64,000 nucleotides of DNA from a virus: positions 1 through 64,000 of IMG/VR virus record IMGVR_UViG_3300029914_000011; one strand, written 5' to 3'. Both the position numbers and the translations under genes were made by a program. Below are positions 1 through 64,000 of the stretch, piece by piece (the stretch's first letter is position 1; each line of letters opens with the position of its first letter). Under the pieces are notes generated by a model. That model searched no databases, was not told where the DNA came from, and worked only from the letters and a program-made list of their open reading frames with translations.

Positions 1-655
1 TTACCACATAGGTATTACTGCCTTGAGGAGTAACAAAAGTAACATTTACAGTAGTAGTACCTTGGCTTAGAGCGACCTCATTAGCTGCTCCGCCTCCGCC
101 ACCACCTGATCCGCCTCCACCAACAAATTGAAAAATAGTGCTTTGGGTAATATTTTGAATGGTTCCAGCATTATTAAAAATTGTAATATATGCAAATGGA
201 AGAGTGCTATTTAAAGGAGTGGGAATTGCTGCATCTGCCGCAATAGCATTAGGAGTACCAGTAGTAGCAATTAAATTACCACTTTGATCCAGGGATAAAA
301 GAACTTGCATGTACTCATTTGATGGCAAAGTAAGTAATGTAGAGCCCCCAGTTGAAGTCGTAATATTTCCACCGCTAGCAGAAGGAAAAGTTACTGTTCC
401 AGAAGCGAAAGCAGGAATAACATTATTAATAAAAGAGATTGATCTATTTCTATTGGATTCAGGATTTGAAACAATAGCTGGTCCAATATCTACTACTAGA
501 CTTGGAGTGCTTGTTGCATCAACTCTAAGTGGCACAGTAAGATCTGCATTAATTGAAGCAAGTAAAATATCTAAGGTTTCACCGGCAACATATGGGAATA
601 GTTGCTGGAGGATCCCTCTATACTCTATCTGTCTTGCATCTAACTCGATACTCAT
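1..655 (-). CDS. virion structural protein, partial (C-terminus beyond window)
   Basis: Reading leftward from ATG at 653-655, an open frame without stops runs off the left edge of the window (about 218 codons visible). The protein starts MSIELDARQIEYRGILQQLF and continues with Thr/Ser/Ala-rich, beta-structured sequence and a glycine cluster (GGGGSGGGGG) near residue 185. The composition matches the neighbouring tail proteins. It is the next gene in the leftward structural cluster, 17 bases after the 1427-aa fibre gene. A GTGATATAAGG segment lies just upstream of the start. The exact role (fibre, neck or baseplate accessory) cannot be told. Confidence 0.75.
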   Translation of the reverse strand, partial: MSIELDARQIEYRGILQQLFPYVAGETLDILLASINADLTVPLRVDATSTPSLVVDIGPAIVSNPESNRNRSISFINNVIPAFASGTVTFPSASGGNITTSTGGSTLLTLPSNEYMQVLLSLDQSGNLIATTGTPNAIAADAAIPTPLNSTLPFAYITIFNNAGTIQNITQSTIFQFVGGGGSGGGGGGAANEVALSQGTTTVNVTFVTPQGSNTYVV

Positions 656-672
656 ATAAACCTTATATCACA

Positions 673-3600
673 TTAATTATTAACAATTGCTTGCCAAAAT
701 AATGAATAATTTGCAGTTGCTACAGGATAGTTCCATGTAGCGGTAAAACCGGTAGTTGACTGTGCAGTTATAGTAATTGGTTGAAATTCTGGATTTGTAT
801 CTGTAGAATTAAACATATTGCAAGTAACTGAATAACTTGTACTTGGCAATCCTGAACTAAAAGTAACGGATACACTTGTACCAGCACTAGAAATTGCTTG
901 AGAACCTGATCTGATACCCGCAGCAGTTAAAAGTTGAGCAGCGGTACTAGCAACCAATAGGCCCGTAGAAGTAGCAGCAACAGGTCTTGTACCAGTACCA
1001 GCTAAACCTGCTATGGTCACATTTTGTGTACTGTCAACGGTAACTGCAGTTGTTAAGGTATTGGGAGTAGCTGCACTACTTCCAGCAGCAGGAGCCGTTT
1101 GGATTATTACAGATCCGCCTGCACCCGTACCAGTAGAGTTACCACCAGCGATGGTCATAGTTGCACCGGCAGTATTGCTTGTGCCTGTTATGATAGGAGA
1201 AGGTTGAATAGATGCATTGGTCGCAGTTGCACTTCCTTTAGCGCCTTGACCAAGAAACATGCTACTGATAGGTACTGTAGGTGAACCAATACTAAATTGA
1301 CTTGCTGCTGTCGTTGTAGCTGTTGCTGTAATGCTACCAATACTGCCCAATGCTATGGAGGCAAAAGCGTTCTTTTGTCCAGAACCGATAGCGATACCAT
1401 CTGTTTCAGAAGAAGTTGTAGAACCAATCGCAATAGTCCTAAGTGAACTAGCTGAGTTTGAATTAGCGGTAAAGCCTAGGAATACGTTATCGTGACCTGA
1501 TGTTAAGGTTCCACCAGTCGTAGAGCCAACGGCTGTATTTTGTGCTCCAGTAGTAATTGTTCCAATTAAGTTTGGTAGTGATCCAAAACCGATAGCGGTA
1601 TTATCTGTAGCAACCGTATTGCTACCCAATGCAGAAGAACCTACTGCTGTATTGTCTGTACCCTGTGTATTATTGCCAAGTGCATTTTGTCCAATAGCAA
1701 CGATCGTACCTGTAGTATTTGATGCACCGGCCAAATTTCCTACTGCTGTATTATTCGCTGCAGTATTGAGTTGTAAGGCGGCAGAACCTATCGCGGTATT
1801 GCCATTATGGGTGGTTACAGCGGCAAGTGCGTTTTGTCCAATAGCAGTATTATCGGTCCCACTTGAAACAAGTATTCCGGCATCCCAACCAAAAAAACTG
1901 TTGTTTCCGCCTGCTGCTAGAGCATTACCTGCAGAAACACCTACAACGGTGTTGTGACCGCCTGTAAAAGATAGAGTGGTGTTAGTTCCACCGTATACAG
2001 AAGTATTACTAGATAAATATAAGAATCCATTACTACTTGCAGCAGTTGCCCATGCTGGTACTCCAGAAACTACTGTTAATACTTGACCAGTGGTACCGAT
2101 AGCAAGTCTAGATGCGGTATTGGTTGCAGACTCATATTCTATATCACCGGTAGTAGTCATCGGTGATAGTGCATTATATGCCGCTGCAGCAGTAGTTTGT
2201 CCAGTACCACCATTTGCTATTGGAAGAGCCGTTCCAGAAAGAGTGACCGCTAAAGTTCCAGAAGTAGTAATGGGAGAACCAGAAACACTTAAAAAAGAAG
2301 GAACGCTTAAAGCAACGCTGGTAACTGTCCCATTAGTAGCAGGATTTACCCAAGCAGGGAGACCAGAAACTACCGTCAATACTTGGCCGGTAGATCCAAT
2401 TGCTAATCTAGCCGGAGCAGGAGTTGCATTTTCATAAATAATATCACCGGCAGTTGTAAGAGGAGATAAAGCAACAAATGCTGACGCTGCGGTAGTTTGG
2501 CCAGTTCCGCCATGTGCAATTGCAATTGTTGTCCCATTCCAAGTACCAGAAGTAATGGTTCCAACAGATGATAGGCTTGATGCTGTTGTTAAGGCTGAAA
2601 GTGTGGTTAAAGTTGCATTGCTAGTTGCAACCAAAGAAGTTGCATTTCCAACTGAAGTTACGTTTCCAGTTAAGTTAGCGTTGGTAGTTACTGTACCAGC
2701 AGTAAAACTAGCAGCAGTTCCAGTGATATTTGTACCGACCAATGTGCTTGGGGTACCTAAATTTGGGGTAACTAATGTTGGAGACGTTGCGAGTACGACT
2801 GCTCCAGAACCAGTAGTTGAGGCAGCGGAAATTGCTGTTCCGTTACCCTGTAAAATACCGGTAATAGTGGTGGATACAGTTAAAGTTGTTCCGCTATATG
2901 TTCCTGCAAAACCATTTGCCGATGCCATCGACATAATTACTGCGCCATAAGCTCCATTGACAGAACTTACACCAGCAGCAGGGGTAGTGAGTTCCCATGC
3001 AGTACCGTTATAAATCGCTAGATCACCTACAGAGAAATTAAGACTAGCGCCACCGAATGCACCAGCTACTATTCCATTAAAGGCAGTACTTACGTAATAA
3101 ACTTGACCAGTAGTACCTGTTCCATCTGCAAGCGCTGGAACGTTAGTCGCTGGATCGTAAAGACCCTGGTAAACAAACACGCCATTTGGCAACTGGGCGA
3201 CTGGAACTTTTCCGCCGCTATCTAATGACGCAACGCCATTTGCGGCTCCCACTTCAGATTGCGTAACGTAAGTAGCGGATAGGCTCGGAATATCAGCGGC
3301 TACTAAAGCGCGGAAAGTGGGTTCAGCAGCAGAACCAGAACTTGGACCAGCAAATACCTTATTTGCCGTCTGAGTTTCTAAAGTAAGTGTCAAATTACCG
3401 GTGCTAGTAATTGGACTATTCGAAATCGCATAGATCGGAGTAGTACTCGCATCGGCTAAACCAACAGAAGAAACTGTACCGCTAGTCGCTGGAGTTTCCC
3501 AAGCAGGAACACCCGAAACAACGGTTAAAATTTGCCCAGTCGAACCAATTGGAAGACGTGCTGGGGCAGGAGTTGCATTTTCATAGATGATGTCTCCTTT

Positions 3601-4956
3601 TGTAGTCATTAGACCAGATGAAATCGTGGTCGTATCTACATAATTTTTAGTTGCTGCACCTTGTGCAGTGGTAGGATCAGCCATGTTGGTGATCTGATTT
3701 GCACCCATGTTGATCGCGCCTGACATTGTTCCGCCTGAAAGCAGAAGGTAAGTTGCAGATAAACTAGGAATATCAGCAGCAACCAGAGACCTAAATGTAG
3801 GTTGTGCAGCGCTTCCTGAGGAAGGTCCTGCGAAGACAGTATTCGCAGATTGAGTAGTAAGAGTCTGAGTTAAGGTACCTGAACTAGTTACTGGAGAGCC
3901 AGAAATACTATAGATTGGGGTTGTACTTGCATCAGCAAAAGCTACTGAAGTAACACCCGTAGCCGGTGCATTCGCCCATGCCGGTAAACCAGAAACGACT
4001 GTTAATATTTGACCGGTTGAACCAATACCAAGTCTTGCAGCTCCAGGAGTTGAATTTTCGTAAATAATATCGCCAGCGGTCGTCATTGGATTCGTAAATC
4101 CGCCCGAAGCCGCTTGCCATGTTGGATTCGCTCCAGCGCCATTAGATGTGAGGACGAAACCTGAAGTTCCAAGTCCAGAAACTTGTTCTAATGGACCAGT
4201 AGAAGTTGTTCCGCCTACTATGACGGCATATGGAGTGAAAGCTTCTTGTCCAGTTCCACCTTCAGGAACTGTAAGCGGAAGTTCTGTAGGACTTCCTCCT
4301 CCACCAATCCCCATCATTTGCCCGTCAATCCAAATATTTGTGGTTGACATTACGATACCGATTTTAAGATCGGCTTCGCTACCACCACTAGGGGCAACTA
4401 CGCTAAACGCACCATCGGTTGTTAGCCAAACAGGGTCACCGGTATTAATTACATTAAATGGGGTGTCCGAAGAACCTAAGGTATAAGAACCAAAAGAATA
4501 AACCGTGATATTTTGGCCAGCAGTAACGGCTGTTGTGGAGAATGCAATCCCGATTCCCCAGAATTCATCCATGCTTACAGTACTATAGTCAGCTTTATAT
4601 ACTGTATCTGTAGTTTCTGAAAGTGAATTCATTGCCCAACGAACAACAAATGAAGTATTAGCGGCAAAATTTTCGCCAGCAGTAAAAACATTGGAAATAG
4701 CAGGACAACTAGAGACTGGGGACCAGGTTAGATTACCCGAACCATCATTTTGAAGAAAAGAAGAGGCTGCACCTTGAGCTCCTGGGAGACTAACTGAATA
4801 CGCGCTTCCCGTGGCAGAAGCATTGATAGTAACACTTCCAGAAGTAGAACCTACTAGTTCTATAGCTGAAGTGCCCAAAACATTTCCGCTTACGGAGAAA
4901 TCTACTGTTCTTGGAACTCCGTTAATAAGCGATAAAATTTTACTATAAACAGTCAT
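673..4956 (-). CDS. large repeat-rich tail fibre-like protein
   Basis: A 1427-aa protein if translation starts at ATG 4956. An in-frame TTG at 4968 extends it by four codons, but GGAG lies 8 bases before the ATG, so the ATG is preferred. The N-terminal motif SKILSLINGVPRTVDF is shared with the 913-aa neighbour and probably anchors both to the same site. Five copies of a unit of the type TTAGDIIYEN..ARL.IGSTGQ.LTVVSG.PAW follow, common in phage fibre shafts. Residues about 1010-1180 form NTA(I/V)G repeats resembling the YadA-type trimeric beta-roll. A 130-residue module ending GQMMGIGG (about residues 95-225) also occurs at the C-terminus of the 913-aa protein. It probably forms a trimeric host-binding fibre. 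The C-terminal 100 residues resemble nothing I recognise. Confidence 0.85.
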   Translation of the reverse strand: MTVYSKILSLINGVPRTVDFSVSGNVLGTSAIELVGSTSGSVTINASATGSAYSVSLPGAQGAASSFLQNDGSGNLTWSPVSSCPAISNVFTAGENFAANTSFVVRWAMNSLSETTDTVYKADYSTVSMDEFWGIGIAFSTTAVTAGQNITVYSFGSYTLGSSDTPFNVINTGDPVWLTTDGAFSVVAPSGGSEADLKIGIVMSTTNIWIDGQMMGIGGGGSPTELPLTVPEGGTGQEAFTPYAVIVGGTTSTGPLEQVSGLGTSGFVLTSNGAGANPTWQAASGGFTNPMTTAGDIIYENSTPGAARLGIGSTGQILTVVSGLPAWANAPATGVTSVAFADASTTPIYSISGSPVTSSGTLTQTLTTQSANTVFAGPSSGSAAQPTFRSLVAADIPSLSATYLLLSGGTMSGAINMGANQITNMADPTTAQGAATKNYVDTTTISSGLMTTKGDIIYENATPAPARLPIGSTGQILTVVSGVPAWETPATSGTVSSVGLADASTTPIYAISNSPITSTGNLTLTLETQTANKVFAGPSSGSAAEPTFRALVAADIPSLSATYVTQSEVGAANGVASLDSGGKVPVAQLPNGVFVYQGLYDPATNVPALADGTGTTGQVYYVSTAFNGIVAGAFGGASLNFSVGDLAIYNGTAWELTTPAAGVSSVNGAYGAVIMSMASANGFAGTYSGTTLTVSTTITGILQGNGTAISAASTTGSGAVVLATSPTLVTPNLGTPSTLVGTNITGTAASFTAGTVTTNANLTGNVTSVGNATSLVATSNATLTTLSALTTASSLSSVGTITSGTWNGTTIAIAHGGTGQTTAASAFVALSPLTTAGDIIYENATPAPARLAIGSTGQVLTVVSGLPAWVNPATNGTVTSVALSVPSFLSVSGSPITTSGTLAVTLSGTALPIANGGTGQTTAAAAYNALSPMTTTGDIEYESATNTASRLAIGTTGQVLTVVSGVPAWATAASSNGFLYLSSNTSVYGGTNTTLSFTGGHNTVVGVSAGNALAAGGNNSFFGWDAGILVSSGTDNTAIGQNALAAVTTHNGNTAIGSAALQLNTAANNTAVGNLAGASNTTGTIVAIGQNALGNNTQGTDNTAVGSSALGSNTVATDNTAIGFGSLPNLIGTITTGAQNTAVGSTTGGTLTSGHDNVFLGFTANSNSASSLRTIAIGSTTSSETDGIAIGSGQKNAFASIALGSIGSITATATTTAASQFSIGSPTVPISSMFLGQGAKGSATATNASIQPSPIITGTSNTAGATMTIAGGNSTGTGAGGSVIIQTAPAAGSSAATPNTLTTAVTVDSTQNVTIAGLAGTGTRPVAATSTGLLVASTAAQLLTAAGIRSGSQAISSAGTSVSVTFSSGLPSTSYSVTCNMFNSTDTNPEFQPITITAQSTTGFTATWNYPVATANYSLFWQAIVNN

Positions 4957-5010
4957 CTTTGGCTCCAACTATGGTGTGATTAATTTCACCTTATACTTCA
5001 TATATCATGG

Positions 5011-5050
5011 AAAATAAAGTGGGGGCCACATTCTATAGGAGTGGCCCCCA
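5011..5050 (-). terminator. rho-independent terminator after 913-aa fibre gene
   Basis: A perfect 9-bp stem (GGGGGCCAC at 5021-5029 with GTGGCCCCC at 5041-5049) is followed, reading leftward, by TTTATTTT. It lies 8 bases past the stop of the 913-aa gene, so the fibre gene downstream needs its own promoter or readthrough. Confidence 0.85.
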
Positions 5051-5057
5051 GTTATTA

Positions 5058-7799
5058 TTAAGCAATTCCCATCATCTGCCCGTTGACAAATATGGTGGTC
5101 GTAGTTTCCATCATTCCAACTTTGAAATTGGCATATCCAGAAGTAGAAGGAGGGGTCATAGTAAAAGTACCAGCAGAAGACAAGTAAGCTGGTTTACCTG
5201 CAACTGCAGTACCAGTAAACGCTGTATCTCCTGATCCGAAAGTATAAGTTCCTAATGAAACTACATCGATAGGACTTCCTTGGGCAACACCGGCAGCAGA
5301 GAATGCGATACCGATAACCCAAAAATTATCTGTAGTATTAGCGTTATCACTAGCTGCGACAACTTGTCCGGCCACAAATCCTGAATCGCCAGACATTGAC
5401 ATACGAACTGCATAACTGGTGTTAGCTGCGAATGTTTGACCCGCAATGAACATTTGACTAGTAACTGGAGAACTTGCAACATATGCAGGAGTTCCAGCAC
5501 CGCCCATAATAGTAACTTGGTCAAATGCACCAGTCGCTAATTGGGTAGCAGAAACACCGGCAGCCTTGATTTCAAGGGTCCCACCAGCACCACTTTGATC
5601 AAGGGTGACGCCATCAGTAACAGTTCCTAATTTAGAAGCCGTTACTTTACCAGCACCAATAGTCGTAACACCAGCATTGCTGATGGTTACATCGCCAGTA
5701 GGTGTAACTGCTGCTGCAACGTTTGAGCCATTGCCGACAAAAATTTCACCAGAAGCTAATACGGAAGTAAGTTTGTTGTTGAATGTCGTCCAATCAGTTG
5801 ATGACAAATAACCGTTTTGAGAGCCGCTCGCTTGCGCTTGAGCGATTGAAGTTCCAGATCCAATAACTGCACCTATACCATTGGTAACGATGATGCCATC
5901 AGTTCCAACGTCGGTAAGATTACCAAATGTCAGGGCAGATTGTTTATTGTTGAAGGTAGTCCAATCAGCAGAATCTAAGGCTCCGTTTGTAGAACCTGAT
6001 GCTAATGCCAAAGATAGGATTTGACCAGAAAGACTTAGACCATTTGCAGTACCGATTGTGACATCGCCAGTATTGGTTCCACTTGAACTTCCAGAGAAGT
6101 TAGAAGCAGAAATCGCACCAGAGAAGTTAGAGGCTGCTGCAGTAATAGTTCCAGTGAAAGTAGGACTTGCACTGAAAACGACGTTTCCGCTACCTGTTGT
6201 TCCACTAACAGTTGTTCCTTGGATTTTTGCAACTGTTGCGGCTTCGGATTGTGATCCGCTAGCAGCACTTGTAGTTACATCACCAGTTAATTGATTAATC
6301 GCATTAACTGTTACGGCACCTTGAGATCCGTTAACGCTACTGACACCAGCAGCTGGGGTAACAAGTACCCATGCTGAACCATTGTAAATAACGAGATCGC
6401 CAATTTGGAAATTGGTCATCGAAGGATCGTTTAATCCGCTTACTGGACTTGCATCAGCAGCAGATACCCAATAAGTATAACCAGTAACGCCTGTACCATC
6501 TACGAGGGTAGGTGTATTGGTATTTGGATTCCAGTTACCTTTGAACTCCATGAGAGTAGCAGGGAGTTGGGAAAGAGGAACTTTTCCGCTTCCATCCAAA
6601 GAAGCTACGCCAGATGCTGCGCCGACTTCGGATTGAAGAACGTAAGTCGCAGATAATGAAGGAATATCAGCGGCTACTAAAGCTCTAAATGTAGGTTGTG
6701 CTGCACTTCCTGAAGCAGGACCGGCGAACACTGCATTCGCGGATTGCGTTTCAAGAGTAATAGCAAGAGTTCCAGTGCTTGTAACTGGGCTACCACTGAT
6801 AGAATAGATCGGAGTAGTGCTATCATCAGCAAAAGCAACGCTGGTAACTGTACCGCTAGTCGCTGGACTTGCCCATGAAGGGGTACCACTACCAGAAACG
6901 GTGAGAACTTGGCCAGTAGTACCAATAGCGAGTCTAGATGCAGTATTAGTTGCACTTTCATACTCGATATCGCCTTTTGTGGTCATTGGGCTTAAAGCAT
7001 TATATGCTGCAGCAGCCGTTGATTGGCCAGTACCACCGTTTGCAATTGGAAGAATTCCAGATACTTGGCTAGTAAGAGCAATAGATCCAGATAATTGTGA
7101 AGTAGGTAAACTTAATGCTGAAAGAGTCGTTAAAGTTGAATTGGATGTAGCAACTAAACTAGTGGCAAAACTACCAGCAGTTGTTGTAATGTCACCAGTC
7201 AATGCTGGGAAATTTGAAGCCTGGATAGTCCCAGTTAACTGAGAGGTTGGGAGACTTAAACTTGACAGAGTAGTCAATGTTGAATTGCTAGTTGCTGTAA
7301 TGTTTGAAGCAGTACCGGTCGTATTCTGATTTAAAGTAGGAATATCAGCGGCTACAATTGCTCTAAATGTAGGAGCGCCACTTGATCCATTAGGAGCAGC
7401 AAAGAATGTATTGGCAGCCTGACTAGCAAGAACAGCTGTCAAAGTACCACTAGAAGTAATTGGGGAAACCGTAACCGTGAAAACGCTAGAAGGAAGACTA
7501 AGGCCTACGCTGGTAACTGAACCGGCAGAAGCACTGGCCCAACTTAATACGCCTGTTCCATCGTTGGATAATACGTAACCAGAAGAAGCCGCCTGAGCAG
7601 GTGGCAATGTGAGTGTATAGGTACTTGTTACTGCTGAAGCATTGAGAATTACATTTCCCGATGTAGAGCCATTTAATTCGATATTACCGGATACATCTAA
7701 GCCCCCAGCAACGGTTAAGATGTTGTTAGCATTGGAGAAATCGACCGTTCGAGGTACGCCGTTAATAAGCGATAAAAGCTTAGATACATAATTTGCCAT
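5058..7799 (-). CDS. tail fibre-like protein (913 aa)
   Basis: The N-terminus (YVSKLLSLINGVPRTVDF) matches that of the next fibre protein, so the two are paralogues in their attachment region. The body holds shaft repeats of the type TTKGDIEYESATNTASRLAI..TGQVLTVSG and TSNSTLTTLSSLSLPTSQL, plus two SSTDWTTFNNK-type units. The C-terminal 130 residues (from about 780) form the module that ends GQMMGIA and that sits near the N-terminus in the 1427-aa protein. An SD-like AAAGGA lies about 11 bases before the ATG. It is presumably a virion fibre or fibre-connector protein. Two tandem fibres sharing an anchor but differing in the rest suggest alternative receptors, which is inference. Confidence 0.85.
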   Translation of the reverse strand: MANYVSKLLSLINGVPRTVDFSNANNILTVAGGLDVSGNIELNGSTSGNVILNASAVTSTYTLTLPPAQAASSGYVLSNDGTGVLSWASASAGSVTSVGLSLPSSVFTVTVSPITSSGTLTAVLASQAANTFFAAPNGSSGAPTFRAIVAADIPTLNQNTTGTASNITATSNSTLTTLSSLSLPTSQLTGTIQASNFPALTGDITTTAGSFATSLVATSNSTLTTLSALSLPTSQLSGSIALTSQVSGILPIANGGTGQSTAAAAYNALSPMTTKGDIEYESATNTASRLAIGTTGQVLTVSGSGTPSWASPATSGTVTSVAFADDSTTPIYSISGSPVTSTGTLAITLETQSANAVFAGPASGSAAQPTFRALVAADIPSLSATYVLQSEVGAASGVASLDGSGKVPLSQLPATLMEFKGNWNPNTNTPTLVDGTGVTGYTYWVSAADASPVSGLNDPSMTNFQIGDLVIYNGSAWVLVTPAAGVSSVNGSQGAVTVNAINQLTGDVTTSAASGSQSEAATVAKIQGTTVSGTTGSGNVVFSASPTFTGTITAAASNFSGAISASNFSGSSSGTNTGDVTIGTANGLSLSGQILSLALASGSTNGALDSADWTTFNNKQSALTFGNLTDVGTDGIIVTNGIGAVIGSGTSIAQAQASGSQNGYLSSTDWTTFNNKLTSVLASGEIFVGNGSNVAAAVTPTGDVTISNAGVTTIGAGKVTASKLGTVTDGVTLDQSGAGGTLEIKAAGVSATQLATGAFDQVTIMGGAGTPAYVASSPVTSQMFIAGQTFAANTSYAVRMSMSGDSGFVAGQVVAASDNANTTDNFWVIGIAFSAAGVAQGSPIDVVSLGTYTFGSGDTAFTGTAVAGKPAYLSSAGTFTMTPPSTSGYANFKVGMMETTTTIFVNGQMMGIA

Positions 7800-7847
7800 T
7801 TGTTATATTTCCTTTAAGATAATTTCTCCAGTTTATTTCTATAAATT

Positions 7848-7855
7848 TAAGATTG
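7848..7855 (-). promoter_or_regulatory. CAATCTTA late-promoter-like motif
   Basis: Minus-strand CAATCTTA about 49 bases upstream of the 913-aa fibre gene. It would give a leader of about 43 bases carrying the gene's AAAGGA. One of eight such sites in the window. Confidence 0.5.
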
Positions 7856-7913
7856 TGGTGCTTCCTGGGGCCTATTTAAAAACTAAAATAAATTAATAAC
7901 TTACAAAAATACT

Positions 7914-8363
7914 CTACAATGTTGCTACCATTTGAGTAAATAGGGCTATATCTATCTCAGAAGGATTGGCTTCATTAGGGACTAAAACGCCCATAAAAAT
8001 TACCATATCGCCGCTTACAAACCCATTTACTCCAACTGAAGGAATGATATTTGTAGGATTTCCGTTCGTATCTATATAAAGCGCGGTTCCAATGGCATAA
8101 GAAGTGGTGATATTCTGTAAGCGACCATTTGCGATAATTGGTCCTTGAGCAGAAGCTGGTATGCGGACATTAGCGTAACCCACGAAATTTTGCCAACTTG
8201 CCTGATTTGAAACATCCAAAGGAACTAATGTTCCTGAATTGTTAATTGAACACGCCTGAGCTTGAGGAATCGCAACGCTCGCTGAAAAATTGGTATAATC
8301 AGTTACTAGTGAAGTTGCACTACCTAAACTCTCTGGATTAAAACTGAAAGGAGTATATGACAT
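7914..8363 (-). CDS. small virion protein, unknown
   Basis: 149 aa from ATG 8363, which lies two bases beyond the stop of the collagen-like gene. An upstream in-frame ATG at 8387 would overlap that gene by 23 bases and is less likely. The protein (MSYTPFSFNPESLGSATSLV...) is beta-rich, without cysteine clusters or membrane segments. The stretch VGYANVRIPASAQGPII resembles small decoration or capsid-stabilising proteins, but I cannot name a family. Its place in the late cluster indicates a structural role. Confidence 0.7.
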   Translation of the reverse strand: MSYTPFSFNPESLGSATSLVTDYTNFSASVAIPQAQACSINNSGTLVPLDVSNQASWQNFVGYANVRIPASAQGPIIANGRLQNITTSYAIGTALYIDTNGNPTNIIPSVGVNGFVSGDMVIFMGVLVPNEANPSEIDIALFTQMVATL

Positions 8364-8364
8364 A

Positions 8365-11304
8365 TTAGAATACCCACCATTGTCCACCGGATGAAATTAA
8401 TGATACGGATTGATATTGAAAACCTACCACGAAAGAACTTATATCGTTGATAGTATCTACTCCGCTTCCTACTATTGTTAGGGCATTTGCAGAACTATCT
8501 CCTTTTCGGCAATAAAAAATTCGTCCGGTATTTCCTGCAGCGGGAGGTAGAGTAAAAGTAATTGCTCCAGAAGTACAGTCAGCCGTTAAAAAACAGTCGC
8601 TGGTCAGAATGGTATAATTACCAACCTTAGTTGACACTGCAACTGGACCACCGGCAGCATTGAAGCCTGCTGGACCTGCGGGACCTGTTGGACCGGCTGG
8701 ACCTGCGGGACCAACGCCACCGCCTCCACCGCCTCCTCCGCCGCCGCCAAGTCTGAATTCTAAACTATCTCCAGCAACTAAGCCGCCTCCTGGCATTGCT
8801 AAAATTTCGATTGTGCTACTTGGAGTGTTTGGAGCACCAACTTCTTCGTATGCTCCTGTTTCGATATCTAAAAATTGTCCATTTAAAAATACTTGGAGCG
8901 TTCCTTTTCCTACAGTATACTGTGCAGGAATATTTCCTTCTCTTGAATTATTTGGTAAGGTAATGATTGAACCATTGGCAACTGGGCCAATAATAGAAGA
9001 AGGAGGTGTTGCACCACTTGCAACAACTGAAACTATTTCATCGTATGTTGGAGAATCAAGAGATGCATATAAATTACCAAACGCTTGGTCGAGTTCTTTG
9101 ATAGCTAAAGTTAAATTATCGCCATCATGAATTACATAGTTACCAGATCCAGTTCCTACTTGTGTTGTAGAAACCGCAAAAGGCGTGCCTACATTACCAT
9201 TACTCGTTGCATTAGCAGTACCGGCAGAAGTATTAGTTACTGTTACAATTCCAACACCTGCTACTGCACTAAAATTTCCAGATGCTTCGGTATTTAAGAC
9301 GGTAGCCAATTTTGAGGCAACTGTGGTTGCACTGTCAGCACTAGAAACATCGACTTCTAAATAAGAATTAACGCCTGCTACTACTGGCTTGCCACCACCG
9401 CTATTGACATTAAACCAGACAGCATACTGCATTGCGTTTGCAGAAGAATTAATAAGAAAATATTCACCAGTAGTAATTGTAGAGCCTGCACCAACAGTAA
9501 TGGCCGTAATTTGTGGAATAGAATTTGGATTTACCGAATTAACATACTGAGGTTGAGAAGATGCGCTTGATGAGGCCCCAATATATTGAAGCAATTCTTT
9601 TGAGGTCGTACCGCTAATTTCAACTGATTCTCCATTGTCAAGTTCTTGACCTAAAAATCTAACATAGACTCGTGGGCTTCCACCATTGTCCTCGCGTAAA
9701 AATAACCAAAACAAATTACCAGAAACCGGTACTGCATTTCGAGCAGCAATATAGATGTTACGATTGGTAGATGGAGTTGGAGCTGCTGTATAGGTACCAA
9801 ACGCATATTTTGCTTGTGCGCCACCAATTCCAGTATTGTCGCCAACCACAACATTTGTTTTTAAGGTCACTGTATACGCATTGTTTACAGTTTCAATCTG
9901 GTAATATCCAGCAGATGTATTTGAAGCAACTTTAATGTAGTCGCCAGCTAATAAGCCTGAAGTCCAAGAAACAGAGCCTACTGAAGTTACGGTAGGGGAT
10001 CCACCAACAAAAATTAAATTAGGTCCAATCACTACATCCCGTACCAAAGTAATATAGGCTACTTCATCGTCGGTAAGAGTGATATCTGCAGAAGAAGGAT
10101 TTGCAGTTAAACTATATGTCAAAGAAGATCCAATTACTCGAATTTCAATGTCTTGATCCCAGTTAATTTGACCTGGAGTAGTGATAACGCTTGGAGAGTA
10201 AAAAGTAAGTGAAGCACCGGTAATTGTAAGCGTGGCTTCTTGGCTCATCGTGATAGTTGAACCAGAAATATTTATGATAGTGGTATTTTGAGGAATTCCT
10301 GTACCAAAAATGTAGTCGCCATTTACAAGACCTACTGTAGACGCCAGGGTCGAAATCGTGTTGTTACCCGTGGAGATATTCCCTGAAGTCCCAAGGACAG
10401 GATCTGAATTTGGCAGGATACCATTTGAAATCTCTCCAGATCCGGTAACAACAGTATTACCTAGATCTTGAAAAATACTTTGAAGGGAAGGAGGCGCTCC
10501 TCCTCCAGATGGCCCAGAGAACCAATATGGAGTTCCTTTGATCTCCAAAAGGGTAGTCATTATGGCATTTTCCCAATCCTTAGCACATGTAAGTTGCTTA
10601 TCGCCACCACTAAATGGATCTACTGAATTTGAAGTAGTAGTAACTGGAGCCTGATTTCTACCTGCTGCCCAAGGGTACATATAACTTGGATTTGGATTGA
10701 GTCCACCTGTCTCAAGGCTATAAAGCATCCAACGGCAATCAGAGATGGAAGTAACATTACCATTTGAGTCGGTAGTTACTATAGCAATAGGGAGCACATT
10801 AATCGCCCATACTGAAGTTGTAATGTAAAGTTTGAAAGTTAATGTTTGTGCCGCAGGAGCGATTGTAGTGATCTCGTTGATTGCAGCAGCACTCCAAATA
10901 TATTTAGTTTCATCTGTTGACGAATCTGCAAATCTATTGTAATCTATACCTACGTAATTAGTGGAATTTGGAGCAAAAGATCCAGATACATTCGTATTCG
11001 TAGCAGCGTTCAGTACTTGATTTGGAGTACCTGTAGGAGTTTGAAAAATGGTCCCTGAGACAGAAGCATTGATGTTTATTACGCTACCCGGATCCACTAC
11101 TAATTGGAGTCCGTTTGCAGGAGCTCCGATTGCTCCAGAGACTAAGATATTGAATCCACGAACGATGTACCCTTGGGTCGTATTCGTCCAAAGAGCGGTT
11201 ACCATCGTATCAAAATCGTTACGAACCCCAGATTCTATCCGTCTGGCATCGCTAATGTTATAACGCTGTTCGCTTAATAGATTTGAGGTAGTTAATATGG
11301 CCAT
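8365..11304 (-). CDS. tail/baseplate protein with collagen-like segment (979 aa)
   Basis: The N-terminus (MAILTTSNLLSEQRYNISDARRI...) fits a baseplate-attached protein. Around residues 560-660 it carries the QYAVWFNV...GG module shared with three other virion proteins here. Near residue 870 a run of eleven glycines is followed by six Gly-Pro-Ala/Thr-type collagen triplets, then a C-terminal domain of about 85 residues ending QWWVF that resembles small trimerising tip domains. Collagen triplets normally trimerise, so this is probably a fibrous trimer with a tip. Start ATG 11304 has AAGGA about 8 bases upstream. A CAATCTTA motif precedes it. Confidence 0.8.
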   Translation of the reverse strand: MAILTTSNLLSEQRYNISDARRIESGVRNDFDTMVTALWTNTTQGYIVRGFNILVSGAIGAPANGLQLVVDPGSVININASVSGTIFQTPTGTPNQVLNAATNTNVSGSFAPNSTNYVGIDYNRFADSSTDETKYIWSAAAINEITTIAPAAQTLTFKLYITTSVWAINVLPIAIVTTDSNGNVTSISDCRWMLYSLETGGLNPNPSYMYPWAAGRNQAPVTTTSNSVDPFSGGDKQLTCAKDWENAIMTTLLEIKGTPYWFSGPSGGGAPPSLQSIFQDLGNTVVTGSGEISNGILPNSDPVLGTSGNISTGNNTISTLASTVGLVNGDYIFGTGIPQNTTIINISGSTITMSQEATLTITGASLTFYSPSVITTPGQINWDQDIEIRVIGSSLTYSLTANPSSADITLTDDEVAYITLVRDVVIGPNLIFVGGSPTVTSVGSVSWTSGLLAGDYIKVASNTSAGYYQIETVNNAYTVTLKTNVVVGDNTGIGGAQAKYAFGTYTAAPTPSTNRNIYIAARNAVPVSGNLFWLFLREDNGGSPRVYVRFLGQELDNGESVEISGTTSKELLQYIGASSSASSQPQYVNSVNPNSIPQITAITVGAGSTITTGEYFLINSSANAMQYAVWFNVNSGGGKPVVAGVNSYLEVDVSSADSATTVASKLATVLNTEASGNFSAVAGVGIVTVTNTSAGTANATSNGNVGTPFAVSTTQVGTGSGNYVIHDGDNLTLAIKELDQAFGNLYASLDSPTYDEIVSVVASGATPPSSIIGPVANGSIITLPNNSREGNIPAQYTVGKGTLQVFLNGQFLDIETGAYEEVGAPNTPSSTIEILAMPGGGLVAGDSLEFRLGGGGGGGGGGGVGPAGPAGPTGPAGPAGFNAAGGPVAVSTKVGNYTILTSDCFLTADCTSGAITFTLPPAAGNTGRIFYCRKGDSSANALTIVGSGVDTINDISSFVVGFQYQSVSLISSGGQWWVF

Positions 11305-11322
11305 GTATTAGTCCTTAGATAA

Positions 11323-11330
11323 TAAGATTG
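11323..11330 (-). promoter_or_regulatory. CAATCTTA late-promoter-like motif
   Basis: Minus-strand CAATCTTA 19 bases before the ATG of the 979-aa gene. A start about 6 bases downstream leaves a 13-base leader containing AAGGA. Confidence 0.55.
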
Positions 11331-11391
11331 TCATTAAGGTTATATCGTATTAACTTGAATCTTATAGGTAGAAGTAACCTAGAGGTACCCG

Positions 11392-11787
11392 GTGGGCAAA
11401 ACTAGAATTGGCCGCAAAGAATACAACACCATACAGGAATTTAAGCATAAAATTCAAGCACTTAAGCGTGAAAACGACGATTTGCGTAAACGACTGGCGA
11501 GAATAAAACTCGATGAATACGGTCAATTAAAGAAAACTATCAAAAAACACTATAAAAAGGAAGAAACTCAGCAAGGCAATGATATACTTGATAAAGTTAG
11601 GCAAGAATGGCGTTGTAAGGAACCAAATTGTGCTGGCTTTTTGGAGATTTTTTTGTATAATAAACTGAGCGAGACTTGGTACTTTAGACGCTGTAGTGAA
11701 AATATGTGTAAAAATAGAACGAAAGCCAAGAAATACGATCCAAATTCAGTAAAAGGCATCATCAAGAAAGAAACAAAAAGTGAGTAA
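11392..11787 (+). CDS. coiled-coil zinc-ribbon-like protein
   Basis: 131 aa from a GTG codon with AGAGG six bases upstream. Residues 10-65 are highly charged with heptad spacing (coiled coil). Residues 75-110 hold two cysteine pairs, WRCKEPNC and RRCSENMC, spaced like a zinc ribbon with aromatic residues between. Such small proteins can bind nucleic acid or polymerase, but nothing here identifies the partner. It heads a two-gene rightward unit overlapping the next gene by 8 bases. Confidence 0.7.
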   Translation: MGKTRIGRKEYNTIQEFKHKIQALKRENDDLRKRLARIKLDEYGQLKKTIKKHYKKEETQQGNDILDKVRQEWRCKEPNCAGFLEIFLYNKLSETWYFRRCSENMCKNRTKAKKYDPNSVKGIIKKETKSE

Positions 11788-11977
11788 ATTCAAAGAAGGC
11801 GATGTAGTAATGGTAAGCACCTGTCAGGCAGGAACGATTTGTGGCTTTATCAATGGAGTTATGGTTTTGTTGCAAAATAAAGATATTTGGTACGGAAAAG
11901 AATCTGAATGCTGGGAACCGACTAGTCCAGAGGAATTAGCAGCCGCAAAATTAGATTTCGATCGATTTAAGAAGTAA
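11780..11977 (+). CDS. small SH3/KOW-like protein, unknown
   Basis: 65 aa. The N-terminal stretch FKEGDVVMVSTCQAGTICGF has the hydrophobic-glycine pattern of a small SH3-like barrel. It overlaps the zinc-ribbon gene by 8 bases and is probably co-translated with it. No function can be assigned. Confidence 0.6.
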   Translation: MSKFKEGDVVMVSTCQAGTICGFINGVMVLLQNKDIWYGKESECWEPTSPEELAAAKLDFDRFKK

Positions 11978-12052
11978 AATCAACTATTTACATTTTTACT
12001 AACGATATTCTGAAATTTTTGAATATAGCGTTGATAAATAGTATATACGTAA

Positions 12053-12805
12053 TTACTCAGTAATCCAATATTTGGCGTAGGGATTGGTTACTTTAGGTTG
12101 ATAATAAATTTGACAAACATCAGTCATGCCTAAAGGATAAGCGTTATAAAGCCTTCTAAGCCATATTTTAGAAGCTAACCAACAAAGAAGACTTGTGGGG
12201 GCAGTCGCCTGAATTAAGTGCCAAGCAAGTCTCCTAGCATCGGTATTTCCAACATCGGTACCCATACAACTTAAGGCTATTACAAATGCAGCGTACCAAT
12301 AAAATAAATGGGCGCTTAATCTGGCAAGCCAATGTAACGGATTCCATAGACTGGGAAAGGCTCCAGAAACCATACATGCTACTAATTGAGGCTGTCTGAG
12401 TAACCAGGCGTCCCAATTCCCGATATGGCCTGGATTGGTGCTATCCATAAAACCCAAATATTTTATCATTGCCAAAAGGAATTTGCGAGGAATTTTAGTA
12501 TTTCTTAAATTTTTACATCCTGAAAGCACGCCATAATAATCGTCAACCGACTCCAATGAATCGATCTGAGTGACAGGAACTCTATTTAAAATTCCTTGTG
12601 GAAAAATACACTGCTCGATTTTTTGATTATAGTCAATTTTGTCCTGATCGCTTAACATGCTATTTTTTGCAAGAATTACGTAGTATTCTGCAGTGAAACA
12701 GGTGCCATTATCCGAACCCTTACCTGTTGATGGTTGAGATTGTGGGTTTGGGGCCATTAAACCGTTTCCATCGATATAAATACAAAAATCAGAACGAAGT
12801 GTCAT
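12053..12805 (-). CDS. conserved-looking phage protein, unknown (250 aa)
   Basis: 250 aa. The first half is hydrophilic with an FTAEYYVILAKN..LSDQDK stretch and DDYYGVLSGCK. The second half is unusually rich in Trp, Leu and Ala (NPLHWLARLSAHLFYWYAAF) and may be a membrane-associated or buried helical domain. The FTAEYYVIL and DDYYG elements recall an uncharacterised protein of large tailed phages that lies near structural genes; I recall no function. Only 7 bases separate the start from an upstream CAATCTTA motif, and no Shine-Dalgarno is visible. Confidence 0.7.
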   Translation of the reverse strand: MTLRSDFCIYIDGNGLMAPNPQSQPSTGKGSDNGTCFTAEYYVILAKNSMLSDQDKIDYNQKIEQCIFPQGILNRVPVTQIDSLESVDDYYGVLSGCKNLRNTKIPRKFLLAMIKYLGFMDSTNPGHIGNWDAWLLRQPQLVACMVSGAFPSLWNPLHWLARLSAHLFYWYAAFVIALSCMGTDVGNTDARRLAWHLIQATAPTSLLCWLASKIWLRRLYNAYPLGMTDVCQIYYQPKVTNPYAKYWITE

Positions 12806-12812
12806 ATCTACT

Positions 12813-12820
12813 TAAGATTG
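12813..12820 (-). promoter_or_regulatory. CAATCTTA motif giving a leaderless start
   Basis: Minus-strand CAATCTTA lies 7 bases before ATG 12805. If transcription starts about 6 bases after the motif, the mRNA would begin at the start codon. Confidence 0.5.
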
Positions 12821-12836
12821 CAGCCCTTTAAAGACC

Positions 12837-12865
12837 TTGTCAAATGCCTATATGTCAGGTATTAT
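12837..12865 (+). promoter_or_regulatory. sigma70-type promoter for lysis/nuclease operon
   Basis: TTGTCA at 12837-12842 and TATTAT at 12860-12865 with a 17-base spacer. It faces the rightward genes from 12884, leaving a short leader with GGAGG at 12873-12877. Confidence 0.75.
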
Positions 12866-12883
12866 ATGTTATGGAGGTATTGA

Positions 12884-13312
12884 ATGAACTATTATTCAAT
12901 CATTTTTTCTGCAGCAAAGGCTGCTAAGGTATCGGGACTGCTTCTCTACGCAATCTGTGGATACGAATCAAACGATTTCACCCAAACGTATGTAGCCCAA
13001 GATCACGGATCTCCAAGTGTAGGAATCTGTATGGTGAAATTAAATACAGCTCAGATGCTTGGCTATAAAGGTACATTGGTAGATCTACAAAAACCAGAAG
13101 TTAACGCAAAGTATGCTGCTCTTTATTTGAAATACCAACAAGATCGTTATGGATCTGATGATTGGTGTAAAATTTCTGCCGCTTATAATTCGGGAAGTTT
13201 CCTTGAAAGTAAGAAGGCTCCAGGAAAACCAAAAAATCTAGAGTATGTAAAAAGAGTTCAGAAAAAACTTGCCGAGGACATAAGAGACAAGTTATCATGT
13301 GATAAGGAGTAA
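12884..13312 (+). CDS. lytic transglycosylase (SLT-type) endolysin-like protein
   Basis: 142 aa with the SLT/goose-lysozyme pattern: a catalytic-type glutamate in ICGYESNDF (about residue 28), then GICMVKLNTAQ (about 50-60) and AAYNSGS (about 103-109). These enzymes cleave the MurNAc-GlcNAc bond of peptidoglycan. There is no signal peptide or extra cell-wall-binding domain. It could be a holin-dependent endolysin or a virion-associated enzyme; no holin is obvious beside it. ATG 12884 has GGAGG six bases upstream. Confidence 0.85.
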   Translation: MNYYSIIFSAAKAAKVSGLLLYAICGYESNDFTQTYVAQDHGSPSVGICMVKLNTAQMLGYKGTLVDLQKPEVNAKYAALYLKYQQDRYGSDDWCKISAAYNSGSFLESKKAPGKPKNLEYVKRVQKKLAEDIRDKLSCDKE

Positions 13313-13313
13313 T

Positions 13314-13997
13314 ATGAGATATTTCACTTCAGATCCCCACTACTACCATAAAAATGTCATTAGATATTGTAACCGCCCATTCACCAGGAATGTCGATAAA
13401 TTAACGGAACTAACTGGTGGATTTGCTCCAGCGTTTGAACTTAATTTGGCTATCGAAAGAGATGTCGTGGAAATGAATGGGGCTCTCATAGCTAATTGGA
13501 ACTCAATAGTGACTCCAGAAGACGAGGTTGTTGTAGTTGGAGATTTTTCCATGGCTTTGAGGCCTGTTGAACTATATACGAATCGCCTCAACGGGCGTAA
13601 AATTCTCGTTGCTGGAAATCACGATTTTTGTCATCCCGCACATAAAAAATCCAAGAATCCAGAAAATCAAAAGAAGTGGACCGACAAATACCTATATTGG
13701 GGATGGTCTGAAGTACACCTAAAAATGGAATTAGATCTTCCCGGTATTGGTTTGGTCAATGTATCTCATATGCCATATAAAGGTGGAAGCGATTCAGGTG
13801 ACGAAGAACGTCACGAAAAGCATCGATTGGATGATGACGGAAAAATTCTTATTCATGGACATATTCATGAAAAAGGATTGATTACAAGATCCCGTAAAGG
13901 AACCTTACAGTTAAATGTAGGCGTAGATGTTTGGGGCATGAAACCAGTTTCTGAAGAAGAAGTAATTAGGGCTATTTTAAATGCAAAAAGAAATTAA
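13314..13997 (+). CDS. calcineurin-like metallophosphoesterase
   Basis: 227 aa from ATG 13314. AAGGAG ends 4 bases before it, so this start is preferred over the in-frame ATG at 13299, which lies inside the previous gene. The metal-binding motifs appear in order: TSDPHYYHKN, VVGDFS, AGNHDF, NVSHMPY and HGHIHE. The family hydrolyses phosphomono- or diesters with two metal ions. Phage members include tRNA/RNA-repair phosphatases and nucleases, and the RNA-repair cluster in this genome makes an RNA end-processing role plausible but unproven. The ORF overlaps the next gene by 17 bases. Confidence 0.88.
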   Translation: MRYFTSDPHYYHKNVIRYCNRPFTRNVDKLTELTGGFAPAFELNLAIERDVVEMNGALIANWNSIVTPEDEVVVVGDFSMALRPVELYTNRLNGRKILVAGNHDFCHPAHKKSKNPENQKKWTDKYLYWGWSEVHLKMELDLPGIGLVNVSHMPYKGGSDSGDEERHEKHRLDDDGKILIHGHIHEKGLITRSRKGTLQLNVGVDVWGMKPVSEEEVIRAILNAKRN

Positions 13998-14541
13998 GCC
14001 AATTGAAATTTTCACTTCTTTGGATTTGGAGATGAACAATAAAGAAGGCAAGAAGATCATTCAGATTGGTGCTGTTGTGGGGAATATCACGACAGGCGAA
14101 ATTTTAGAAACACTATCCATAATTGTAAACCCTAAAGAGCAACTTACCGATTTCATAATTGGACTTACTGGAATCACTCAAAATGATGTTGACAATGGCG
14201 TAACTTTAGAAGAAGCTTATTTAAAATTAAAAGAAATGCATTTAAGACACAAAAGTTTTATTAATTGTATCACTTGGGGCGGAGGAGACTCACACGAACT
14301 TGCAGAACAACTCCTGAAAGAGAATCCAAATTTTACGGGCTGGTATTTTGGGCGTCGTTGGATTGATGCAAAAACCTTATTTGTGTCATGGCGTTTTGCA
14401 AACGGCCAACCTATTCAGGGTGGTCTTGCCCGAAGTATGACAAAAGTTGGACTAAAATTTAAAGGTCGTAAACACAACGCTCTAGATGACGCCACAAATA
14501 CGTTCCATATGTATAGAGCGATGCTTGGAAAACTTAAATGA
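13981..14541 (+). CDS. DEDDh 3'-5' exonuclease (DnaQ-like)
   Basis: 186 aa. Exo I motif SLDLEM gives the D and E near residues 15-17. Exo II is probably the Asp in TWGGGDSHE. Exo III is HNALDDA, where the His marks the DEDDh subtype. Members degrade single-stranded DNA or RNA from the 3' end. As a free-standing domain it may serve DNA proofreading in trans or RNA trimming. It overlaps the ferritin-like gene by 4 bases (ATGA) and belongs to the 12.9-15.0 kb operon. Confidence 0.85.
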   Translation: MQKEIKPIEIFTSLDLEMNNKEGKKIIQIGAVVGNITTGEILETLSIIVNPKEQLTDFIIGLTGITQNDVDNGVTLEEAYLKLKEMHLRHKSFINCITWGGGDSHELAEQLLKENPNFTGWYFGRRWIDAKTLFVSWRFANGQPIQGGLARSMTKVGLKFKGRKHNALDDATNTFHMYRAMLGKLK

Positions 14542-15002
14542 GTAAATTGGTTAGACTTCTAAAGCTTGCCCACTCAATTGAAATTGGTGCGTACCATGCC
14601 TATGAGGGTCACTGGCGTAACACCAAAGATCCGACAACACGAAAGAGATTGCAAGAAATCCAAGAGGAAGAGAATTTCCATAGGCAGCAAGTACGCTTCA
14701 TGCTCAGCGAAGTAAAATCTAGTCCCAATTTCTTTCTAGATTTTTCCATGTATTTGGTGGGGAAATCGGTATCTGTATCTTGCTATGTTATGGGATATAA
14801 AGCAGCAATGTGGGGAGCCAAGATCTTTGAAATATTAGGTTCAAACATTTACCGAAAATTGTCGAGAGAGGCTTTTAAGGAAGGACACTGTTTTATGTCC
14901 AATCTTTTATACAAAATGAATAGGACTGAATTAGAGCACGAAGAGTTCTTCAGAACGTGTCTTATGAAAGGTCAAGAGGCCAAAAAAGTACTTGACCCAT
15001 AA
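14538..15002 (+). CDS. ferritin-like di-iron protein (COQ7/rubrerythrin-like fold)
   Basis: 154 aa, all alpha. The ligand pattern is that of a four-helix di-iron protein: SIEIGAYHAYEGHW (helix 1), EEENFHRQQ (helix 2), REAFKEGHCF (helix 3) and ELEHEEFF (helix 4), giving four Glu and two His candidate ligands. A central segment (YLVGKSVSVSCYVMGYKAAM) is hydrophobic, as in COQ7-like membrane-interfacial hydroxylases. An oxidase, hydroxylase or peroxide-protective role is possible. This is an unusual gene for a phage. It ends inside the convergent tube-like gene (41-base overlap). Confidence 0.7.
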   Translation: MSKLVRLLKLAHSIEIGAYHAYEGHWRNTKDPTTRKRLQEIQEEENFHRQQVRFMLSEVKSSPNFFLDFSMYLVGKSVSVSCYVMGYKAAMWGAKIFEILGSNIYRKLSREAFKEGHCFMSNLLYKMNRTELEHEEFFRTCLMKGQEAKKVLDP

Positions 15003-15393
15003 AATCAAAGTTCAATTTATATGTGCTCTTAACTTGGCCAGATTCATTAACCTTAGTAATTTTGGCTTTTGGAATACTCCAAATAGTTTCCCCTGTAGAA
15101 CGATCTTCTAAACGAAGGCTAACATAATTTGATGCCGCAAGATCGGAAAATAAAGGCCTCAAGTTTTGCCCTTGAACACCACCGGATTGTTTTACCCTTA
15201 ATCCTCTCACTGAGCCTCTGGTGGCCACTTGACCTCCTCCAGCCAGTTCTTGGGGATAAGGGGAGTTGATACCATAAATGGCGTATTCTCCAGTATCAAG
15301 TTCTAAAGTGACGCTTTGTGCGACTTTATAAATTTGATTATTAACATACAATCTAACCAAAGCTCCTGATAAAATTATACTTTGTTGTGCCAT
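14962..15393 (-). CDS. tail tube/baseplate-tube-like protein
   Basis: 143 aa, beta-rich with conserved-looking Gly and Lys positions: ALVRLYVNNQIYKVAQSV, TGEYAIYGINSPYPQELAGG, IPKAKITKVN and YKLNFDFMG. The size and strand pattern fit the tail-tube-fold proteins that cap the tube at the baseplate. It sits directly before the J-like proteins, which fits a baseplate role. No catalytic motif is seen. Assignment rests on fold-like pattern and position only. Confidence 0.6.
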   Translation of the reverse strand: MAQQSIILSGALVRLYVNNQIYKVAQSVTLELDTGEYAIYGINSPYPQELAGGGQVATRGSVRGLRVKQSGGVQGQNLRPLFSDLAASNYVSLRLEDRSTGETIWSIPKAKITKVNESGQVKSTYKLNFDFMGQVLFWPLDLS

Positions 15394-15401
15394 AAAATTC
15401 C

Positions 15402-17342
15402 TTAAGGTCCGTACACATACGAAATTTCATTCGCTCCAGGTATGGGACTTTCCCAGCCGCCCAACCCAATTGAGTTTGGATACAGCACCGTGTATATGAC
15501 GGTTACACCGGCAGCAACGATAGTATCAATCAAGTTCTGTGCATATACCCGACCACTTGCTGTATCTGTCAAATATGGCTGATAGGCACTTCCATCTGTA
15601 GGAAGTACAATTGGACTTTTGCTCGCAACCAATAAAACAGAAGCGCCTTCAGCATGAGCCTGTTGAATGAAATATGCTGGACTAATCAACAATGTTCCAC
15701 TTGAAGGAGCGGCAATATACGGAATTGGTCCTTCTTGATCGCTACATCCATAATTGATTATTAAATACCCTGTAGTATTTGGAAAATCGGTAGAATTCGC
15801 AACATTAATGATCTGTCCTGTTTCGCCATTTACTGCGGAAGTTAGCGTTGTAGAGGCCCCACCAATTGTAAAGCCTTGGCTCGTATCATAGATATATGGC
15901 CCTAAAGTTGTTGGTTGGGACGGTCCATTATCGGATGCTGTTGAAGCCGTTTCTGATATCAAAATAATTGCATTATTTGATATAGAAAGGGTTAAAGTAG
16001 GAGCCGCTATAGCGATTGCGGTATAGGCACTTTGGGCTACTGTATTTGCGGTATCTTCAGGATTTGCACTAACTTCAATTCCGGTAAATCCAGGTATCGC
16101 TGGATCAGTATTACTTCCACCAGAAACATTAAACCAAACATAGTATTGGTTAGAATTTCCCAAATCGCCAATTAAATAGTAACTTCCGGCCCCAATCGTA
16201 TTAAAATTACTTGCAGCTTCAAAAATCAATTGAGTCTGTGGCATTTCAGAAATACCGTGTAGGTGGGCAGATCCAATCCTGGTTCTTTGGATTACCTGTG
16301 TTGTAGCCGGAACAAATATTTGTAAGATATTGGCTTGAGTCTGATATACGGCAGCATAATAAGATTTACTTAAAATAGTTTCCCTGATTGGAACGAAAAA
16401 TTGAATAGCAGAATCTATTCCTTGAACAATAATTCCAGGACTTCCTGTTGGATTGTTAATCTCGAAATATGAAGAATTAATTGCGCCACCTTCGGCAGAT
16501 ACAATAGTATAAGTACCTTCATTATTGGAAGATGTAAATCCACCACCGTAAATATTTACATACTGTCCAGGTTCTACATCGCCAACCCCAGGATCTGCGC
16601 CGCCAGTCCAAGTAAATCTTAAATTCCCACCGGGCTGTTGGGAAATGGTCCATTGCGTAGAAAAGTTTCCTGCTGTCGGAACAGTTGCTGGGAAAAGGAG
16701 TACGTTTTGTGCTCGACCTCCATAAACCGTAATGGAAGAGGAAGCCCCAATTGTATCACTAAGCAACTGAACATAATTACCATTACCATCGTTATTTAAA
16801 ATTGCGCTACCGGAAACACCTAAATTGCTTAGCCCAATTGAAATTGCATTAGCTACTTCTTGTGCGGTTGCCGCTGCTATATTTGTAAATTGACTAGTAG
16901 AAAAAGTAACCGTATAAGTTCCAGTACCATCAAAATTGATCATTAAGGTATCGCCATCTTGAAGGGCATACGGCTCAAAATTCTGAGAATTACTAGTTGT
17001 TTTTACGAATTGATCACCAAAAACGGCGTCTAAGATTTTGTTGATTAAATCGCGTACCTGTTTTCTGTTTTTGACTTGAATTCCAATTGTTCGAAAGATA
17101 TCATCGCTAAGACCAATAGTTGGGTCTCTCACGATACCGTAGTTGGATAAAACTAGATCTAAATAGTTGCCTTGGGCAGTTGCTACGTAAAGACTGTCAT
17201 TTACTGCCTGAACGTTGTTTACTAAATAGGCAGAATTCGTAGCCAAAGCATTTAATACGGCATCGACTTTTGGACCCTTCATAAAAGGATTCAAGTAAGA
17301 ACGCAGTCTTTTGTATTCTTGTGCTTGTGTTGTTACTGCCAT
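15402..17342 (-). CDS. baseplate J-like protein (646 aa)
   Basis: Residues 55-95 (ATAQGNYLDLVLSNYGIVRD, then DDIFRTIGIQVKNR) match the start of gp47/J-type baseplate wedge proteins. Between about 405 and 500 it carries the NSNQYYVWFNVSGGSNTDP module shared with other virion proteins. The C-terminal residues around 600 (SGRVYAQNLIDTIVAAGVTV) resemble the closing J domain. It is probably a wedge or baseplate-rim subunit, separated by one base from the 2390-aa protein upstream. Confidence 0.75.
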   Translation of the reverse strand: MAVTTQAQEYKRLRSYLNPFMKGPKVDAVLNALATNSAYLVNNVQAVNDSLYVATAQGNYLDLVLSNYGIVRDPTIGLSDDIFRTIGIQVKNRKQVRDLINKILDAVFGDQFVKTTSNSQNFEPYALQDGDTLMINFDGTGTYTVTFSTSQFTNIAAATAQEVANAISIGLSNLGVSGSAILNNDGNGNYVQLLSDTIGASSSITVYGGRAQNVLLFPATVPTAGNFSTQWTISQQPGGNLRFTWTGGADPGVGDVEPGQYVNIYGGGFTSSNNEGTYTIVSAEGGAINSSYFEINNPTGSPGIIVQGIDSAIQFFVPIRETILSKSYYAAVYQTQANILQIFVPATTQVIQRTRIGSAHLHGISEMPQTQLIFEAASNFNTIGAGSYYLIGDLGNSNQYYVWFNVSGGSNTDPAIPGFTGIEVSANPEDTANTVAQSAYTAIAIAAPTLTLSISNNAIILISETASTASDNGPSQPTTLGPYIYDTSQGFTIGGASTTLTSAVNGETGQIINVANSTDFPNTTGYLIINYGCSDQEGPIPYIAAPSSGTLLISPAYFIQQAHAEGASVLLVASKSPIVLPTDGSAYQPYLTDTASGRVYAQNLIDTIVAAGVTVIYTVLYPNSIGLGGWESPIPGANEISYVYGP

Positions 17343-17343
17343 A

Positions 17344-20300
17344 TTATGAGCCTATCAAAGAAACCGAAATATCTGAAATTTGATTTGCAATGAAAGCTTT
17401 CTCGCCAGTTACTAACTGAATCTCATCTGAAGCAACTGTGTAGGCAGGATTTGTGATCACAACAGATATAACTCCAGGAATTGCTCTAACTGCTTCAACG
17501 ATGGAAGACAAATCGATACTTTGACCTAACGGATTAGATTGAATGAGGGCATATACAGTAGACTGAATTTGGCTAGTAATTTGCGCAAAAGACACGCCGA
17601 TATTTGTCCTGATTGCAAGAGAAATCTGAATATTCTTTAAAAGCGGTTCTCTAATGAAAATATCTGTTCCTGCGGCATTTACACCAGGATAAGTAATAGA
17701 GTCTCTTGGATCTCCATAAATAACCCTGTTTGCTTCTCCAATAAGACCTATATCGAAATTGTAACTATCGATACCACTTCTAAAAGTTGTTGGAAAGTTT
17801 AATTTACCTAAAGATGTGAGCCCTACATTTGCAGATAAATTAATTTTATCGTATTGTGCAGAAGTATTAAGCACAATATTGTTAAAATTAGTTGTTCCAG
17901 GCTGAGGAGAAATATACGCAACTTGTTTGTATCCAGTATAAACTTTTCCTTCTTGCACAGACAAAGAAACTGAATTTGTGGATAGATTGGTATTGTATTG
18001 CGTAGAAACAACACCGGCAATAATTGCCGTAGTTGGACTTAGAACTTCAAGGATTTCATAGGTTCCAGCATTTCCTGTACCTAAAACCGATCCATTAATT
18101 ACTAACTTATCGCCAGGAATAGTTGCGTCATATTGGAAAAATTGGATTTGCGGTCTACTTACAGAGAAGGTAACCGCAGACATGCTAGATTGATTAACGG
18201 CTTCTGGACTAATTACGGTTAAGAACGATTCTTGCCCTGTTTGAGTAACAACAAAACTGAAAGCTGCTGGCATCGATACATCAACAGGAGAGTTAGTAGC
18301 AGCAGAAACAGTATTGGTAGCCGTAACAACATTAGATGCAACAGATACGTTTATTGCAGTCAGATGTCCGTTAAGGGCATTGTATAATTCGTTTGCTACA
18401 GTAGTAGAGGAATCGGAAGCGTTAATGGTTACTTCGATGCCAGTAAACCCAACAGGTGCTGGATCAGTATTACTTCCACCAGAAACATTAAACCAAACAT
18501 AGTATTGGTTAGAATTTCCACCATTATAGAGTTCAAAATAATCAGCAGCGCCAGAAGAAGAAAATGTACTACCGGCTGGCATAGTGAATTGAGTAATTTG
18601 TACCTGTGAAGGTCCAGAATTTGTAACCATGAAACTGCCTTGGTTATCGATATTAAATCCAGTTCCAAAAGTAACAACATCTCCTGGTAATACGTTTTGT
18701 AAATTAGGAGGTGTTCCAGTCCCTGTCCAGACCAATTCTTGTGTGCCTAAAGAGGTGACTACATTGAATACGGATGTTGAGTCATAACCAGTAGAAATTG
18801 GATTAACTACGCAAGTAATTTCTTCTTCTATTGCATTATCATTTTCGTACCAGATACTGTTGTTAAACATTCTGATAACTCTATAAGTTCCTTGATTTAA
18901 AGGAGAGAAAGGAGAGGCAAGAATTACGCTATCTCCTTCTGAAACAGAAGAAGTTGAAGTAAAGGCTCCTGCAGCAATTGCAGTACCACTCTCAGCCACT
19001 GCATTTGGATTAGATACAGTAAAAGAATTTCCTGTAAGACCTTCTACAAAGAAAGTACCATTATTGCCTGCATTGGCAGCGCCAGTAACAGTAACTAAAT
19101 CGCCGATTGATAACTCAGAAAAATTTGTATTTCCAGATGCAACGGTATATGTTCCAGTAGCGGATACATTTAGGGTCCATCCTCCAGAATCATTAAAATT
19201 TAAATTTGTACTAAAATTAGGAGATGATCCAACACCATTCCAACTCAAACAAGCAAGGGATCCTTGCTTTTCAATTCTGAAAGTGTCACCCTCTACCCTT
19301 ACATAATTTCTTGGGCTACCAAAGTAAAGTTGATCCGCTGTTTGGTTTTCCAAAATAACGGTTGATTCGCCAGAAATTGGGGTATTGCTTAAAACAGTAA
19401 CGCTCGTATTAGACGAGAAACCGGTATTCTTATTTTGATAATTTTGTGCCGCTGCTCTAAACCATTGATCGCTCGCCACAGCTTGACTTGCGATACTATT
19501 GGCAGAGAATATCATTTCGTTATTGCCTAACAACTCTCCAGAAGTAAGAACTGGCACAACATACTCATTACCGCTTCCGCCCACAATTTGAATTGATCCT
19601 ACAGATCCAACTGTATTGGTTGCTAATTGGAGATGCGTACCTCTATCAGAAACTTCAACATTTCCTACGGTAGTAAAGCCAGTTACTGCCAAAATAGACC
19701 AGAATTTCTGTACTTGATCCATTGTGGTTGGGACTAATACCACTGTGTCTCCGGCATTAAAAGAATATCCTGTATCGCTTGGATAGGTTAACGGTTTTTT
19801 AAAGGTAAACTGAGGAGTTACACCAATAGAAGAGTAAGCGATTGTTGTGTCTCCTACTCCACTTCCACTTACTTTAGTAAGCACTCCAGATGCTGGCGGA
19901 GTACCGATTGATCCAGTGGTGGTAAGGGATGTTCCAGCACTAATAGAAGATGTGACCGTAAAATATTGTAATTGATTATTACTATTGAAAGTTGTATATA
20001 CTGCTCCTACAGTAGCATTCGCAGCACCAACAGCAAATACATACTGACCATCATTGGCAATCCAGTTAATCCCGTCTTTCAAGAAATAAAATGGGATCGT
20101 GAATCCACTATCTTCATAGGTACTTAACACAATAATACCTGAACCAGAAGTTCCGCCATCATTCACGATTGTAGTCGTAAAATAATTAGACAAATTTGCG
20201 TTCACATAAGTATTAATTTGGGCTGCAGTAGTTGGAGATGATTGGTAAAAATAAATACCATTCAAAACACTGGTCGTAACATTGGTTTGAGCAACTGCAA

Positions 20301-23300
20301 CTCCGTCAGGTCTTTGCACTGTAAATGAAGTTGAGGTTGGCGCAAATCCTGCAGCAGTTGAGATCCTGAAAGTTCCAGTATTATTTACATTAAATCCAGT
20401 AGAAGGCAATATCGTTACATATTCTCCACCAGACAAAGTAAGTGCTGGAGATGTACCGGTTCCACTAAAGGAAAATGAAGAGAAAGTAATGGTGGTATCA
20501 CCTGTACCACTAGTTTTCGTTAATGTTCCAGAAGCGGGAGGCGCCCCATTAGATCCGGTAGAAACTAAAGTTGTGCCGCCAGCTATCGTAGTAGTTACAG
20601 TAAAGTTTTGGCCGTTGCTACTTACATATGTGGCACCTGCAGTTGCGTTTGCAGAACTAACAGTAAAGGTATATTGGCCTGCCCAATTATATGTTACTTG
20701 ATCGATTCCTGCTGTAGGAGTGTTTGGAGTTATAGTAACATTCCATTTCGTATTCGAGGAAATATTTGTTGTAATTGGATTTCCAGAAGCCAAACTAATT
20801 TGTACACTTACATTGTTTGCTGAAGTAACTGAGATACTAGAATTAATAGCCTGATTAGCCGAACTTGGATAGACATAAGAAACATTTATATACTCCCCGC
20901 TTGCTCCCCAAGCAGTAGATCTATAAAGAAGAGCTGTTTGGGTGTTTGATCCTTGCAATACATATTTTGCTTGCAATAACGCTTTAAAGTTTGAAAAGTC
21001 AAACCCAGTGAAATTGGTAGAAAAGCTAGCAGTTGGTCCAGTTGCGGTGTCGTATGCATTAAAACTGTAATTGTTTATTGCGTATGTGCTATTTACTAAC
21101 GCATTTCTATAAAGAGGAAGAGTATAGGTCTCACCAAGGGTATTATTGTCTACAATTACAACTACAGAATCGTTATATCCAAAATCCAAAGGATTTGCTA
21201 TATAAAATCTGTCTGCCACTCTTAATCTACGAACATCTGGGTATTCTGGTAGGATTGTAATGGCACTTCCAGCCGTTTCTGACATCTGAACGGTTTCACC
21301 GGAAGGCTGTTCATCATCAAGAATGGTTCCTGGAACTATTCCGTATGGGTTTAGGAATTGAATTAGTTCATTAGGGTCAAAAGAAGATACCGAAATAGCT
21401 GAAGAGAAATTGGTTACATAGGTGTCAATCGGTTCAGCATATGAATCAGAACTGATTGTTGAATGAAAAAACAAAGGAAGTTCTGCTTGGGCAGACTGAG
21501 TCTCATAATATGCAATTAATGCACTTTGACTTACACTATTAAGTCCGCTCTTGAAGTTTAAAAGAGATCCGGCAGTATCAGAAGTAACTACAGTAATTTG
21601 TCCATTTAAGTCATCAGAATTCGAAGTAATGGTAATGTTAGTATTGTCAATAATATTAAATTGTAATTGATCGGTTTGAGTTTGTAGTTCAATAGCAATT
21701 GCATTCAGTGTTTTGGTTCCTGCTTGAACTCTAAATTTTTGCGGAACATTGCTGGTTCTTACGACAGCAAAGCCAGAAATATAAGAATTATTTGCAGAAG
21801 CAGAAGCTATAGCGTATTCTGCTGCGGTAACTTTAATATCTAAAGTGCTACCAGTGTTTGCATGAACTCTTCCTTCGAGTTGATCCCCAGACGGTACTTG
21901 AGGAGACCAAACAATTACATAGTCTCCCGGTAATACATTTGAGAATGCGGAAGAAGAATTACTTGTATACCTAACAGTATTTGAGCCTACAAGTGTTACC
22001 GACAAGAGAGATCCCGAAATAATAGTCGGTATAAGAACTGCATTTGTATCAATTGAAATCCATATGTGGGCATCTGACGAAAGCGTTAAGGAGCCTGAAG
22101 AAATGGCTGAAGATTCGATATTGGCTTGGGTAACTGGAGTTCCTGCAGACAGAGAATCTCCCGCAACTAATGCTGTTACTAATTCAATTTGGGCTGTGTT
22201 TCTATCTAATATATAATCCGATGCTACCCCTTTAGAGAAAAGATCGCTAATGCTGATGACGCCTTTTGCAATTAAAGAAGTGGGATTTGATGCTGGAGTA
22301 CTCACTACCAACAGAGTGCCGCCACTAATAGTAACGCCTACGGTAAATGTAGCGCCATTATTGGTATAAGTGGCTCCAGCAGTAGCGTTTGTACTGGATA
22401 CTGTAAAGGCATATTGCCCATCAGATAATTGTAAGAAAGTAGAATAACTAATTGATGCGTCTCCACTTCCACTTACTTTAGTAAGCACCCCAGGACCTGT
22501 AATTGGGGTGTACAGAGTATTAACGATATTAATCTGAGCTCTATCAATTGCTCCTAAGTTACTGGTAATTTCAATTGTAGATCCCACAATAGATGCGGTG
22601 ATGCCGGAAACTACGCTATTTAGAACATTTACCCAAGATTGTAGGCTGTTTGAATAGGAAAGGGTCGTATAGGTTCCTTCAGCAACAAAGTCGGCATCCG
22701 TTAAAGTATAAGTAATAGGGCTCGTTCCATCAACTCCAATACTTAAAGTTTCTCCAGAAGCTAGAGTAGGAGACCAAAGACTTTGTTCTTGTGTAAAAAT
22801 TGATGCAGTAGACCCATCTTCTGTTAGGAGTTTACCGTTCTTGTAAAGCCTTAAGGTTTCTGCTATTTGTGAAGGGAATTCCAAAACAGAGTTTGCATCT
22901 GTTACAGAAGAACTTGCGGGAGTTGTGACCTGAATCTTATTTGTGACTTCATCTTCTGGTCTGATAACTACATATGTTCCGCCACCAGCAGTTACTGCCT
23001 CAAAATTAAGTAGTGTATCTGCATTTATGCTTGCGCATACTTCATATGCAGTTGCACTACCAGGATTCGCGAAATCGGTAGATGCAAAAGTGTGTTCGTA
23101 AGTAATATTACCAACAACAACCGTAAGTACCTCACCGCCAGATAAAGCAAAAGGTTCTAGCGCTACAGTTTGAAGGAAAGCCTTGGTTACAGAAGTTTGT
23201 TCTCCGCCAGTAACCAATTGAAAAAATTTCTCTCCACCTAAAGCTGAGTTTACGATGGTCTCAATGGCAACACCGGTATGGGTTGCTTCTAATCCAGCCC

Positions 23301-24516
23301 CATTATCAATATAGACAGTAGTATTTGTAGCCGAATTCAATACGTCCGTACTTACAATTGTGTCTGATCCAGTTGGGTCTTGGACTCCTTGAAGAGCGGA
23401 TTCAATTGCGGTAACGGTACCTAGACCGGTAGAAGCTAAAGCATTCTTGATGTTGATTCTTAATTCGTCATCTGTTTCAGTATCTAGCCCTGTAGTAATA
23501 CCAAGCGGATTTGTTACAAAGGCATTTGGAAGACCGGTAGGATTCCCAGAAAATTCAGAGATTGCACCTGCAGGAACATTCGCTGCGGATCCCGGTAAGA
23601 CGGCGACGATTGGAATATTGGTTACAGTCGTTTCTCCATCTAAAATAATTCCACTTTGGGTTACAGAATATTGAATATCTGGAGTTGTTCCAATTCCTGG
23701 ACTAATTACTATAGTGTTTACTGGTACGGTTCTAACGCCACCTTGGGAAAGAATCACTGTCTCGCTGATATTATGAAATTTTGTAGTTGGACTATCTAAT
23801 GTTATTTCCCAAAAACTTCCAATTTGAACTGGTGGGGCCTTATAAGTAAATGCAGTACCATTGGTCGATGCCGTATTGCTGATATGGATCTGACTTGAAG
23901 AGTCAATAGAAGAAATTGTTGTTCCAGTTGGGATTCCGGCTCCAAAGACAGTAAATCCTACTAGTAAATTGGCCGTAGAAGGGATTCCTGAAATAATATT
24001 GGACGCTATAGAACTAACTCCAGTAAATCCAGTAGAGTTCGCTCCATAAGAAATGGGACCTTCTACGTTAACACTTCCTCGACCGATATAAATTGCGCCT
24101 GTGGCAGGAAAGGAAGAGGCATTACTTACAAAAATAGTGGTAGAGCCAGCGATTGGGGGATTCGCTCCTGCATAAATTAGAGTAGATATTTTTTGAAAAG
24201 AAAGATCGGTAACTGTTACGAAACTCGTAGCAGCGGAAGCTCCAACAACCGGAACATTGAATTCGGCGGCCAAATTCTTTAAAGCTGGTCCAGTAGCACG
24301 ATCTAGGTTGTAATCTCTTAAAATCTGGAATATGTCCCCACTTGCACGGGCTACCATAAGAGCAACAACTTTAAAGAAACTTACGTTTGCCGACCCAATG
24401 TTTAGATCGTTGATCCCCAATGCAGACGCATAACTACTCGATGATTGACCAAGTAAGTCTTCATAGGACTGGGGCTGTGGTAAAGACGAACTTGGGGGAG
24501 TTGGGCTAGTTGCCAT
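17344..24516 (-). CDS. giant baseplate J-like wedge protein (2390 aa) with repeat insertions
   Basis: The N-terminus (about 20-100: SYEDLLGQ, ATGPALKNLAAEFNVPV) and residues about 280-380 (NVPAGAISEF, GLDTETDDELRINIKNAL) are typical of the gp47/J baseplate family. The final 170 residues (YPGVNAAGTDIFIREPLLK, AVRAIPGVISVVI) are the J C-terminal domain. Ordinary J proteins have 300-600 residues, so about 1800 residues are inserted. The insert contains at least three copies of a unit of the form QY.F.V...NAT.GA.Y with GVLTK.SGSGD.TI, beta-sandwich-like sequences, and one NSNQYYVWFNVSGG module. AGAGG lies 7 bases before the ATG. The protein probably builds the baseplate wedges, with outward-facing adhesin-like decorations. 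Confidence 0.82.
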   Translation of the reverse strand: MATSPTPPSSSLPQPQSYEDLLGQSSSSYASALGINDLNIGSANVSFFKVVALMVARASGDIFQILRDYNLDRATGPALKNLAAEFNVPVVGASAATSFVTVTDLSFQKISTLIYAGANPPIAGSTTIFVSNASSFPATGAIYIGRGSVNVEGPISYGANSTGFTGVSSIASNIISGIPSTANLLVGFTVFGAGIPTGTTISSIDSSSQIHISNTASTNGTAFTYKAPPVQIGSFWEITLDSPTTKFHNISETVILSQGGVRTVPVNTIVISPGIGTTPDIQYSVTQSGIILDGETTVTNIPIVAVLPGSAANVPAGAISEFSGNPTGLPNAFVTNPLGITTGLDTETDDELRINIKNALASTGLGTVTAIESALQGVQDPTGSDTIVSTDVLNSATNTTVYIDNGAGLEATHTGVAIETIVNSALGGEKFFQLVTGGEQTSVTKAFLQTVALEPFALSGGEVLTVVVGNITYEHTFASTDFANPGSATAYEVCASINADTLLNFEAVTAGGGTYVVIRPEDEVTNKIQVTTPASSSVTDANSVLEFPSQIAETLRLYKNGKLLTEDGSTASIFTQEQSLWSPTLASGETLSIGVDGTSPITYTLTDADFVAEGTYTTLSYSNSLQSWVNVLNSVVSGITASIVGSTIEITSNLGAIDRAQINIVNTLYTPITGPGVLTKVSGSGDASISYSTFLQLSDGQYAFTVSSTNATAGATYTNNGATFTVGVTISGGTLLVVSTPASNPTSLIAKGVISISDLFSKGVASDYILDRNTAQIELVTALVAGDSLSAGTPVTQANIESSAISSGSLTLSSDAHIWISIDTNAVLIPTIISGSLLSVTLVGSNTVRYTSNSSSAFSNVLPGDYVIVWSPQVPSGDQLEGRVHANTGSTLDIKVTAAEYAIASASANNSYISGFAVVRTSNVPQKFRVQAGTKTLNAIAIELQTQTDQLQFNIIDNTNITITSNSDDLNGQITVVTSDTAGSLLNFKSGLNSVSQSALIAYYETQSAQAELPLFFHSTISSDSYAEPIDTYVTNFSSAISVSSFDPNELIQFLNPYGIVPGTILDDEQPSGETVQMSETAGSAITILPEYPDVRRLRVADRFYIANPLDFGYNDSVVVIVDNNTLGETYTLPLYRNALVNSTYAINNYSFNAYDTATGPTASFSTNFTGFDFSNFKALLQAKYVLQGSNTQTALLYRSTAWGASGEYINVSYVYPSSANQAINSSISVTSANNVSVQISLASGNPITTNISSNTKWNVTITPNTPTAGIDQVTYNWAGQYTFTVSSANATAGATYVSSNGQNFTVTTTIAGGTTLVSTGSNGAPPASGTLTKTSGTGDTTITFSSFSFSGTGTSPALTLSGGEYVTILPSTGFNVNNTGTFRISTAAGFAPTSTSFTVQRPDGVAVAQTNVTTSVLNGIYFYQSSPTTAAQINTYVNANLSNYFTTTIVNDGGTSGSGIIVLSTYEDSGFTIPFYFLKDGINWIANDGQYVFAVGAANATVGAVYTTFNSNNQLQYFTVTSSISAGTSLTTTGSIGTPPASGVLTKVSGSGVGDTTIAYSSIGVTPQFTFKKPLTYPSDTGYSFNAGDTVVLVPTTMDQVQKFWSILAVTGFTTVGNVEVSDRGTHLQLATNTVGSVGSIQIVGGSGNEYVVPVLTSGELLGNNEMIFSANSIASQAVASDQWFRAAAQNYQNKNTGFSSNTSVTVLSNTPISGESTVILENQTADQLYFGSPRNYVRVEGDTFRIEKQGSLACLSWNGVGSSPNFSTNLNFNDSGGWTLNVSATGTYTVASGNTNFSELSIGDLVTVTGAANAGNNGTFFVEGLTGNSFTVSNPNAVAESGTAIAAGAFTSTSSVSEGDSVILASPFSPLNQGTYRVIRMFNNSIWYENDNAIEEEITCVVNPISTGYDSTSVFNVVTSLGTQELVWTGTGTPPNLQNVLPGDVVTFGTGFNIDNQGSFMVTNSGPSQVQITQFTMPAGSTFSSSGAADYFELYNGGNSNQYYVWFNVSGGSNTDPAPVGFTGIEVTINASDSSTTVANELYNALNGHLTAINVSVASNVVTATNTVSAATNSPVDVSMPAAFSFVVTQTGQESFLTVISPEAVNQSSMSAVTFSVSRPQIQFFQYDATIPGDKLVINGSVLGTGNAGTYEILEVLSPTTAIIAGVVSTQYNTNLSTNSVSLSVQEGKVYTGYKQVAYISPQPGTTNFNNIVLNTSAQYDKINLSANVGLTSLGKLNFPTTFRSGIDSYNFDIGLIGEANRVIYGDPRDSITYPGVNAAGTDIFIREPLLKNIQISLAIRTNIGVSFAQITSQIQSTVYALIQSNPLGQSIDLSSIVEAVRAIPGVISVVITNPAYTVASDEIQLVTGEKAFIANQISDISVSLIGS

Positions 24517-24535
24517 TTAAAAACCTCTTATACAG

Positions 24536-24543
24536 TAAGATTG
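24536..24543 (-). promoter_or_regulatory. CAATCTTA late-promoter-like motif
   Basis: Minus-strand CAATCTTA 20 bases before the ATG of the 2390-aa gene. A start 6 bases downstream leaves a leader of about 14 bases with AGAGG. Confidence 0.55.
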
Positions 24544-24593
24544 AGGGTATGTAAGTCCTCGTATATATTATATCGCCAGAAAATTCTTAAAAT

Positions 24594-27224
24594 CTAATTA
24601 GTTGTAGGTAAAGTAAAAGCAACCGGAAAAACCCCTTGAATTCCGGCTAGTTGAACCAATAGATTAATTCCCAAACTAGGTCCATTTAATGTGACCTGTA
24701 ATCCGTCAACTGCGGAGAACCTTGGGTCTGCGGTAACCATATTTACGATTTGTTTGTAAATATCGGAAGCCGTTATGTCGGATACAGCCGTACCTGGCTT
24801 AACACCTAGCCCAAACGTAGGATCTGTTAAGGAAGTACCCAATTGTGTGCCGAATTTGATGTTTAATGCCTGTATAAGGTTGGTAATACCGGCAGCAAGC
24901 CTAAAATCACCTGTATTGGTCGTAGCAAGGTCCCCAGATGGGTCGAGTAACCAATCAACCTTACTTAATCCAACCAAATTGACGTTGGCTACGCTTGAAG
25001 GAATAGAAATCTGGTCATAGGCCGGAGTCTGCAAGTCACTAGGTACAAAAATAACATTTTGGCTATTCACCGTTCCTGGCAAATATGCTTGTATGTATGC
25101 GCTATCAGCAATCGTATAGTTGTCCAAATTAGATAAGCCGTCCAAAGTTAATAGAAAGCTAGTTTGTGAAAGAGGGACAATATCCAAAATTGTCCTAGCG
25201 GTAGGAGATTGCGTACTAGAATTTAAATAAATTGTTTGTCCGACAAACAAGTCTTGGCTAGCACCTATTACAATATTTCTACCATTTGCATTTGACAATA
25301 AGGAGTATTGAAATCCATTCTCGTCAATATAGGGCTCTCTTAATTCATTCAGGGTCACAATCTCAAGCCACCGTTGCGAATCTCCCAAATATCTTTGAGC
25401 AATTTGCTCAACATTTAATCCAAATGGGACTGGGACTTGGATTTTAGAATTCGATATAGAAAATTCAATGCCTGAAGTAGCGGCCAATGCATTCACGTAC
25501 TGCATGTTATTTAATATTTGGTCGTTATCTAATTGATTGGTTGCAGTCAACAAATCATAAGACTCCACTAAAGCATAGAAGGTTTGTAGTATATCGAACT
25601 CGTCAAGAGTCATTGGTTGCGTTCTTACTAATGGAGGCGGTTGATTGAAAAGGGTACTATAGTAAGAATTTCCTGCACCAAATGAATTTGATAATTGAGT
25701 ACAAAGAGTCAAAATAGTATTTCTCATATTTTGCAAGTCCTGTACCGTAAAGTCATTTACTGTATCAAGTTCTGTTTGGAGCGCATTTTGTTGAGCATTA
25801 TTTAAACTCAAACTGTTCACTGGTACCTGACTCATCAGCATAGGATACTGTAGCGGACTAGAAAAAACATTGTTTGATGGATTTAAGGTTGAAGAAACAG
25901 TTGCAGAATTTCCGAGTTGCCCATTGGCAACAGCAGAAGAGGAAAGCCCTTCATTTGTCTGATTTAATTGCTGAATTTGAGACAATTTTTGGGTTGTTAC
26001 TGAATCCGTGGCTGCATTTCCAGTTAGATTATTTATATTTAAAGTAGCCAAAAAATTAGAAACTGTACTTTTTGCATCCCCAACAAGTTGTGATGGTAAG
26101 TCAGAAACTGCCAAAGCTACTCCTGCTAGTTGCTTTACAAGAATTCCTGTTTGTCTTATGATATTCAGAACGCTGTCAACATCTGAACGCACTGCACCAA
26201 TTAAATTATACGCTGCCGCTGCAGTATTTTGAGCCGCACTTATAGTGTTTAATATTTTTTGTAGAATGCCAGGACTGAGTGGCGTAACTTGAAGAGCATT
26301 AAGTCCCGGTTCTTGATTTAAATTAATTCTTCGCCAAGCCTTCAATTGCAAAGTATAGTCAATTTCTAGTGGGTGATTTACGCTTTCTTCCCAGTTAAAA
26401 TTGATTGGGGTGACTACGAAGGATTGATTCTGTTTAACAATATCGAAAACTAATCTCCAACCAGCATTGGCGGGATTTCTTTTGCCTTCTTCATACTGTT
26501 CTAAAAATTGCTGAAGCATTATGGTCTGGTAATATCCCGTACCAAAACCTTCGGCTTCTGGATCGCTTCCATTTAATTGTTCTTGTGGATTGGTATTGTC
26601 TGGTCTATAATTTATTGGTTTAGCAGCGTTTGATCCTGTAGTTATATTGTTTATGACAGATGTAAACTGAGTGGCTACATTTTGAGCAGCTTGAATCGTA
26701 TTACCAAAGATAGATTGTAATACACCTGGTGTCCCAGGCTGAGGTACAATAGAAGGTCTTCCAGGCCAAACACCAAAGGTTCCTTTAATGGAAATGTTTT
26801 TAAAACGAACACCTGAATGTTCTTCCAAAACGCCTCTTAGGGTAGCCGAAAGATTGATGGCAAATTGATCCGTAATAGATAGTTGCTGAGGAGTAATGGG
26901 CAATCTAAATTCCCAAGAAGAATCCATGGGAATAAAGGCAAGAGTTCCATTACCGAGTGGTTCAATATTTATTTCTTGGGGTTCATCTCCACCTACAACC
27001 TTATTTCCATTGAAGGTATCTATTACGATAAGTCGATAATAGGCAAGTTTATCCCAAAGATTTGGGTTAGGTTGCAATTGTGGGAAAAAAGCACTTGAAA
27101 CCGAAGTCCAGGGAAAGGGAGAGTTTTGGAATGCATATGATTGTACTCCCCCAGAAATAGTAAGGGGGCTCAAATTAGATGAACCAAAATTCAATGAGTT
27201 AGTATCGGCGACTCCAAATGGCAT
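24594..27224 (-). CDS. baseplate protein with LysM-like and gp25-like domains (876 aa)
   Basis: Residues about 595-670 (VPFGLNVEQIAQRYLGDSQR, then GASQDLFVGQTIYL) look like the LysM-type domain found in gp53-class wedge proteins. Residues about 770-876 (GDFRLAAGITNLIQALNIKF, DPTFGLGV, VTADPRFSAVDGLQV) match gp25/W-type baseplate wedge proteins, which resemble the sheath polymerisation domain. In T4 these are separate genes. The first 300 residues (ISIKGTFGVWPGRPS, YTLQLKAWRRI) look like a baseplate scaffold of other myoviruses. It should link wedge and sheath. The start codon follows a CAATCTTA motif by 5 bases, with no Shine-Dalgarno. Confidence 0.78.
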   Translation of the reverse strand: MPFGVADTNSLNFGSSNLSPLTISGGVQSYAFQNSPFPWTSVSSAFFPQLQPNPNLWDKLAYYRLIVIDTFNGNKVVGGDEPQEINIEPLGNGTLAFIPMDSSWEFRLPITPQQLSITDQFAINLSATLRGVLEEHSGVRFKNISIKGTFGVWPGRPSIVPQPGTPGVLQSIFGNTIQAAQNVATQFTSVINNITTGSNAAKPINYRPDNTNPQEQLNGSDPEAEGFGTGYYQTIMLQQFLEQYEEGKRNPANAGWRLVFDIVKQNQSFVVTPINFNWEESVNHPLEIDYTLQLKAWRRINLNQEPGLNALQVTPLSPGILQKILNTISAAQNTAAAAYNLIGAVRSDVDSVLNIIRQTGILVKQLAGVALAVSDLPSQLVGDAKSTVSNFLATLNINNLTGNAATDSVTTQKLSQIQQLNQTNEGLSSSAVANGQLGNSATVSSTLNPSNNVFSSPLQYPMLMSQVPVNSLSLNNAQQNALQTELDTVNDFTVQDLQNMRNTILTLCTQLSNSFGAGNSYYSTLFNQPPPLVRTQPMTLDEFDILQTFYALVESYDLLTATNQLDNDQILNNMQYVNALAATSGIEFSISNSKIQVPVPFGLNVEQIAQRYLGDSQRWLEIVTLNELREPYIDENGFQYSLLSNANGRNIVIGASQDLFVGQTIYLNSSTQSPTARTILDIVPLSQTSFLLTLDGLSNLDNYTIADSAYIQAYLPGTVNSQNVIFVPSDLQTPAYDQISIPSSVANVNLVGLSKVDWLLDPSGDLATTNTGDFRLAAGITNLIQALNIKFGTQLGTSLTDPTFGLGVKPGTAVSDITASDIYKQIVNMVTADPRFSAVDGLQVTLNGPSLGINLLVQLAGIQGVFPVAFTLPTTN

Positions 27225-27229
27225 AAATA

Positions 27230-27237
27230 TAAGATTG
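27230..27237 (-). promoter_or_regulatory. CAATCTTA motif giving a leaderless start
   Basis: Minus-strand CAATCTTA ends 5 bases before ATG 27224. A transcript starting about 6 bases after it would begin with AUG. The upstream AAACCG.CAATCTTAT context is shared with the tape-measure promoter. Confidence 0.55.
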
Positions 27238-27288
27238 TCGGTTTAGGTTTACACAGATATGTCACTAAATATGTGATATAAAAAGTAT

Positions 27289-27819
27289 ATGATTAAATTT
27301 AGACTTATTAACTTCTTATTGCTTTTCCTAATTTTAGTATCATTTAACACATTGTTATCTAAGGTAAAAATGCACCCTAAATTTAAAGGGGTGGACCCTA
27401 AAGTTCAGACCTATACAGACGAATGGATGGATTTGGCAGGCGCATACGGATTAAATTTCAATCATGAGGTAACTATTGGGTTTGGCGATATTAATAGGCC
27501 AAACGTTGTAGCTCAATGCGAATACGGATGGAATTTTAGAGAAATCACAATAGATTCAACATATTGGAACAATATGGATCCTGTCGATAGAAACATGGCC
27601 GTTTGGCACGAATTAGGCCACTGTTACTGTAATGAAGGGCACCAATTTGGAAAAGACCATAAAAAATATAATGATGACGGAATTAATCCTCCAGACGGCT
27701 TTTTTGACGATAGTTGCCCAAAATCCTTTATGTATCCATATGTTATATACCAGGGGTGTATTTATAAACATTTTTCGCAATATTTAGACGATATGTTCCA
27801 AAACTGTAAACCCTACTAA
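27289..27819 (+). CDS. exported HExxH metallopeptidase-like protein
   Basis: 176 aa. Residues 5-25 form a hydrophobic N-terminal signal or anchor (LINFLLLFLILVSFNTLL). The zinc motif is HELGHCYCNEGH (about residues 104-115), with a downstream SFMYP that could be a metzincin-type Met-turn. The third His is one residue further away than in canonical metzincins. Six further cysteines suggest disulphides after export. It may act on the host envelope or on secreted proteins; the target is unknown. It lies between structural genes on the opposite strand. Confidence 0.7.
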   Translation: MIKFRLINFLLLFLILVSFNTLLSKVKMHPKFKGVDPKVQTYTDEWMDLAGAYGLNFNHEVTIGFGDINRPNVVAQCEYGWNFREITIDSTYWNNMDPVDRNMAVWHELGHCYCNEGHQFGKDHKKYNDDGINPPDGFFDDSCPKSFMYPYVIYQGCIYKHFSQYLDDMFQNCKPY

Positions 27820-27823
27820 TATT

Positions 27824-28171
27824 ATGAACGAAAAAGAAGTGCAAGTAATAAAAGTTGTTTACGATAGATTTATAGAAAGTGAATCTAACGATTGGGGTGA
27901 TTTGGATTGTAATTTGGAATTCTTTGATTGGTTAACTGATAAGGAATTGATAAATGAAACCAAAGTAAAACGGATAAAACATTCGGAAGGTAAAATTTTT
28001 AGATGTACTTCAGCACATAACCAGGAAGACTGCTTTGCACCGTACATTCTTGAGGCGGTGATTTGCATAGTAAACTTATGGGACAAAACAAGAATACTAA
28101 ATAAAAAAAATAGATACATTCTCCTCTATTATGTTTCAATGTCTGAAATGGGCCTAATTTTTGAATCCTAG
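27824..28171 (+). CDS. hypothetical protein (115 aa)
   Basis: Follows the metallopeptidase by 4 bases. It is acidic at the N-terminus (ESESNDWGDLDCNLEFFDWL), mixed elsewhere, with four Cys and no recognised motif. It meets the leftward gene at 28168 tail to tail with a 4-base overlap. Confidence 0.55.
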   Translation: MNEKEVQVIKVVYDRFIESESNDWGDLDCNLEFFDWLTDKELINETKVKRIKHSEGKIFRCTSAHNQEDCFAPYILEAVICIVNLWDKTRILNKKNRYILLYYVSMSEMGLIFES

Positions 28172-28431
28172 TGGTATCTTACCGGCTCTATAATCATACC
28201 TAACATAATTTCTTTGGCGTAATCCTTATCTTTCTGAACGCCTTCATGAATTACTGCGACCAAATCTTTTATTAGTCCTGAATAGATTTTTTTCGCTTGA
28301 GACATTGTAAACAAATAGTATCCTTCTTGGTTAAAAAAATCCCCGTCAAAGTGAATTACAAAATATTCCGATTCAATCATAGAAATTTGCTTTATAGTAT
28401 AACTACCAAAATAAAAATTGTCTTTTTTCAT
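28168..28431 (-). CDS. hypothetical protein (87 aa)
   Basis: Start chosen at ATG 28431 (MKKDNFYFGSYTIK) because AGGGGA lies about 5 bases upstream. The longer frame from 28497 would overlap the upstream virion gene by almost 60 bases. It has a cold-protein-like mix of beta and helical segments (EYFVIHFDGDFFNQEGYYLF). No family is recognised. Confidence 0.55.
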   Translation of the reverse strand: MKKDNFYFGSYTIKQISMIESEYFVIHFDGDFFNQEGYYLFTMSQAKKIYSGLIKDLVAVIHEGVQKDKDYAKEIMLGMIIEPVRYH

Positions 28432-28438
28432 AATTCCC

Positions 28439-29146
28439 CTATGTTGCCGTTCCAGTTCCATTTCCACTACCACCAATTCCACAAGTTTGCGATACACTAG
28501 GAGTGCAATTCCCAGTTATTGTAACCGTTCCTGTAGAGCGCTCTTCGATTAAAGCGACATAGGATTCTGCTATGGCTTGAGCTAATCTGGGCCAAAATAC
28601 TCCCACAAAGTTAGGTGCTCCAGAAACTATAGCGGCTTGAATTGCGGTTGCGATCAAGCCAGAAAATTGACCATCTGAAATAATTCCTGTGCCCATGTAA
28701 ATTTCCGGGTGGGCAGAAACAAGTGTCCAGGCAAGTGGATAGTAAGTTAAAATAGAGTCGTTAATTCCTTCACATAAGGCTAACAGGTATTCTCCTGAAT
28801 TTCCTGTACTGGGAGGATATGCATCGTGAGAAGTTTTACCGAAATCTGCAATAATATAGTTTCTTACTCTGGTATATAGATCTTCAACAAAAAAAGTAGG
28901 ATCTGTAACTATACCAATTCCGGCCCCCACTCCGGGAACAAGTGGCGAACCTTGGTTGCCGGTATCATTTGTCGTAAATTCAATTACTGGGCCACCAGAA
29001 ACTAGGCCCATACCAATTGCATTTGCAAATTCAATATAATAAGAAGGATTGTTTTGGGATAAAGGGGCATGTCCGCTTACAGCAGTCATCCTAGTATTAA
29101 CGTTTGTTTTGACCAATGCTGCTAGGGCTGAACCGCTGGCTGCCAT
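28439..29146 (-). CDS. virion structural protein (235 aa)
   Basis: Ala/Gly/Thr-rich protein beginning MAASGSALAALVKTNVNTRM, with long helical stretches and a Gly-Ser-Cys tail (CTPSVSQTCGIGGSGNG). The composition and location between baseplate and spike genes indicate a tail component. It ends in TAG. The start overlaps the end of the inserted endonuclease gene by 25 bases, so translation may be coupled. The precise part is unknown. Confidence 0.65.
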   Translation of the reverse strand: MAASGSALAALVKTNVNTRMTAVSGHAPLSQNNPSYYIEFANAIGMGLVSGGPVIEFTTNDTGNQGSPLVPGVGAGIGIVTDPTFFVEDLYTRVRNYIIADFGKTSHDAYPPSTGNSGEYLLALCEGINDSILTYYPLAWTLVSAHPEIYMGTGIISDGQFSGLIATAIQAAIVSGAPNFVGVFWPRLAQAIAESYVALIEERSTGTVTITGNCTPSVSQTCGIGGSGNGTGTAT

Positions 29147-29811
29147 AATTGTCCTTTGTTGATTCCAGACTTAACTCTTTCAAATCCTAAAGATTTAAAA
29201 TACACTAAATCTGCCAATATAACGCTATTTTTTTTAGAAAATTCTTCAAATTTTATCTTTGCATTTTCATCCCGAAAATACCCCTTAACTTCAAAATAAC
29301 AATTCAATTCAGAAACCCAAAAATCTGGGGTATAAAATCCTACGGATGTCTTAAAGGCTTCCGGTTCATACTTCCAACTATAACTCTTTTCATTAAAATA
29401 TTGAGCCAAAGATAGTTCCCACGAAGATCTCAATCTGTATCCTTTGTATTCAAATATTTTACATTTAGAAATTGAATATTTTTTCTTACATTTTGTAGAG
29501 CAATATTTTGCCGTATCTCTTCTTGCTGGATAAACGCTGAATGTGTTCCCACAAGAACATTCTTTTTTGATCAATCCGCCTTTATAATTTGGATTATTTT
29601 CACCACTAAAACTTTCTCTGGCGAGAATGATTTTCTTAGAAACATTTTTTCTTTCATTGGATTTTTGATAACATGAATTGCAATATGGGTATTTTTTGTC
29701 TCTTAAATTTTGAACTCTTTGAGTAAAAATGTTATTACAAATAGCGCAACTAAAATCTGCAACGGAATATTTCTTGTCGCAATCATGTCTTTGGTTAAAA
29801 AAATGTATCAT
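29122..29811 (-). CDS. PD-(D/E)XK homing endonuclease with zinc-ribbon N-terminus
   Basis: 229 aa. Three zinc-type clusters occur: CAICNN..C..C (about 21-44), CSCGN (about 84) and YCSTKCKKK (about 103). GENNPNYKGG recalls the NUMOD-type DNA-binding repeats of homing enzymes. The nuclease core runs SSWELSLAQYFNEK, FYTPDFWV, YFEVKGYF, giving E...D...ExK. It lies between spike and tail genes with overlaps on both sides (4 and 25 bases), as free-standing homing genes often do. Its Lys/Tyr-rich, Ala-poor composition differs from the structural neighbours. The presumed target is the same locus in related phages lacking the gene. Confidence 0.8.
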   Translation of the reverse strand: MIHFFNQRHDCDKKYSVADFSCAICNNIFTQRVQNLRDKKYPYCNSCYQKSNERKNVSKKIILARESFSGENNPNYKGGLIKKECSCGNTFSVYPARRDTAKYCSTKCKKKYSISKCKIFEYKGYRLRSSWELSLAQYFNEKSYSWKYEPEAFKTSVGFYTPDFWVSELNCYFEVKGYFRDENAKIKFEEFSKKNSVILADLVYFKSLGFERVKSGINKGQLWQPAVQP

Positions 29812-30725
29812 ACGTCACTCAAAACAGTGGTACTTGGTTGAACAGGGACTCCAGTTATGAAATCGATTACATTCTGATGAGAATTTGCTGTGGTAATACC
29901 AGAAACTGGATTATTCAAATCAATTTCACTCGCTTTAATAACAGTCTTACCAGAAGAAGTTACTGTAGCGGAAGCACAAGTTATCTTTACGTCTGCGGTA
30001 GCCGTAACATTCAAATTAGTATTAGTAATTAAATTAATATCCTTTTTTGCATTAATCGTAGCATTGCCCGTTGTTTTGTCCATTCTAAATGTTACCATAG
30101 AATGGTCTACTTGAAAAGAGCCATCTTTCTCTATTTTCACTTCGGTGTTCCCTTGACTAGAATCGGTTGGAATTCCTTGGCTGTCAGTAGTCCCCTTAAA
30201 AATAAGGGAACAAGATCCATCCTGATTAATTTGTATGTTTACTCCGTTATACTCTCCGTAAAGTTGAGGGGCATTACTTGTAACGTTCGTAGGTCTATCT
30301 GGATGAATTAAGGTTCCTACCACAATAGCCTTATCGCCAATATTGTTAAGGCATTGGATCAATACAATAGCTCCGTCTTGATTTGAAAAGGTTGGAAAGC
30401 CCTTACTATCTTGTTTCATGAGAGGTCTTAATGTGAATTCAAGATAATCTGCAATAGAACCAAAGCCCTGCGTAGAAAGACAGTTTTTGTACAGAATTGA
30501 AGTCGATCCTTTGTTTTCATTTTGTTCAATTGTTAAAACATCATACTCTGTACAGAGACCATTTTGGTTTTGTGGGTCGGTAGGAGCATAGGATCTTTTT
30601 ACTAGTCCGGCTTTAATACCAGTATTCTTATAGGAACGATTAAAGGCGGCAACTGCTGTCTCACTACCATTTGGGGACAACAAACCGAAAGGAACAACTG
30701 TGCCGCTAGCTAATTTGGTACTCAT
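29808..30725 (-). CDS. baseplate spike protein (gpV/gp5-like)
   Basis: 305 aa. The N-terminal 130 residues resemble the OB-fold of gpV-type spikes (DGAIVLIQCLNNIGDKAIVV, GTLIHPD). Residues about 195-275 have regularly spaced beta strands (NATINAKKDINLITNTNLNV, TCASATVTSSGKTVIKASEI) typical of the triple-stranded beta-helix that pierces the outer membrane. No lysozyme domain is present, unlike T4 gp5. It sits beside the hub protein, which carries the spike in contractile tails. Confidence 0.8.
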   Translation of the reverse strand: MSTKLASGTVVPFGLLSPNGSETAVAAFNRSYKNTGIKAGLVKRSYAPTDPQNQNGLCTEYDVLTIEQNENKGSTSILYKNCLSTQGFGSIADYLEFTLRPLMKQDSKGFPTFSNQDGAIVLIQCLNNIGDKAIVVGTLIHPDRPTNVTSNAPQLYGEYNGVNIQINQDGSCSLIFKGTTDSQGIPTDSSQGNTEVKIEKDGSFQVDHSMVTFRMDKTTGNATINAKKDINLITNTNLNVTATADVKITCASATVTSSGKTVIKASEIDLNNPVSGITTANSHQNVIDFITGVPVQPSTTVLSDV

Positions 30726-32603
30726 TTATGGAGTCCTCTTGAATTTATTTATTCCGGTATTGGTGTTTGGTTGAGTAAAAGAGTTGGAATTAGCAATAGG
30801 AGGAGGTTCTGGATTGTCAGTTCTATAAACTGTGTCTTGTGCTTCAGATACACCCGGAAGAATCTGTGTTGTATCGTAATCATTAGTGCGTTTATCGTAA
30901 CCGCTACCAAAACTCATTTCACTATAGTCAACCTGATTACCACTTTGAATGCTAACGCCGGAACTTAAAGTCGTATCGGTTCTAAAAAACTTTTTTCCAT
31001 CTGGCTGTTGGTATGCCGTATGATTTATTCCCTCAATGTGATAAACGGTCTTATCAAATTGTAGATTGTCTCCCACTGCAATAGGTTCTGGTATTCCAAC
31101 CCAATTAATTGTTCCGCTAAATTTAAGGTGTCCACCAATTAAAGAATCTCCCATGATTCTTGCCCATCCTGGAGATCTAAATCCATTTGCACTATAAGGG
31201 GCCTGAGGAAGTCTGTCGAACTCAGAAGTAACAACATATGGACGCAAACCATTCCTTCTTACATCATCAATGTCATAAACATAATTTTGTTGTGCGGTTT
31301 CGTCTGAAATGTCAAAGCCTGCAGGTCCACTTACAGATCTTCCGTAATACTGAACAAAATTCATTCTTAGGGCCTCATCTTTTCCCAAATTAAACCCAAA
31401 AGCTAAGGATGGATGGATATTCCATCTTGGTATTGACATAAACCTTGTAACTTTATAAGATCCATTTGCAAAATTATCGGTCGTAAAGGGTATCTGTCTA
31501 AATACTAGAGTTGGCATGACACTTCCACTTGGGGCAACCCTAAAGCATGTATAAAGTTCATTTAATGGAGCATTAGTAAATTGATTCAAAATAGCCCATG
31601 CCTTAATTTGATTCCAGTACTCTGGTTTAGTTACTGTATCGCCTTCGACAGGATTTGGCAAGAAAATAAAACGTCCATTACCCTGTGCCGTTGCATTCTG
31701 AGGTACTCCAGAAGGATTCATTCCTTGAGCTAAAGTGGCATTTGAGTTTGCGGAATATTGTTGAATTCCGAAAAGATAATTATATGCGTCTTTGGCCGAT
31801 TGCAAGTGCGAAAGACCAAGTAAATTCCCAACCCCTTGTGGCATAAAAAAGTGTACATTTGGCGTTACGGGAGCAGCGCTATTTGTTTTTCTTCCCAAGT
31901 CATCTAATCCGGTTCCAATAAAAGAATTGATAAGATATTGCATTACGGACTGAATTTTCGTTAGGCCTTTTTCGGTTTGCAGATTGGCCCAATCGATACC
32001 GATTTGATTTGCAAAAAGCAAAGTATTTTGATCGGACTTATCTATCAAATAAGGATTGAAATAAATACAGTTGTTGAATTCTGTAAAAGCAAAAGCGGTA
32101 ATCTGAATTGAATAGTATTTAGTTCCAGATTGAGGATCGGTATTTAATATTTTTCTAGCACTTTGAATTTTAAAAAATCCTTTAAACCCATCATTGATGC
32201 CATTTATTGGCTTTTGTGCTCTGGCATTGTCGGCAACCCTTCTTGCCTCTGATTCCCAATTAAGCATATTAACGAAAACAAAATCTCCTGGGCTCAACTC
32301 GGTTTCATAATTCACATCAGTAATTACCAATGTGGCCGACATAGAGGGTGTAAGTACGGATTTTGAATCAGAAACAGTCAATTGAAGGCAATCGTTTTCA
32401 ACAACCAATGGCTGAGAAGCAATAGTTGAATAGTTTTGAGTATTTGTAGGTGTAGTTCTTAAAGTATCTCTAACTTTCCATCTTAAAAAAGTTAATACCC
32501 AAGCAGGACTTGTTTGGTGAACAAAAATGTCATTTGCAAGATCATTGGCATTAGATCCATTAGGTAGAATATCATAAGTGTAGGCTGTATGGTTGGCTGC
32601 CAT
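30726..32603 (-). CDS. baseplate hub protein (gp27/gpD-like)
   Basis: 625 aa, placed between tape measure and spike, the usual position of the tail-hub gene. Sequence hints are NSTFxx-like hub strands (LVITDVNYETELSPGDFVFV), a central helical part (LINSFIGTGLDDLGRK), and a C-terminal segment (FSGTINWVGIPEPIAVGDNL, then YHIEGINHTAYQQPDGKKFF) that looks like the late strands of hub barrels. The homology is weak by eye, so the call rests mainly on gene order. Confidence 0.65.
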   Translation of the reverse strand: MAANHTAYTYDILPNGSNANDLANDIFVHQTSPAWVLTFLRWKVRDTLRTTPTNTQNYSTIASQPLVVENDCLQLTVSDSKSVLTPSMSATLVITDVNYETELSPGDFVFVNMLNWESEARRVADNARAQKPINGINDGFKGFFKIQSARKILNTDPQSGTKYYSIQITAFAFTEFNNCIYFNPYLIDKSDQNTLLFANQIGIDWANLQTEKGLTKIQSVMQYLINSFIGTGLDDLGRKTNSAAPVTPNVHFFMPQGVGNLLGLSHLQSAKDAYNYLFGIQQYSANSNATLAQGMNPSGVPQNATAQGNGRFIFLPNPVEGDTVTKPEYWNQIKAWAILNQFTNAPLNELYTCFRVAPSGSVMPTLVFRQIPFTTDNFANGSYKVTRFMSIPRWNIHPSLAFGFNLGKDEALRMNFVQYYGRSVSGPAGFDISDETAQQNYVYDIDDVRRNGLRPYVVTSEFDRLPQAPYSANGFRSPGWARIMGDSLIGGHLKFSGTINWVGIPEPIAVGDNLQFDKTVYHIEGINHTAYQQPDGKKFFRTDTTLSSGVSIQSGNQVDYSEMSFGSGYDKRTNDYDTTQILPGVSEAQDTVYRTDNPEPPPIANSNSFTQPNTNTGINKFKRTP

Positions 32604-32605
32604 GA

Positions 32606-34969
32606 TTAATGACTACCCCCAGAAGGACTAGGAGGACCCGCACTTTGCTGATTAGGTGCTTGGGCGGGTATTCCTAAGAAATTGTTTAATTGAGTTACTG
32701 CTTTCGCTCTTTCTACCGCATCGGCGGAAGTATTCATTATTTTTACTAGATTTGCAATATTTTGTCCAAATTTATCAAGTGCATCTTTTGTTGGAGCAAT
32801 CTGAGATTGTAAACTGGAAAATAAATTATTGAAAAGTTTATCTCCCTGAGCTTGAATTGCATTCGTAGCATCTCCAGCCCTTCCACCAACGCCTGCTTCT
32901 AATTGGGCTTTCTTTGCATCTTCTAGAGCTTTATTTTGCTGTTTTGCATCTCCAGACGCCTGTGCGTCAACATAGGCTCCAGCAAAACGGAAGTCTTTTC
33001 CTAAATCTGGATTCTCAACCGTTGCATTTATCTCTGCTTGACCCAAAGCAGAACTAACTTCTTTTTGTTGATCTTTGGTTAAAGAGGAAGTATCCAAAAC
33101 AGACTGAAGACCGTATTTTTTCTTAAGATCTTTAAGTTTTTGAATCGATGTGTCACTGCTTTTAAATTTATTTTGAGACGCAGCAGTTACTTTATTTGCT
33201 TCCTGAATAATTTGCTCAGGACTTATTGGATTTCCAGCCCTAGAAGCATTCTCTGCCAATTTCTGGACCATAGGGTTATCAACTGTTAATTGATCAATTG
33301 GAATATTAAAAAGTGCTGCCCTAGAAAAAGTATCTAACTTATTGAGGACTGGATTTTTAATGATTCCGGCAGCACGCATTGTTCCGGTTGGACCAGTTTG
33401 TTCTACGGATTTTTGTCTATATAGTTCATATGCATTCTGACCAGCCTCGATACCTCTTGTAGTCTTATCTCCACCAAAGAATTTACCGACTGTACTCAAA
33501 ATCTGATCTAGGCCCTCAGAACTTGAAGCACCGGATCTATTTACAATGGTTGCAGCAGATTCAATAAATTTTCTGTTTTCTTCTCTGTATTGGCTACCGT
33601 CTAATCCAGTTCTAGTTCCTTCAGCCAATATTTTTATAAATGCGTCTTTTGAGCCAGTGTCAGATCCAATAGACCCAGAAAGTTTTCCTAATACCTGACT
33701 GGCATTCGTAACATCTAAATTTCTTTCGGCTTGAAGTGCCGTAATTGAATTTCCTCTAGCAGATCTTGTTGATCCACCAGCACCAATGATATTGGATGCC
33801 GCCGTTCTTCCCTGTTGATCTGTAAAACCGGCGTCTTCTACTTTACCGTAAAAGCCTTTACCGCCAAGTCCATATCCATTGCCCCTTAATTCTTCATCGT
33901 TTAACCCCAACTGTCTCTGTGTCCCTAAATCGGTCTGATATGTTTGTAGGTACCTGTTAGCTGCTGCGGTTCTGATCCCTCTTTCTGGACCATTTTTAAT
34001 GGCATTAAACTGTTCTTCTTGGGCTTGAGCTTGTTCATTTTTCTTTGTTTCTTCAAATTCTCTTTGTTGATCTTTAGAACCAAATCGTCCTGCTATTGAT
34101 CTAAAGGCCTGCATGAAGTTACCATGTTGGAGGGCTCCTGAGCCTTCCTCACCAAATATTAAACTTCCAAGCATTCCTTGTGGCGTTTTTGTATTAGCCT
34201 TATACCTACCTGCAATTTTATCTTGGGCGTACTGAGCCGCCTGTAATCGATCGGAATTGAATGTCAAATCTTCTGCGGCACCACCATTTAAAAGGGAATT
34301 AAGTCTTTGACCGCCTTGTCCTTGGGTTTGAAAGGTCTGAGCCTCTATTTCCCTGGTTCGAAATTGGGATTCCGCAAATACCCTTCTTGTAGCTTCTATT
34401 CCTTTAATCCCAGCAACGGCTGTACCGATACCAGCCATTATCATTCCAGGAACGCCCAAGGCTCCAATGAGACCGGAAAGACTGGTAATACCGCCTTTAG
34501 GCATATTGAATGCGCTTCCACCTGCACCGCCAGCGCCGCCTGGGGAAGGCGTCTTGCCGCCTTTAGGATTTAAGGACTGCTGAAGGCGATCTCTAGTCTT
34601 TAGAATGGAATTGTAGTCTTCTTCTGCCTTATTGCGCTCCCTTGTCCAATAAGCCTTTTCTTTTTCGTTCTTAACGGATTCAACTTCTTTTCTTGAAATC
34701 TCTTCTAGTTTTCTTTTTTTGTCGTCTAATGCCCTATTAGCGATCTGAACAGCTTGCTGATCAAGCCTAGTAGATTTCTCTTTAGATCTTGTAGACTCTA
34801 GATTCTCCCTAAATACATCTGAAGAGGTCTTTTCGGCAGCGTTTTTGGATGAAGTCGAGCCAAGTTTTAACTTATCTGCATCCCCTTGAATCTTTTTGAT
34901 TAATGTCGAAAATGCCTTCTCAAGTTCTGAGGTATCCGCACCAATTTTAAGTTTTGTTTCTAATGACAT
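32606..34969 (-). CDS. tail length tape-measure protein (787 aa)
   Basis: Residues 1-140 are a charged coiled coil (KLKIGADTSELEKAFSTLIK starts like other tape measures). A glycine-rich linker (SPGGAGGAGGSAF) leads to a hydrophobic segment at about 170-200 (LIGALGVPGMIMAGIGTAVA) that could cross the membrane on DNA ejection. The rest is helical, Gln/Lys/Ala-rich. By the usual 0.15 nm per residue rule the tail would be about 118 nm, an inference. It sits directly before hub and spike genes. The start ATG 34969 is preceded by a CAATCTTA motif about 38 bases upstream. Confidence 0.82.
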   Translation of the reverse strand: MSLETKLKIGADTSELEKAFSTLIKKIQGDADKLKLGSTSSKNAAEKTSSDVFRENLESTRSKEKSTRLDQQAVQIANRALDDKKRKLEEISRKEVESVKNEKEKAYWTRERNKAEEDYNSILKTRDRLQQSLNPKGGKTPSPGGAGGAGGSAFNMPKGGITSLSGLIGALGVPGMIMAGIGTAVAGIKGIEATRRVFAESQFRTREIEAQTFQTQGQGGQRLNSLLNGGAAEDLTFNSDRLQAAQYAQDKIAGRYKANTKTPQGMLGSLIFGEEGSGALQHGNFMQAFRSIAGRFGSKDQQREFEETKKNEQAQAQEEQFNAIKNGPERGIRTAAANRYLQTYQTDLGTQRQLGLNDEELRGNGYGLGGKGFYGKVEDAGFTDQQGRTAASNIIGAGGSTRSARGNSITALQAERNLDVTNASQVLGKLSGSIGSDTGSKDAFIKILAEGTRTGLDGSQYREENRKFIESAATIVNRSGASSSEGLDQILSTVGKFFGGDKTTRGIEAGQNAYELYRQKSVEQTGPTGTMRAAGIIKNPVLNKLDTFSRAALFNIPIDQLTVDNPMVQKLAENASRAGNPISPEQIIQEANKVTAASQNKFKSSDTSIQKLKDLKKKYGLQSVLDTSSLTKDQQKEVSSALGQAEINATVENPDLGKDFRFAGAYVDAQASGDAKQQNKALEDAKKAQLEAGVGGRAGDATNAIQAQGDKLFNNLFSSLQSQIAPTKDALDKFGQNIANLVKIMNTSADAVERAKAVTQLNNFLGIPAQAPNQQSAGPPSPSGGSH

Positions 34970-35006
34970 TGTGAAGACCCCAGATTAAAATTAGACCCTT
35001 ATAAGA

Positions 35007-35014
35007 TAAGATTG
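35007..35014 (-). promoter_or_regulatory. CAATCTTA late-promoter-like motif
   Basis: Minus-strand CAATCTTA upstream of the tape-measure gene, in the context AAACCGTCAATCTTAT, which nearly matches the copy at 27230. Confidence 0.55.
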
Positions 35015-35043
35015 ACGGTTTAACCTTTACTTACTTATATCAC

Positions 35044-35072
35044 TTGACCTCAACCTTTAAATAGGGTATAAA
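35044..35072 (+). promoter_or_regulatory. sigma70 promoter, leaderless arrangement
   Basis: TTGACC at 35044-35049 and TATAAA at 35067-35072, spacer 17. Only six bases separate the -10 box from ATG 35079, so the mRNA should start at or beside the AUG. Confidence 0.8.
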
Positions 35073-35078
35073 TATAGT

Positions 35079-35312
35079 ATGGCTAAAAAGACCAAAAAAC
35101 CCAAAAAGGTCGTAAAAAAGACAAAAGAAAACAAAAATACTAAGGAAATTAAGTACTTAGAAAGATTAATTGAGTTAAGTTTGAGGAATGTTACTGGCAA
35201 ATCAGAAGAATTAGATAAGTTATTCACGAATCAGGCCAATAGGATGAAGGAGCAGATTATTAAATTAGAAGCAAATATCTATTTTAATAAGTGTTTTCTT
35301 GAAATTAAGTGA
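35079..35312 (+). CDS. Lys-rich small protein, unknown
   Basis: 77 aa. The first 30 residues are almost half lysine (MAKKTKKPKKVVKKTKENKN), then one long amphipathic helix with coiled-coil spacing. It could bind nucleic acid through the basic tail. It is the first gene of the dUTPase operon and appears to be leaderless. Confidence 0.6.
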   Translation: MAKKTKKPKKVVKKTKENKNTKEIKYLERLIELSLRNVTGKSEELDKLFTNQANRMKEQIIKLEANIYFNKCFLEIK

Positions 35313-35324
35313 TATATTAATTTT

Positions 35325-35612
35325 ATGCATGACGACGATTACGATGATGATTGTTTTGACGCTTTTAGGTATCTCTTGGGAAGTCTTAATGATGATATTA
35401 AAGATGATTCAGAAGAATACCCTCGAATGGTTGGTATGAGTAAGTGGCTACAATTAGAAGCTGAAGCCGCTACTGCCAATATTTTTCCAGATGTTGGGGT
35501 AGATTGGGCTCGCATGGAACCAGAAGCCAGGACCTGTTCCCACGAATGGGCGATCTATCAGGGACTAAATGAAAAATATGAATTTTGTAAGAAGTGCGAT
35601 GAGAAAAAATGA
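35325..35612 (+). CDS. acidic small protein with Cys pair
   Basis: 95 aa. Very acidic N-terminus (MHDDDYDDDCFDAFRYLL) and a C-terminal CSHEW...CKKC that could hold a metal. It overlaps the dUTPase gene by 4 bases. No Shine-Dalgarno is obvious. Function unknown. Confidence 0.6.
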   Translation: MHDDDYDDDCFDAFRYLLGSLNDDIKDDSEEYPRMVGMSKWLQLEAEAATANIFPDVGVDWARMEPEARTCSHEWAIYQGLNEKYEFCKKCDEKK

Positions 35613-36073
35613 GAGTTAAAATTAAAAAATTGCATCCAGATGCCATCATACCAAAATACGCAACTCCAGGCGCTGCCGGTTTTGACTTGGTTGCCATTGA
35701 AGATGTAGCTATCGAACCTAGCACTACGGTTCTGATTAAAACAGGACTATCTTTTGAAATACCGGAAGGCTACGAACTTCAAATTCGCCCACGATCTGGG
35801 ACGTCTTTAAGAACACCTCTTAGAGTAGCAAATAGTCCAGGAACTGTTGACGCCGATTATCGCGGAGAAGTTTGTGTGATTATGTCTAACATTCAAGTAC
35901 ATCCATCATACAGTGCTGGGCTATATGGTGTAAGTTTAGCGCAATACATTAACAAGGGTGATCGTATTGCTCAAGGCGTTATCTGTCCAATTATTCAAGG
36001 TTCGTTTGTTGAAGTCGAAGAGTTAAACAATACCCAGCGTGGTGCGGGTGGATTTGGGAGTACTGGGGTATGA
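35609..36073 (+). CDS. dut: dUTP diphosphatase (dUTPase)
   Basis: 154 aa, the normal length of the trimeric enzyme. All five motifs appear in order: AGFDL (1), RPRSGTS (2), GTVDADYRGEV (3), GDRIAQGVI (4) and RGAGGFGSTG (5). Motif 3 supplies the catalytic aspartate and motif 5 closes over the nucleotide. It converts dUTP to dUMP and pyrophosphate, keeping uracil out of phage DNA and feeding thymidylate synthesis. It complements the ribonucleotide reductase encoded nearby. Both flanking genes overlap it by 4 bases. Confidence 0.95.
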   Translation: MRVKIKKLHPDAIIPKYATPGAAGFDLVAIEDVAIEPSTTVLIKTGLSFEIPEGYELQIRPRSGTSLRTPLRVANSPGTVDADYRGEVCVIMSNIQVHPSYSAGLYGVSLAQYINKGDRIAQGVICPIIQGSFVEVEELNNTQRGAGGFGSTGV

Positions 36074-36327
36074 CATCTAGAGATTTTGCATATTGGCTCC
36101 AGGGTTTCCTTGAGGTTTCTAATCCTACACATATAGGAGAAAATGAAACCACTATTATTAAAAATCATCTAAATATGGTTTTTAAGCACGAGATCGATCC
36201 TTCTCATGGCGATAAAAAGCATCAAGAAGAATTGAGTAAAATTCATCAGGGATCCTCATTGCCAATTTCTGACGAAATGCGTCGCGTGCTGCAATCTGGG
36301 ATTATCGAAGCTAAATTTAACTGTTAA
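36070..36327 (+). CDS. conserved-looking phage protein (85 aa), unknown
   Basis: The opening TSRDFAYWLQGFLEV resembles a small helical protein often seen in phage early regions, with a following PT...L....E.I..HL pattern and a polar tail. I know of no function. Translationally coupled to dut by an ATGA overlap. Confidence 0.6.
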   Translation: MTSRDFAYWLQGFLEVSNPTHIGENETTIIKNHLNMVFKHEIDPSHGDKKHQEELSKIHQGSSLPISDEMRRVLQSGIIEAKFNC

Positions 36328-36336
36328 GGAAATCAT

Positions 36337-36561
36337 ATGCCCAAAGCAATACTGGAATTTAATTTACCAGAAGAAAAGGAAGAGTTTGAGTCAGCCAAAA
36401 ATGGTGGGTGTTATAAACTTGCTCTTTGGGATCTAGACCAATACCTAAGAGGTATCTTAAAATACAATAGTGATGCTCATGACCAAAAAACAATCGACGA
36501 ATTACAAAATACAAGAAATAAACTTCATGAGTTTCTTCACGATTACGATTTGAGTTTATAA
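36337..36561 (+). CDS. small helical phage protein, unknown
   Basis: 74 aa. The pattern KAILEFNLPEEKEEFESAKN then LALWDLDQYLRGILKY resembles a widespread small phage protein of unknown role. AAGGA is well placed 8 bases before the ATG. It is the last gene of the operon. The structured RNA begins 4 bases after its stop. Confidence 0.65.
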   Translation: MPKAILEFNLPEEKEEFESAKNGGCYKLALWDLDQYLRGILKYNSDAHDQKTIDELQNTRNKLHEFLHDYDLSL

Positions 36562-36564
36562 AAA

Positions 36565-36769
36565 ATTTGCGGCTGCGTGGAAAGCTAGTTAGGTACTGGA
36601 AGAGTCGTGCGCTCCAGTTTAAGATAGAAATACGCCTACGAGAGACACGCCTAATATATCTAAGGCTGGAGCCTTATTGTGCGTTGGACGATAATCTGAA
36701 CGCATCGAGTGCAGGGTAGATACTGCATAGGTAAACATCCAGAGTGGGATTTGCGCCCCACCCGCAATA
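36565..36769 (+). ncRNA. structured RNA, copy A of a two-copy family
   Basis: 205 bases closed by ATTTGCGG (36565-36572) pairing with CCGCAAT (36762-36768). Inside are GCGTG...CACGC enclosing a GGAAAGC element, a hairpin ACTGGA...TCCAGT with loop containing CGTGCGC, AAGGCTGGAGCCTT, TGCGTT...AACGCA, TGCAG...CTGCA and GTGGG...CCCAC. GCGTGGAAAGC, the CTGG..CGTG..CGC..CCAG hairpin and GAGACACGC recur in the same order in the RNA at 44171-44332. It abuts the stops of genes on both strands, so it may be the 3' UTR of the dut operon or a separate RNA. I do not recognise the class. Confidence 0.7.
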
Positions 36770-36943
36770 TTAATTCTTGTTTTTTTCGTAGATCTTAACT
36801 TCTTCTTTTATTATCTGACGACCTTTTTGTCGTTCTTTTCTATTAGCTTTACGCACATCTTTTAGGGTACTATAGCCGTCTGTAGCCATTTCTATGGCTT
36901 GCTTACACCGTTTAGCGGTCTTTAGGGTATCTATCTTTGCCAT
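36770..36943 (-). CDS. basic small protein (57 aa), unknown
   Basis: The ATG at 36941-36943 has AAAGGA about 6 bases upstream. The protein MAKIDTLKTAKRCKQAIEMA continues with a Lys/Arg-rich helix. The stop lies one base beyond the structured RNA. It could be a nucleic-acid-binding peptide. No family is recognised. Confidence 0.6.
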   Translation of the reverse strand: MAKIDTLKTAKRCKQAIEMATDGYSTLKDVRKANRKERQKGRQIIKEEVKIYEKNKN

Positions 36944-36980
36944 AACTATCCTTTAAACGATACATAAAGAGGCTTTTGTG

Positions 36981-37247
36981 TCATTTAATCGCTTCATAAT
37001 AAGATTCTGGCGCACCAATAAATTCAGTGTATCTGTAAAATTTTATAAGTCTATCGATTATCACGATCAATTCTGGCGTAAAACCAATATCTTCACCTAA
37101 ATAGAAAGCTACCACCACGCAGGGGCACCCAGTACTTGTGGCGCAAACCGAAATTGCACTCCCAAGATCGTAACTCACCTTATGTGTTTTGTAAAATTTT
37201 TGTACAAAATTCTTATTTACGATGTACCTATTTAGGTCTATCTTCAT
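36981..37247 (-). CDS. hypothetical protein (88 aa)
   Basis: Mixed alpha/beta sequence with a hydrophobic core (SAISVCATSTGCPCVVVAFY) holding three Cys, followed by LVIIDRLIKFYRYTEF. It lies near the end of the leftward RNA-repair operon. Not recognised. Confidence 0.5.
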   Translation of the reverse strand: MKIDLNRYIVNKNFVQKFYKTHKVSYDLGSAISVCATSTGCPCVVVAFYLGEDIGFTPELIVIIDRLIKFYRYTEFIGAPESYYEAIK

Positions 37248-37257
37248 TTACGAAACC

Positions 37258-37422
37258 TTACATGTTATTTTCTAGACCAAATTTTTTTATTATAGGGTTT
37301 GGAGTATCAAGATTTTTCTGTATCTCAGTCATGTTCTTGATTATTGCTTTAATTGTAAAAAATCCCAATAATATCCATACCAAACATAATACTAGCCTAG
37401 GAGTATTCCCACTTCTATTCAT
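37258..37422 (-). CDS. single-pass membrane peptide (54 aa)
   Basis: Start at ATG 37422 (MNRSGNTPRL), since the longer frame begins with TTG well inside the previous gene. Residues about 9-30 (LVLCLVWILLGFFTIKAI) form one membrane helix, followed by a polar tail. Overlaps the upstream gene by 8 bases. Function unknown. Confidence 0.5.
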   Translation of the reverse strand: MNRSGNTPRLVLCLVWILLGFFTIKAIIKNMTEIQKNLDTPNPIIKKFGLENNM

Positions 37423-37750
37423 ATTCAAAACCCAAACCAATCATTGCCTTTAGTGCAAATGGATTTTCTTTAAGATCGGAAATCAAATGCGTAAATATAG
37501 GATCCTTTTCCATTTCACAAAGTACGGGGGCCATAAAATATCCTGGGCTGTGGTCGGCAGCAAATTTTAGATATTTTTCACCTTCTTCTTCCATATCCAT
37601 GGCAAAATAATCATGGGCAACTGAAGTCATACATTTAGAGTATGCAAGATGTGGCAAAGCATCTTTGTTGAGAATGAGATAGTCCAATAGAACACCTAGT
37701 TCTTTTATGAGATCCTCATGGTCTTGTGGGATATCGCCGTATGTTTTCAT
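37415..37750 (-). CDS. acidic helical protein (111 aa), unknown
   Basis: Helical, acidic, TPR-like in feel: LAYSKCMTSVAHDYFAMDME then EEGEKYLKFAADHSPGYF. A single helix-turn-helix repeat would fit a protein-binding role, but this is a guess. TAATG overlap with the preceding gene suggests coupling. Confidence 0.55.
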   Translation of the reverse strand: MKTYGDIPQDHEDLIKELGVLLDYLILNKDALPHLAYSKCMTSVAHDYFAMDMEEEGEKYLKFAADHSPGYFMAPVLCEMEKDPIFTHLISDLKENPFALKAMIGLGFEYE

Positions 37751-37968
37751 TAAAGAAATTTAATTTCCCCAGAAATGTTAGTAATACAAAAATCTAAATA
37801 GGTTCCAGTGTATCTGCCTTCTTTATCGTATTGAGCATTGAATTCCCTAAAAAAGGTTTCCATATCTTCCAATGAATAGAATTTCCTCATAGCGGGAGTG
37901 GCATCCTCGACATAATATACGACATGATAAGGTTTACTTTTGGTTTTTTTAGTGGCCTTCTTTTTCAT
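37750..37968 (-). CDS. small basic-N-terminus protein (72 aa), unknown
   Basis: Start ATG 37968 (MKKKATKKTKSKPYHVVYYV) is supported by GGAGAG 5 bases upstream. The frame overlaps the HAD gene by 20 bases. A lysine-rich tail precedes a small alpha/beta domain. Not recognised. Confidence 0.55.
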   Translation of the reverse strand: MKKKATKKTKSKPYHVVYYVEDATPAMRKFYSLEDMETFFREFNAQYDKEGRYTGTYLDFCITNISGEIKFL

Positions 37969-38437
37969 TGTTCTCTCCAAATTTTTGAATTACTTTTTCT
38001 GCATCGGAAAATGTAAGTCCGTTCTTGCTATCTATTTGTACTAACCTGTCTATAAAGGGCGCTAAGTCTGTTCCGTCATCAATAATTACAAAATTTGTAA
38101 TTTCTGGATGGTACTTTAAATAAAGAGCGATCTCGTGGCCTCTATATCCATTTTCCAAAACTGGGGTTACGCCAACAATAAAGGATCCTGAAATATGGTA
38201 CTGGTCAAACATTTCTTGCAGAGCTTCTATGGTGTAGTGTTTTCTCCAACTAGAAGTGATAACTATTTCGACTTTGGGGACTTCTTCTAAAATATATTGA
38301 AGATTTGACATCGCAACTGGATCAAGAACTTTAGAACTAACGGTATTCGTTAAACCCAACAAATTCAAACGATTATTACAAATCATCGAACTAACTGAAA
38401 CTAGGACCCCATCGATATCGACAAAGAGGGCTTTCAT
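37949..38437 (-). CDS. HAD-family phosphatase of the RNA-repair type
   Basis: 162 aa. Motif I is DIDGVL (residues 7-12), motif II is ITSSWRKH (about 60), and motif IV is VIIDDGTDL (about 117). The SSWR form and absence of a cap match the HAD domain found in multi-domain RNA-repair proteins. Such phosphatases may remove 3' or 2' phosphates from cleaved RNA before ligation; the substrate here is inferred. It lies in one operon with the RlaP-like and RNA ligase genes, which supports that reading. Confidence 0.75.
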   Translation of the reverse strand: MKALFVDIDGVLVSVSSMICNNRLNLLGLTNTVSSKVLDPVAMSNLQYILEEVPKVEIVITSSWRKHYTIEALQEMFDQYHISGSFIVGVTPVLENGYRGHEIALYLKYHPEITNFVIIDDGTDLAPFIDRLVQIDSKNGLTFSDAEKVIQKFGENNEKEGH

Positions 38438-38601
38438 ACTCTAAATACCTTAATGGTTCCACAATATCTACATTTACTGACCAACTTACGAGCCACGGGA
38501 CGTTTCGTGCTTATCTCTTGATCAAATATGTCTATGGAATCCATAGTATGGAATCTATGTGGACAGAAAAACAGTCTTAAAATTTTGTATAGATACTTCA
38601 T
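38434..38601 (-). CDS. small zinc-ribbon-like protein (55 aa)
   Basis: Short gene with ATGA overlaps at both ends (start 38601 with the RlaP-like gene, stop 38434 with the HAD gene), strong evidence that it is real. LRLFFCPHRFHTMD and CRYCGTIKVF provide two metal-ligand pairs, C-x2-H and C-x2-C. A similar CPTT...CDDC peptide lies at 42173, so the phage has at least two of this kind. Confidence 0.7.
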   Translation of the reverse strand: MKYLYKILRLFFCPHRFHTMDSIDIFDQEISTKRPVARKLVSKCRYCGTIKVFRV

Positions 38602-39608
38602 TTGATCTCTCTTTTTACTTCATCAGAATAAACATGGTAAACGAAATCCTTGATCCATTCAAGATCTGGTTTTGCTCGAAGAGTAGAAGTCTTTTCTACC
38701 TCGACCAATTCTTCTAGGCCAGAAGTAATCATTTCAGATACTTGTTCGAATGGCAGTTGTTCGGTCTTGATCTTAATTAGCAATTCCGCATCTGGACGAG
38801 GGAATGTGATATTTCCAGTACGAAGAAGTTCTAGGCCTTCACTGTTTACTCGAACAGCATGGGAAAGAGCCTTAAAACATACTCCACCGGCAATATTTGC
38901 CTTGCGTGAACGAGATCCGTACTCTGCATAGATTCGACTAACAATGTCTAAAGCGTCTTTTGCTCTAATTGCCATGGGAATAAAGCGACCACAAATTTTT
39001 AGGTGAGGTTGATTCATTTCGCCTTTAGGGTCTGGTTTCATTACCATTTCTATAAGCGGCGTTTTTTCGAGATTAACCAACGATTGCGTATGGTAAATTA
39101 AATCAAGAATTCCTTTTTCGTGATCTCTTAATCTGTCATATGGAGGAAAGGTTTCTAAGGAACCGATAGCCATTTTAAGGGCATCCATGCGAGTACCTTT
39201 TACGCCATACTTTGCAGCTTGTTTACGAGCATATCCAATGAAGGCATTAACATTCTTAGAAATAATTTTCTCTTTATTATCCCGAATTGTTTTGAAGATG
39301 TACCAGTTAGCGGGGTTCTTTGCCGTAAACATTTCGTCTGGGGAGAAGATCATATCAAGGGCCATGGTCTGGCCTTCTGCGAATAATTTTAAAAATTGAT
39401 CAACCGAGAAAATCTCAATATCTACATCGTCCTTACTATTGCGCTCTCCATGGGCCTTCTTTCGACTCATGTTTACCGTTTTGTGGTAGTCGTTTAATAC
39501 GATTTGACGGCCCGTAGGCAAATAAATGGACTTAAAATCGAGATCAGACTTTGGAGTAGTTGTTCCGTAAAGAGCCGACCCAAATTTCAACTCAAAAAGC
39601 TTATTCAT
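38598..39608 (-). CDS. RlaP-like DNA polymerase beta-superfamily nucleotidyltransferase
   Basis: 336 aa. The nucleotidyltransferase signature FGSALYGTTTPKSDLDFKSI (from about residue 9) has the G-S and D-x-D metal ligands, and DDVDIEIFS about 60 residues on supplies the third acidic residue. The rest is helical, as in RlaP proteins, which occur beside RNA ligases in predicted RNA-repair operons. The exact reaction (nucleotide addition to RNA ends) has not been settled for the family to my knowledge. Co-transcription with RNA ligase and a HAD phosphatase here supports the RNA-repair reading. Confidence 0.78.
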   Translation of the reverse strand: MNKLFELKFGSALYGTTTPKSDLDFKSIYLPTGRQIVLNDYHKTVNMSRKKAHGERNSKDDVDIEIFSVDQFLKLFAEGQTMALDMIFSPDEMFTAKNPANWYIFKTIRDNKEKIISKNVNAFIGYARKQAAKYGVKGTRMDALKMAIGSLETFPPYDRLRDHEKGILDLIYHTQSLVNLEKTPLIEMVMKPDPKGEMNQPHLKICGRFIPMAIRAKDALDIVSRIYAEYGSRSRKANIAGGVCFKALSHAVRVNSEGLELLRTGNITFPRPDAELLIKIKTEQLPFEQVSEMITSGLEELVEVEKTSTLRAKPDLEWIKDFVYHVYSDEVKREIK

Positions 39609-40235
39609 TTATCCTCTTCCTGGAGTATCCGATGGTAGACCAAGATATTCCCGCCAATCAACCCATCTACGAGTATTTGGCTTAACGATATTTCCATTAA
39701 TAGCAACACCATCATTTAGGGTTTTAATAAAACCCCAATCTCGCTTAGTACGACCAGTAAAACAAAAAGTTAATGGAGCAAATTCTTTTTCGTTTAATCT
39801 ATAAGAATGATCGGTTAGAACCTGATGCTGATCTGTTGCTTTTCTCCAAACAAATCTATTTTTTGCTACTGGATATGTTTTGATATCATCCATCAACCTT
39901 GTAGAGTTTCCAGAAGTTCTTGTAAAAATTAAAGAATTTGCTCCAGACTGTCTGCGTGTTAATTCTACTTCTTTTGTCTGAGGATTAAATTTCTTTTCTG
40001 TATAAGCACCACGAACCAAGTAGGTACAGAAATCCCAAGGATGATCGTGTAGATCGTCCCGATCAGAACGTAAAAATTGATGGATAAAGAAATTAAAATA
40101 CTTTGATTTGATTACATAGTATCGGATTAGATAAACGTCCTGCGGGCCTCCAGTACCAGTAATACGAAGTGTCTTACTTCTTTTTTCACAATAGGACATT
40201 AACTTGTTGGCAACAAAAAGAGTTAAATTATTCAT
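39609..40235 (-). CDS. cupin-fold protein, phage type
   Basis: 208 aa from ATG 40235, which overlaps the preceding stop as ATGA; an upstream GTG at 40244 is less likely. HQFLRSDRDDLHDHPWDF supplies the cupin metal-binding histidines, followed by LVRGAYTEKKF and a conserved-looking HQVLTDHS. Similar cupin proteins occur in many large phages and bacteria without known substrate. A dioxygenase or sugar-modifying role is possible. Confidence 0.75.
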   Translation of the reverse strand: MNNLTLFVANKLMSYCEKRSKTLRITGTGGPQDVYLIRYYVIKSKYFNFFIHQFLRSDRDDLHDHPWDFCTYLVRGAYTEKKFNPQTKEVELTRRQSGANSLIFTRTSGNSTRLMDDIKTYPVAKNRFVWRKATDQHQVLTDHSYRLNEKEFAPLTFCFTGRTKRDWGFIKTLNDGVAINGNIVKPNTRRWVDWREYLGLPSDTPGRG

Positions 40236-40456
40236 TTTGTACACTTCTTTAGCTCATCGCCTTTAAAAGATTCTGGAACAATTGAACCCTTACAATCCAA
40301 ATCTACATCGTATACCGGTGGATCTACTTGGATCTGATGTTCTACTGTGCCTTTACATCCTTCATAAAAACCTTTGGTTACAACTACACAATCCTTGAAA
40401 TGGAATGGTGTCGATAACATAGTGGCCAACATAAGAACGAAATTAGTATTCATCAT
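40232..40456 (-). CDS. exported small protein with KOW/SH3-like core
   Basis: 74 aa. The first 17 residues (MMNTNFVLMLATMLSTP) look like a short signal or anchor. The remainder, DCVVVTKGFYEGCKGTVEHQ, is a small beta-barrel-like sequence with three Cys. AGGAG precedes the tandem ATGs. It has its own promoter at 40474-40502. Function unknown. Confidence 0.6.
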   Translation of the reverse strand: MMNTNFVLMLATMLSTPFHFKDCVVVTKGFYEGCKGTVEHQIQVDPPVYDVDLDCKGSIVPESFKGDELKKCTK

Positions 40457-40473
40457 ATAGAACTCCTATCTAA

Positions 40474-40502
40474 AATATATCAAAAAAATATTGTTAAGTC
40501 AA
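40474..40502 (-). promoter_or_regulatory. sigma70 promoter within RNA-repair operon
   Basis: Minus-strand TTGACT (40497-40502) and TATATT (40474-40479), spacer 17. It lies just past the ribonucleotide reductase stop and would separately transcribe the exported protein, cupin, RlaP-like and HAD genes. Confidence 0.8.
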
Positions 40503-42128
40503 TTACAAACCACATACGCCATTAAGACAACCATTTTCAGTTTCTTCAAAAACTTTTCCTTCGTCAGCCAAAGCTTCTTCCAGAGAGCATCTGGTTAATG
40601 GCTGTCCACCGCGAGCACCATCTGGGTATACCGTAAACCCACGTAACCGCTTGGCATACTTGAGTAATGTCGCCGCATTCTTTTCATAATTGTCTTTGTT
40701 ATTAGTAGAAGATCCCCAACTTTCCATGTTGCAAGTACTAGAAATGGACATATCAACATAATTTTGGACATCGGCTTGAAACTTAACTCGTTGTTTGAAA
40801 GTAAGATCTCCGGCATCTTTGATATTTTCAACCTTAATACCCTGTTCTAGAAGTCTTTTGACCGATCCATCAACAACATATTGGTACATCCATTTACCTT
40901 CTTTGAAGTAACGGCGTTTATAGGCCTTACAGAATAGTGGTTCAATACCAGTAGTGGTCTCTGCAATGATGCCAATCGTGCCTGTTGGAGCGATTGCGCG
41001 AACGCCCTTAGGAACAGATACCCCTAATTGTTTAGCTCCCATAAAAGCCGCTGAATCGCTTTCTTGCTCGTATACGGATAGAAGTTTATGAAGTTCTGGT
41101 GTTACCTCATATTCCTGACCCTTGGCCATAAGCCATTCATGGATTCCACCTAATCCCAAACCGATTCGATTGTTTTTCAGTCCAATTTCTCTGATCTTAT
41201 CGGTTGGAACATCACTGTACATACCCCCACAAAGGAGAAAGAGAGTGGAAAGTTTGGTGCTTTCTGCTAGATCCCTCTTATCTTTCATGCGATTAAGCCA
41301 AAGAGTTCCTAGATTACACTTGTCAGAATCATCTTCGCTGACTACTTCAGTACAGGCATTACGAAGAGATTCGTTATCTTTCCTGAAATTGAAACTCATT
41401 CCTGGTTCTGCAGTAGAGAAAGCTTGAAAGCAATTATCAAGCCATACTTTCTTGGTTAATTCGTGTTTTGGGTGTTCTGGATTCTCAATAGCAATAAAAA
41501 ATTCTGTATTATAGACTACAGAAATGTTGGTTAGCTCCATAGGAAGCGGAAAATTAAGGTCTGCTAACTTAGCCGCCTTAAGAGCGTCGGAATAATCCTT
41601 AAGGTGCATAAATTTAAAGACATCTGGGTGAGACCATTCTAGGCCTGCCCAAATAGCAGATCTACGTTGTCCGCCTTGCATAATGTAACGGCCACCCTCA
41701 TTTACCATATTCATTAAAGCTATAGGACCCGTAGAGCGACCCCCAGTACGTCTGATAATTTCCCCTTCAGATCTAAGTTTTGAATATTCTACTCCAATTC
41801 CTCCACCGGTCATAAGGGAGGAAGTGACTTTATGTTGTATCTCTGCCCAAGATTCTCGACTATCTTCTGCCCTAAATAAAAAACAATTGTTTACCTGATG
41901 GAATTCTCTTCCAGCAGAATAAAGATAGCGACCTCCAGGAATAAATTTCCTTTCGAGGATCATATTGTAAATCTTTTCTTTGGTTTTACTGTCTAGAAGT
42001 TGAGAACACACAGCTTCCGTAACTCGTTTGGAGGTATCAGCCCATGTCTCTACTCCATCTTTAGAGTATTTCTGTAAATAAATATCTTGTGCCCATTTAG
42101 CGGAAAAAACATCGAACGCATTCTTCAT
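40503..42128 (-). CDS. nrdJ: class II (B12-dependent) ribonucleotide reductase, short form
   Basis: 541 aa. Redox-pair cysteines are probably C82 (VNNCFLF) and C271 (DKCNLGTLWL). The radical site is N257-x-C259-x-E261 in RNACTE. MTGGGIGVEYSKLRS and APTGTIGIIAETTTGIEPLF are reductase signatures, the latter forming the nucleotide site. The tail CLNGVCGL carries the shuttle cysteines. The GGG(I/T)G form and absence of any small-subunit gene indicate the adenosylcobalamin class. It reduces ribonucleoside di- or triphosphates to deoxynucleotides. It lacks an ATP-cone, so activity may be unregulated. The enzyme would depend on host cobalamin. Confidence 0.85.
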   Translation of the reverse strand: MKNAFDVFSAKWAQDIYLQKYSKDGVETWADTSKRVTEAVCSQLLDSKTKEKIYNMILERKFIPGGRYLYSAGREFHQVNNCFLFRAEDSRESWAEIQHKVTSSLMTGGGIGVEYSKLRSEGEIIRRTGGRSTGPIALMNMVNEGGRYIMQGGQRRSAIWAGLEWSHPDVFKFMHLKDYSDALKAAKLADLNFPLPMELTNISVVYNTEFFIAIENPEHPKHELTKKVWLDNCFQAFSTAEPGMSFNFRKDNESLRNACTEVVSEDDSDKCNLGTLWLNRMKDKRDLAESTKLSTLFLLCGGMYSDVPTDKIREIGLKNNRIGLGLGGIHEWLMAKGQEYEVTPELHKLLSVYEQESDSAAFMGAKQLGVSVPKGVRAIAPTGTIGIIAETTTGIEPLFCKAYKRRYFKEGKWMYQYVVDGSVKRLLEQGIKVENIKDAGDLTFKQRVKFQADVQNYVDMSISSTCNMESWGSSTNNKDNYEKNAATLLKYAKRLRGFTVYPDGARGGQPLTRCSLEEALADEGKVFEETENGCLNGVCGL

Positions 42129-42172
42129 CTTGTTGTACCTATATTATTGTTTTGAAACTAAACTGTTATTTG

Positions 42173-42328
42173 TTATCTGTGGTAAGTGTATAAGTTGCCC
42201 TTTTTATCGTTTACGGTTCTGCAATCGTCACATCCAACAAAAGTATTATCGCTTAACCATATGGTGGTCGGACAATGAAATCTAAATAAGCAATGAAAGT
42301 GCCATTTAATTCGATATAAAAACAACAT
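42173..42328 (-). CDS. small zinc-ribbon-like protein (51 aa)
   Basis: ATG 42328, stop TAA at 42173. The opening MLFLYRIKWHFHCLFRFHCP and later GCDDCRTV give His/Cys pairs resembling the 55-aa protein at 38434. It lies between membrane-protein and reductase genes in the same operon. The Shine-Dalgarno is weak. Confidence 0.55.
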   Translation of the reverse strand: MLFLYRIKWHFHCLFRFHCPTTIWLSDNTFVGCDDCRTVNDKKGNLYTYHR

Positions 42329-42334
42329 CTTATA

Positions 42335-42616
42335 TTACTCTTTATTTTGAAGAATTTTAAGCGTATCCGCTTTTAAATTATCTCCTAAAATACGCAAATT
42401 TTCAAGAAGTAATCGAGAAAAACAAAATCCAGCAGAAAAACTCATAACAAATGTGAATACTTTAGAGTGTACATAAAATGCGTCCACAAATACAACCAAG
42501 AAATTGGCAAAAAGCAATAACAGGAAGATCTTGAGTGTCAATGCTCCTACTTTAAAATAAAATTTCTTATTTATTACTTTTAAGTTTTTCTTCTGCTCTT
42601 CTGTAAAACCGTTCAT
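42335..42616 (-). CDS. two-helix membrane protein (93 aa)
   Basis: Two hydrophobic segments, about residues 22-46 (VGALTLKIFLLLLFANFLVV) and 50-68 (VFTFVMSFSAGFCFSRLLL), follow a charged N-terminus and precede a polar C-terminus. The size suggests a holin-like or membrane-modifying protein, but nothing proves it. Overlaps the upstream gene by 4 bases. Confidence 0.6.
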   Translation of the reverse strand: MNGFTEEQKKNLKVINKKFYFKVGALTLKIFLLLLFANFLVVFVDAFYVHSKVFTFVMSFSAGFCFSRLLLENLRILGDNLKADTLKILQNKE

Positions 42617-42867
42617 GATACGGCCTCAAAAATGGTTTTGTATGTGTCTATAGACAAAATATCTATGGGCAGTGTGGAATGCGATGAATGTAATGTGACT
42701 ACGCGATACTCTTTAATTGCCTCTACTCCAGCAATTCTTTCTTTGGCAACCGCCCTTTTGTTAAATTGATCATACGAATCTTTGTCTAACAAAATGTATT
42801 TTGGAGATCGACCGTTTTTAATCATGTATTGGTAAACTAACTCTTCAACATCTTCCATACTTATCAT
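42613..42867 (-). CDS. hypothetical phage protein (84 aa)
   Basis: ATG 42867 (MISMEDVEELVYQYM) is chosen because GAAGGG lies about 10 bases upstream and the longer frame would overlap the previous gene by 32 bases. The pattern KYILLDKDSYDQF...YRVVTLHSS recalls an uncharacterised phage protein. No function known. Confidence 0.6.
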   Translation of the reverse strand: MISMEDVEELVYQYMIKNGRSPKYILLDKDSYDQFNKRAVAKERIAGVEAIKEYRVVTLHSSHSTLPIDILSIDTYKTIFEAVS

Positions 42868-42868
42868 A

Positions 42869-43060
42869 CTACTTACCCTTCTTCTTGTTATGCGCTTCAA
42901 GAATTTTTTTAATATACTTATCTACTTTTTGTGGATCACATCGTTCTTCTACTAAGATCTCTGTAAATCTATCGAAAGCTTCCTGTACATCAGAAAGTTC
43001 AAGCATTTCCACTAAAAAATACTGCTCTTCCTTTGATAAGAAGAACCTATCTGAACTCAT
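42869..43060 (-). CDS. hypothetical helical protein (63 aa)
   Basis: All-helical acidic protein (SKEEQYFLVEMLELSDVQEA) with a basic tail (HNKKKGK). Coupled by ATGA overlap to the membrane peptide upstream. Not recognised. Confidence 0.6.
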   Translation of the reverse strand: MSSDRFFLSKEEQYFLVEMLELSDVQEAFDRFTEILVEERCDPQKVDKYIKKILEAHNKKKGK

Positions 43061-43185
43061 TTTTTACCGCCATGGTGTAAGATCAATTTCGGTTTTCTCT
43101 TTTTCTTCTTAAAAATAAAACTAAGTCCAATTAACGTAAAGGAAAAAAGAGGAATCAATAAAAAGCAAAAGATTACTATGTTCAT
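43057..43185 (-). CDS. single-pass membrane peptide (42 aa)
   Basis: GAGGG lies 5 bases before ATG 43185, and the TGA overlaps the next ATG. One membrane helix (IVIFCFLLIPLFSFTLIGLS) is followed by a very basic tail (KKKKRKPK), giving an N-out or N-in small anchor. Function unknown. Confidence 0.65.
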   Translation of the reverse strand: MNIVIFCFLLIPLFSFTLIGLSFIFKKKKRKPKLILHHGGKK

Positions 43186-43203
43186 TGAACCCTCTAAAAT
43201 TGC

Positions 43204-44067
43204 TTATTTGATATTCATTGCGTGCTTAGTTTCAATTTCACTTTGGATGAATCTGAACAGTTGTCCGCCCATAGTTTTAGTCATTCCCTTTACTTCTGCA
43301 TCTGTTCCTGTGATCTGACCTTCTTTGATCAAATCCGCAATGTAGTCTTTAGTAATCTGTGGAAGGGATTTAGGGTAACCAGTTAAATAGCGCTCATCTT
43401 TTGAAAGAAGTTTTTCGAGACGAATAGGTTGTAAGAGATGAGATACGTCGATTTTAGGCTTAGTATTTTCTCCAGAATTCCCCTTCTTGGGTTTTCCAGT
43501 CCATTGGGTTTCTTCTTCCTCAAATACAACTTTATATCGCTCGTCTTTAATACGAACGACAACGCCTTCTGGGTGCATGAATCCAGAACTAAGTTTAGAG
43601 CCATTTGTTTTGAGTTCATCCATTGCAATTTGGACTTGATTGAGATCAATTGGACCCTCATAAAGAACTGGCACAAGAACGGTTCGTGGTGGAAGCGGCT
43701 TATCTTTATAACGATAATAGTCAAAAAGAACGAAAACTTTTTGTTCTAAACCTTCTCCTGAGTTAATGCCCTTGCCAGCCCATTCGCCATCATGACGACC
43801 TTCTCCAAGAAGGTCGATGAAAGCCTGCTTGTTTGCGTAAACATGTGTGGCGAAATTGTAGTTATCATCGCCAGGAACTATGAATCGTGTGCGTGATCCA
43901 CATGCAAGATCGAATCCATCTTCTACCTGCATAGAACCAACGCCATCGTGGACATCTTTAAATTTACGGTAAACAAGAATGTGAGCATTTGTACCATGAA
44001 TCTTTTGCGTGATTGACATGACTACCGAACCTAATTTTTTAATTTCTGGGAAAGCTTTAAATTCCAT
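43204..44067 (-). CDS. RNA ligase (Rnl2-like family)
   Basis: 287 aa from ATG 44067 (MEFKAFPEIKKLGSVV), which has AGGAG 6 bases upstream; the longer frame to 44163 runs into the structured leader and is rejected. Nucleotidyltransferase motifs appear in order: I, K22 in TQKIHGTN; Ia, ACGSRTRF; III, HDGEWAGKGI; IV, PEGVVVRI; V, ERYKVVFEEE. It would join 3'-OH and 5'-phosphate RNA ends through an enzyme-AMP intermediate, typically to reverse host nuclease damage. It is the first gene of the operon that includes the RlaP-like and HAD genes. The C-terminal 70 residues are a separate helical domain. Confidence 0.9.
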   Translation of the reverse strand: MEFKAFPEIKKLGSVVMSITQKIHGTNAHILVYRKFKDVHDGVGSMQVEDGFDLACGSRTRFIVPGDDNYNFATHVYANKQAFIDLLGEGRHDGEWAGKGINSGEGLEQKVFVLFDYYRYKDKPLPPRTVLVPVLYEGPIDLNQVQIAMDELKTNGSKLSSGFMHPEGVVVRIKDERYKVVFEEEETQWTGKPKKGNSGENTKPKIDVSHLLQPIRLEKLLSKDERYLTGYPKSLPQITKDYIADLIKEGQITGTDAEVKGMTKTMGGQLFRFIQSEIETKHAMNIK

Positions 44068-44085
44068 AATTCTCCTAAATATAAA

Positions 44086-44125
44086 CCCGTCACCACATGA
44101 AACCCATTTTAAGGCGCGTGACGGG
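44086..44125 (-). promoter_or_regulatory. leader hairpin before RNA ligase (attenuator-like)
   Basis: An 8-bp stem, CCCGTCAC (44118-44125 read leftward) with GTGACGGG (44086-44093), followed by TTTATATTT just ahead of the ligase AGGAG. It could act as a terminator or attenuator controlled by the structured RNA upstream. A second hairpin, TCATGG...CCATGA, lies between the two. Confidence 0.5.
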
Positions 44126-44170
44126 CGCTCATGGAAAAGGTTAATGGTCAATCCCATGAACAAAAATTTC

Positions 44171-44332
44171 GTGACAGGTCAGTCGCTACTCTGACAAGGA
44201 TACTACTAGGGCTACCCAATGTATTGTCTGCTCCCGTTCATTCCTAAATCCTACATTTAGATCTGCGTGTCTCTTAGTTTCTGGGGCGTCACGTCCAGTA
44301 AAGACTCAAACTGCTTTCCACGCCGCTGTCAC
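44171..44332 (-). ncRNA. structured leader RNA, copy B of a two-copy family
   Basis: 162 bases closed by GTGACAG pairing with CTGTCAC. In order it carries GCGTGGAAAGC, AGTTT...AAACT enclosing CTGG-ACGTGACGC-CCAG, GAGACACGC (pairing back to GCGTG), CTAAAT...ATTTAG, TGAACG, GGGTAGCCC and TCAG...CTGA. The first half matches copy A at 36565-36769. Its 5' end coincides with the expected start of the promoter at 44340-44368, so it is the beginning of the RNA-ligase operon transcript. A cis-regulatory element or a processed RNA are both possible. Class not recognised. Confidence 0.75.
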
Positions 44333-44339
44333 TTCATAG

Positions 44340-44368
44340 AATATATCGTTAATTAGTACGCAAGTCAA
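44340..44368 (-). promoter_or_regulatory. sigma70 promoter of RNA-ligase operon
   Basis: Minus-strand TTGACT (44363-44368) and TATATT (44340-44345) with a 17-base spacer. The expected start, about 44333, is the first base of the leader RNA's closing stem. Confidence 0.85.
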
Positions 44369-44375
44369 TACTAAA

Positions 44376-44405
44376 AAGCCCCCTAAAAATTAATTTAGGA
44401 GGCTT
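44376..44405 (-). terminator. rho-independent terminator after ice-binding-like gene
   Basis: Reading leftward, AAGCCTCCTAAA pairs with TTTAGGGGGCTT (one G-T pair) around a TTAATT loop and is followed by TTT. It separates the 615-aa virion gene from the RNA-ligase promoter. Confidence 0.85.
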
Positions 44406-44434
44406 GGATACGGAGGAATTTGGAGGTCTAAGGA

Positions 44435-46282
44435 TTATGAACTAACTGCAACATCGTCGAGAGTAACTGCGGTCTGAGCATAAATACCTGTTCCGTGATA
44501 TGTAGAAGTAGTCTGCATTGCCACGTTTGTACTGGCCAATATTGTTCCTCTGAATACGCTTGATACCCCAGCGGTTACGGATCCAGCAACAGCCCACATT
44601 ACATTTGAAGCTTGTGCTCCGCCAGTCATTACGATCTGAGCAGAACTAGCTAAATTCAAGGTAGAAGAACATTGGAATACCCAAGTGTCGTTCACGCCAC
44701 CGTTTAAGGTTAACGTTCCGGTAATAGAAGTTGGTACGGTTAATTTGTATAATCCTGGAGCGAGAGTTAAACCACCAAGAGCACCTGCGCCTGGATTGGT
44801 TTGTGTAGGAGTAGTAAGTCCTTGAGCATTTGTGTAAGCAGTAGTCATATTAGCAACTGCAGTGGTAAGGTTAGCAGGTGTTGGAGCACTGTAATCTGCT
44901 GCGAAGATATGTCCAGTTACATTTGGAGCAGTAGAGAATTGACCAGAACCATCTAAGGTGAGTGTGAAGCCAGTAATTGCTGTGTGAGCGATTGGGGAAA
45001 CACCCATTTCGCCAGTAACTGCAGATCCTGAAGTATCACTGATACCACTTTCTGACAAAATTCTATATGCAGAAGCTGCTCCAAGACTTGGAAGAGCTGG
45101 TCCTAATGCACTAATGGTATAAGCAGCACTTCCAACGGCAGAGTTGCTCAATCCAGCCTTTACAGCTAAAACCTTAAGAGTTTCAGATGCATTGATCAGA
45201 ATTGGACCTGCATATGCAGTACTTCCAGTAGTTGGGGTTGATCCATCAAGAGTGTAGTAAAATAATGCGCTAGAAGTAAGGGAAGAAACGGTAACCATTT
45301 GGCTACCAGCATAAGTTCCGGCTACAGGAGAGAAAGTTGGAGTTGCAACTTGACTTCCACCGATAATGTAGGCTGCTCCATTTACGATAGAGTTAGCAAA
45401 TCCGTTTTTGATAGCAATAGCATTAACTTGTTCACTTGCACTAACAGTAATAGGAGTGCTGTAAAGTGAACTATTGATAGAAGGTTGGCTTCCGTCAGTA
45501 GTATAATAAATTGAAGCACCAGCAGTTGCTGAACTTAAACTAACAGTTTGTGAAGATCCATAAGTACCAGCATTTGGAGAAAATGTAGGAAGAGCAGCCG
45601 CTTGACTAACAACCGTTGGAATTACAGTAACTTTGTTGCTAGAGACTGAAGAGGTCGCAGCAGCTACATCCAAAGCAATTGCGGCCTGGGTTTTAGTGGC
45701 AATCGCAGCAGCCGAGTCAGAACTGAGGATGGTAGCTTCGATACCGGTAAAACCGATAGGAGCTGGATTAACGTTAGTTCCGCCCGATACATTGTACCAA
45801 ATATCGTACTGATTTGTATTACCAGCGGTAAATAGAGTGAAATATGCTCCGGCTCCAAAACTAGGGAAAGCGCTTCCGGCTGGCATTGAGAGAGAAATAA
45901 CAGGTTGTTGTGCAGGTCCTTGAGTAACAGTGCTAGCACTGAAACCAGATGGCATAGAGATATTTTGAGGACCAGTATTAGGAATGGGCACTCCGATACC
46001 TACACCACCAGCCAAATTAGATAAAACGTCTGCTAAAGATGCGATAGGTAATTCGAAACCGTCTGTAACGAATTCGATGTCACGAGCACTCAAGGCATAA
46101 TTTCCTAAGATACAGTTTTGAAAATTTTGTGCAACTTGATTTTCCCCAAAACAACTCTCAAGTCGGGTAAAAGAGGACGGTGAAAGTAGGGCTTGAGTTT
46201 GGATTGCGTTAATAAGCTCGGCACCAGCAGTATTGTCGCCCATGCCCGAGATTAGAAAGGGAAGAGATGAAGATTGTAACAT
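44435..46282 (-). CDS. virion-like protein with two chitobiase-type domains and a DUF3494 ice-binding-like domain
   Basis: 615 aa. Residues 1-110 are unique to this gene (GMGDNTAGAELINAIQTQAL). About 125-225 is the NTNQYDIWYNVSGG module also found in baseplate proteins. Residues about 230-315 and 318-390 are two CHB_HEX_C-type beta-sandwiches (PTFSPNAGTYGSSQTVSLSS; SIYYTTDGSQPS). Residues about 395-615 match DUF3494: LGAASAYRILSESG, GEMGVSPIAHTAITGF, ALGGLTLAPGLYKL, WVFQCSSTLNLASSA, ASNVMWAVAGSV, FRGTILASTNVAM and TVTLDD-like end. DUF3494 proteins bind ice in bacteria and algae. The gene has a strong AAGGAG and its own terminator, so it may be highly expressed. Confidence 0.82.
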   Translation of the reverse strand: MLQSSSLPFLISGMGDNTAGAELINAIQTQALLSPSSFTRLESCFGENQVAQNFQNCILGNYALSARDIEFVTDGFELPIASLADVLSNLAGGVGIGVPIPNTGPQNISMPSGFSASTVTQGPAQQPVISLSMPAGSAFPSFGAGAYFTLFTAGNTNQYDIWYNVSGGTNVNPAPIGFTGIEATILSSDSAAAIATKTQAAIALDVAAATSSVSSNKVTVIPTVVSQAAALPTFSPNAGTYGSSQTVSLSSATAGASIYYTTDGSQPSINSSLYSTPITVSASEQVNAIAIKNGFANSIVNGAAYIIGGSQVATPTFSPVAGTYAGSQMVTVSSLTSSALFYYTLDGSTPTTGSTAYAGPILINASETLKVLAVKAGLSNSAVGSAAYTISALGPALPSLGAASAYRILSESGISDTSGSAVTGEMGVSPIAHTAITGFTLTLDGSGQFSTAPNVTGHIFAADYSAPTPANLTTAVANMTTAYTNAQGLTTPTQTNPGAGALGGLTLAPGLYKLTVPTSITGTLTLNGGVNDTWVFQCSSTLNLASSAQIVMTGGAQASNVMWAVAGSVTAGVSSVFRGTILASTNVAMQTTSTYHGTGIYAQTAVTLDDVAVSS

Positions 46283-46330
46283 GGTTTTTTCTCCTTAAAT
46301 TTTAGTCATATACTCTTACAGACTTACCTA

Positions 46331-46338
46331 AAAGATTG
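46331..46338 (-). promoter_or_regulatory. CAATCTTT variant of late-promoter-like motif
   Basis: Minus-strand CAATCTTT about 49 bases before the 615-aa virion gene. It leaves a leader of about 43 bases with AAGGAG. One mismatch to the CAATCTTA form. Confidence 0.4.
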
Positions 46339-46393
46339 GATTACTATCGGTCATATGGTATAAACCGTTGATTTTATTCAGTTATAGATAAAA

Positions 46394-46819
46394 TCACTCC
46401 CCATATTTACCAAAATACCGTATAGCACTTCTTAATAGTTTCTTGCTGTCCAATTTACCTATGGCCGTATTACACTTTGTACAGAGTAATCCTCTTATTT
46501 TACCGGTTTTATGGTTGTGATCTACGCCGAACTTATATTTAAAATCTTTAGGGATTTTCTTGCAAATAGCACATTTGTTTTTCTGTTCTCGTAACATATT
46601 TTCGTAATCGTCTATTGTGATACCGTACTTCTTTTTTAAATTTCTACTTCTATACCATTGGGATGATTTCTCATGATGATCTTTCCTCCACTGAATAGCA
46701 TGCGCGTTCTTACACTTCTTACAAATTGAACGAGGACAAGTCTTCTTGTTTGGTCCAAAAGTTCTTGTATTGAATAAGTCTAATGATTTCCATTCTTTAC
46801 ATTTAATGCACTGTTTCAT
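46394..46819 (-). CDS. endonuclease VII / HNH-type endonuclease
   Basis: 141 aa. N-terminal zinc pairs CIKCKEWK and CKKCKNAH, then the family hallmark KYGITIDDYENMLREQKNKC, CAICKK, VDHNHKTGKIRGLLCTKCN and a helical end (LLRSAIRYFGKYG). T4 endonuclease VII resolves branched DNA; many small phage relatives act as homing or nicking enzymes. It overlaps the next gene by 4 bases. I cannot tell resolvase from homing role. Confidence 0.85.
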   Translation of the reverse strand: MKQCIKCKEWKSLDLFNTRTFGPNKKTCPRSICKKCKNAHAIQWRKDHHEKSSQWYRSRNLKKKYGITIDDYENMLREQKNKCAICKKIPKDFKYKFGVDHNHKTGKIRGLLCTKCNTAIGKLDSKKLLRSAIRYFGKYGE

Positions 46820-47508
46820 TTTCTTCTACTTCTTTTGGTACCAGGCATTGTTCTAAAGGAATAAGGGGAATCATGACCATGGTTTGCAGCTTTTATCTCA
46901 TCACTGATAGGTCTAGGTTCTTTTGGTGGAGTACCCAGTACGCCGCTAATGAACATATATATACTTTGGAAGAGTGTATATGGATCTTTTTGTGTTTGAT
47001 AACTAAGCAATTTAAGGTTAGGATTCAAGGTAATTGCCTTATCTTCCTTGTCTGGACGTTCGCATAGGATCACCGGACAGTTGTAAATTTCGTGTAATCT
47101 TGTGAGTCCAGAAAATGCCTTGTCATTAAAGAAATGTTCGATTCCTTTTGGATTGCCAACATAGTGAGTTCGCCAGAAGCTCCAGTAACTAGAAAAGGGA
47201 ATTCCTTTGGCTAGAGCGAAATCAACCGCTTTATGGGCAGAGTAAAAATTGAACTTGCCATGGAGATAATGGTCGAATTGGACAAAAGGAATTGCTTCCC
47301 CACAAATCAAAAGTATTCCGCCTTTAGTCCACCAAGAATCGTGGTGTCTGTTTGGTGGGAGTTTTTCTATAAGATCATGGAGTGGGGTTTGTCTGGTCTT
47401 ATTAGGCTTAAGAATCTTAGATGTTTTTCGGTTATAGACCACGGTCTTGTCTATACCAAGTCCCATGGCAGAATCGTAATAATCATGAAAGTTAGAAGCA
47501 ATTAACAT
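46816..47508 (-). CDS. conserved-looking large-phage protein (230 aa), unknown
   Basis: Begins MLIASNFHDYYDSAMGLGID, an N-terminus I associate with an uncharacterised family of large phages. Aromatic-rich body (HYVGNPKGIEHFFND), with conserved-looking CGE and LCERPD segments and a basic tail. No catalytic motif is recognised. It overlaps the deformylase gene by 7 bases. Confidence 0.65.
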   Translation of the reverse strand: MLIASNFHDYYDSAMGLGIDKTVVYNRKTSKILKPNKTRQTPLHDLIEKLPPNRHHDSWWTKGGILLICGEAIPFVQFDHYLHGKFNFYSAHKAVDFALAKGIPFSSYWSFWRTHYVGNPKGIEHFFNDKAFSGLTRLHEIYNCPVILCERPDKEDKAITLNPNLKLLSYQTQKDPYTLFQSIYMFISGVLGTPPKEPRPISDEIKAANHGHDSPYSFRTMPGTKRSRRK

Positions 47509-48002
47509 TTAGACTTACCGAAATTAATCCTACTGTATTGTTTAAGAACTCTACCCTTCTTAATCATATCTAAATTGTCAACATAAAGCATTCCCTGAAG
47601 ATGCTGAACCTCGTGTTGGGCGCACTGAGACACAACGCCTTCTGGCAATGTTTCCATATGCAGAGTACCATTTTTATCATTATAGGCTATGGCAACCTGA
47701 TTATATCTAAGAATTTCATGTCCAACATTTGGTAAGCTTAGACATCCTTCTTGCATCTTAATCGGTTCGCCTAAACGACGAGTGATCACACAATTGAGAT
47801 AAGCTCTAGGCGCAAACCCTTTGTCTGGATACATAATAAACAGATTCATGTCCAGACCAACCTGATTGGCTGCCAAACCATAACCCTTCTTTTCTTCCAT
47901 TATCTTAATCATTTGATCAATGGTTTCATCCCAGATACCAAATTGGTCAACATCTTTGGCTTTCTTATGAAGAATGGGGCTTGGATATGTGACTAATTTC
48001 AT
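47502..48002 (-). CDS. def: peptide deformylase
   Basis: 166 aa with the three family motifs: GYGLAANQVG (about residue 40), EGCLSLP (about 98; Cys binds the metal) and QHEVQHLQG (about 127; HExxH). It removes the N-formyl group from new proteins. Phage deformylases are usually shorter than bacterial ones and may favour phage or photosystem proteins; here the length is near bacterial. The start is 16 bases from the tRNA-like element. Confidence 0.92.
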   Translation of the reverse strand: MKLVTYPSPILHKKAKDVDQFGIWDETIDQMIKIMEEKKGYGLAANQVGLDMNLFIMYPDKGFAPRAYLNCVITRRLGEPIKMQEGCLSLPNVGHEILRYNQVAIAYNDKNGTLHMETLPEGVVSQCAQHEVQHLQGMLYVDNLDMIKKGRVLKQYSRINFGKSKC

Positions 48003-48018
48003 AGTATACCTTTATGAA

Positions 48019-48119
48019 TTGCGGTAGGCGACGGAATCGAACCGTACTTATACCTGCCTTAGCGAAGGTGGAATCGAACCACCGTGAGGAGTTACCCCAG
48101 ACCAACTCACCTACCGCAA
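48019..48119 (-). tRNA. degenerate or rearranged tRNA-like element
   Basis: A perfect 10-bp closing stem, TTGCGGTAGG with CCTACCGCAA, encloses a GAGT...ACTC arm and two T-arm-like hairpins, GGTGG-TTCGATT-CCACC and ACGG-TTCGATT-CCGT. The second T-arm and part of the closing stem fit a tRNA 3' half. No arrangement I tried gives one normal cloverleaf, and no anticodon can be named. It could be a tRNA with a foreign tRNA fragment inserted, or a tRNA-mimic. Confidence 0.45.
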
Positions 48120-48126
48120 ACTTTAA

Positions 48127-48303
48127 TTATCCTTTTAGTTTAGCTTCAAGAATTGCAATTTGTTCTTTTACGTATTGAACTTTATTGTTAAGGCCGGAAT
48201 CCGTGGTGTCTGTGTTCTTGGATCCACTTAGTTGTTTCTTGAGGTTCTCAAGAGCTACGGTACGTTTTTTCTTTACATTGCCTGGAAAATTAGTTGGGTT
48301 CAT
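48127..48303 (-). CDS. small helical protein (58 aa), unknown
   Basis: Start ATG 48303 (MNPTNFPGNVKKKR) with AAGGA 7 bases upstream and a dedicated promoter at 48326-48354. The longer frame from 48420 would span that promoter. Coiled-coil-like C-terminus (KVQYVKEQIAILEAKLKG). Function unknown. Confidence 0.65.
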   Translation of the reverse strand: MNPTNFPGNVKKKRTVALENLKKQLSGSKNTDTTDSGLNNKVQYVKEQIAILEAKLKG

Positions 48304-48325
48304 ATTGATCCTTCTTTCTTTTAAT

Positions 48326-48354
48326 AGTATATCATTATACTTTGGTAAAGTCAA
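48326..48354 (-). promoter_or_regulatory. sigma70 promoter
   Basis: Minus-strand TTGACT (48349-48354) and TATACT (48326-48331), spacer 17. It drives the 58-aa gene and possibly the tRNA-like element and deformylase beyond. It overlaps the end of the upstream gene. Confidence 0.82.
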
Positions 48355-48637
48355 TTTTATTTTTAATAACTCTTCGGTACATTCCAGTACATCCAACAGC
48401 GCCCCTATCTTCTGGATCAATCATAAGACCCCTAGATGCAAGGACTTTTTCTGCTTCCTTGATATGTTCTTGATACTGTGAACCGGTTTGGCGATGAATG
48501 TCCATGCCTCCGTTTGTATACACCAAGAGTTTTACCTGGAAAATAGTTCCGTTCCACCCATCGTCTGGTCCTTCAAATATGGCTTCCTGAGTACCACCTA
48601 CATCCTTACAAACTTCAAATAGCGGTAATCGTTCCAT
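48335..48637 (-). CDS. hypothetical protein (100 aa)
   Basis: ATG 48637 (MERLPLFEVCKDVGGTQEAI) overlaps the preceding TAG region; AGGTG lies 8 bases upstream. Alpha/beta composition with VYTNGGMDIH and a C-terminal GCTGMYRRVIKN. Not recognised. Confidence 0.55.
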   Translation of the reverse strand: MERLPLFEVCKDVGGTQEAIFEGPDDGWNGTIFQVKLLVYTNGGMDIHRQTGSQYQEHIKEAEKVLASRGLMIDPEDRGAVGCTGMYRRVIKNKIDFTKV

Positions 48638-48638
48638 A

Positions 48639-48905
48639 CTATTCACCTAAAATAGCTTTCTTCAAATTTTTCATTTGATATTCATGACAGGACTTGTTTT
48701 TCCAGTTATCGGTACAATAAGAATCTACATAATTAACCATACAATATGCTCTGGCGGAATCGCTATCTGGCATACCCTCACATTTGTTCTCTGCCATCTC
48801 AACAATCTCTTTCATGGTAGGATCTTTAAGTCCAAAATAAAAGCATAGGGCCGCAACCGGTAATAGGATAAAACAAAGGGTGATCTTAAATTGAGTATGT
48901 TCCAT
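48639..48905 (-). CDS. single-pass membrane protein with Cys-rich exterior (88 aa)
   Basis: ATG 48905 (MEHTQFKITLCFILLPVAAL) gives one membrane helix at residues 8-25. The remaining 60 residues hold five Cys (NKCEGMPDSDSARAYC...SYCTDNWKNKSC), suggesting disulphides outside the membrane. It ends in TAG. No Shine-Dalgarno; probably coupled to the previous gene. Confidence 0.6.
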   Translation of the reverse strand: MEHTQFKITLCFILLPVAALCFYFGLKDPTMKEIVEMAENKCEGMPDSDSARAYCMVNYVDSYCTDNWKNKSCHEYQMKNLKKAILGE

Positions 48906-48906
48906 A

Positions 48907-49185
48907 TTATTGAAGAGATGCGAAGAAATCCTCACATTTAGATCCTGTGCGTGGATTCTTAAGTTTGCGTTTCAGGGGTTTTTTAGACTTACCTTTTTTA
49001 ATAAGTTTTCTACATTGCTTTGGATGCATGTGATGTCTTTCTTCTGGCCAATCAGTTGGCTTGCAAATTAATCGATCCCATTTATCATATCCAACAACGG
49101 TAGCTTTGTCGCCATCCCAAAAAGTAGAATTTCCGTCTCCACACCCGTACATCTTAATTTTTGTACCTATCTTAAATTTTTCCAT
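48907..49185 (-). CDS. basic small protein with SH3-like core (92 aa)
   Basis: Start ATG 49185 (MEKFKIGTKIKMYGCGDGNS) directly follows the upstream stop; the longer frame to 49305 lies inside that gene. ATVVGYDKWDRLIC and a very basic middle (KKGKSKKPLKRKLK) suggest a nucleic-acid-contacting beta-barrel. Not recognised. Confidence 0.6.
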   Translation of the reverse strand: MEKFKIGTKIKMYGCGDGNSTFWDGDKATVVGYDKWDRLICKPTDWPEERHHMHPKQCRKLIKKGKSKKPLKRKLKNPRTGSKCEDFFASLQ

Positions 49186-49186
49186 A

Positions 49187-49498
49187 TTAATCATCATCTT
49201 CCCAACCACAACCCTTTTTCGGTCTTGTGGTATCAATATCAATACCTTTCTTGGTACGATCTTGGGCAAACCACTCTTTATCAAACTGAGCGTCTTTTGC
49301 TTCAACTAAACCATCGATTGGATCTGGTTTGAATTCTATGCCTAATTTCTGTGCAAATTTAATGGCGTCATTATAAGTACTCACAGCGTATGTAGCTCTA
49401 CCATGTGCGTACCTACGCGCCATCCATTGGATTTCTTTGATTATGAACTCTCTTTGTGTACATCCGTGACAAGGCTCTTGTTTCTTTTCTTTTTTCAT
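49187..49498 (-). CDS. hypothetical protein with N-terminal Cys pair (103 aa)
   Basis: CHGCTQREFIIKEIQWMARRY (residues 10 on) starts a helical segment, and the tail is acidic (GCGWEDDD). Part of the tightly packed leftward small-gene run. Unknown. Confidence 0.55.
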   Translation of the reverse strand: MKKEKKQEPCHGCTQREFIIKEIQWMARRYAHGRATYAVSTYNDAIKFAQKLGIEFKPDPIDGLVEAKDAQFDKEWFAQDRTKKGIDIDTTRPKKGCGWEDDD

Positions 49499-49499
49499 A

Positions 49500-49877
49500 T
49501 TAATCGGCCTGAACTACTTTTATGGTTTCTACATCACATATTGGGACGTAGGTATCTGTTTCATTATGAAAATATCGGGAAGCCTTAAAAGACTGTTCGA
49601 TCTTTGTCTCGGCCAATTCTTTAGACGTGTGCGTAAGATAAGTCCAATGGAAAAAATGTTCAATATCGTAGTTAGGCTTAAAAAATTTAGACTCATAAGC
49701 CGTACCGTTCTTAGCGGTTACCACAATTTTAAATGGTGGCTTCTGTAATTCTTTATAAAGCCATTCTTTGGCGTCGGATTCAACTTTGGCGCGTTCTTTT
49801 TTTTTAGACTTACAATCTAACCAAATAGATAGTGGGATACATGCAAGGAACATACAGATAAAAAATAAACCAATCAT
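49500..49877 (-). CDS. membrane-anchored protein (125 aa)
   Basis: Residues 2-20 (IGLFFICMFLACIPLSIWL) form an N-terminal membrane helix; a charged linker (KSKKKERAK) and a soluble alpha/beta domain follow (FKIVVTAKNGTAYESKFF). Overlaps the upstream gene by 4 bases. No family is recognised. Confidence 0.6.
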   Translation of the reverse strand: MIGLFFICMFLACIPLSIWLDCKSKKKERAKVESDAKEWLYKELQKPPFKIVVTAKNGTAYESKFFKPNYDIEHFFHWTYLTHTSKELAETKIEQSFKASRYFHNETDTYVPICDVETIKVVQAD

Positions 49878-50062
49878 TTTGCGTAAATCTCCTTAAAAGT
49901 TTCTTTGTCCAAATCGCCCTCTTCAACCCGCGTAATAGCACAAATTAAGGTAAGAATCGCAATTGCATGCTTGGGCTCGAACATTCCGCTTAATGTGCGA
50001 ATTGTACGAATTGCAGTCTGATGACCATCGATATATTCATCTAAAAGAGATTTGATTGTCAT
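49874..50062 (-). CDS. hypothetical helical protein (62 aa)
   Basis: Short all-helical protein (MTIKSLLDEYIDGHQTAIRT) ending EEGDLDKETFKEIYAK. Adjacent to its neighbours with 1-4 base spacing. Unknown. Confidence 0.5.
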   Translation of the reverse strand: MTIKSLLDEYIDGHQTAIRTIRTLSGMFEPKHAIAILTLICAITRVEEGDLDKETFKEIYAK

Positions 50063-50063
50063 T

Positions 50064-50552
50064 TTAAAACCTACTCTTTACTAATACGCCATCGGCAAAA
50101 ATAAAATCTGACAATTCATAGGCTTGTATTGGAATTCCTTTTTTGGGAAACCGCTCAAAATGTTTTTTCTGAACAAAAAAACTTAACCGTTCTGGTTTTT
50201 GGCTTCCTTTTGGAAGAAATGTAAGGTACAGATTGTCTGGTACTTTTCGTGATACTAAAATATATTCATTCATTTGAAGCGAGAACCCTTTTTCTTCGGC
50301 TTCCTTCTTAGAAAGAGTCCCTGCACGTTCGCCCTCTTTGGCCTTACGGACATAATCAAGATCACGGTAGTAGGTAAATATCCCTTTTGGTTTAACGATC
50401 TTGTAGACCAACTTTGTTTCTTGGTCTTGAGCATAAATATCAGTGCCGAGTTCGGCCATAATAACATTTAGTTTTTCGTAAGCTTGCTCTAGCTCTTCTT
50501 TAACTCGCTCTACATTTTTTGCAGCTTCGATGAATTGATTTTCTTGTGACAT
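50064..50552 (-). CDS. hypothetical protein with coiled-coil start (162 aa)
   Basis: Residues 5-35 form a coiled coil (AAKNVERVKEELEQAYEKLN). The rest is beta-rich (DQETKLVYKIVKPKGIFTYY...ERLSFFVQKKH). This coiled-coil-plus-beta form recurs in phage proteins of unknown role. Not recognised. Confidence 0.55.
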   Translation of the reverse strand: MSQENQFIEAAKNVERVKEELEQAYEKLNVIMAELGTDIYAQDQETKLVYKIVKPKGIFTYYRDLDYVRKAKEGERAGTLSKKEAEEKGFSLQMNEYILVSRKVPDNLYLTFLPKGSQKPERLSFFVQKKHFERFPKKGIPIQAYELSDFIFADGVLVKSRF

Positions 50553-50560
50553 ATTTTCTC

Positions 50561-50806
50561 CTAGTATTTTAATTTAATTACCATTTCAGAATCTGTGTCC
50601 TGATTTGTAATACCTACGGTTGCTGTTGAAGAGCCGCTATTGCCCCTTCCAGATCCACCGCCTCCGCCGCATTTAACAGAAACACTAACCCACTTTACTC
50701 CTTTTGGTACCACGAAGACACCTTCACCGGTTTTAAGTGGTTTCTTTTTTAAAAAACGGAACAGAGATGCGGTTAATAAGGACCCAATTAATACTCCTAA
50801 AATCAC
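50561..50806 (-). CDS. membrane-anchored glycine-rich protein (81 aa)
   Basis: N-terminal helix (MILGVLIGSLLTASLFRFLK) followed by GVFVVPKGVKWVSVSVKCGG and a short Gly/Ser run. The VPKGVKWVSVSV...GGGGGSG pattern is like the glycine-rich tip domains of phage fibres, but here it is tethered to a membrane helix. That combination is unusual. Overlaps the upstream gene by 4 bases. Confidence 0.55.
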   Translation of the reverse strand: MILGVLIGSLLTASLFRFLKKKPLKTGEGVFVVPKGVKWVSVSVKCGGGGGSGRGNSGSSTATVGITNQDTDSEMVIKLKY

Positions 50807-51045
50807 TTTACTTCTCCTGTATCTGCGAACCGTAAGAGCTTCTTTGCAATCTGTCTAGCCTGTACGCGGTTAAGGTGCATTCTGTTATTTACATCCTTGT
50901 TGTCCATATGAGGTCCGGTATTGCTTAGACCAAGCCAAATACACTCTCTTTCGGCATTACTGCTATGTTGTAAGGTGCAAACTTGGGCATAGTCATCTGC
51001 AAATTCTAGGTATCCAAACCCACGACCTGTTGTTTTGAATTTCAT
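50803..51045 (-). CDS. conserved-looking phage protein (80 aa), unknown
   Basis: The arrangement C-x-LQHSSNAERECIWLGLSN then RMHLNRVQARQIAKKLLRFA resembles a small protein found in very diverse phages, in which a beta half is followed by a helix ending TGEV. Its role is unknown. ATGA overlaps at both ends. Confidence 0.7.
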   Translation of the reverse strand: MKFKTTGRGFGYLEFADDYAQVCTLQHSSNAERECIWLGLSNTGPHMDNKDVNNRMHLNRVQARQIAKKLLRFADTGEVK

Positions 51046-51278
51046 GGTTGCTCCAATCTCATTTTGACTGTTTTTGGTTGCTCTTCATCTAATACGATCC
51101 TGTATGAGGTCTCACAACCTTCGCAGTAAGTTTGATCTCCATCTACAGAAATCGCTATTCCTACAGGAACTTCATCTAAACAATACGTTCTTAAAAGACA
51201 GTCTCCGGCCTTACTTTGGTATTCTAAGGATGAACCGCAATTAGGACAGCTTGCCATTACACTATCAAACATTCCCAT
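51042..51278 (-). CDS. phage zinc-finger-like protein (78 aa)
   Basis: MGMFDSVMASCPNCGSSLEY opens with a CxxC, and CEGCETSYR supplies the second pair. MGMFD...C..C is a recurrent phage protein start. It probably binds one zinc. Coupled to the next gene by overlap. Confidence 0.7.
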   Translation of the reverse strand: MGMFDSVMASCPNCGSSLEYQSKAGDCLLRTYCLDEVPVGIAISVDGDQTYCEGCETSYRIVLDEEQPKTVKMRLEQP

Positions 51279-51279
51279 A

Positions 51280-51480
51280 TTATGACCCCTGGGAAGTAAC
51301 TACTTCCATATCGCTGTGTTTTATTTGATATTTTTCCCATGCAGCAACTAGATCGTCTAAAGCGCCCTTCCAATCAACTTGGCCTTTACGTCTAGACTGT
51401 TTGTTGACTTCATAGGCCCATACAGCTGTATCGACCGCTTTAAGAAGTTCTATTAATGATTCTGGTGTTGGGTGTTTCAC
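51280..51480 (-). CDS. small helical protein, leaderless GTG start (66 aa)
   Basis: The open frame reaches back to a TTG at 51516, but that TTG is itself part of the -35 box (TTGACT). The first start codon after the promoter is GTG 51480 (VKHPTPESLIELLKAVDTAV), seven bases beyond the -10 box, implying a leaderless mRNA. Helical, with W and K/R-rich segments. Unknown function. Confidence 0.5.
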   Translation of the reverse strand: MKHPTPESLIELLKAVDTAVWAYEVNKQSRRKGQVDWKGALDDLVAAWEKYQIKHSDMEVVTSQGS

Positions 51481-51487
51481 TGTAATT

Positions 51488-51516
51488 AGTGTACCAAATA
51501 AGGTAGGATTAGTCAA
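51488..51516 (-). promoter_or_regulatory. sigma70 promoter, leaderless arrangement
   Basis: Minus-strand TTGACT (51511-51516) and TACACT (51488-51493), spacer 17. The expected start lies at or next to GTG 51480. Confidence 0.75.
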
Positions 51517-51585
51517 TAATAAAAATACGTGAATTTTTAAAAAAGATATGATATATTCTTATTAGTACCCTTAATCGGGTATAGT

Positions 51586-51655
51586 CTTACTGATCATTTT
51601 AGTAGCCTAAGACCATGCCTAGCATGGAACGTCGGTGCAAGTCCGGCTCAGTAAG
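51586..51655 (+). ncRNA. tRNA-like structured element, possible CUA anticodon
   Basis: CTTACTGA pairs with TCAGTAAG (8 bp), as an acceptor stem would. Inside are CCAT-GCCTAGC-ATGG (a 7-base loop with CTA in anticodon position) and GTCGG-TGCAAGT-CCGGC (a T-arm form). The D-arm lacks the GG of real tRNAs, and C replaces U33. The window uses TAG as a stop, so a functional amber suppressor is unlikely. It could be a decayed tRNA or a tRNA-mimic. ACCC/GGGT and TCAGG/CCTGA hairpins flank it. Confidence 0.4.
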
Positions 51656-51685
51656 CGTTCAGGTTGCCTGATCAGCGTAAAACCC

Positions 51686-51883
51686 TTAAAAAAGGTTCCC
51701 TGTTTTTAATTTTTCGAGTTCTTTTTCGAGTTCTTCGATACGACTATTTAAATGGAATACTTCTTTTAATAGAAAACCATTTTCTTTTGCAAGAAATACA
51801 TTGAAATTACCAAAATCAAGTGGGCTCTCGATCTCTGGTTTCTTGGTAAATGGTGCTATTAATACGGCTAATAGTTTCTTCAT
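51686..51883 (-). CDS. small helical protein (65 aa), unknown
   Basis: Start ATG 51883 (MKKLLAVLIAPFTKKPEIES) has AAGGA 5 bases upstream; the longer frame to 51943 would run into the tRNA gene. Hydrophobic N-terminus then a coiled coil (RIEELEKELEKLKT). It may be membrane-associated. Unknown. Confidence 0.6.
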   Translation of the reverse strand: MKKLLAVLIAPFTKKPEIESPLDFGNFNVFLAKENGFLLKEVFHLNSRIEELEKELEKLKTGNLF

Positions 51884-51901
51884 ACTTCCTTTAAAAATGG
51901 G

Positions 51902-52038
51902 TCCAAGGGGCATGACTCGAACATGCGACACCCAGTTTATCATTCTGGTACTCTACCTTTAAGGTTACAATCATTCGGTCTGCGTTTCCCTTAAGACTAC
52001 TCCGCAAACTTCCTTTTCACCATCTGAGTTACCCTTGG
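51902..52038 (-). tRNA. tRNA-Ile(GAT) interrupted in the D-loop by 64 bases
   Basis: The outer parts form a textbook 73-base tRNA: acceptor CCAAGGG/CCCTTGG, D-stem ACTC/GAGT with loop AGATGGTA, anticodon stem CCAG/CTGG with loop ATGATAA (anticodon GAT), variable loop GTGTC, T-arm GCATG-TTCGAGT-CATGC, discriminator A. CCA is not encoded exactly (ACCCA follows). 64 extra bases lie after the D-loop GG, flanked by GGT on both sides; within them GTTTGCG pairs with CGCAGAC. It follows the tmRNA on the same strand. Bacterial tRNA introns are normally group I in the anticodon loop, so this is either a pseudogene or a novel insertion. Confidence 0.7.
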
Positions 52039-52131
52039 AAAATTGTAACCTACCGGTATGGTGAGTTACTTGCAGTTATGCTGTCTGTGGCAGCACCGCA
52101 CTTCAATCCACAGAATCCTTCAAGTCTAATA

Positions 52132-52532
52132 TGGTGGACCTGAGAGCATCGAAGCCCTGTCCGTCGATCATTTCAAAATCAATCTACGAGCGTAGGCCGT
52201 TTAAAGTCCGGCTCAGACTTAGGACCATCACGATTAAATGACGGGCTCCACCATCTTTGTGTGGCAACCCCAAAGCGGGTATAGAAGCAAGCCAAACTCA
52301 CCACTTGGATCGGCAGGTGACGCCGTTGTTTCCAGAATTATTTTACACAGTCACTGGATACTGCGACAAACTTCTTATTTCTAAGCTGCTTGTAACTCTT
52401 CGTACTCTTCGTACAAAGAATCTTGAGAGTCTAACTCTGCATTTGTTTTTGATCAATTTTTAAGGTAGCCGTTGATCAACTACCGCTCGCATAATAATGT
52501 CCTAAACCTCCGTCGAAAACCTTTACAGGCCC
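52132..52532 (-). ncRNA. ssrA: transfer-messenger RNA (tmRNA)
   Basis: 401 bases. The 5' end GGGCCTG followed by GGTTTTCGACGGAGG matches the tmRNA start (GG.TTCGACGG). The 3' end, CAGGTCC-A-CCA, completes the 7-bp acceptor stem with a G3-U70 pair, the alanine identity element, and encodes CCA. The downstream arm (CTCGTAGATTGA...GACGGACAGGGC-TTCGAT) matches tmRNA 3' domains, though the T-loop looks one base short. The tag frame occupies 52381-52440: GCA resume codon, 19 residues AELDSQDSLYEEYEELQAA, then TAG. It would release stalled ribosomes and tag their products for degradation. A CAATCTTA motif ends 5 bases before its first base. Confidence 0.92.
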
Positions 52533-52537
52533 AGATT

Positions 52538-52545
52538 TAAGATTG
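52538..52545 (-). promoter_or_regulatory. CAATCTTA motif at tmRNA start
   Basis: Minus-strand CAATCTTA whose last base lies 5 bases before G1 of the mature tmRNA. It anchors the likely distance from motif to transcription start. Confidence 0.55.
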
Positions 52546-52572
52546 CCACTGATTTGAGTGGATGTCAATGAC

Positions 52573-53334
52573 TTATTTGATTAAATTTAGGACGCTCAAT
52601 ACAATCGGATCAATAGCCATATTTGATCGAACTTTGATCCTAAATATTTTCCACCCATTTTCTATGGCCCATTGATCTTTTTCGTCTTCGTATTCTTTAA
52701 CACATTGATATCCGTGACCTAATCCATCGAATTCGATTAGGATTTTAGTATCAAATAAGGCAAGATCGTAAATAAAATTCCCCATTCCGAATTCAAACTC
52801 GTGCCGTATTTCCTTTATATCTAAAATATTTTTTATTTCCTGATATTTCCAGGCCTCTCTGAGTTTAAGAGCTTCTTTCGGAGAAATGAGATTGCTTAAT
52901 GCTTTCTGTTTAAATATTGGATCTACCCTTATTTTTTCTTTCATCGTATCTGACAGCTTTTTACGACTCTCTTCTGTGTGATCTCTAGAATGGCGCACGT
53001 AGAGGCAGTTTTTGGCGCTACAAAATTTATTGTCTCTTTCTTTAAACGATAAGGGATTTTTACAGTTTACACAGAATTTAGGATTAGCACAATATATGCG
53101 TATTGTTTCAAAAAGCTCTTTTCCTCTACGTTCTTTCATGTATTTGGATATACTACTGTACCCATTTGCGGCTCGTTTGTTGGCCGCTGCTTGTTTTTGA
53201 TTTTTTGTTTCTTCGGAAAGTAAGGGATTATCTGGATATTTAACAGCGAACTGTTCTAGAGACATATCGTGCATTTTTAAATGAGAATTTGTCAATTGTT
53301 TAAAATTTCTACTACAAATGGGACAACTGATCAT
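52573..53334 (-). CDS. Vsr/PD-(D/E)XK-like homing endonuclease with zinc finger
   Basis: 253 aa. Residues 1-35 resemble the Ros/MucR finger (CPICSRNFKQLTNSHLKMHD). A second cluster (CVNCKNPL, KFCSAKNC) lies at about 88-110. The C-terminal half is Vsr/DUF559-like: RHEFEFGMGNFIYDLALFD, ILIEFDGLGHGY and a trailing WAIENGWKIFRIK. The catalytic pattern would be E...D...E-x-D-G. Free-standing genes of this kind often mark the neighbouring gene as a homing site. Here it sits 40 bases from the tmRNA and just beyond the interrupted tRNA. Confidence 0.78.
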   Translation of the reverse strand: MISCPICSRNFKQLTNSHLKMHDMSLEQFAVKYPDNPLLSEETKNQKQAAANKRAANGYSSISKYMKERRGKELFETIRIYCANPKFCVNCKNPLSFKERDNKFCSAKNCLYVRHSRDHTEESRKKLSDTMKEKIRVDPIFKQKALSNLISPKEALKLREAWKYQEIKNILDIKEIRHEFEFGMGNFIYDLALFDTKILIEFDGLGHGYQCVKEYEDEKDQWAIENGWKIFRIKVRSNMAIDPIVLSVLNLIK

Positions 53335-53342
53335 TTACAAAA

Positions 53343-53684
53343 CTATCCAAGACCCACAAAATACATGTGGCACCGGTTTGAACAGAAAGCGTAATTTGAC
53401 TCAAAAGAAAAATCAGCTTCTTTCCCTTCTTTACCACATTCTGAACAAGAAACGTTACCATCAAACTCCACGTATACACCCGAACCATTGGAAGGAAACT
53501 GTTTTGCTGTAGGATCTACGATAGTACCGTCTGGTTTGGTACACCACCAATGAGGCTGCTCTCCCCAAACATGGCAATAATAATGACCACGAACTAAGGT
53601 TAAAGTTGGATCTTGGGCACAAAGTTCTTCGGACATTTCTTTACATTTACCACGATATTGTAAGTAATCTGATTCTTCGCTCAT
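53343..53684 (-). CDS. conserved-looking phage protein with zinc cluster (113 aa)
   Basis: YLQYRGKCKEMSEELCAQDP, then LVRGHYYCHVWGEQPHWWC and a final CSECG...FCSNRC zinc cluster. The HYYC..W...HWW pattern with a C-terminal knuckle recurs in large phages. I know no function. It overlaps the upstream gene by 4 bases. Confidence 0.7.
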   Translation of the reverse strand: MSEESDYLQYRGKCKEMSEELCAQDPTLTLVRGHYYCHVWGEQPHWWCTKPDGTIVDPTAKQFPSNGSGVYVEFDGNVSCSECGKEGKEADFSFESNYAFCSNRCHMYFVGLG

Positions 53685-53959
53685 ACTAAACTCCCCTTAA
53701 ATAATTTACCTTGTTTAAATCTACGATTAATTCTGCGCTTACGTCTTTTGTCTGGTCTTGCTACTTTACCAGAATCAAGGCACTTCAAAGAACACCAAAC
53801 CTCGCCATAACCCCAAGGTAAAGAATGATGGCCCCAAGCCTTTGAATATTTGGGCTTTTTACCGCAGGCCACACATCTATGATACTCTATGAAACTCCCA
53901 ATATAATTAGGATCGCCAAAAGGAAACCATTTATTTAGGGGTACTGGATATATGCTCAT
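53681..53959 (-). CDS. small zinc-ribbon protein (92 aa)
   Basis: CVACGKKP and WCSLKC give two metal pairs; the C-terminal third is extremely basic (RPDKRRKRRINRRFKQ), suitable for nucleic-acid binding. Unknown function. Confidence 0.65.
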   Translation of the reverse strand: MSIYPVPLNKWFPFGDPNYIGSFIEYHRCVACGKKPKYSKAWGHHSLPWGYGEVWCSLKCLDSGKVARPDKRRKRRINRRFKQGKLFKGSLV

Positions 53960-53998
53960 AATATAATTCCCGGCTTAAGTACAAAATATGTTGTCATT

Positions 53999-54241
53999 TT
54001 ATTTCCTTTTATTCTCTAGCCAATCACGGAAACGGTTGGCAGCATCTGGACAAAGGCCATTCATTTCTTCATAACAAGAAAACTTTTCTGGAGCCTTTAC
54101 GTATTTTTCACATACATGGATTGACGCCTGATAGCAACCACTTGCGTAACTCATTTCTGACATCTTCATGCGCCTTGTACGATCTGGATCTGCAGTAGAG
54201 CAAGAAGTAATAATTATAAAAAGTAAAAATATCCTAGTCAT
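53999..54241 (-). CDS. small lipoprotein (80 aa)
   Basis: MTRIFLLFIIITSCSTADPD is a signal peptide with a lipobox-like IITSC; the Cys at residue 14 would be lipidated. Five further Cys in the mature part suggest disulphides. Phage lipoproteins of this size often mediate superinfection exclusion or spanin function; neither is shown. Overlaps the upstream gene by 8 bases. Confidence 0.65.
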   Translation of the reverse strand: MTRIFLLFIIITSCSTADPDRTRRMKMSEMSYASGCYQASIHVCEKYVKAPEKFSCYEEMNGLCPDAANRFRDWLENKRK

Positions 54242-54467
54242 AATATTGAAAAATCTTAAATTGAGTCTGTTCGTTCTCTATAGAAGTCTCTAGTATTTTT
54301 GCATGAGAAATTAAAACAGCACCATTAATATCAACTATAGCGACAGTTCTACCGACAACGTTCATTGCGTTAATAACTTCAGGTAATACAAACCAATCCT
54401 TGACTAGGGCTGTTACTGGGCCAATTGACTCACGCGTGTCATGAAAATATATGCCGTACTTATTCAT
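54234..54467 (-). CDS. hypothetical protein (77 aa)
   Basis: Small alpha/beta protein (GRTVAIVDINGAVLISHAKI) of unknown role, coupled by ATGA overlap with the 57-aa gene upstream. Confidence 0.55.
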   Translation of the reverse strand: MNKYGIYFHDTRESIGPVTALVKDWFVLPEVINAMNVVGRTVAIVDINGAVLISHAKILETSIENEQTQFKIFQYYD

Positions 54468-54637
54468 TTCAATTTCCTTGCAAGACCCAAAAGTCTGTCG
54501 CGATAATCCACGTCTGTTTCGAGTTGCGTATGTTCAGCCCTGGCAAAATCAGATTGCAGCCACATGCCCAATATGTACCCTAACCAATCAAGTTGGGGTC
54601 CGTAGGCGAGTTGAATGGCATATTCCAGAGCGCTCAT
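54464..54637 (-). CDS. small helical protein (57 aa), unknown
   Basis: ATG 54637 (MSALEYAIQLAYGPQLDWLG) has AAGGA 6 bases upstream, and its TGA overlaps the next ATG. Helical with VDYRDRLLGLARKLK at the end. Function unknown. Confidence 0.65.
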   Translation of the reverse strand: MSALEYAIQLAYGPQLDWLGYILGMWLQSDFARAEHTQLETDVDYRDRLLGLARKLK

Positions 54638-54638
54638 G

Positions 54639-55019
54639 TTATTCCTTAGTAAGTTTTATGACTAAACGACGAAGATGCTTGACCTGTTTTTCCAAAGAAT
54701 CAATACGCTCATCAATAGTTTTTGGTCTAGGATATACTACGGGTTCACATAAAGGCCCAGATAATGCAGGGGTCGATTGACCTTCTCCAGCGCCTCCTGG
54801 CAGATAAGTATATCCATTGGATTTACCATACATAAAATCTTTGAAATCGCTTTCAAGCATCATCTTTTTGCCTTGAACATCTGAGCAAAGTACATACGTG
54901 TGCTTTCTGTCTTTTAGTCTATAGGCATTATATTTAGGCGGATAACTGGTCAAAGTAAGGCTCGTGTCCGCAACATATTCTTCGTCATCTTTTTCAAAGA
55001 CTGGATATTTATTAAACAT
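54639..55019 (-). CDS. hypothetical protein (126 aa)
   Basis: Start ATG 55019 (MFNKYPVFEKDDEEYVADTS) supported by GGAG about 9 bases upstream; the longer frame to 55097 lies inside the previous gene. Mixed beta region then a C-terminal coiled coil (RIDSLEKQVKHLRRLVIKLT). Unknown. Confidence 0.6.
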   Translation of the reverse strand: MFNKYPVFEKDDEEYVADTSLTLTSYPPKYNAYRLKDRKHTYVLCSDVQGKKMMLESDFKDFMYGKSNGYTYLPGGAGEGQSTPALSGPLCEPVVYPRPKTIDERIDSLEKQVKHLRRLVIKLTKE

Positions 55020-55284
55020 CTTGTTTCTCCTCTGGCCAATACTTATGAGCCACAAAGTCCGCTTGATCAATAGCTCTAGTCGCAAGATAAGACCCAATAC
55101 TAACTTGGAGTGTTCCTGGACCTTTTAATCTCTGAATAAGTTCAATACTATCTCTAAATTCTTCTACCATAACAGATACGCGATTTAAAAATTCTACGTC
55201 CATATAAATAAAGCCGGTACCTGCAGCATAATCAGGTTTATTTGCCATACAAATAATATCGCGTAATTCTTGATAGGTTGACAT
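55012..55284 (-). CDS. hypothetical protein (90 aa)
   Basis: Helical protein (ELRDIICMANKPDYAAGTGF) overlapping both neighbours, by 8 bases and 1 base. No motif. Confidence 0.55.
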   Translation of the reverse strand: MSTYQELRDIICMANKPDYAAGTGFIYMDVEFLNRVSVMVEEFRDSIELIQRLKGPGTLQVSIGSYLATRAIDQADFVAHKYWPEEKQDV

Positions 55285-55487
55285 TAAATTTTCCCTTGGC
55301 GCACCATTTCGTAAACATGTACAAGTTCTCGAAGTAAGGGACTAAGTTGTAAATCATCACTGTAATTCAAAAGCATGAGTCTTAGATTTCCTTCTGGAAT
55401 AGATAAAAATACTTTCTGTTCGTCACACACGTTTGATTCATAAAAATCATGTCCTAAAATACCTTCTTCAGTGTCTAAACTTTTCAT
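55284..55487 (-). CDS. hypothetical acidic protein (67 aa)
   Basis: Acidic helical protein (MKSLDTEEGILGHDFYESNV). Coupled by overlaps of 1 and 4 bases. Unknown. Confidence 0.5.
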   Translation of the reverse strand: MKSLDTEEGILGHDFYESNVCDEQKVFLSIPEGNLRLMLLNYSDDLQLSPLLRELVHVYEMVRQGKI

Positions 55488-55789
55488 GCTTTGTCCTCTT
55501 TCAATTTTTCTAGTTGATAAACGCCACCTTCTGTTTGGAAGGTAACGCCTGTGGTGGAACTATCTAAAATAGCAACAACTGGACTAGTACGAATATATGT
55601 AGGGTCAGAAAATCCAGGCCTATCTCTAGCGCTATTGTCTACGAGTACCATTACAGCGTAATCGTCTCTTTCAAGTGTAGTAAAGGATCCCTTAACGGAC
55701 TCTCCAACGCCAACCATTGATGCCCGGAGACTTTTAATCTTGGTAAGTTGATACTTATCTTTTGGGGATAATTGCTTAAATACTTTCAC
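55484..55789 (-). CDS. hypothetical protein (101 aa)
   Basis: Beta-rich protein with KGSFTTLERDDYAVMVLVDN and a TSPVVAILDSSTTGVTFQT stretch, ending in charged residues. Looks like a small barrel. No family named. Confidence 0.55.
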   Translation of the reverse strand: MKVFKQLSPKDKYQLTKIKSLRASMVGVGESVKGSFTTLERDDYAVMVLVDNSARDRPGFSDPTYIRTSPVVAILDSSTTGVTFQTEGGVYQLEKLKEDKA

Positions 55790-55798
55790 GATCGTCCA

Positions 55799-56008
55799 TT
55801 ATGGCTTCTGAGCAATATGATTTTGTAATTCATGCATTGTATCTACATATACAGCCGCATATCCGCGAGCCAACATAGACTCAGCCCATTTTTGAATCGC
55901 TGCATGGTTCTCTTCTTTTGAAAATTCAAGCACAATGCATTTACCAACAGCTTTACCGTTGGCTTTTTCTACTGTATATTTTTGCTTAAGACCGTCTTGC
56001 TTATTCAT
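55799..56008 (-). CDS. small conserved-looking phage protein (69 aa)
   Basis: KQKYTVEKANGKAVGKCIVL followed by HAAIQKWAESMLARGYAAVY. This beta-strand plus helix arrangement is common in a phage family that replaces each Ala-rich helix position; its role is unknown. About 10 bases from its neighbours. Confidence 0.6.
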   Translation of the reverse strand: MNKQDGLKQKYTVEKANGKAVGKCIVLEFSKEENHAAIQKWAESMLARGYAAVYVDTMHELQNHIAQKP

Positions 56009-56016
56009 TTGTCTCC

Positions 56017-56352
56017 TTAAAGAACCGTATTTTGATATGCTTGGGTTACAGCGCGGCTAAGACGGCTTGTAGTCGTATTATCAGTTTTTTCGTTACCGAA
56101 TGTGCGGCCTACCGCTTGGGCAACCTGAAGAGCTGTTACTGGAGTTTTGTTGGTAAGCAGGTATCCGCCACCCGGACCACGAACAGAGGTGACAATCCCG
56201 GCTGTACGGAGATTGCGCATTACTTGTTCGAGAAAATTGGTTGTTGTTCCAACTTTAACCGCCAAGTCTTGTGTACGAACAGGTTCTGTTCCAAGAGTTT
56301 TAAGTGATTCTACTGCTTTGATTCCTAGTTCTAGTTTCTTATTCAATTTCAT
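56017..56352 (-). CDS. Rrf2-like winged-helix regulator
   Basis: 111 aa. Residues 1-80 match Rrf2 proteins: KKLELGIKAVESLKTL, RTQDLAVKVGTTTNFLEQVM (recognition helix region) and GIVTSVRGPGGGYLL (wing, the GPGGG signature). The Fe-S cysteines of IscR/RsrR-type members are absent, so it would be a metal-free DNA binder. Probably controls phage or host genes; phage examples are uncommon. Confidence 0.78.
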   Translation of the reverse strand: MKLNKKLELGIKAVESLKTLGTEPVRTQDLAVKVGTTTNFLEQVMRNLRTAGIVTSVRGPGGGYLLTNKTPVTALQVAQAVGRTFGNEKTDNTTTSRLSRAVTQAYQNTVL

Positions 56353-56383
56353 ATTTCTTCCTTCTTTGTTTAGCGAACCTTAT

Positions 56384-56641
56384 TTATGATACTGGTTGGT
56401 CGTTTGGTTCAAAACGATCCATTTCATCTTTAATTGTTTGTAGAGCAAATATTAACTGCTCAACAGATTTTTTGTCATGAAAACGTAAATTAAATTTGTT
56501 GTGAAATTCAACATCTATCGGTGATTTAACTTCAAGAATCTCAATACAAGGTATTCCGTAATAATCAGGATTTACAGAAATATTAGTCCTAATTTCACTA
56601 CAGTTAATTGTGTAAGTTGTACTTGTGGATTTAAACATCAT
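56384..56641 (-). CDS. hypothetical protein (85 aa), leaderless
   Basis: Tandem ATGs at 56641 and 56638; six bases separate the -10 box from the first, and there is no Shine-Dalgarno. Beta-rich (TTYTINCSEIRTNISVNPDY) then a helix (VEQLIFALQTIKDEMDRF). Unknown. Confidence 0.6.
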   Translation of the reverse strand: MMFKSTSTTYTINCSEIRTNISVNPDYYGIPCIEILEVKSPIDVEFHNKFNLRFHDKKSVEQLIFALQTIKDEMDRFEPNDQPVS

Positions 56642-56647
56642 ATTATT

Positions 56648-56676
56648 ATTTTACACCATTTTTGTCAGGAATACAA
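56648..56676 (-). promoter_or_regulatory. sigma70-like promoter, leaderless arrangement
   Basis: Minus-strand TTGTAT (56671-56676) and TAAAAT (56648-56653), spacer 17, six bases before ATG 56641. Confidence 0.6.
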
Positions 56677-56683
56677 CAATTAT

Positions 56684-56917
56684 TTATTGTTTGTCCGATT
56701 CTTGCATACGACCTAAATCTTGAAGTAGGAGATAGTGATTTGTCTCTAAGGCCCCATCAATTAGGTCCTGTACGGGTTTATCGGACATAAGCCTAATTGC
56801 ATCCAAGAAATCTACAAGTCTCTTTTCGCGTTCAAAAGTCCTAATAGCTCTATATTCCATACCCTTAATAAGTTCCAATACAGCATCATCTGAAAAATTT
56901 TTACCGCGAATATTCAT
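56684..56917 (-). CDS. hypothetical helical protein (77 aa)
   Basis: Helical and charged (DDAVLELIKGMEYRAIRTFE). Four-base overlap with the upstream gene. Unknown. Confidence 0.55.
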   Translation of the reverse strand: MNIRGKNFSDDAVLELIKGMEYRAIRTFEREKRLVDFLDAIRLMSDKPVQDLIDGALETNHYLLLQDLGRMQESDKQ

Positions 56918-57096
56918 TTTGTGTCCTTTTCCTTATTCCATACTAACTTTAGGCTTTCTACTGGAAGCCTCGTTCCTTGTTTAAGGCCTGTTTCTTTCGC
57001 ATCTTTCGCCAATTCACTTAGACATTGTTGGATAGTCTTCCTTGGTCCCAGAATATAAATAAAGAAAGTCTTTATGCGACTAAATAGAGTCTTCAT
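56914..57096 (-). CDS. small protein with hydrophobic N-terminus (60 aa)
   Basis: MKTLFSRIKTFFIYILGPRK may be an amphipathic membrane-surface helix; the rest is a soluble helix. One-base overlap with the upstream gene. Unknown. Confidence 0.5.
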   Translation of the reverse strand: MKTLFSRIKTFFIYILGPRKTIQQCLSELAKDAKETGLKQGTRLPVESLKLVWNKEKDTK

Positions 57097-57701
57097 TAGG
57101 CCTTTTTCTTGGGTAATGAATAGCGATATGGATCTCCGCTCTTACCACTACCGGTTCTAGATATCTTATTGTTTTTTACGAGTTTTTTAAGAAGAGGAAG
57201 AAATCGATCTCGCCTAACTTGACTTGCTTTTTGGAATCTATACGCTGTAAGACCCGAAGGAACCCATTTAAGGATCTCAAGCATTGATTTGGCATTTTCA
57301 GTAGCTATTTTTTTCTTGGTCTTCTTCTTTTTAGACTTACCCCATTTAAAGCCTTTTTGGGGATACGCAAGAAGGCTGCCATCTGATCCAATTTCAAGGC
57401 GAGGTGTTACATTAGGAAATTCATATATAAGGTCGCCCATACCGCCGCATCCATACCCACCTCTAGGATCTCCGGGGTGTGTACTATTAGAGGAGTCGGT
57501 ATTTGAATTTCCAGCAACTCCTACAGAATCTGGGCCACTAATTGAATCTCCAGATCCTCCGTTACCAACGGAATAGCAATATGGCTTTTCGGGAATATCT
57601 AGGCATTCCGTAATAATAAGACCGTGTTGTGGCGATATATATCTAGGTTTAGGCCTAAAAAAACCAAGTAAACTATCAACTAACTTCAATAAACTTTTCA
57701 T
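57096..57701 (-). CDS. hypothetical protein with Gly/Ser linker and winged-helix-like end (201 aa)
   Basis: N-terminal helix (MKSLLKLVDSLLGFFRPKPR), a Ser/Gly/Asn-rich middle of about 50 residues, a basic stretch (GKSKKKKTKKK), and a C-terminal region (MLEILKWVPSGLTAYRFQKA...RDRFLPLLKKLVKNNKISRT) resembling a winged helix. It lies directly after the DGR-type target gene. It is not like the DGR accessory protein Avd, which lacks such a linker. Confidence 0.55.
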   Translation of the reverse strand: MKSLLKLVDSLLGFFRPKPRYISPQHGLIITECLDIPEKPYCYSVGNGGSGDSISGPDSVGVAGNSNTDSSNSTHPGDPRGGYGCGGMGDLIYEFPNVTPRLEIGSDGSLLAYPQKGFKWGKSKKKKTKKKIATENAKSMLEILKWVPSGLTAYRFQKASQVRRDRFLPLLKKLVKNNKISRTGSGKSGDPYRYSLPKKKA

Positions 57702-57725
57702 TCGTATTCCCTTTCAAAGAAATCA

Positions 57726-58412
57726 TTAGAGCTTTTTACTAAATCTATCCATTTTCATTTCTTTCCACAGGGCAAGAAAATCGCGTCTCGCTTTGGCTCG
57801 ATACGCTCTCCACATTCTCTGCTTCATGTGGGCGGAAGGAAGGGTAAGAGCGTTAGAGGGCAAAAGGGAAGTCCTCACCAGGCGGAAGCCGATGTAGAAG
57901 TAGCGAAGGCCAGCGTCGCCGTTGCTGCGCTGGGCGGAACGCAAGAACAGCGGATCGCCGTACCAACTGCCCCCGCGAAGCACGCGGTACGAACTATCCT
58001 TGAACCATAAATCTTGGCACCATTCCCAAACATTTCCATGCATATCGTAAAGGCCGAATTTATTAGGCTTCTTTAAGCCTACCGAATGGACTTTATTGCC
58101 TGAATTTGTGTAGAACCATGCATAATCTTCTAATTCTTTTTCGTCATTGCCGAAGCAGAAATCGGTTGTACTGCCTGCTCTGCAGGCATATTCCCATTCT
58201 TCTTCAGTAGGGAGTCGGTAGGTATATTTTCCTTTTTTGGAGTTCACTTTACTTAGGAATTCCTGAACATCGTTCCAGGAGACTTGTTCGACTGGATTTT
58301 TATTGCCTTTAAAGTAAGATGGATTATTTCCCATTACTTTTTGCCATTCAACTTGGGTGCATTGATAGACAGACATTTCAAAATCTTTACCGGGTATTTT
58401 AACGAATTTCAT
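57726..58412 (-). CDS. FGE/C-type-lectin-fold protein, likely DGR target
   Basis: 228 aa of the formylglycine-generating-enzyme-like fold: YQCTQVEWQKVMGNNPSYF, NPVEQVSWNDVQEF, YRLPTEEEWEYACRAGS, LYDMHGNVWEWCQD and RVLRGGSWYGDPLFLRSAQR then IGFRLV. This fold with the closing RGGSW...GFRLV is the standard target of diversity-generating retroelements. The segment encoding residues 143-180 is GC-rich (41 of 60 bases at 57901-57960) in an AT-rich gene. Unlike typical targets, 48 residues follow the variable region (HMKQRMWRAYRAKARRD), a basic tail. No signal peptide or fibre stalk is present, so how it reaches the surface is unclear. Confidence 0.85.
   Translation of the reverse strand: MKFVKIPGKDFEMSVYQCTQVEWQKVMGNNPSYFKGNKNPVEQVSWNDVQEFLSKVNSKKGKYTYRLPTEEEWEYACRAGSTTDFCFGNDEKELEDYAWFYTNSGNKVHSVGLKKPNKFGLYDMHGNVWEWCQDLWFKDSSYRVLRGGSWYGDPLFLRSAQRSNGDAGLRYFYIGFRLVRTSLLPSNALTLPSAHMKQRMWRAYRAKARRDFLALWKEMKMDRFSKKL
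57873..57986 (-). other. candidate DGR variable region
   Basis: Encodes residues 143-180 of the FGE-fold protein. Fourteen codons lie at the positions that are AAY in typical DGR templates (residues 151-153, 155-156, 161, 163-166, 169, 171-173); ten end in C and two in T, as expected if AAC or AAT codons were mutated at A. Invariant blocks RVLRGGSW, LRSA and IGFRLVR separate them. No template copy or reverse transcriptase is visible in the window. Confidence 0.75.
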
Positions 58413-58426
58413 ATAATAGAAGTTCC

Positions 58427-58621
58427 TTATTTATCGAATTTATTTTTGCAATAATTCTTAAGGCTATCTTCATCTACGGCCTTAATGTCTAGATCCTTAT
58501 AAAGCTCTCGAAAGATCTGGCGACACGCTTCGCGTTTACCATCTAACCTTAACTGTTGGGCGCACAACACATTAACTCCCAAGAACATGGCCGCCGTCAA
58601 AACTAATATAACGATCCTCAT
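58427..58621 (-). CDS. small exported protein (64 aa)
   Basis: MRIVILVLTAAMFLGVNVLC is a clear signal peptide; the mature part (about 40 residues) is helical with two Cys (REACRQIF, KNYCKN). AAAGGAG precedes the ATG by 10 bases. First gene after the consensus promoter at 58641-58669. Unknown function. Confidence 0.65.
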   Translation of the reverse strand: MRIVILVLTAAMFLGVNVLCAQQLRLDGKREACRQIFRELYKDLDIKAVDEDSLKNYCKNKFDK

Positions 58622-58640
58622 ATTTAATTCTCCTTTGTAC

Positions 58641-58669
58641 AGTATATAACAAATTAGGATTTATGTCAA
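58641..58669 (-). promoter_or_regulatory. consensus sigma70 promoter, leftward
   Basis: TTGACA (58664-58669) and TATACT (58641-58646) with a 17-base spacer, an almost ideal host promoter. It probably opens the leftward small-gene run including the DGR target gene. Confidence 0.9.
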
Positions 58670-58715
58670 GTATTTTTATTTGATAGTTTTAGTCTTTTTT
58701 TGTATCAAAAAATAC

Positions 58716-58744
58716 TTGCTTTTATCATACAAATAGAGTATACT
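58716..58744 (+). promoter_or_regulatory. sigma70 promoter, rightward, leaderless arrangement
   Basis: TTGCTT (58716-58721) and TATACT (58739-58744), spacer 17. ATG 58753 is eight bases beyond, so the transcript should start at the codon. Divergent from the leftward promoter 47 bases away. Confidence 0.8.
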
Positions 58745-58752
58745 TTAAGAGT

Positions 58753-58947
58753 ATGGTAAAAAGAGTTTTAAAGTCATTCGGTGTTACTTGTCTATTATTT
58801 TCGGGTGCGATTGCGCTTTTTCTTATTGGTATACTATTCCGTATTCTTGGTGAGGTTTTTGGATATCATAATGGAGAATCGATAGCGGCTTTATTTTTAG
58901 TGGTATTTATGGTATCGTATTTGTTTGTATGGGGAAATGAACAATGA
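58753..58947 (+). CDS. two-helix membrane protein (64 aa)
   Basis: Two hydrophobic segments, residues 8-30 (SFGVTCLLFSGAIALFLIGI) and 43-59 (SIAALFLVVFMVSYLFVWG). The size fits a small membrane effector. First gene of the rightward early-type operon; four-base overlap with the next gene. Confidence 0.65.
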   Translation: MVKRVLKSFGVTCLLFSGAIALFLIGILFRILGEVFGYHNGESIAALFLVVFMVSYLFVWGNEQ

Positions 58948-59318
58948 ATCACGAGAAAAAAGAACAACCTAAGTATGAAATTGTTGGTAAGTGCCAAGAT
59001 GGAGTTACTAGAAACATCTTTAAGGACGACAAAACATATGTTAGAAAATCAATGGCCGAAAGAATGTGTTTGGAGATGCAAGAAATTGTAGATGAAGAGC
59101 TTTTTGTACGGGAGGTTATTTGTAACGACCCAAAATTGCTTAACAACGAATTCTTCCTAAAGATCGTTCGTGACTGGAAACATTCCTGGATGAACCAACG
59201 ACAAAATGATGAAGCAGATTTTCAGAATTATTACAATAGAGCTTTTGGGATTGATTCTAATATGATGCATTCATTGGCTAATAGATTGTCGGATGCAGTT
59301 AATGGAGATGACAAATGA
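58944..59318 (+). CDS. hypothetical protein (124 aa)
   Basis: Charged helical protein with EEQPKYEIVGKCQDGV at the start and an Asn/Asp-rich C-terminus. ATGA overlaps at both ends. Not recognised. Confidence 0.55.
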   Translation: MNHEKKEQPKYEIVGKCQDGVTRNIFKDDKTYVRKSMAERMCLEMQEIVDEELFVREVICNDPKLLNNEFFLKIVRDWKHSWMNQRQNDEADFQNYYNRAFGIDSNMMHSLANRLSDAVNGDDK

Positions 59319-59584
59319 GCATTAGAAATTTACAGAGATCAAAAAAATTAAAGAAACTCAAACTTTCCCGTCAACAAATATCGGAACGCGCTTTAGAGAT
59401 TGCCAAGCAAATGATTGATCACGGCGGATACAAAAATGCCGTTGCTGGTATTGGGCGAATGAAAATTCTAGCTCAAGCCGTAAACGATGGTTATTGGGAA
59501 GAAAAAAGATCTATGGGCGAAGAATACGAAGAGTATTATTTACTTCATGGGGATCAAAACGTAAAGAGTAGGGCTGTAGAATGA
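59315..59584 (+). CDS. basic hypothetical protein (89 aa)
   Basis: Basic N-terminus (MSIRNLQRSKKLKKLKLSRQ) then a helix-turn-helix-like pair (ISERALEIAKQMID...AVAGIGRMKILAQAV). DNA binding is possible. Coupled to both neighbours. Confidence 0.55.
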   Translation: MSIRNLQRSKKLKKLKLSRQQISERALEIAKQMIDHGGYKNAVAGIGRMKILAQAVNDGYWEEKRSMGEEYEEYYLLHGDQNVKSRAVE

Positions 59585-60009
59585 AGACCTACGAAGAAGA
59601 ACGTGATGAGGCTGCAGAAGCAGACGATTCTGAAAACATAAATACGACTGCAGCAGCTTTTGTTCGAGGTGCAGACTGGGCTAATGATAGGGCGGCAAAA
59701 GAACTCAAAGAATTGGATGATCGACTCAAAGGAATGGCTTTAGAGTCATTTGATTTAAACTTTAAAATTATTGGATTGGAAGAAGAACTGAAGACGGTTC
59801 GGGCAGATCGCGACTTACTCGATGAGGGCAATATTGTATTGAATCATAAGTTATTGGCTAGGGACGCAATGATTCAAAAAATTGGCACAGAATTTCAAAA
59901 ATTAAGAGACACAATTGAATTTGGTCCATTTTTTGGCGATATTGCAACAAATTGTGTGGTAGAAGCCGATCTGGTACTTAAAGAATTAGAAAAATGGAAG
60001 AAATCATAA
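59581..60009 (+). CDS. coiled-coil protein (142 aa)
   Basis: Long heptad-rich helix from about residue 36 to 120 (AAKELKELDDRLKGMALESF, then IIGLEEELKTVRADRDLL). Probably a rod or oligomerisation protein. Overlaps the following 48-aa gene by one base. Confidence 0.6.
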   Translation: MKTYEEERDEAAEADDSENINTTAAAFVRGADWANDRAAKELKELDDRLKGMALESFDLNFKIIGLEEELKTVRADRDLLDEGNIVLNHKLLARDAMIQKIGTEFQKLRDTIEFGPFFGDIATNCVVEADLVLKELEKWKKS

Positions 60010-60155
60010 TGAAGACCCAAACTTTCTTAACCGTTAATAAGGCTCAACATCACGATATAAGAAAAAAACTTGAATTTGCGTTAGACCAATATGGACTATT
60101 GGTATGGAGCGCTGAAGACATAAATAATTGGTATTTTATATTCGAGAGGGGTTAA
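60009..60155 (+). CDS. small protein (48 aa)
   Basis: ATG 60009 overlaps the previous stop (TAATG). MKTQTFLTVNKAQHHDIRKK continues to a C-terminal NNWYFIFERG. The gene spacing (1 base to the next ATG) supports it. Unknown. Confidence 0.6.
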   Translation: MKTQTFLTVNKAQHHDIRKKLEFALDQYGLLVWSAEDINNWYFIFERG

Positions 60156-60156
60156 A

Positions 60157-60537
60157 ATGAAAAAAGAATATGTAATTGATACTGATACCTGTACCGAATC
60201 AGAAGAACAACTTCGATTCCTGATGATGGAAAATGAGATTTTCATAAATAACGGCTGGTGGTACAAAGAAGACGGTAAACCGTGGCCCGAAGACCATATC
60301 ACTATTCATGTAATCTGCAATGATGTTTTTGCCTGGGGATGCTCCGACTCTGAAGACTTGCTTTATGGAGAAATTAAAGACCTATTTGATCACTATATTA
60401 AGGATTCTAGATGGGGGACTGCCATTTGGTGTATTAAGAAGAGAAAAATACCTCCTCAGAAGCCGGTATATGACATGATTAAGAATGAAGGGGTTTGGCC
60501 TATTGACGAGATCCTAAAATCTTTTGAGGAGAATTGA
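60157..60537 (+). CDS. conserved-looking phage protein (126 aa)
   Basis: The core HITIHVICNDVFAWGCSDSE is typical of an uncharacterised phage family (ICND.FAWGC.D). A helical C-terminus follows. Part of the rightward operon; function unknown. Confidence 0.7.
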   Translation: MKKEYVIDTDTCTESEEQLRFLMMENEIFINNGWWYKEDGKPWPEDHITIHVICNDVFAWGCSDSEDLLYGEIKDLFDHYIKDSRWGTAIWCIKKRKIPPQKPVYDMIKNEGVWPIDEILKSFEEN

Positions 60538-60683
60538 TGGCTACCTGGGGACAGAAAAAGGTTAATTTTGACAAGTATTACCCACACTCAAGTTTATACT
60601 ACGAGTATAATACAACGTCTGATTCCTATTACCTTAAATTAGATACAGAAAACGACTACGGTATTGGACCAGAGAAGTATTGA
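60537..60683 (+). CDS. Tyr-rich small protein (48 aa)
   Basis: Starts in a TGATG overlap (ATG 60537). MATWGQKKVNFDKYYPHSSL is followed by a Tyr/Asp-rich stretch. Likely real because of the coupled start. Unknown. Confidence 0.6.
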   Translation: MATWGQKKVNFDKYYPHSSLYYEYNTTSDSYYLKLDTENDYGIGPEKY

Positions 60684-60685
60684 TG

Positions 60686-60726
60686 TTTTTTCATCGCGGG
60701 CCAAGGACTTTTAATTAGGCTATAAG
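60686..60726 (+). repeat. imperfect repeat element, copy 1
   Basis: TTTTT.CATCGCGG followed by CCAAG, AATTAG and TATAA; matches 62394-62434 at about four positions in five. Lies immediately after a stop codon and 25 bases before the next gene; may contain a promoter (TATAAG). Confidence 0.55.
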
Positions 60727-60751
60727 TCTTATACGGTAATAGGAGATAGAT

Positions 60752-61054
60752 ATGAAGCACATAAAGACAGAGACTGAAACGGTTCAGCGTGAAAAGATAA
60801 TTAAGACAGAGTGTGACTTCTGTGACGCTACGATCAAATATCACGAGGATGAGAACGAAATTAAGGCTCTCTATGATTTTGAGAAATGTGGTTACGATGT
60901 GGACGCGGACACTGAGATCAAAATTAGACTAAGTAGTTCATATCCTGAATGTGGCAATTCAAAAGAGATCGAGATGGATATCTGCGCAAAGTGCTTTAAA
61001 GAGAAGGTCATGAATCAGGCTAAACAGTATCGTGAAGTCGATGCGGATTGGTGA
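60752..61054 (+). CDS. zinc-binding small protein (100 aa)
   Basis: TECDFCDATIKY and ICAKCFKEKV supply two CxxC pairs, with an acidic insert (EDENEIKALYDFEKCGYDV) between. Looks like a phage zinc ribbon of unknown partner. GGAG is well placed before ATG. Confidence 0.65.
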   Translation: MKHIKTETETVQREKIIKTECDFCDATIKYHEDENEIKALYDFEKCGYDVDADTEIKIRLSSSYPECGNSKEIEMDICAKCFKEKVMNQAKQYREVDADW

Positions 61055-61057
61055 GAT

Positions 61058-61333
61058 ATGGACAAACTTAAAGAAAAAATTACAAGAGCTGCTAAAAAAT
61101 GTGCTGGACCTGACGAATACGAATCGTGTCAGGATAAGGTGTATCAAACCTTTAGTGGTCTTTACGAAATACGAAGAAGTTGTTTTAGACAGGGTGCAGA
61201 TTTTGCTACTCCTTTGGCAATGAAAGAGGGCTTTATGGAAGCAATGGACTATTTTGCTCGTAAGGGCGATGGAGCTACTTTATTTGACTTGGCAGAATAC
61301 GGTAAGAAGATCGGAATTTTAGATGGAAAATAA
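61058..61333 (+). CDS. hypothetical helical protein (91 aa)
   Basis: Helical with two Cys (KKCAGPDEYESCQDKV) and RQGADFATPLAMKEGFMEAM. Overlaps the next gene by 11 bases. Unknown. Confidence 0.6.
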   Translation: MDKLKEKITRAAKKCAGPDEYESCQDKVYQTFSGLYEIRRSCFRQGADFATPLAMKEGFMEAMDYFARKGDGATLFDLAEYGKKIGILDGK

Positions 61334-61565
61334 TGCATGCGAGTGTGCTTACACTCCAACAAGACGAGATAAATTAAGACGCTTTTACGGAAGTATTAAG
61401 CATTGGGCTTATATGAAATGGCATGGGTTTTATTGGAAGGTGCTGCATTTGACAGGACTAACTAGACCTTATTCGGTAGCGATGTGTAAACTAAACTGGT
61501 ACAGCAAGTTTATGGACGGGCGGTGTCAATGGTGTGGTAATGATCATAGGAAAGGAAAAGCATGA
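61323..61565 (+). CDS. small Cys/Trp-rich protein (80 aa)
   Basis: CECAYTPTRRDKLRRFYGSI and CQWCGNDH give metal-type pairs flanking an aromatic basic middle (HWAYMKWHGFYWKVLHLTG). Unknown. Overlaps the next gene by 4 bases. Confidence 0.6.
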   Translation: MENNACECAYTPTRRDKLRRFYGSIKHWAYMKWHGFYWKVLHLTGLTRPYSVAMCKLNWYSKFMDGRCQWCGNDHRKGKA

Positions 61566-61792
61566 AAAAGTACTTGGTCATTGCAGATTACGTTCGATCT
61601 AAAAACGATGGTGATCGACACTACATTGGTTGTAATAAGTTAATGAACCTTTATGGCGTTCATGCGGAAGAGTGCATTTGTTTAGATAGCGGTGATAGGA
61701 GTGCTCCATCTATCGGCTGGTATCACAAGCGCTATCCTGGCATAGTTGAGCTTCGTCCAAGTTATATCGGGGATTATACGTTAGGAATTTAG
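61562..61792 (+). CDS. conserved-looking phage protein (76 aa)
   Basis: YVRSKNDGDRHYIGCNKLMN and EECICLDSG are recurrent features of an uncharacterised phage protein family. Last gene of the operon. Confidence 0.65.
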   Translation: MKKYLVIADYVRSKNDGDRHYIGCNKLMNLYGVHAEECICLDSGDRSAPSIGWYHKRYPGIVELRPSYIGDYTLGI

Positions 61793-61829
61793 GTGATATA
61801 AGTGGGGTAGCCTATTACATTTCTGACCC

Positions 61830-62363
61830 TCAAAATGTGTTCGGATCCACTATATTTGATTGGATAGAGTTCGATTCAATATTTTTATGGACCGAATTAA
61901 TCCAATTAATAAACTCGCTTACGGTTTTATCCATCTTTCCTTTATTGCACCATTCGCAACAAGGTACACAATTGTTAACAAAATAACCTTTCGTGTTGTC
62001 AAGTCGATCAACTCCATTGTATTTTAATAAATGCCTGTATGTTTTATTTTTGGGTTTTATGTCACAATAAAAACAATTTCGTTGAATTAAAAGAAAGAAT
62101 TCTTCATTACTTAAATCCCAAGATAGCCCTCTATTCCTTGCTGCAATTTTATAACTCTTAATTACTTGATTGTAAGCAGATTTTTTGTGTTTCTCACATC
62201 CACAACAATTATATCCGCGCTTACCTGTTAAGTATTGAGATCTTGCAACTCTAGTATTTCCACAATCGCACAAACATTTCCAAGAAGCATTCTTTTCTAC
62301 GTCAACTCTTTCAACAACCAATAATTTCCCAAACCTAGTATCTATAAGATCTTTAAATTTCAT
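61830..62363 (-). CDS. HNH homing endonuclease with zinc-ribbon start
   Basis: 177 aa. N-terminal FGKLLVVERVDVEKNASWKC and CDCGN resemble the DNA-binding repeat of phage homing enzymes. HNH core: CFYCDIKP, YNGVDRLDNTKGYFVNNCVP, CEWCNKGK. It lies between operons, points opposite to the left-hand genes, and is probably a mobile intruder. Confidence 0.85.
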   Translation of the reverse strand: MKFKDLIDTRFGKLLVVERVDVEKNASWKCLCDCGNTRVARSQYLTGKRGYNCCGCEKHKKSAYNQVIKSYKIAARNRGLSWDLSNEEFFLLIQRNCFYCDIKPKNKTYRHLLKYNGVDRLDNTKGYFVNNCVPCCEWCNKGKMDKTVSEFINWINSVHKNIESNSIQSNIVDPNTF

Positions 62364-62393
62364 ACACTTACTATATCACAAGACACCCTATTA

Positions 62394-62434
62394 TTTTTCC
62401 ATCGCGGTACCAAGAGTTCTGAATTAGCGTATAA
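62394..62434 (+). repeat. imperfect repeat element, copy 2
   Basis: Matches 60686-60726 (CATCGCGG, CCAAG, AATTAG, TATAA). Located between the HNH gene and the end of the higher-GC gene, so the HNH gene is bracketed by two copies about 1.7 kb apart. Confidence 0.55.
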
Positions 62435-62444
62435 AATCAATACA

Positions 62445-63191
62445 CTAAAGTATGGAATTGTGTCCTTCACGGGAAATGTACCTAATATGAACTGGCAATT
62501 TTACGGACTTAAGCATCCCGTCGATCTCTACAAAACGATTAACATACGCAATCATAACTTCTTTAATGTCCGCTAAAAGTTCATTCTGGAAGATAGCCTC
62601 GTATTGAGACGTAGTTGAGAAGACGGGGCAAACTCTCAGGTTTACTAGGCTTGTGTCTTTAGGCAGAAGGCGCAGGATGTCTTCCACCTGCTCGGCGGTG
62701 GCAGCCTCCATATCGAATCCCTTAACTACGGTCTGAGCCATCGAAATCCCGAAGTTACAGTAGAACTGGCCTCTAGGCAGGTCGAGATTCAAGCAGGCGG
62801 TGTCGCCAATCATGCCTTCCGGGAAGGAATAGCCAGCAGCTAATACTTCGGCATCGGCGAGGCGTGAAGCCGGGACGAGGACAAATGCGTGAGCCACAAT
62901 TGCCGAGTGACGACCCGGACCATGGTAAAGATCGATGGTATTAAGCGGTGCAATAGTCGAATGGACCAAGCCGTAGGAAACCAGTGTATTGATCAGTTCG
63001 GCCAGTTCAGAGACTGCTAATTCCTTATCAGTGGTCTTAGAAATCTTGGTAAGGTAGATAGCCTGGTAGACCTTGTCGTCCTCTACTAGCGTGGAGGTAG
63101 TGGCACGCTTACCCATGAGAGTTTGGGCTTCGGGGCTAAGATAACTTAGGTATTGACAGTCAGTGGTGGTGGCCGGGTTATCAGGATTCAT
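62445..63191 (-). CDS. protein of unknown function with foreign base composition (248 aa)
   Basis: About half G+C in the middle (roughly 31 of 60 bases at 62701-62760) against under 40% around it. Sequence features: GKRATTSTLVEDDKVYQAIY, LYHGPGRHSAIVAHAFVLVP and EGMIGDTACLNLDLPRGQFY. No metal site, membrane helix or known fold is recognised. Overlaps the 70-aa gene upstream by 11 bases. Likely acquired by transfer; function open. Confidence 0.6.
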   Translation of the reverse strand: MNPDNPATTTDCQYLSYLSPEAQTLMGKRATTSTLVEDDKVYQAIYLTKISKTTDKELAVSELAELINTLVSYGLVHSTIAPLNTIDLYHGPGRHSAIVAHAFVLVPASRLADAEVLAAGYSFPEGMIGDTACLNLDLPRGQFYCNFGISMAQTVVKGFDMEAATAEQVEDILRLLPKDTSLVNLRVCPVFSTTSQYEAIFQNELLADIKEVMIAYVNRFVEIDGMLKSVKLPVHIRYISREGHNSIL

Positions 63192-63393
63192 TCGATACCT
63201 GCCTGCCCTTCCTAACGAGCCCGTCTAGAGCTTGTTGATCCTGGACCATGTGCATAGCACATTGAACCAAGAAAAACTCCAACGCTTCCTGACCATCTTT
63301 TATACCGGTTATAGCTGATAGTAAAGAGAATTGATTTTCAGGGTCTTTTAGGGTCACCGTAATGTCCCACGACGATTTAGGTTTAATAGTCAT
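63181..63393 (-). CDS. hypothetical protein (70 aa)
   Basis: Small protein (MTIKPKSSWDITVTLKDPEN) with a helical C-terminal half (EALEFFLVQCAMHMVQDQQA). AAGGA lies 10 bases before the ATG. It forms a unit with the 248-aa gene. Confidence 0.55.
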   Translation of the reverse strand: MTIKPKSSWDITVTLKDPENQFSLLSAITGIKDGQEALEFFLVQCAMHMVQDQQALDGLVRKGRQVSNES

Positions 63394-64000
63394 AAATTTG
63401 TTCCTTCTAGCGATTATGTATCACGGGTCTACTAACAGGGTTCCGTTTTAAAAACGGAAGTAGTGTAATAGAGATAAGTCATTGTAATTTTTAGGAAAAA
63501 TTTTTAGAAATTATTTTGGTGTTTTTGGTCATAACACTATTTCTACTACCATGGGGGCTTGTGGGCAAGGACTATGCCAAACACCGGTTTGTGGTATGTA
63601 TGTGTAAACATTTACATTTTAGTCGTAATGCATACAATGTGCCATTACTACCCACTAACTGCCGTGACCATGCCCTCATAACTCGGTCATGCCTATATGC
63701 TACCATAAGCCATGCTAGCAAGTCAAGGGCTCTCTCTCAATTCGATTTAAGACACTTTATAGTAAAGTTTGATTAGATGCCTATCCTCATAAGGTCATGC
63801 CTGTACGGGGCTATTAAACGAATTAAACGAAACGAACTATATAGGCTTGCATATTCCATCAAGGTTATATTATACTTATAGCATGCGCTACCCTATAACG
63901 GCCTATAGCCTTGAGCTCTCACCTTGTATCATTAACATAGTTTTTGTTACATATTAACCCTATACTATCAAGGCCTCATATCGTGTAACTAATACAAATG
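63394..64000. other. noncoding right-edge region with promoters and repeats
   Basis: No convincing gene in 607 bases; the only longer frame is stop-rich on the other strands and lacks a ribosome site. It holds an inverted repeat CCGTTTTAAAAACGG, GGTCATGCCT at two places with a related GACCATGCC, a rightward promoter at 63847-63876 and a weak leftward one (TTGACT at 63721-63726). It may precede an early rightward operon beyond the window. Confidence 0.6.
63847..63876 (+). promoter_or_regulatory. sigma70-like promoter, rightward
   Basis: TTGCAT (63847-63852) and TATACT (63871-63876), spacer 18, pointing out of the window. Confidence 0.65.

Follow-up and report, generated by a model that had tools for sequence, protein, structure and literature searches.

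Known phage diversity-generating retroelements (DGRs) are self-contained and retarget tail tips. Bordetella phage BPP-1 carries a reverse transcriptase (RT), Avd and a template, and diversifies its tail-fibre protein. A more dispersed arrangement is described for cyanobacteria, whose remote DGR targets lie far from the RT within the genome of the same cell (Vallota-Eastman et al., 2020, PMC7517822). Remote targets escape the detection method of Roux et al., 2021, by its own statement. Among crAss-like phages a DGR target is conserved even where the DGR is missing (Morozova et al., 2020, via PMC8867640). According to a published proposal (Dore et al., 2024, PMC10907252), C-type-lectin (CLec) DGR targets of multicellular bacteria sense antigens as parts of conflict systems. 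In Nostoc punctiforme a DGR target is expressed together with a MoxR gene, and mutation at adenines has been observed in culture (PMC12691664). Among the openly licensed PMC papers listed by our searches, no title or abstract opening describes a phage-borne target of a host DGR; earlier reports may exist.

We analyzed a phage gene that an earlier note, made from the letters alone, had called a DGR target without a visible retroelement. The gene lies in a stretch of 64,000 nucleotides of an IMG/VR virus record, referred to here as the window.

A C-type-lectin gene with a GC-rich 3' block

The complete record, a linear sequence of 96,304 bp that shows no end repeats, is possibly a fragment. It encodes a tail sheath, baseplate proteins, the large subunit of ribonucleotide reductase, a nucleotidyltransferase and an RNA ligase, a gene set that indicates a contractile-tailed phage, and has a GC content of 0.36-0.45 in 2-kb windows. 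Positions 673-7799 of the window hold large ORFs with many diverged direct repeats (copies of 27-300 nt), and the product of 52573-53334 weakly matches an HNH endonuclease PHROG (E 2e-5).

The reading frame was found exactly as the earlier note had placed it (Table 1). PF03781 (FGE-sulfatase, E 4.1e-39, residues 13-180) was the sole Pfam domain of the product, and the gene belongs to phrog_18508 (E 1.5e-46). The DGR variable protein TvpA (2y3c) was the best PDB match by sequence (E 2.7e-28), ahead of PvdO and the FGE enzymes, as well as by fold (E 4.9e-12), the latter for a model with a mean pLDDT of 69 and values below 50 over most of the variable region (VR). Domain and structural matches thus bear out the proposed FGE/C-lectin fold. 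The catalytic cysteine pair of the formylglycine-generating enzyme sits in a C-terminal motif; no such pair was found in the window protein, whose residues 143-228 are free of cysteine. Homologous genes in NC_008562.1, KF356199.1 and MN013189.1 are labelled (serine/threonine) kinases, as is phrog_18508 itself, and Pfam detected PF03781 alone and no protein kinase domain in the window protein.

Table 1. Features of the window gene. Positions refer to the window.
Feature	Position	Strand	Details
CDS, 228-aa FGE-like C-type-lectin protein, putative DGR variable protein	57726..58412	-	stop codon 57726-57728
GC change-point	57991		five bases before codon 143; near the start of template/VR homology (LRGGSW) in the Microcystis FD4 DGR
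Variable-region-like block, codons 143-180, RVLRGGSW...GFRLVR	57873..57986	-	GC 0.667; gene upstream GC 0.38
Pyrimidine-rich tract 3' of the VR, read through as TSLLPSNALTLPSAHM	57825..57872	-	C+T 79% over 48 nt
Rest of C-terminal tail, residues 197-228	57729..57824	-	mostly predicted helix (model helix 194-218)

The gene lies outside the tail cluster. Its supposed setting among small early genes was not borne out by a Pfam scan of seven nearby ORFs, six of which had no match at E 0.01 while one encodes an Rrf2-type regulator. This phage-encoded regulator (window 56017-56352, PF02082, E 6.3e-17) lies about 1.4 kb from the target gene.

The proposed RGGSW...LRSA...GFRLV frame is present, in the extended form RVLRGGSW...LRSA.R...GFRLVR, and the GC-rich block within an AT-rich gene was likewise recovered (Table 1). 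Including the block itself, 0.044% of the 114-mers in the 64 kb reach its GC content. A two-change-point fit gave a GC content of 0.38 before 57991, 0.60 for 57765-57991 and 0.23 after. We aligned the block by eye to the template of the Microcystis aeruginosa FD4 DGR described below, which set 13 variable columns facing AAY codons of the template. NNY codons occupy 12 of these 13 columns, and C is the third base in 10; relative to codons 1-141 of the same gene, binomial P is 0.003 for the pyrimidine endings and 1.5e-4 for the C endings. The VR contains no disrupting stop. The earlier note had counted NNC or NNT at 12 of 14 positions; the excess holds, and the count differs with the choice of variable columns. 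Codon endings alone are nevertheless weak evidence in this block, because its constant codons are GC-rich as well (GC3 19/23).

The pyrimidine content of the tract that follows the VR is matched by 0.023% of 48-mers. A tract of this kind also follows the VR in the FD4 target and in four VR-type genes of the betaproteobacterial MAG KTt_bin-1310, and is absent after the FD4 template: the best 40-mer pyrimidine fraction is 0.85 in the window gene, 0.925 in the FD4 target, 0.70-0.825 in the KTt genes and 0.525 after the FD4 template. The FD4 and KTt targets have their stop codon before or inside the tract, whereas the window frame reads through it. This read-through accounts for part of the 48-residue tail that had been noted as unusual, namely residues 181-196.

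Searches for a reverse transcriptase and a template

A profile search with RVT_1 gave no match in the 96,304-bp record, which extends the reported absence of an RT beyond the 64 kb. Nor did the record hold a template or a second VR copy: the best match of the masked VR elsewhere was 39/84, and 20 shuffled masks gave 36-42. The search suggested in the earlier note, for a near-copy of 57873-57986 and an RT, therefore returned neither in the whole record. A sister contig (IMGVR_UViG_3300029922_001797) differs at two positions in 40,684 bp (62097 and 62609), has an identical VR and belongs to a record in which RVT_1 again found no match. Being this close, it is uninformative on diversification.

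In plasmid and phage records blastn gave no match to a template for the window VR. Four patterns run against viral contigs returned the sister contig and chance matches only; matches such as L053/L054 and L226 were rejected as chance matches in GC-rich DNA. When bacterial and archaeal genomes were scanned for the window VR pattern, 12 stretches were obtained. Eight of them are FGE-like genes without the window-type C-terminal end, and the other four belong to KTt_bin-1310. The four KTt genes start like the window VR (GTGCTTCGCGGGGGC), encode RVLRGGSW (or GGW)...LRSA.R...GFRLARTLLTP (or LLIP), have an R-T-L end with a pyrimidine tract that is similar to the window gene's, and differ from one another mostly at NNY-type codons. 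The MAG encodes an RT above the Pfam cut-off and an Avd-like ORF below it (32.5 of 40 bits). On its contig 350, at about 477-2823, an AAC-rich template lies between the Avd-like ORF (PF22296 below cut-off) and the RT, and the end of an upstream PEP-CTERM-like ORF shows a similar frame.

We rejected KTt_bin-1310 as the direct source of the window VR: the VR type is the same, but many non-variable bases differ. The template between its Avd-like ORF and RT was rejected as well, being AAC-rich and of another template type. A search of 399 genomes from the KTt order gave matches at E 0.01 in 41 of them, the best being in KTt itself (79% over 61 bases). KTt (E 6e-8) and an FGE-type gene at locus L069 (E 1.1e-5, 70% over about 115 bases) stood out among nine loci inspected, and the remaining loci were chance matches. 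None of the nine was close enough to be the source template for the window VR.

Variable regions of Microcystis phages and a host-type template

The window protein matched 22 of 50,697 phage records, best among them Microcystis phages (Fukuivirus) and Mic1, with 47-53% amino acid identity to their proteins. Between LMM01, MaMV-DC and MaMV-CH01 protein identity is 83-85%, with the differences concentrated in the VR. Two IMG/VR searches contributed 10 and 78 loci; the second recognized 316 relatives in 393 pattern-matched stretches and retained the best 80. These loci and the phage records amounted to 187 gene instances, overlapping loci counted twice, and 90 distinct proteins, with many genes in tandem arrays. 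A single phage contig can hold a tandem run of as many as five FGE/CLec genes whose VRs differ (L099, L100, L103, L137 and other cyanophage loci). We tabulated variable codons for VRs of the commonest length only (27 of 50 used, of 55 distinct). In these 27 VRs the first and second bases varied and the third was nearly fixed (for example C in 26 of 27), and upstream of the VRs C stood at 17% of third positions (1367/8132).

No RVT_1 match above the cut-off was found in 41 records of relatives, for which longer contigs had been chosen and which include five isolated-phage genomes deposited complete, nor in four further records (LMM01, MaMV-CH01, Mic1 and that of the window). Weak matches in four of the 41 (11.4-11.6 bits against a cut-off of 29.6) were rejected as RTs. 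A crude RT motif scan of 24 fetched stretches, with L246 and L247 among the loci, also found none.

A blastn search with one phage VR matched 10 of 72,556 plasmid records. Two of these are Microcystis plasmids, in which the best match fell in unannotated DNA. In plasmid p1FD4 of M. aeruginosa FD4 (NZ_CP046974.1) this DNA is a DGR template. It spans 8001-8112, translates as RLRGGSWGNNPNNCRSAIRNNNNRRDNRNNNNGFRVVC and is flanked by an RT gene and an FGE gene. The avd gene is located upstream, and Pfam confirmed both RT and avd (RVT_1, bAvd). The FD4 target mismatches the template at 14 of 29 adenines and at 0 of 79 other bases, and the two begin to agree at LRGGSW. Genes for a MoxR ATPase and a SAV_2336-type protein adjoin this DGR.

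The FD4 template matched 10 of 50,697 phage records, all of them from phages of Microcystis (nine named for Microcystis and one 'Cyanophage MaMV-DH01'; two phages occur twice). The template itself was found in none of 44 phage records, where the best match was 88%, a level at which a diverged template may still be present. Compared with this host-type template, which comes from one Microcystis plasmid and not from the phages' own host strains, the LMM01 VR (NC_008562.1 41686-41798) mismatched at 18/29 adenines and 3/84 other bases (P 1e-10). The corresponding values were 17/30 and 1/84 for L112 (an 84-kb contig), 13/30 and 1/89 for L203, and 16/29 and 8/84 for MaMV-DC. For L246 (12/29 and 0/83) and L247 (13/29 and 0/83) the low non-adenine mismatch is partly built in, as the pattern that found these two fixes part of the constant bases; the same applies to all matches of that pattern, which showed 32/1409 non-adenine mismatches in 17 distinct alignments. 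This bias is absent from the LMM01, L112, L203 and MaMV-DC comparisons, from the search of the 44 phage records and from the search that yielded the 10 phage records. L246 is a Fukuivirus, since 86% of its 14,344 bases align with MaMV-CH01 at 90.8% identity, and its VR gene falls into the same PHROG as the window gene, phrog_18508. As the VRs of LMM01, L246 and L247 differ from the template almost only at adenines, Microcystis phage genes, judged from sequence, carry VRs written from a Microcystis-type template. When 68 distinct VRs were each compared with the better of two plasmid templates, 54 had less than 20% non-adenine mismatch (pooled, 840/1587 adenines against 378/4017 other bases), while 14 exceeded 20%, including the VR of Mic1 and, through the sister contig, that of the window.

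Pairs of phages differ in how far VR and flanks diverge; the figures that follow are from pairs whose VR positions were checked for correspondence, another pair set having partly aligned tandem-array paralogs. L246 and L247 differ at 382/10,415 flanking bases (3.7%) and at 11/75 VR positions, and LMM01 and MaMV-DC, in the same gene, at 99/3011 (3.3%) and 21/75. L247 and L250 have the same VR despite a flank difference of 297/8457 (3.5%), and L232 and L246 differ at 1/75 VR positions and 227/6893 flanking bases. Over 54 pairs of close relatives with at least 95% upstream identity the median VR identity was 0.97. Because close relatives so often share their VRs, as L247 and L250 do, either rewriting of Microcystis phage VRs would be occasional or rare, or VRs would also spread by recombination. 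At the Fukuivirus locus direct retrohoming in trans appears to be the simpler reading, since the alternative, recombination, which is also possible, would need repeated exact capture of the VR alone.

Other viral copies have a different look. Over the 84 nt that start at GGTTTTCGG and take in the pyrimidine tract, L203 (IMGVR_UViG_3300044640_003163, near 221-339) is identical to the FD4 target. L236, similar to L203, keeps an FD4-like target 3' end with the tract. Both are likely captured host genes, with VRs that may have been written in the host. L246, L247 and L112 have no pyrimidine tract and retain GGTTTTCGGGTAGTCTGCG. The phage status of L112 rests on IMG/VR: 7.9 kb of this contig match no phage record, and PHROGs matched one of eight ORFs, weakly.

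Origin and possible role of the window gene

The fold, the VR frame, a GC island that begins where template homology begins, the tract after the VR and the template-like phage VRs within the family all argue that the window gene descends from a DGR target, which we regard as highly probable. Understood as a statement of descent, the claim of a DGR target without a visible retroelement is well supported by these sequence features. The further suggestion of service in trans has good support from sequence in the Microcystis phages; for the window gene the template was not found, and we lean only slightly towards its VR being served in trans, now or recently. Homology, the shared PHROG, the VR frame, the GC island and the post-VR tract suggest that the gene is most likely a member of the Microcystis-phage class, written from another template of higher GC content. 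The Microcystis template itself was rejected as the source: compared through the VR of the sister contig, the window VR has 16/71 non-adenine mismatches (23%), a fit that does not surpass that of FGE genes in other phages. In non-cyanophage records such genes (L110, L016, L161, L142, L141 and L015) gave 17-46%.

The gene could instead be a relic. Its VR would have been written once in a bacterial chromosome, the 3' half of the gene recombined into the phage, and diversification then ended. A GC island that extends past the VR to about 57765, as expected for the captured end of a cellular gene with its tract, fits such a history, as do the frame that reads through into the tail and the failure to find a template. 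Host target ends do enter viral contigs (L203, L236), and a cellular precedent is described in all3226 of Nostoc PCC 7120 (PMC7517822). The identical VR of the only close relative would fit too, but that sister contig is too close to inform. The VR has kept 12 of 13 NNY positions and no stop, which speaks against a relic. On balance we think a relic unlikely, while taking it seriously.

A history without any DGR, in which an ordinary FGE-like C-type-lectin gene received a GC-rich segment by recombination, strikes us as improbable. FGE-like genes are common in viral contigs (the 316 relatives among 393 stretches), L016 and L141 have a similar C-terminal frame and fit neither template used, and the NNY excess is moderate in a block whose GC3 is high anyway. 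Such a history sits poorly with a nearest solved protein that is a DGR variable protein, with a GC jump placed right at the VR start, with a post-VR tract that DGR-type targets share and whose pyrimidine content 0.023% of 48-mers reach, and with a VR start that is the same as in four VR-type paralogs of one MAG. That the phage has its own DGR on a missing part of the genome, as a linear record without end repeats would allow, is very improbable given a VR GC content far from that of the phage and the genomes deposited complete (LMM01, MaMV-DC, MaMV-CH01 and others) that have targets and no RVT_1 match above the cut-off.

We return to a phage-borne target that has no DGR of its own. The window gene would encode a variable protein whose VR is written in trans, the template being supplied by a bacterial DGR that most likely belongs to a host. 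The RT of the infected cell would copy the RNA of this template, making errors at adenines, and the resulting cDNA would replace the homologous 3' part of the phage gene; in the Microcystis phages the host would write the VR directly into the phage gene. The product may be a binding protein that works inside the cell against the host's CLec-based sensor or conflict systems, as a decoy, a competitor or a re-tuned binder. With its single domain, and open to rewriting by the same machine, the phage copy would be suited to the role of decoy or competitor. Put together, we tentatively propose that phages carry 'bait' genes which the host DGR rewrites during infection, diversifying an intracellular binding protein that plausibly jams or re-tunes the CLec-domain sensors diversified for defence by the same retroelement, and that the window gene is one of them, in a phage whose host has a template of higher GC content.

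By sequence, phage genomes without a detectable RT carry VRs that match a host-type template except at adenines. Surveys that require an RT beside the target miss phage-borne remote targets. If writing occurs in trans, the parasite is itself a substrate of its host's diversification system, a prospect that can be tested with isolated phages of the LMM01 group, and the proposal, if true, would link phages to DGR-based sensor immunity as it has been proposed.

The window gene resembles the cyanobacterial remote variable proteins in its FGE/CLec C-terminal domain, in a VR near the 3' end and in a target far from an RT (PMC7517822). It differs in that the cyanobacterial targets lie on the genome of the cell and the window target on a phage, and the available portion of that study names no phage-borne remote target (PMC7517822). 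TvpA, variable protein 1 of the Treponema denticola DGR and the top match by sequence and fold, is a bacterial outer-membrane lipoprotein, whereas its counterpart in the window is short, phage-encoded and ends in a helical tail. As with mtd of Bordetella phage BPP-1 and the targets of other phage DGRs, a phage gene bears the DGR-variable region; unlike in BPP-1, no RT was found in the window phage, and the gene stands apart from the tail cluster. The crAss-like target is a tail-collar fibre, and the accessible text on it does not mention writing by a host DGR (PMC8867640). On the host side, the FD4 DGR sits beside MoxR ATPase and SAV_2336-type genes, as in MoxR ternary conflict systems (PMC10907252). 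In the account of Dore et al. the CLec domains are sensors of the host (PMC10907252); here, a homologous domain is carried by the attacker.
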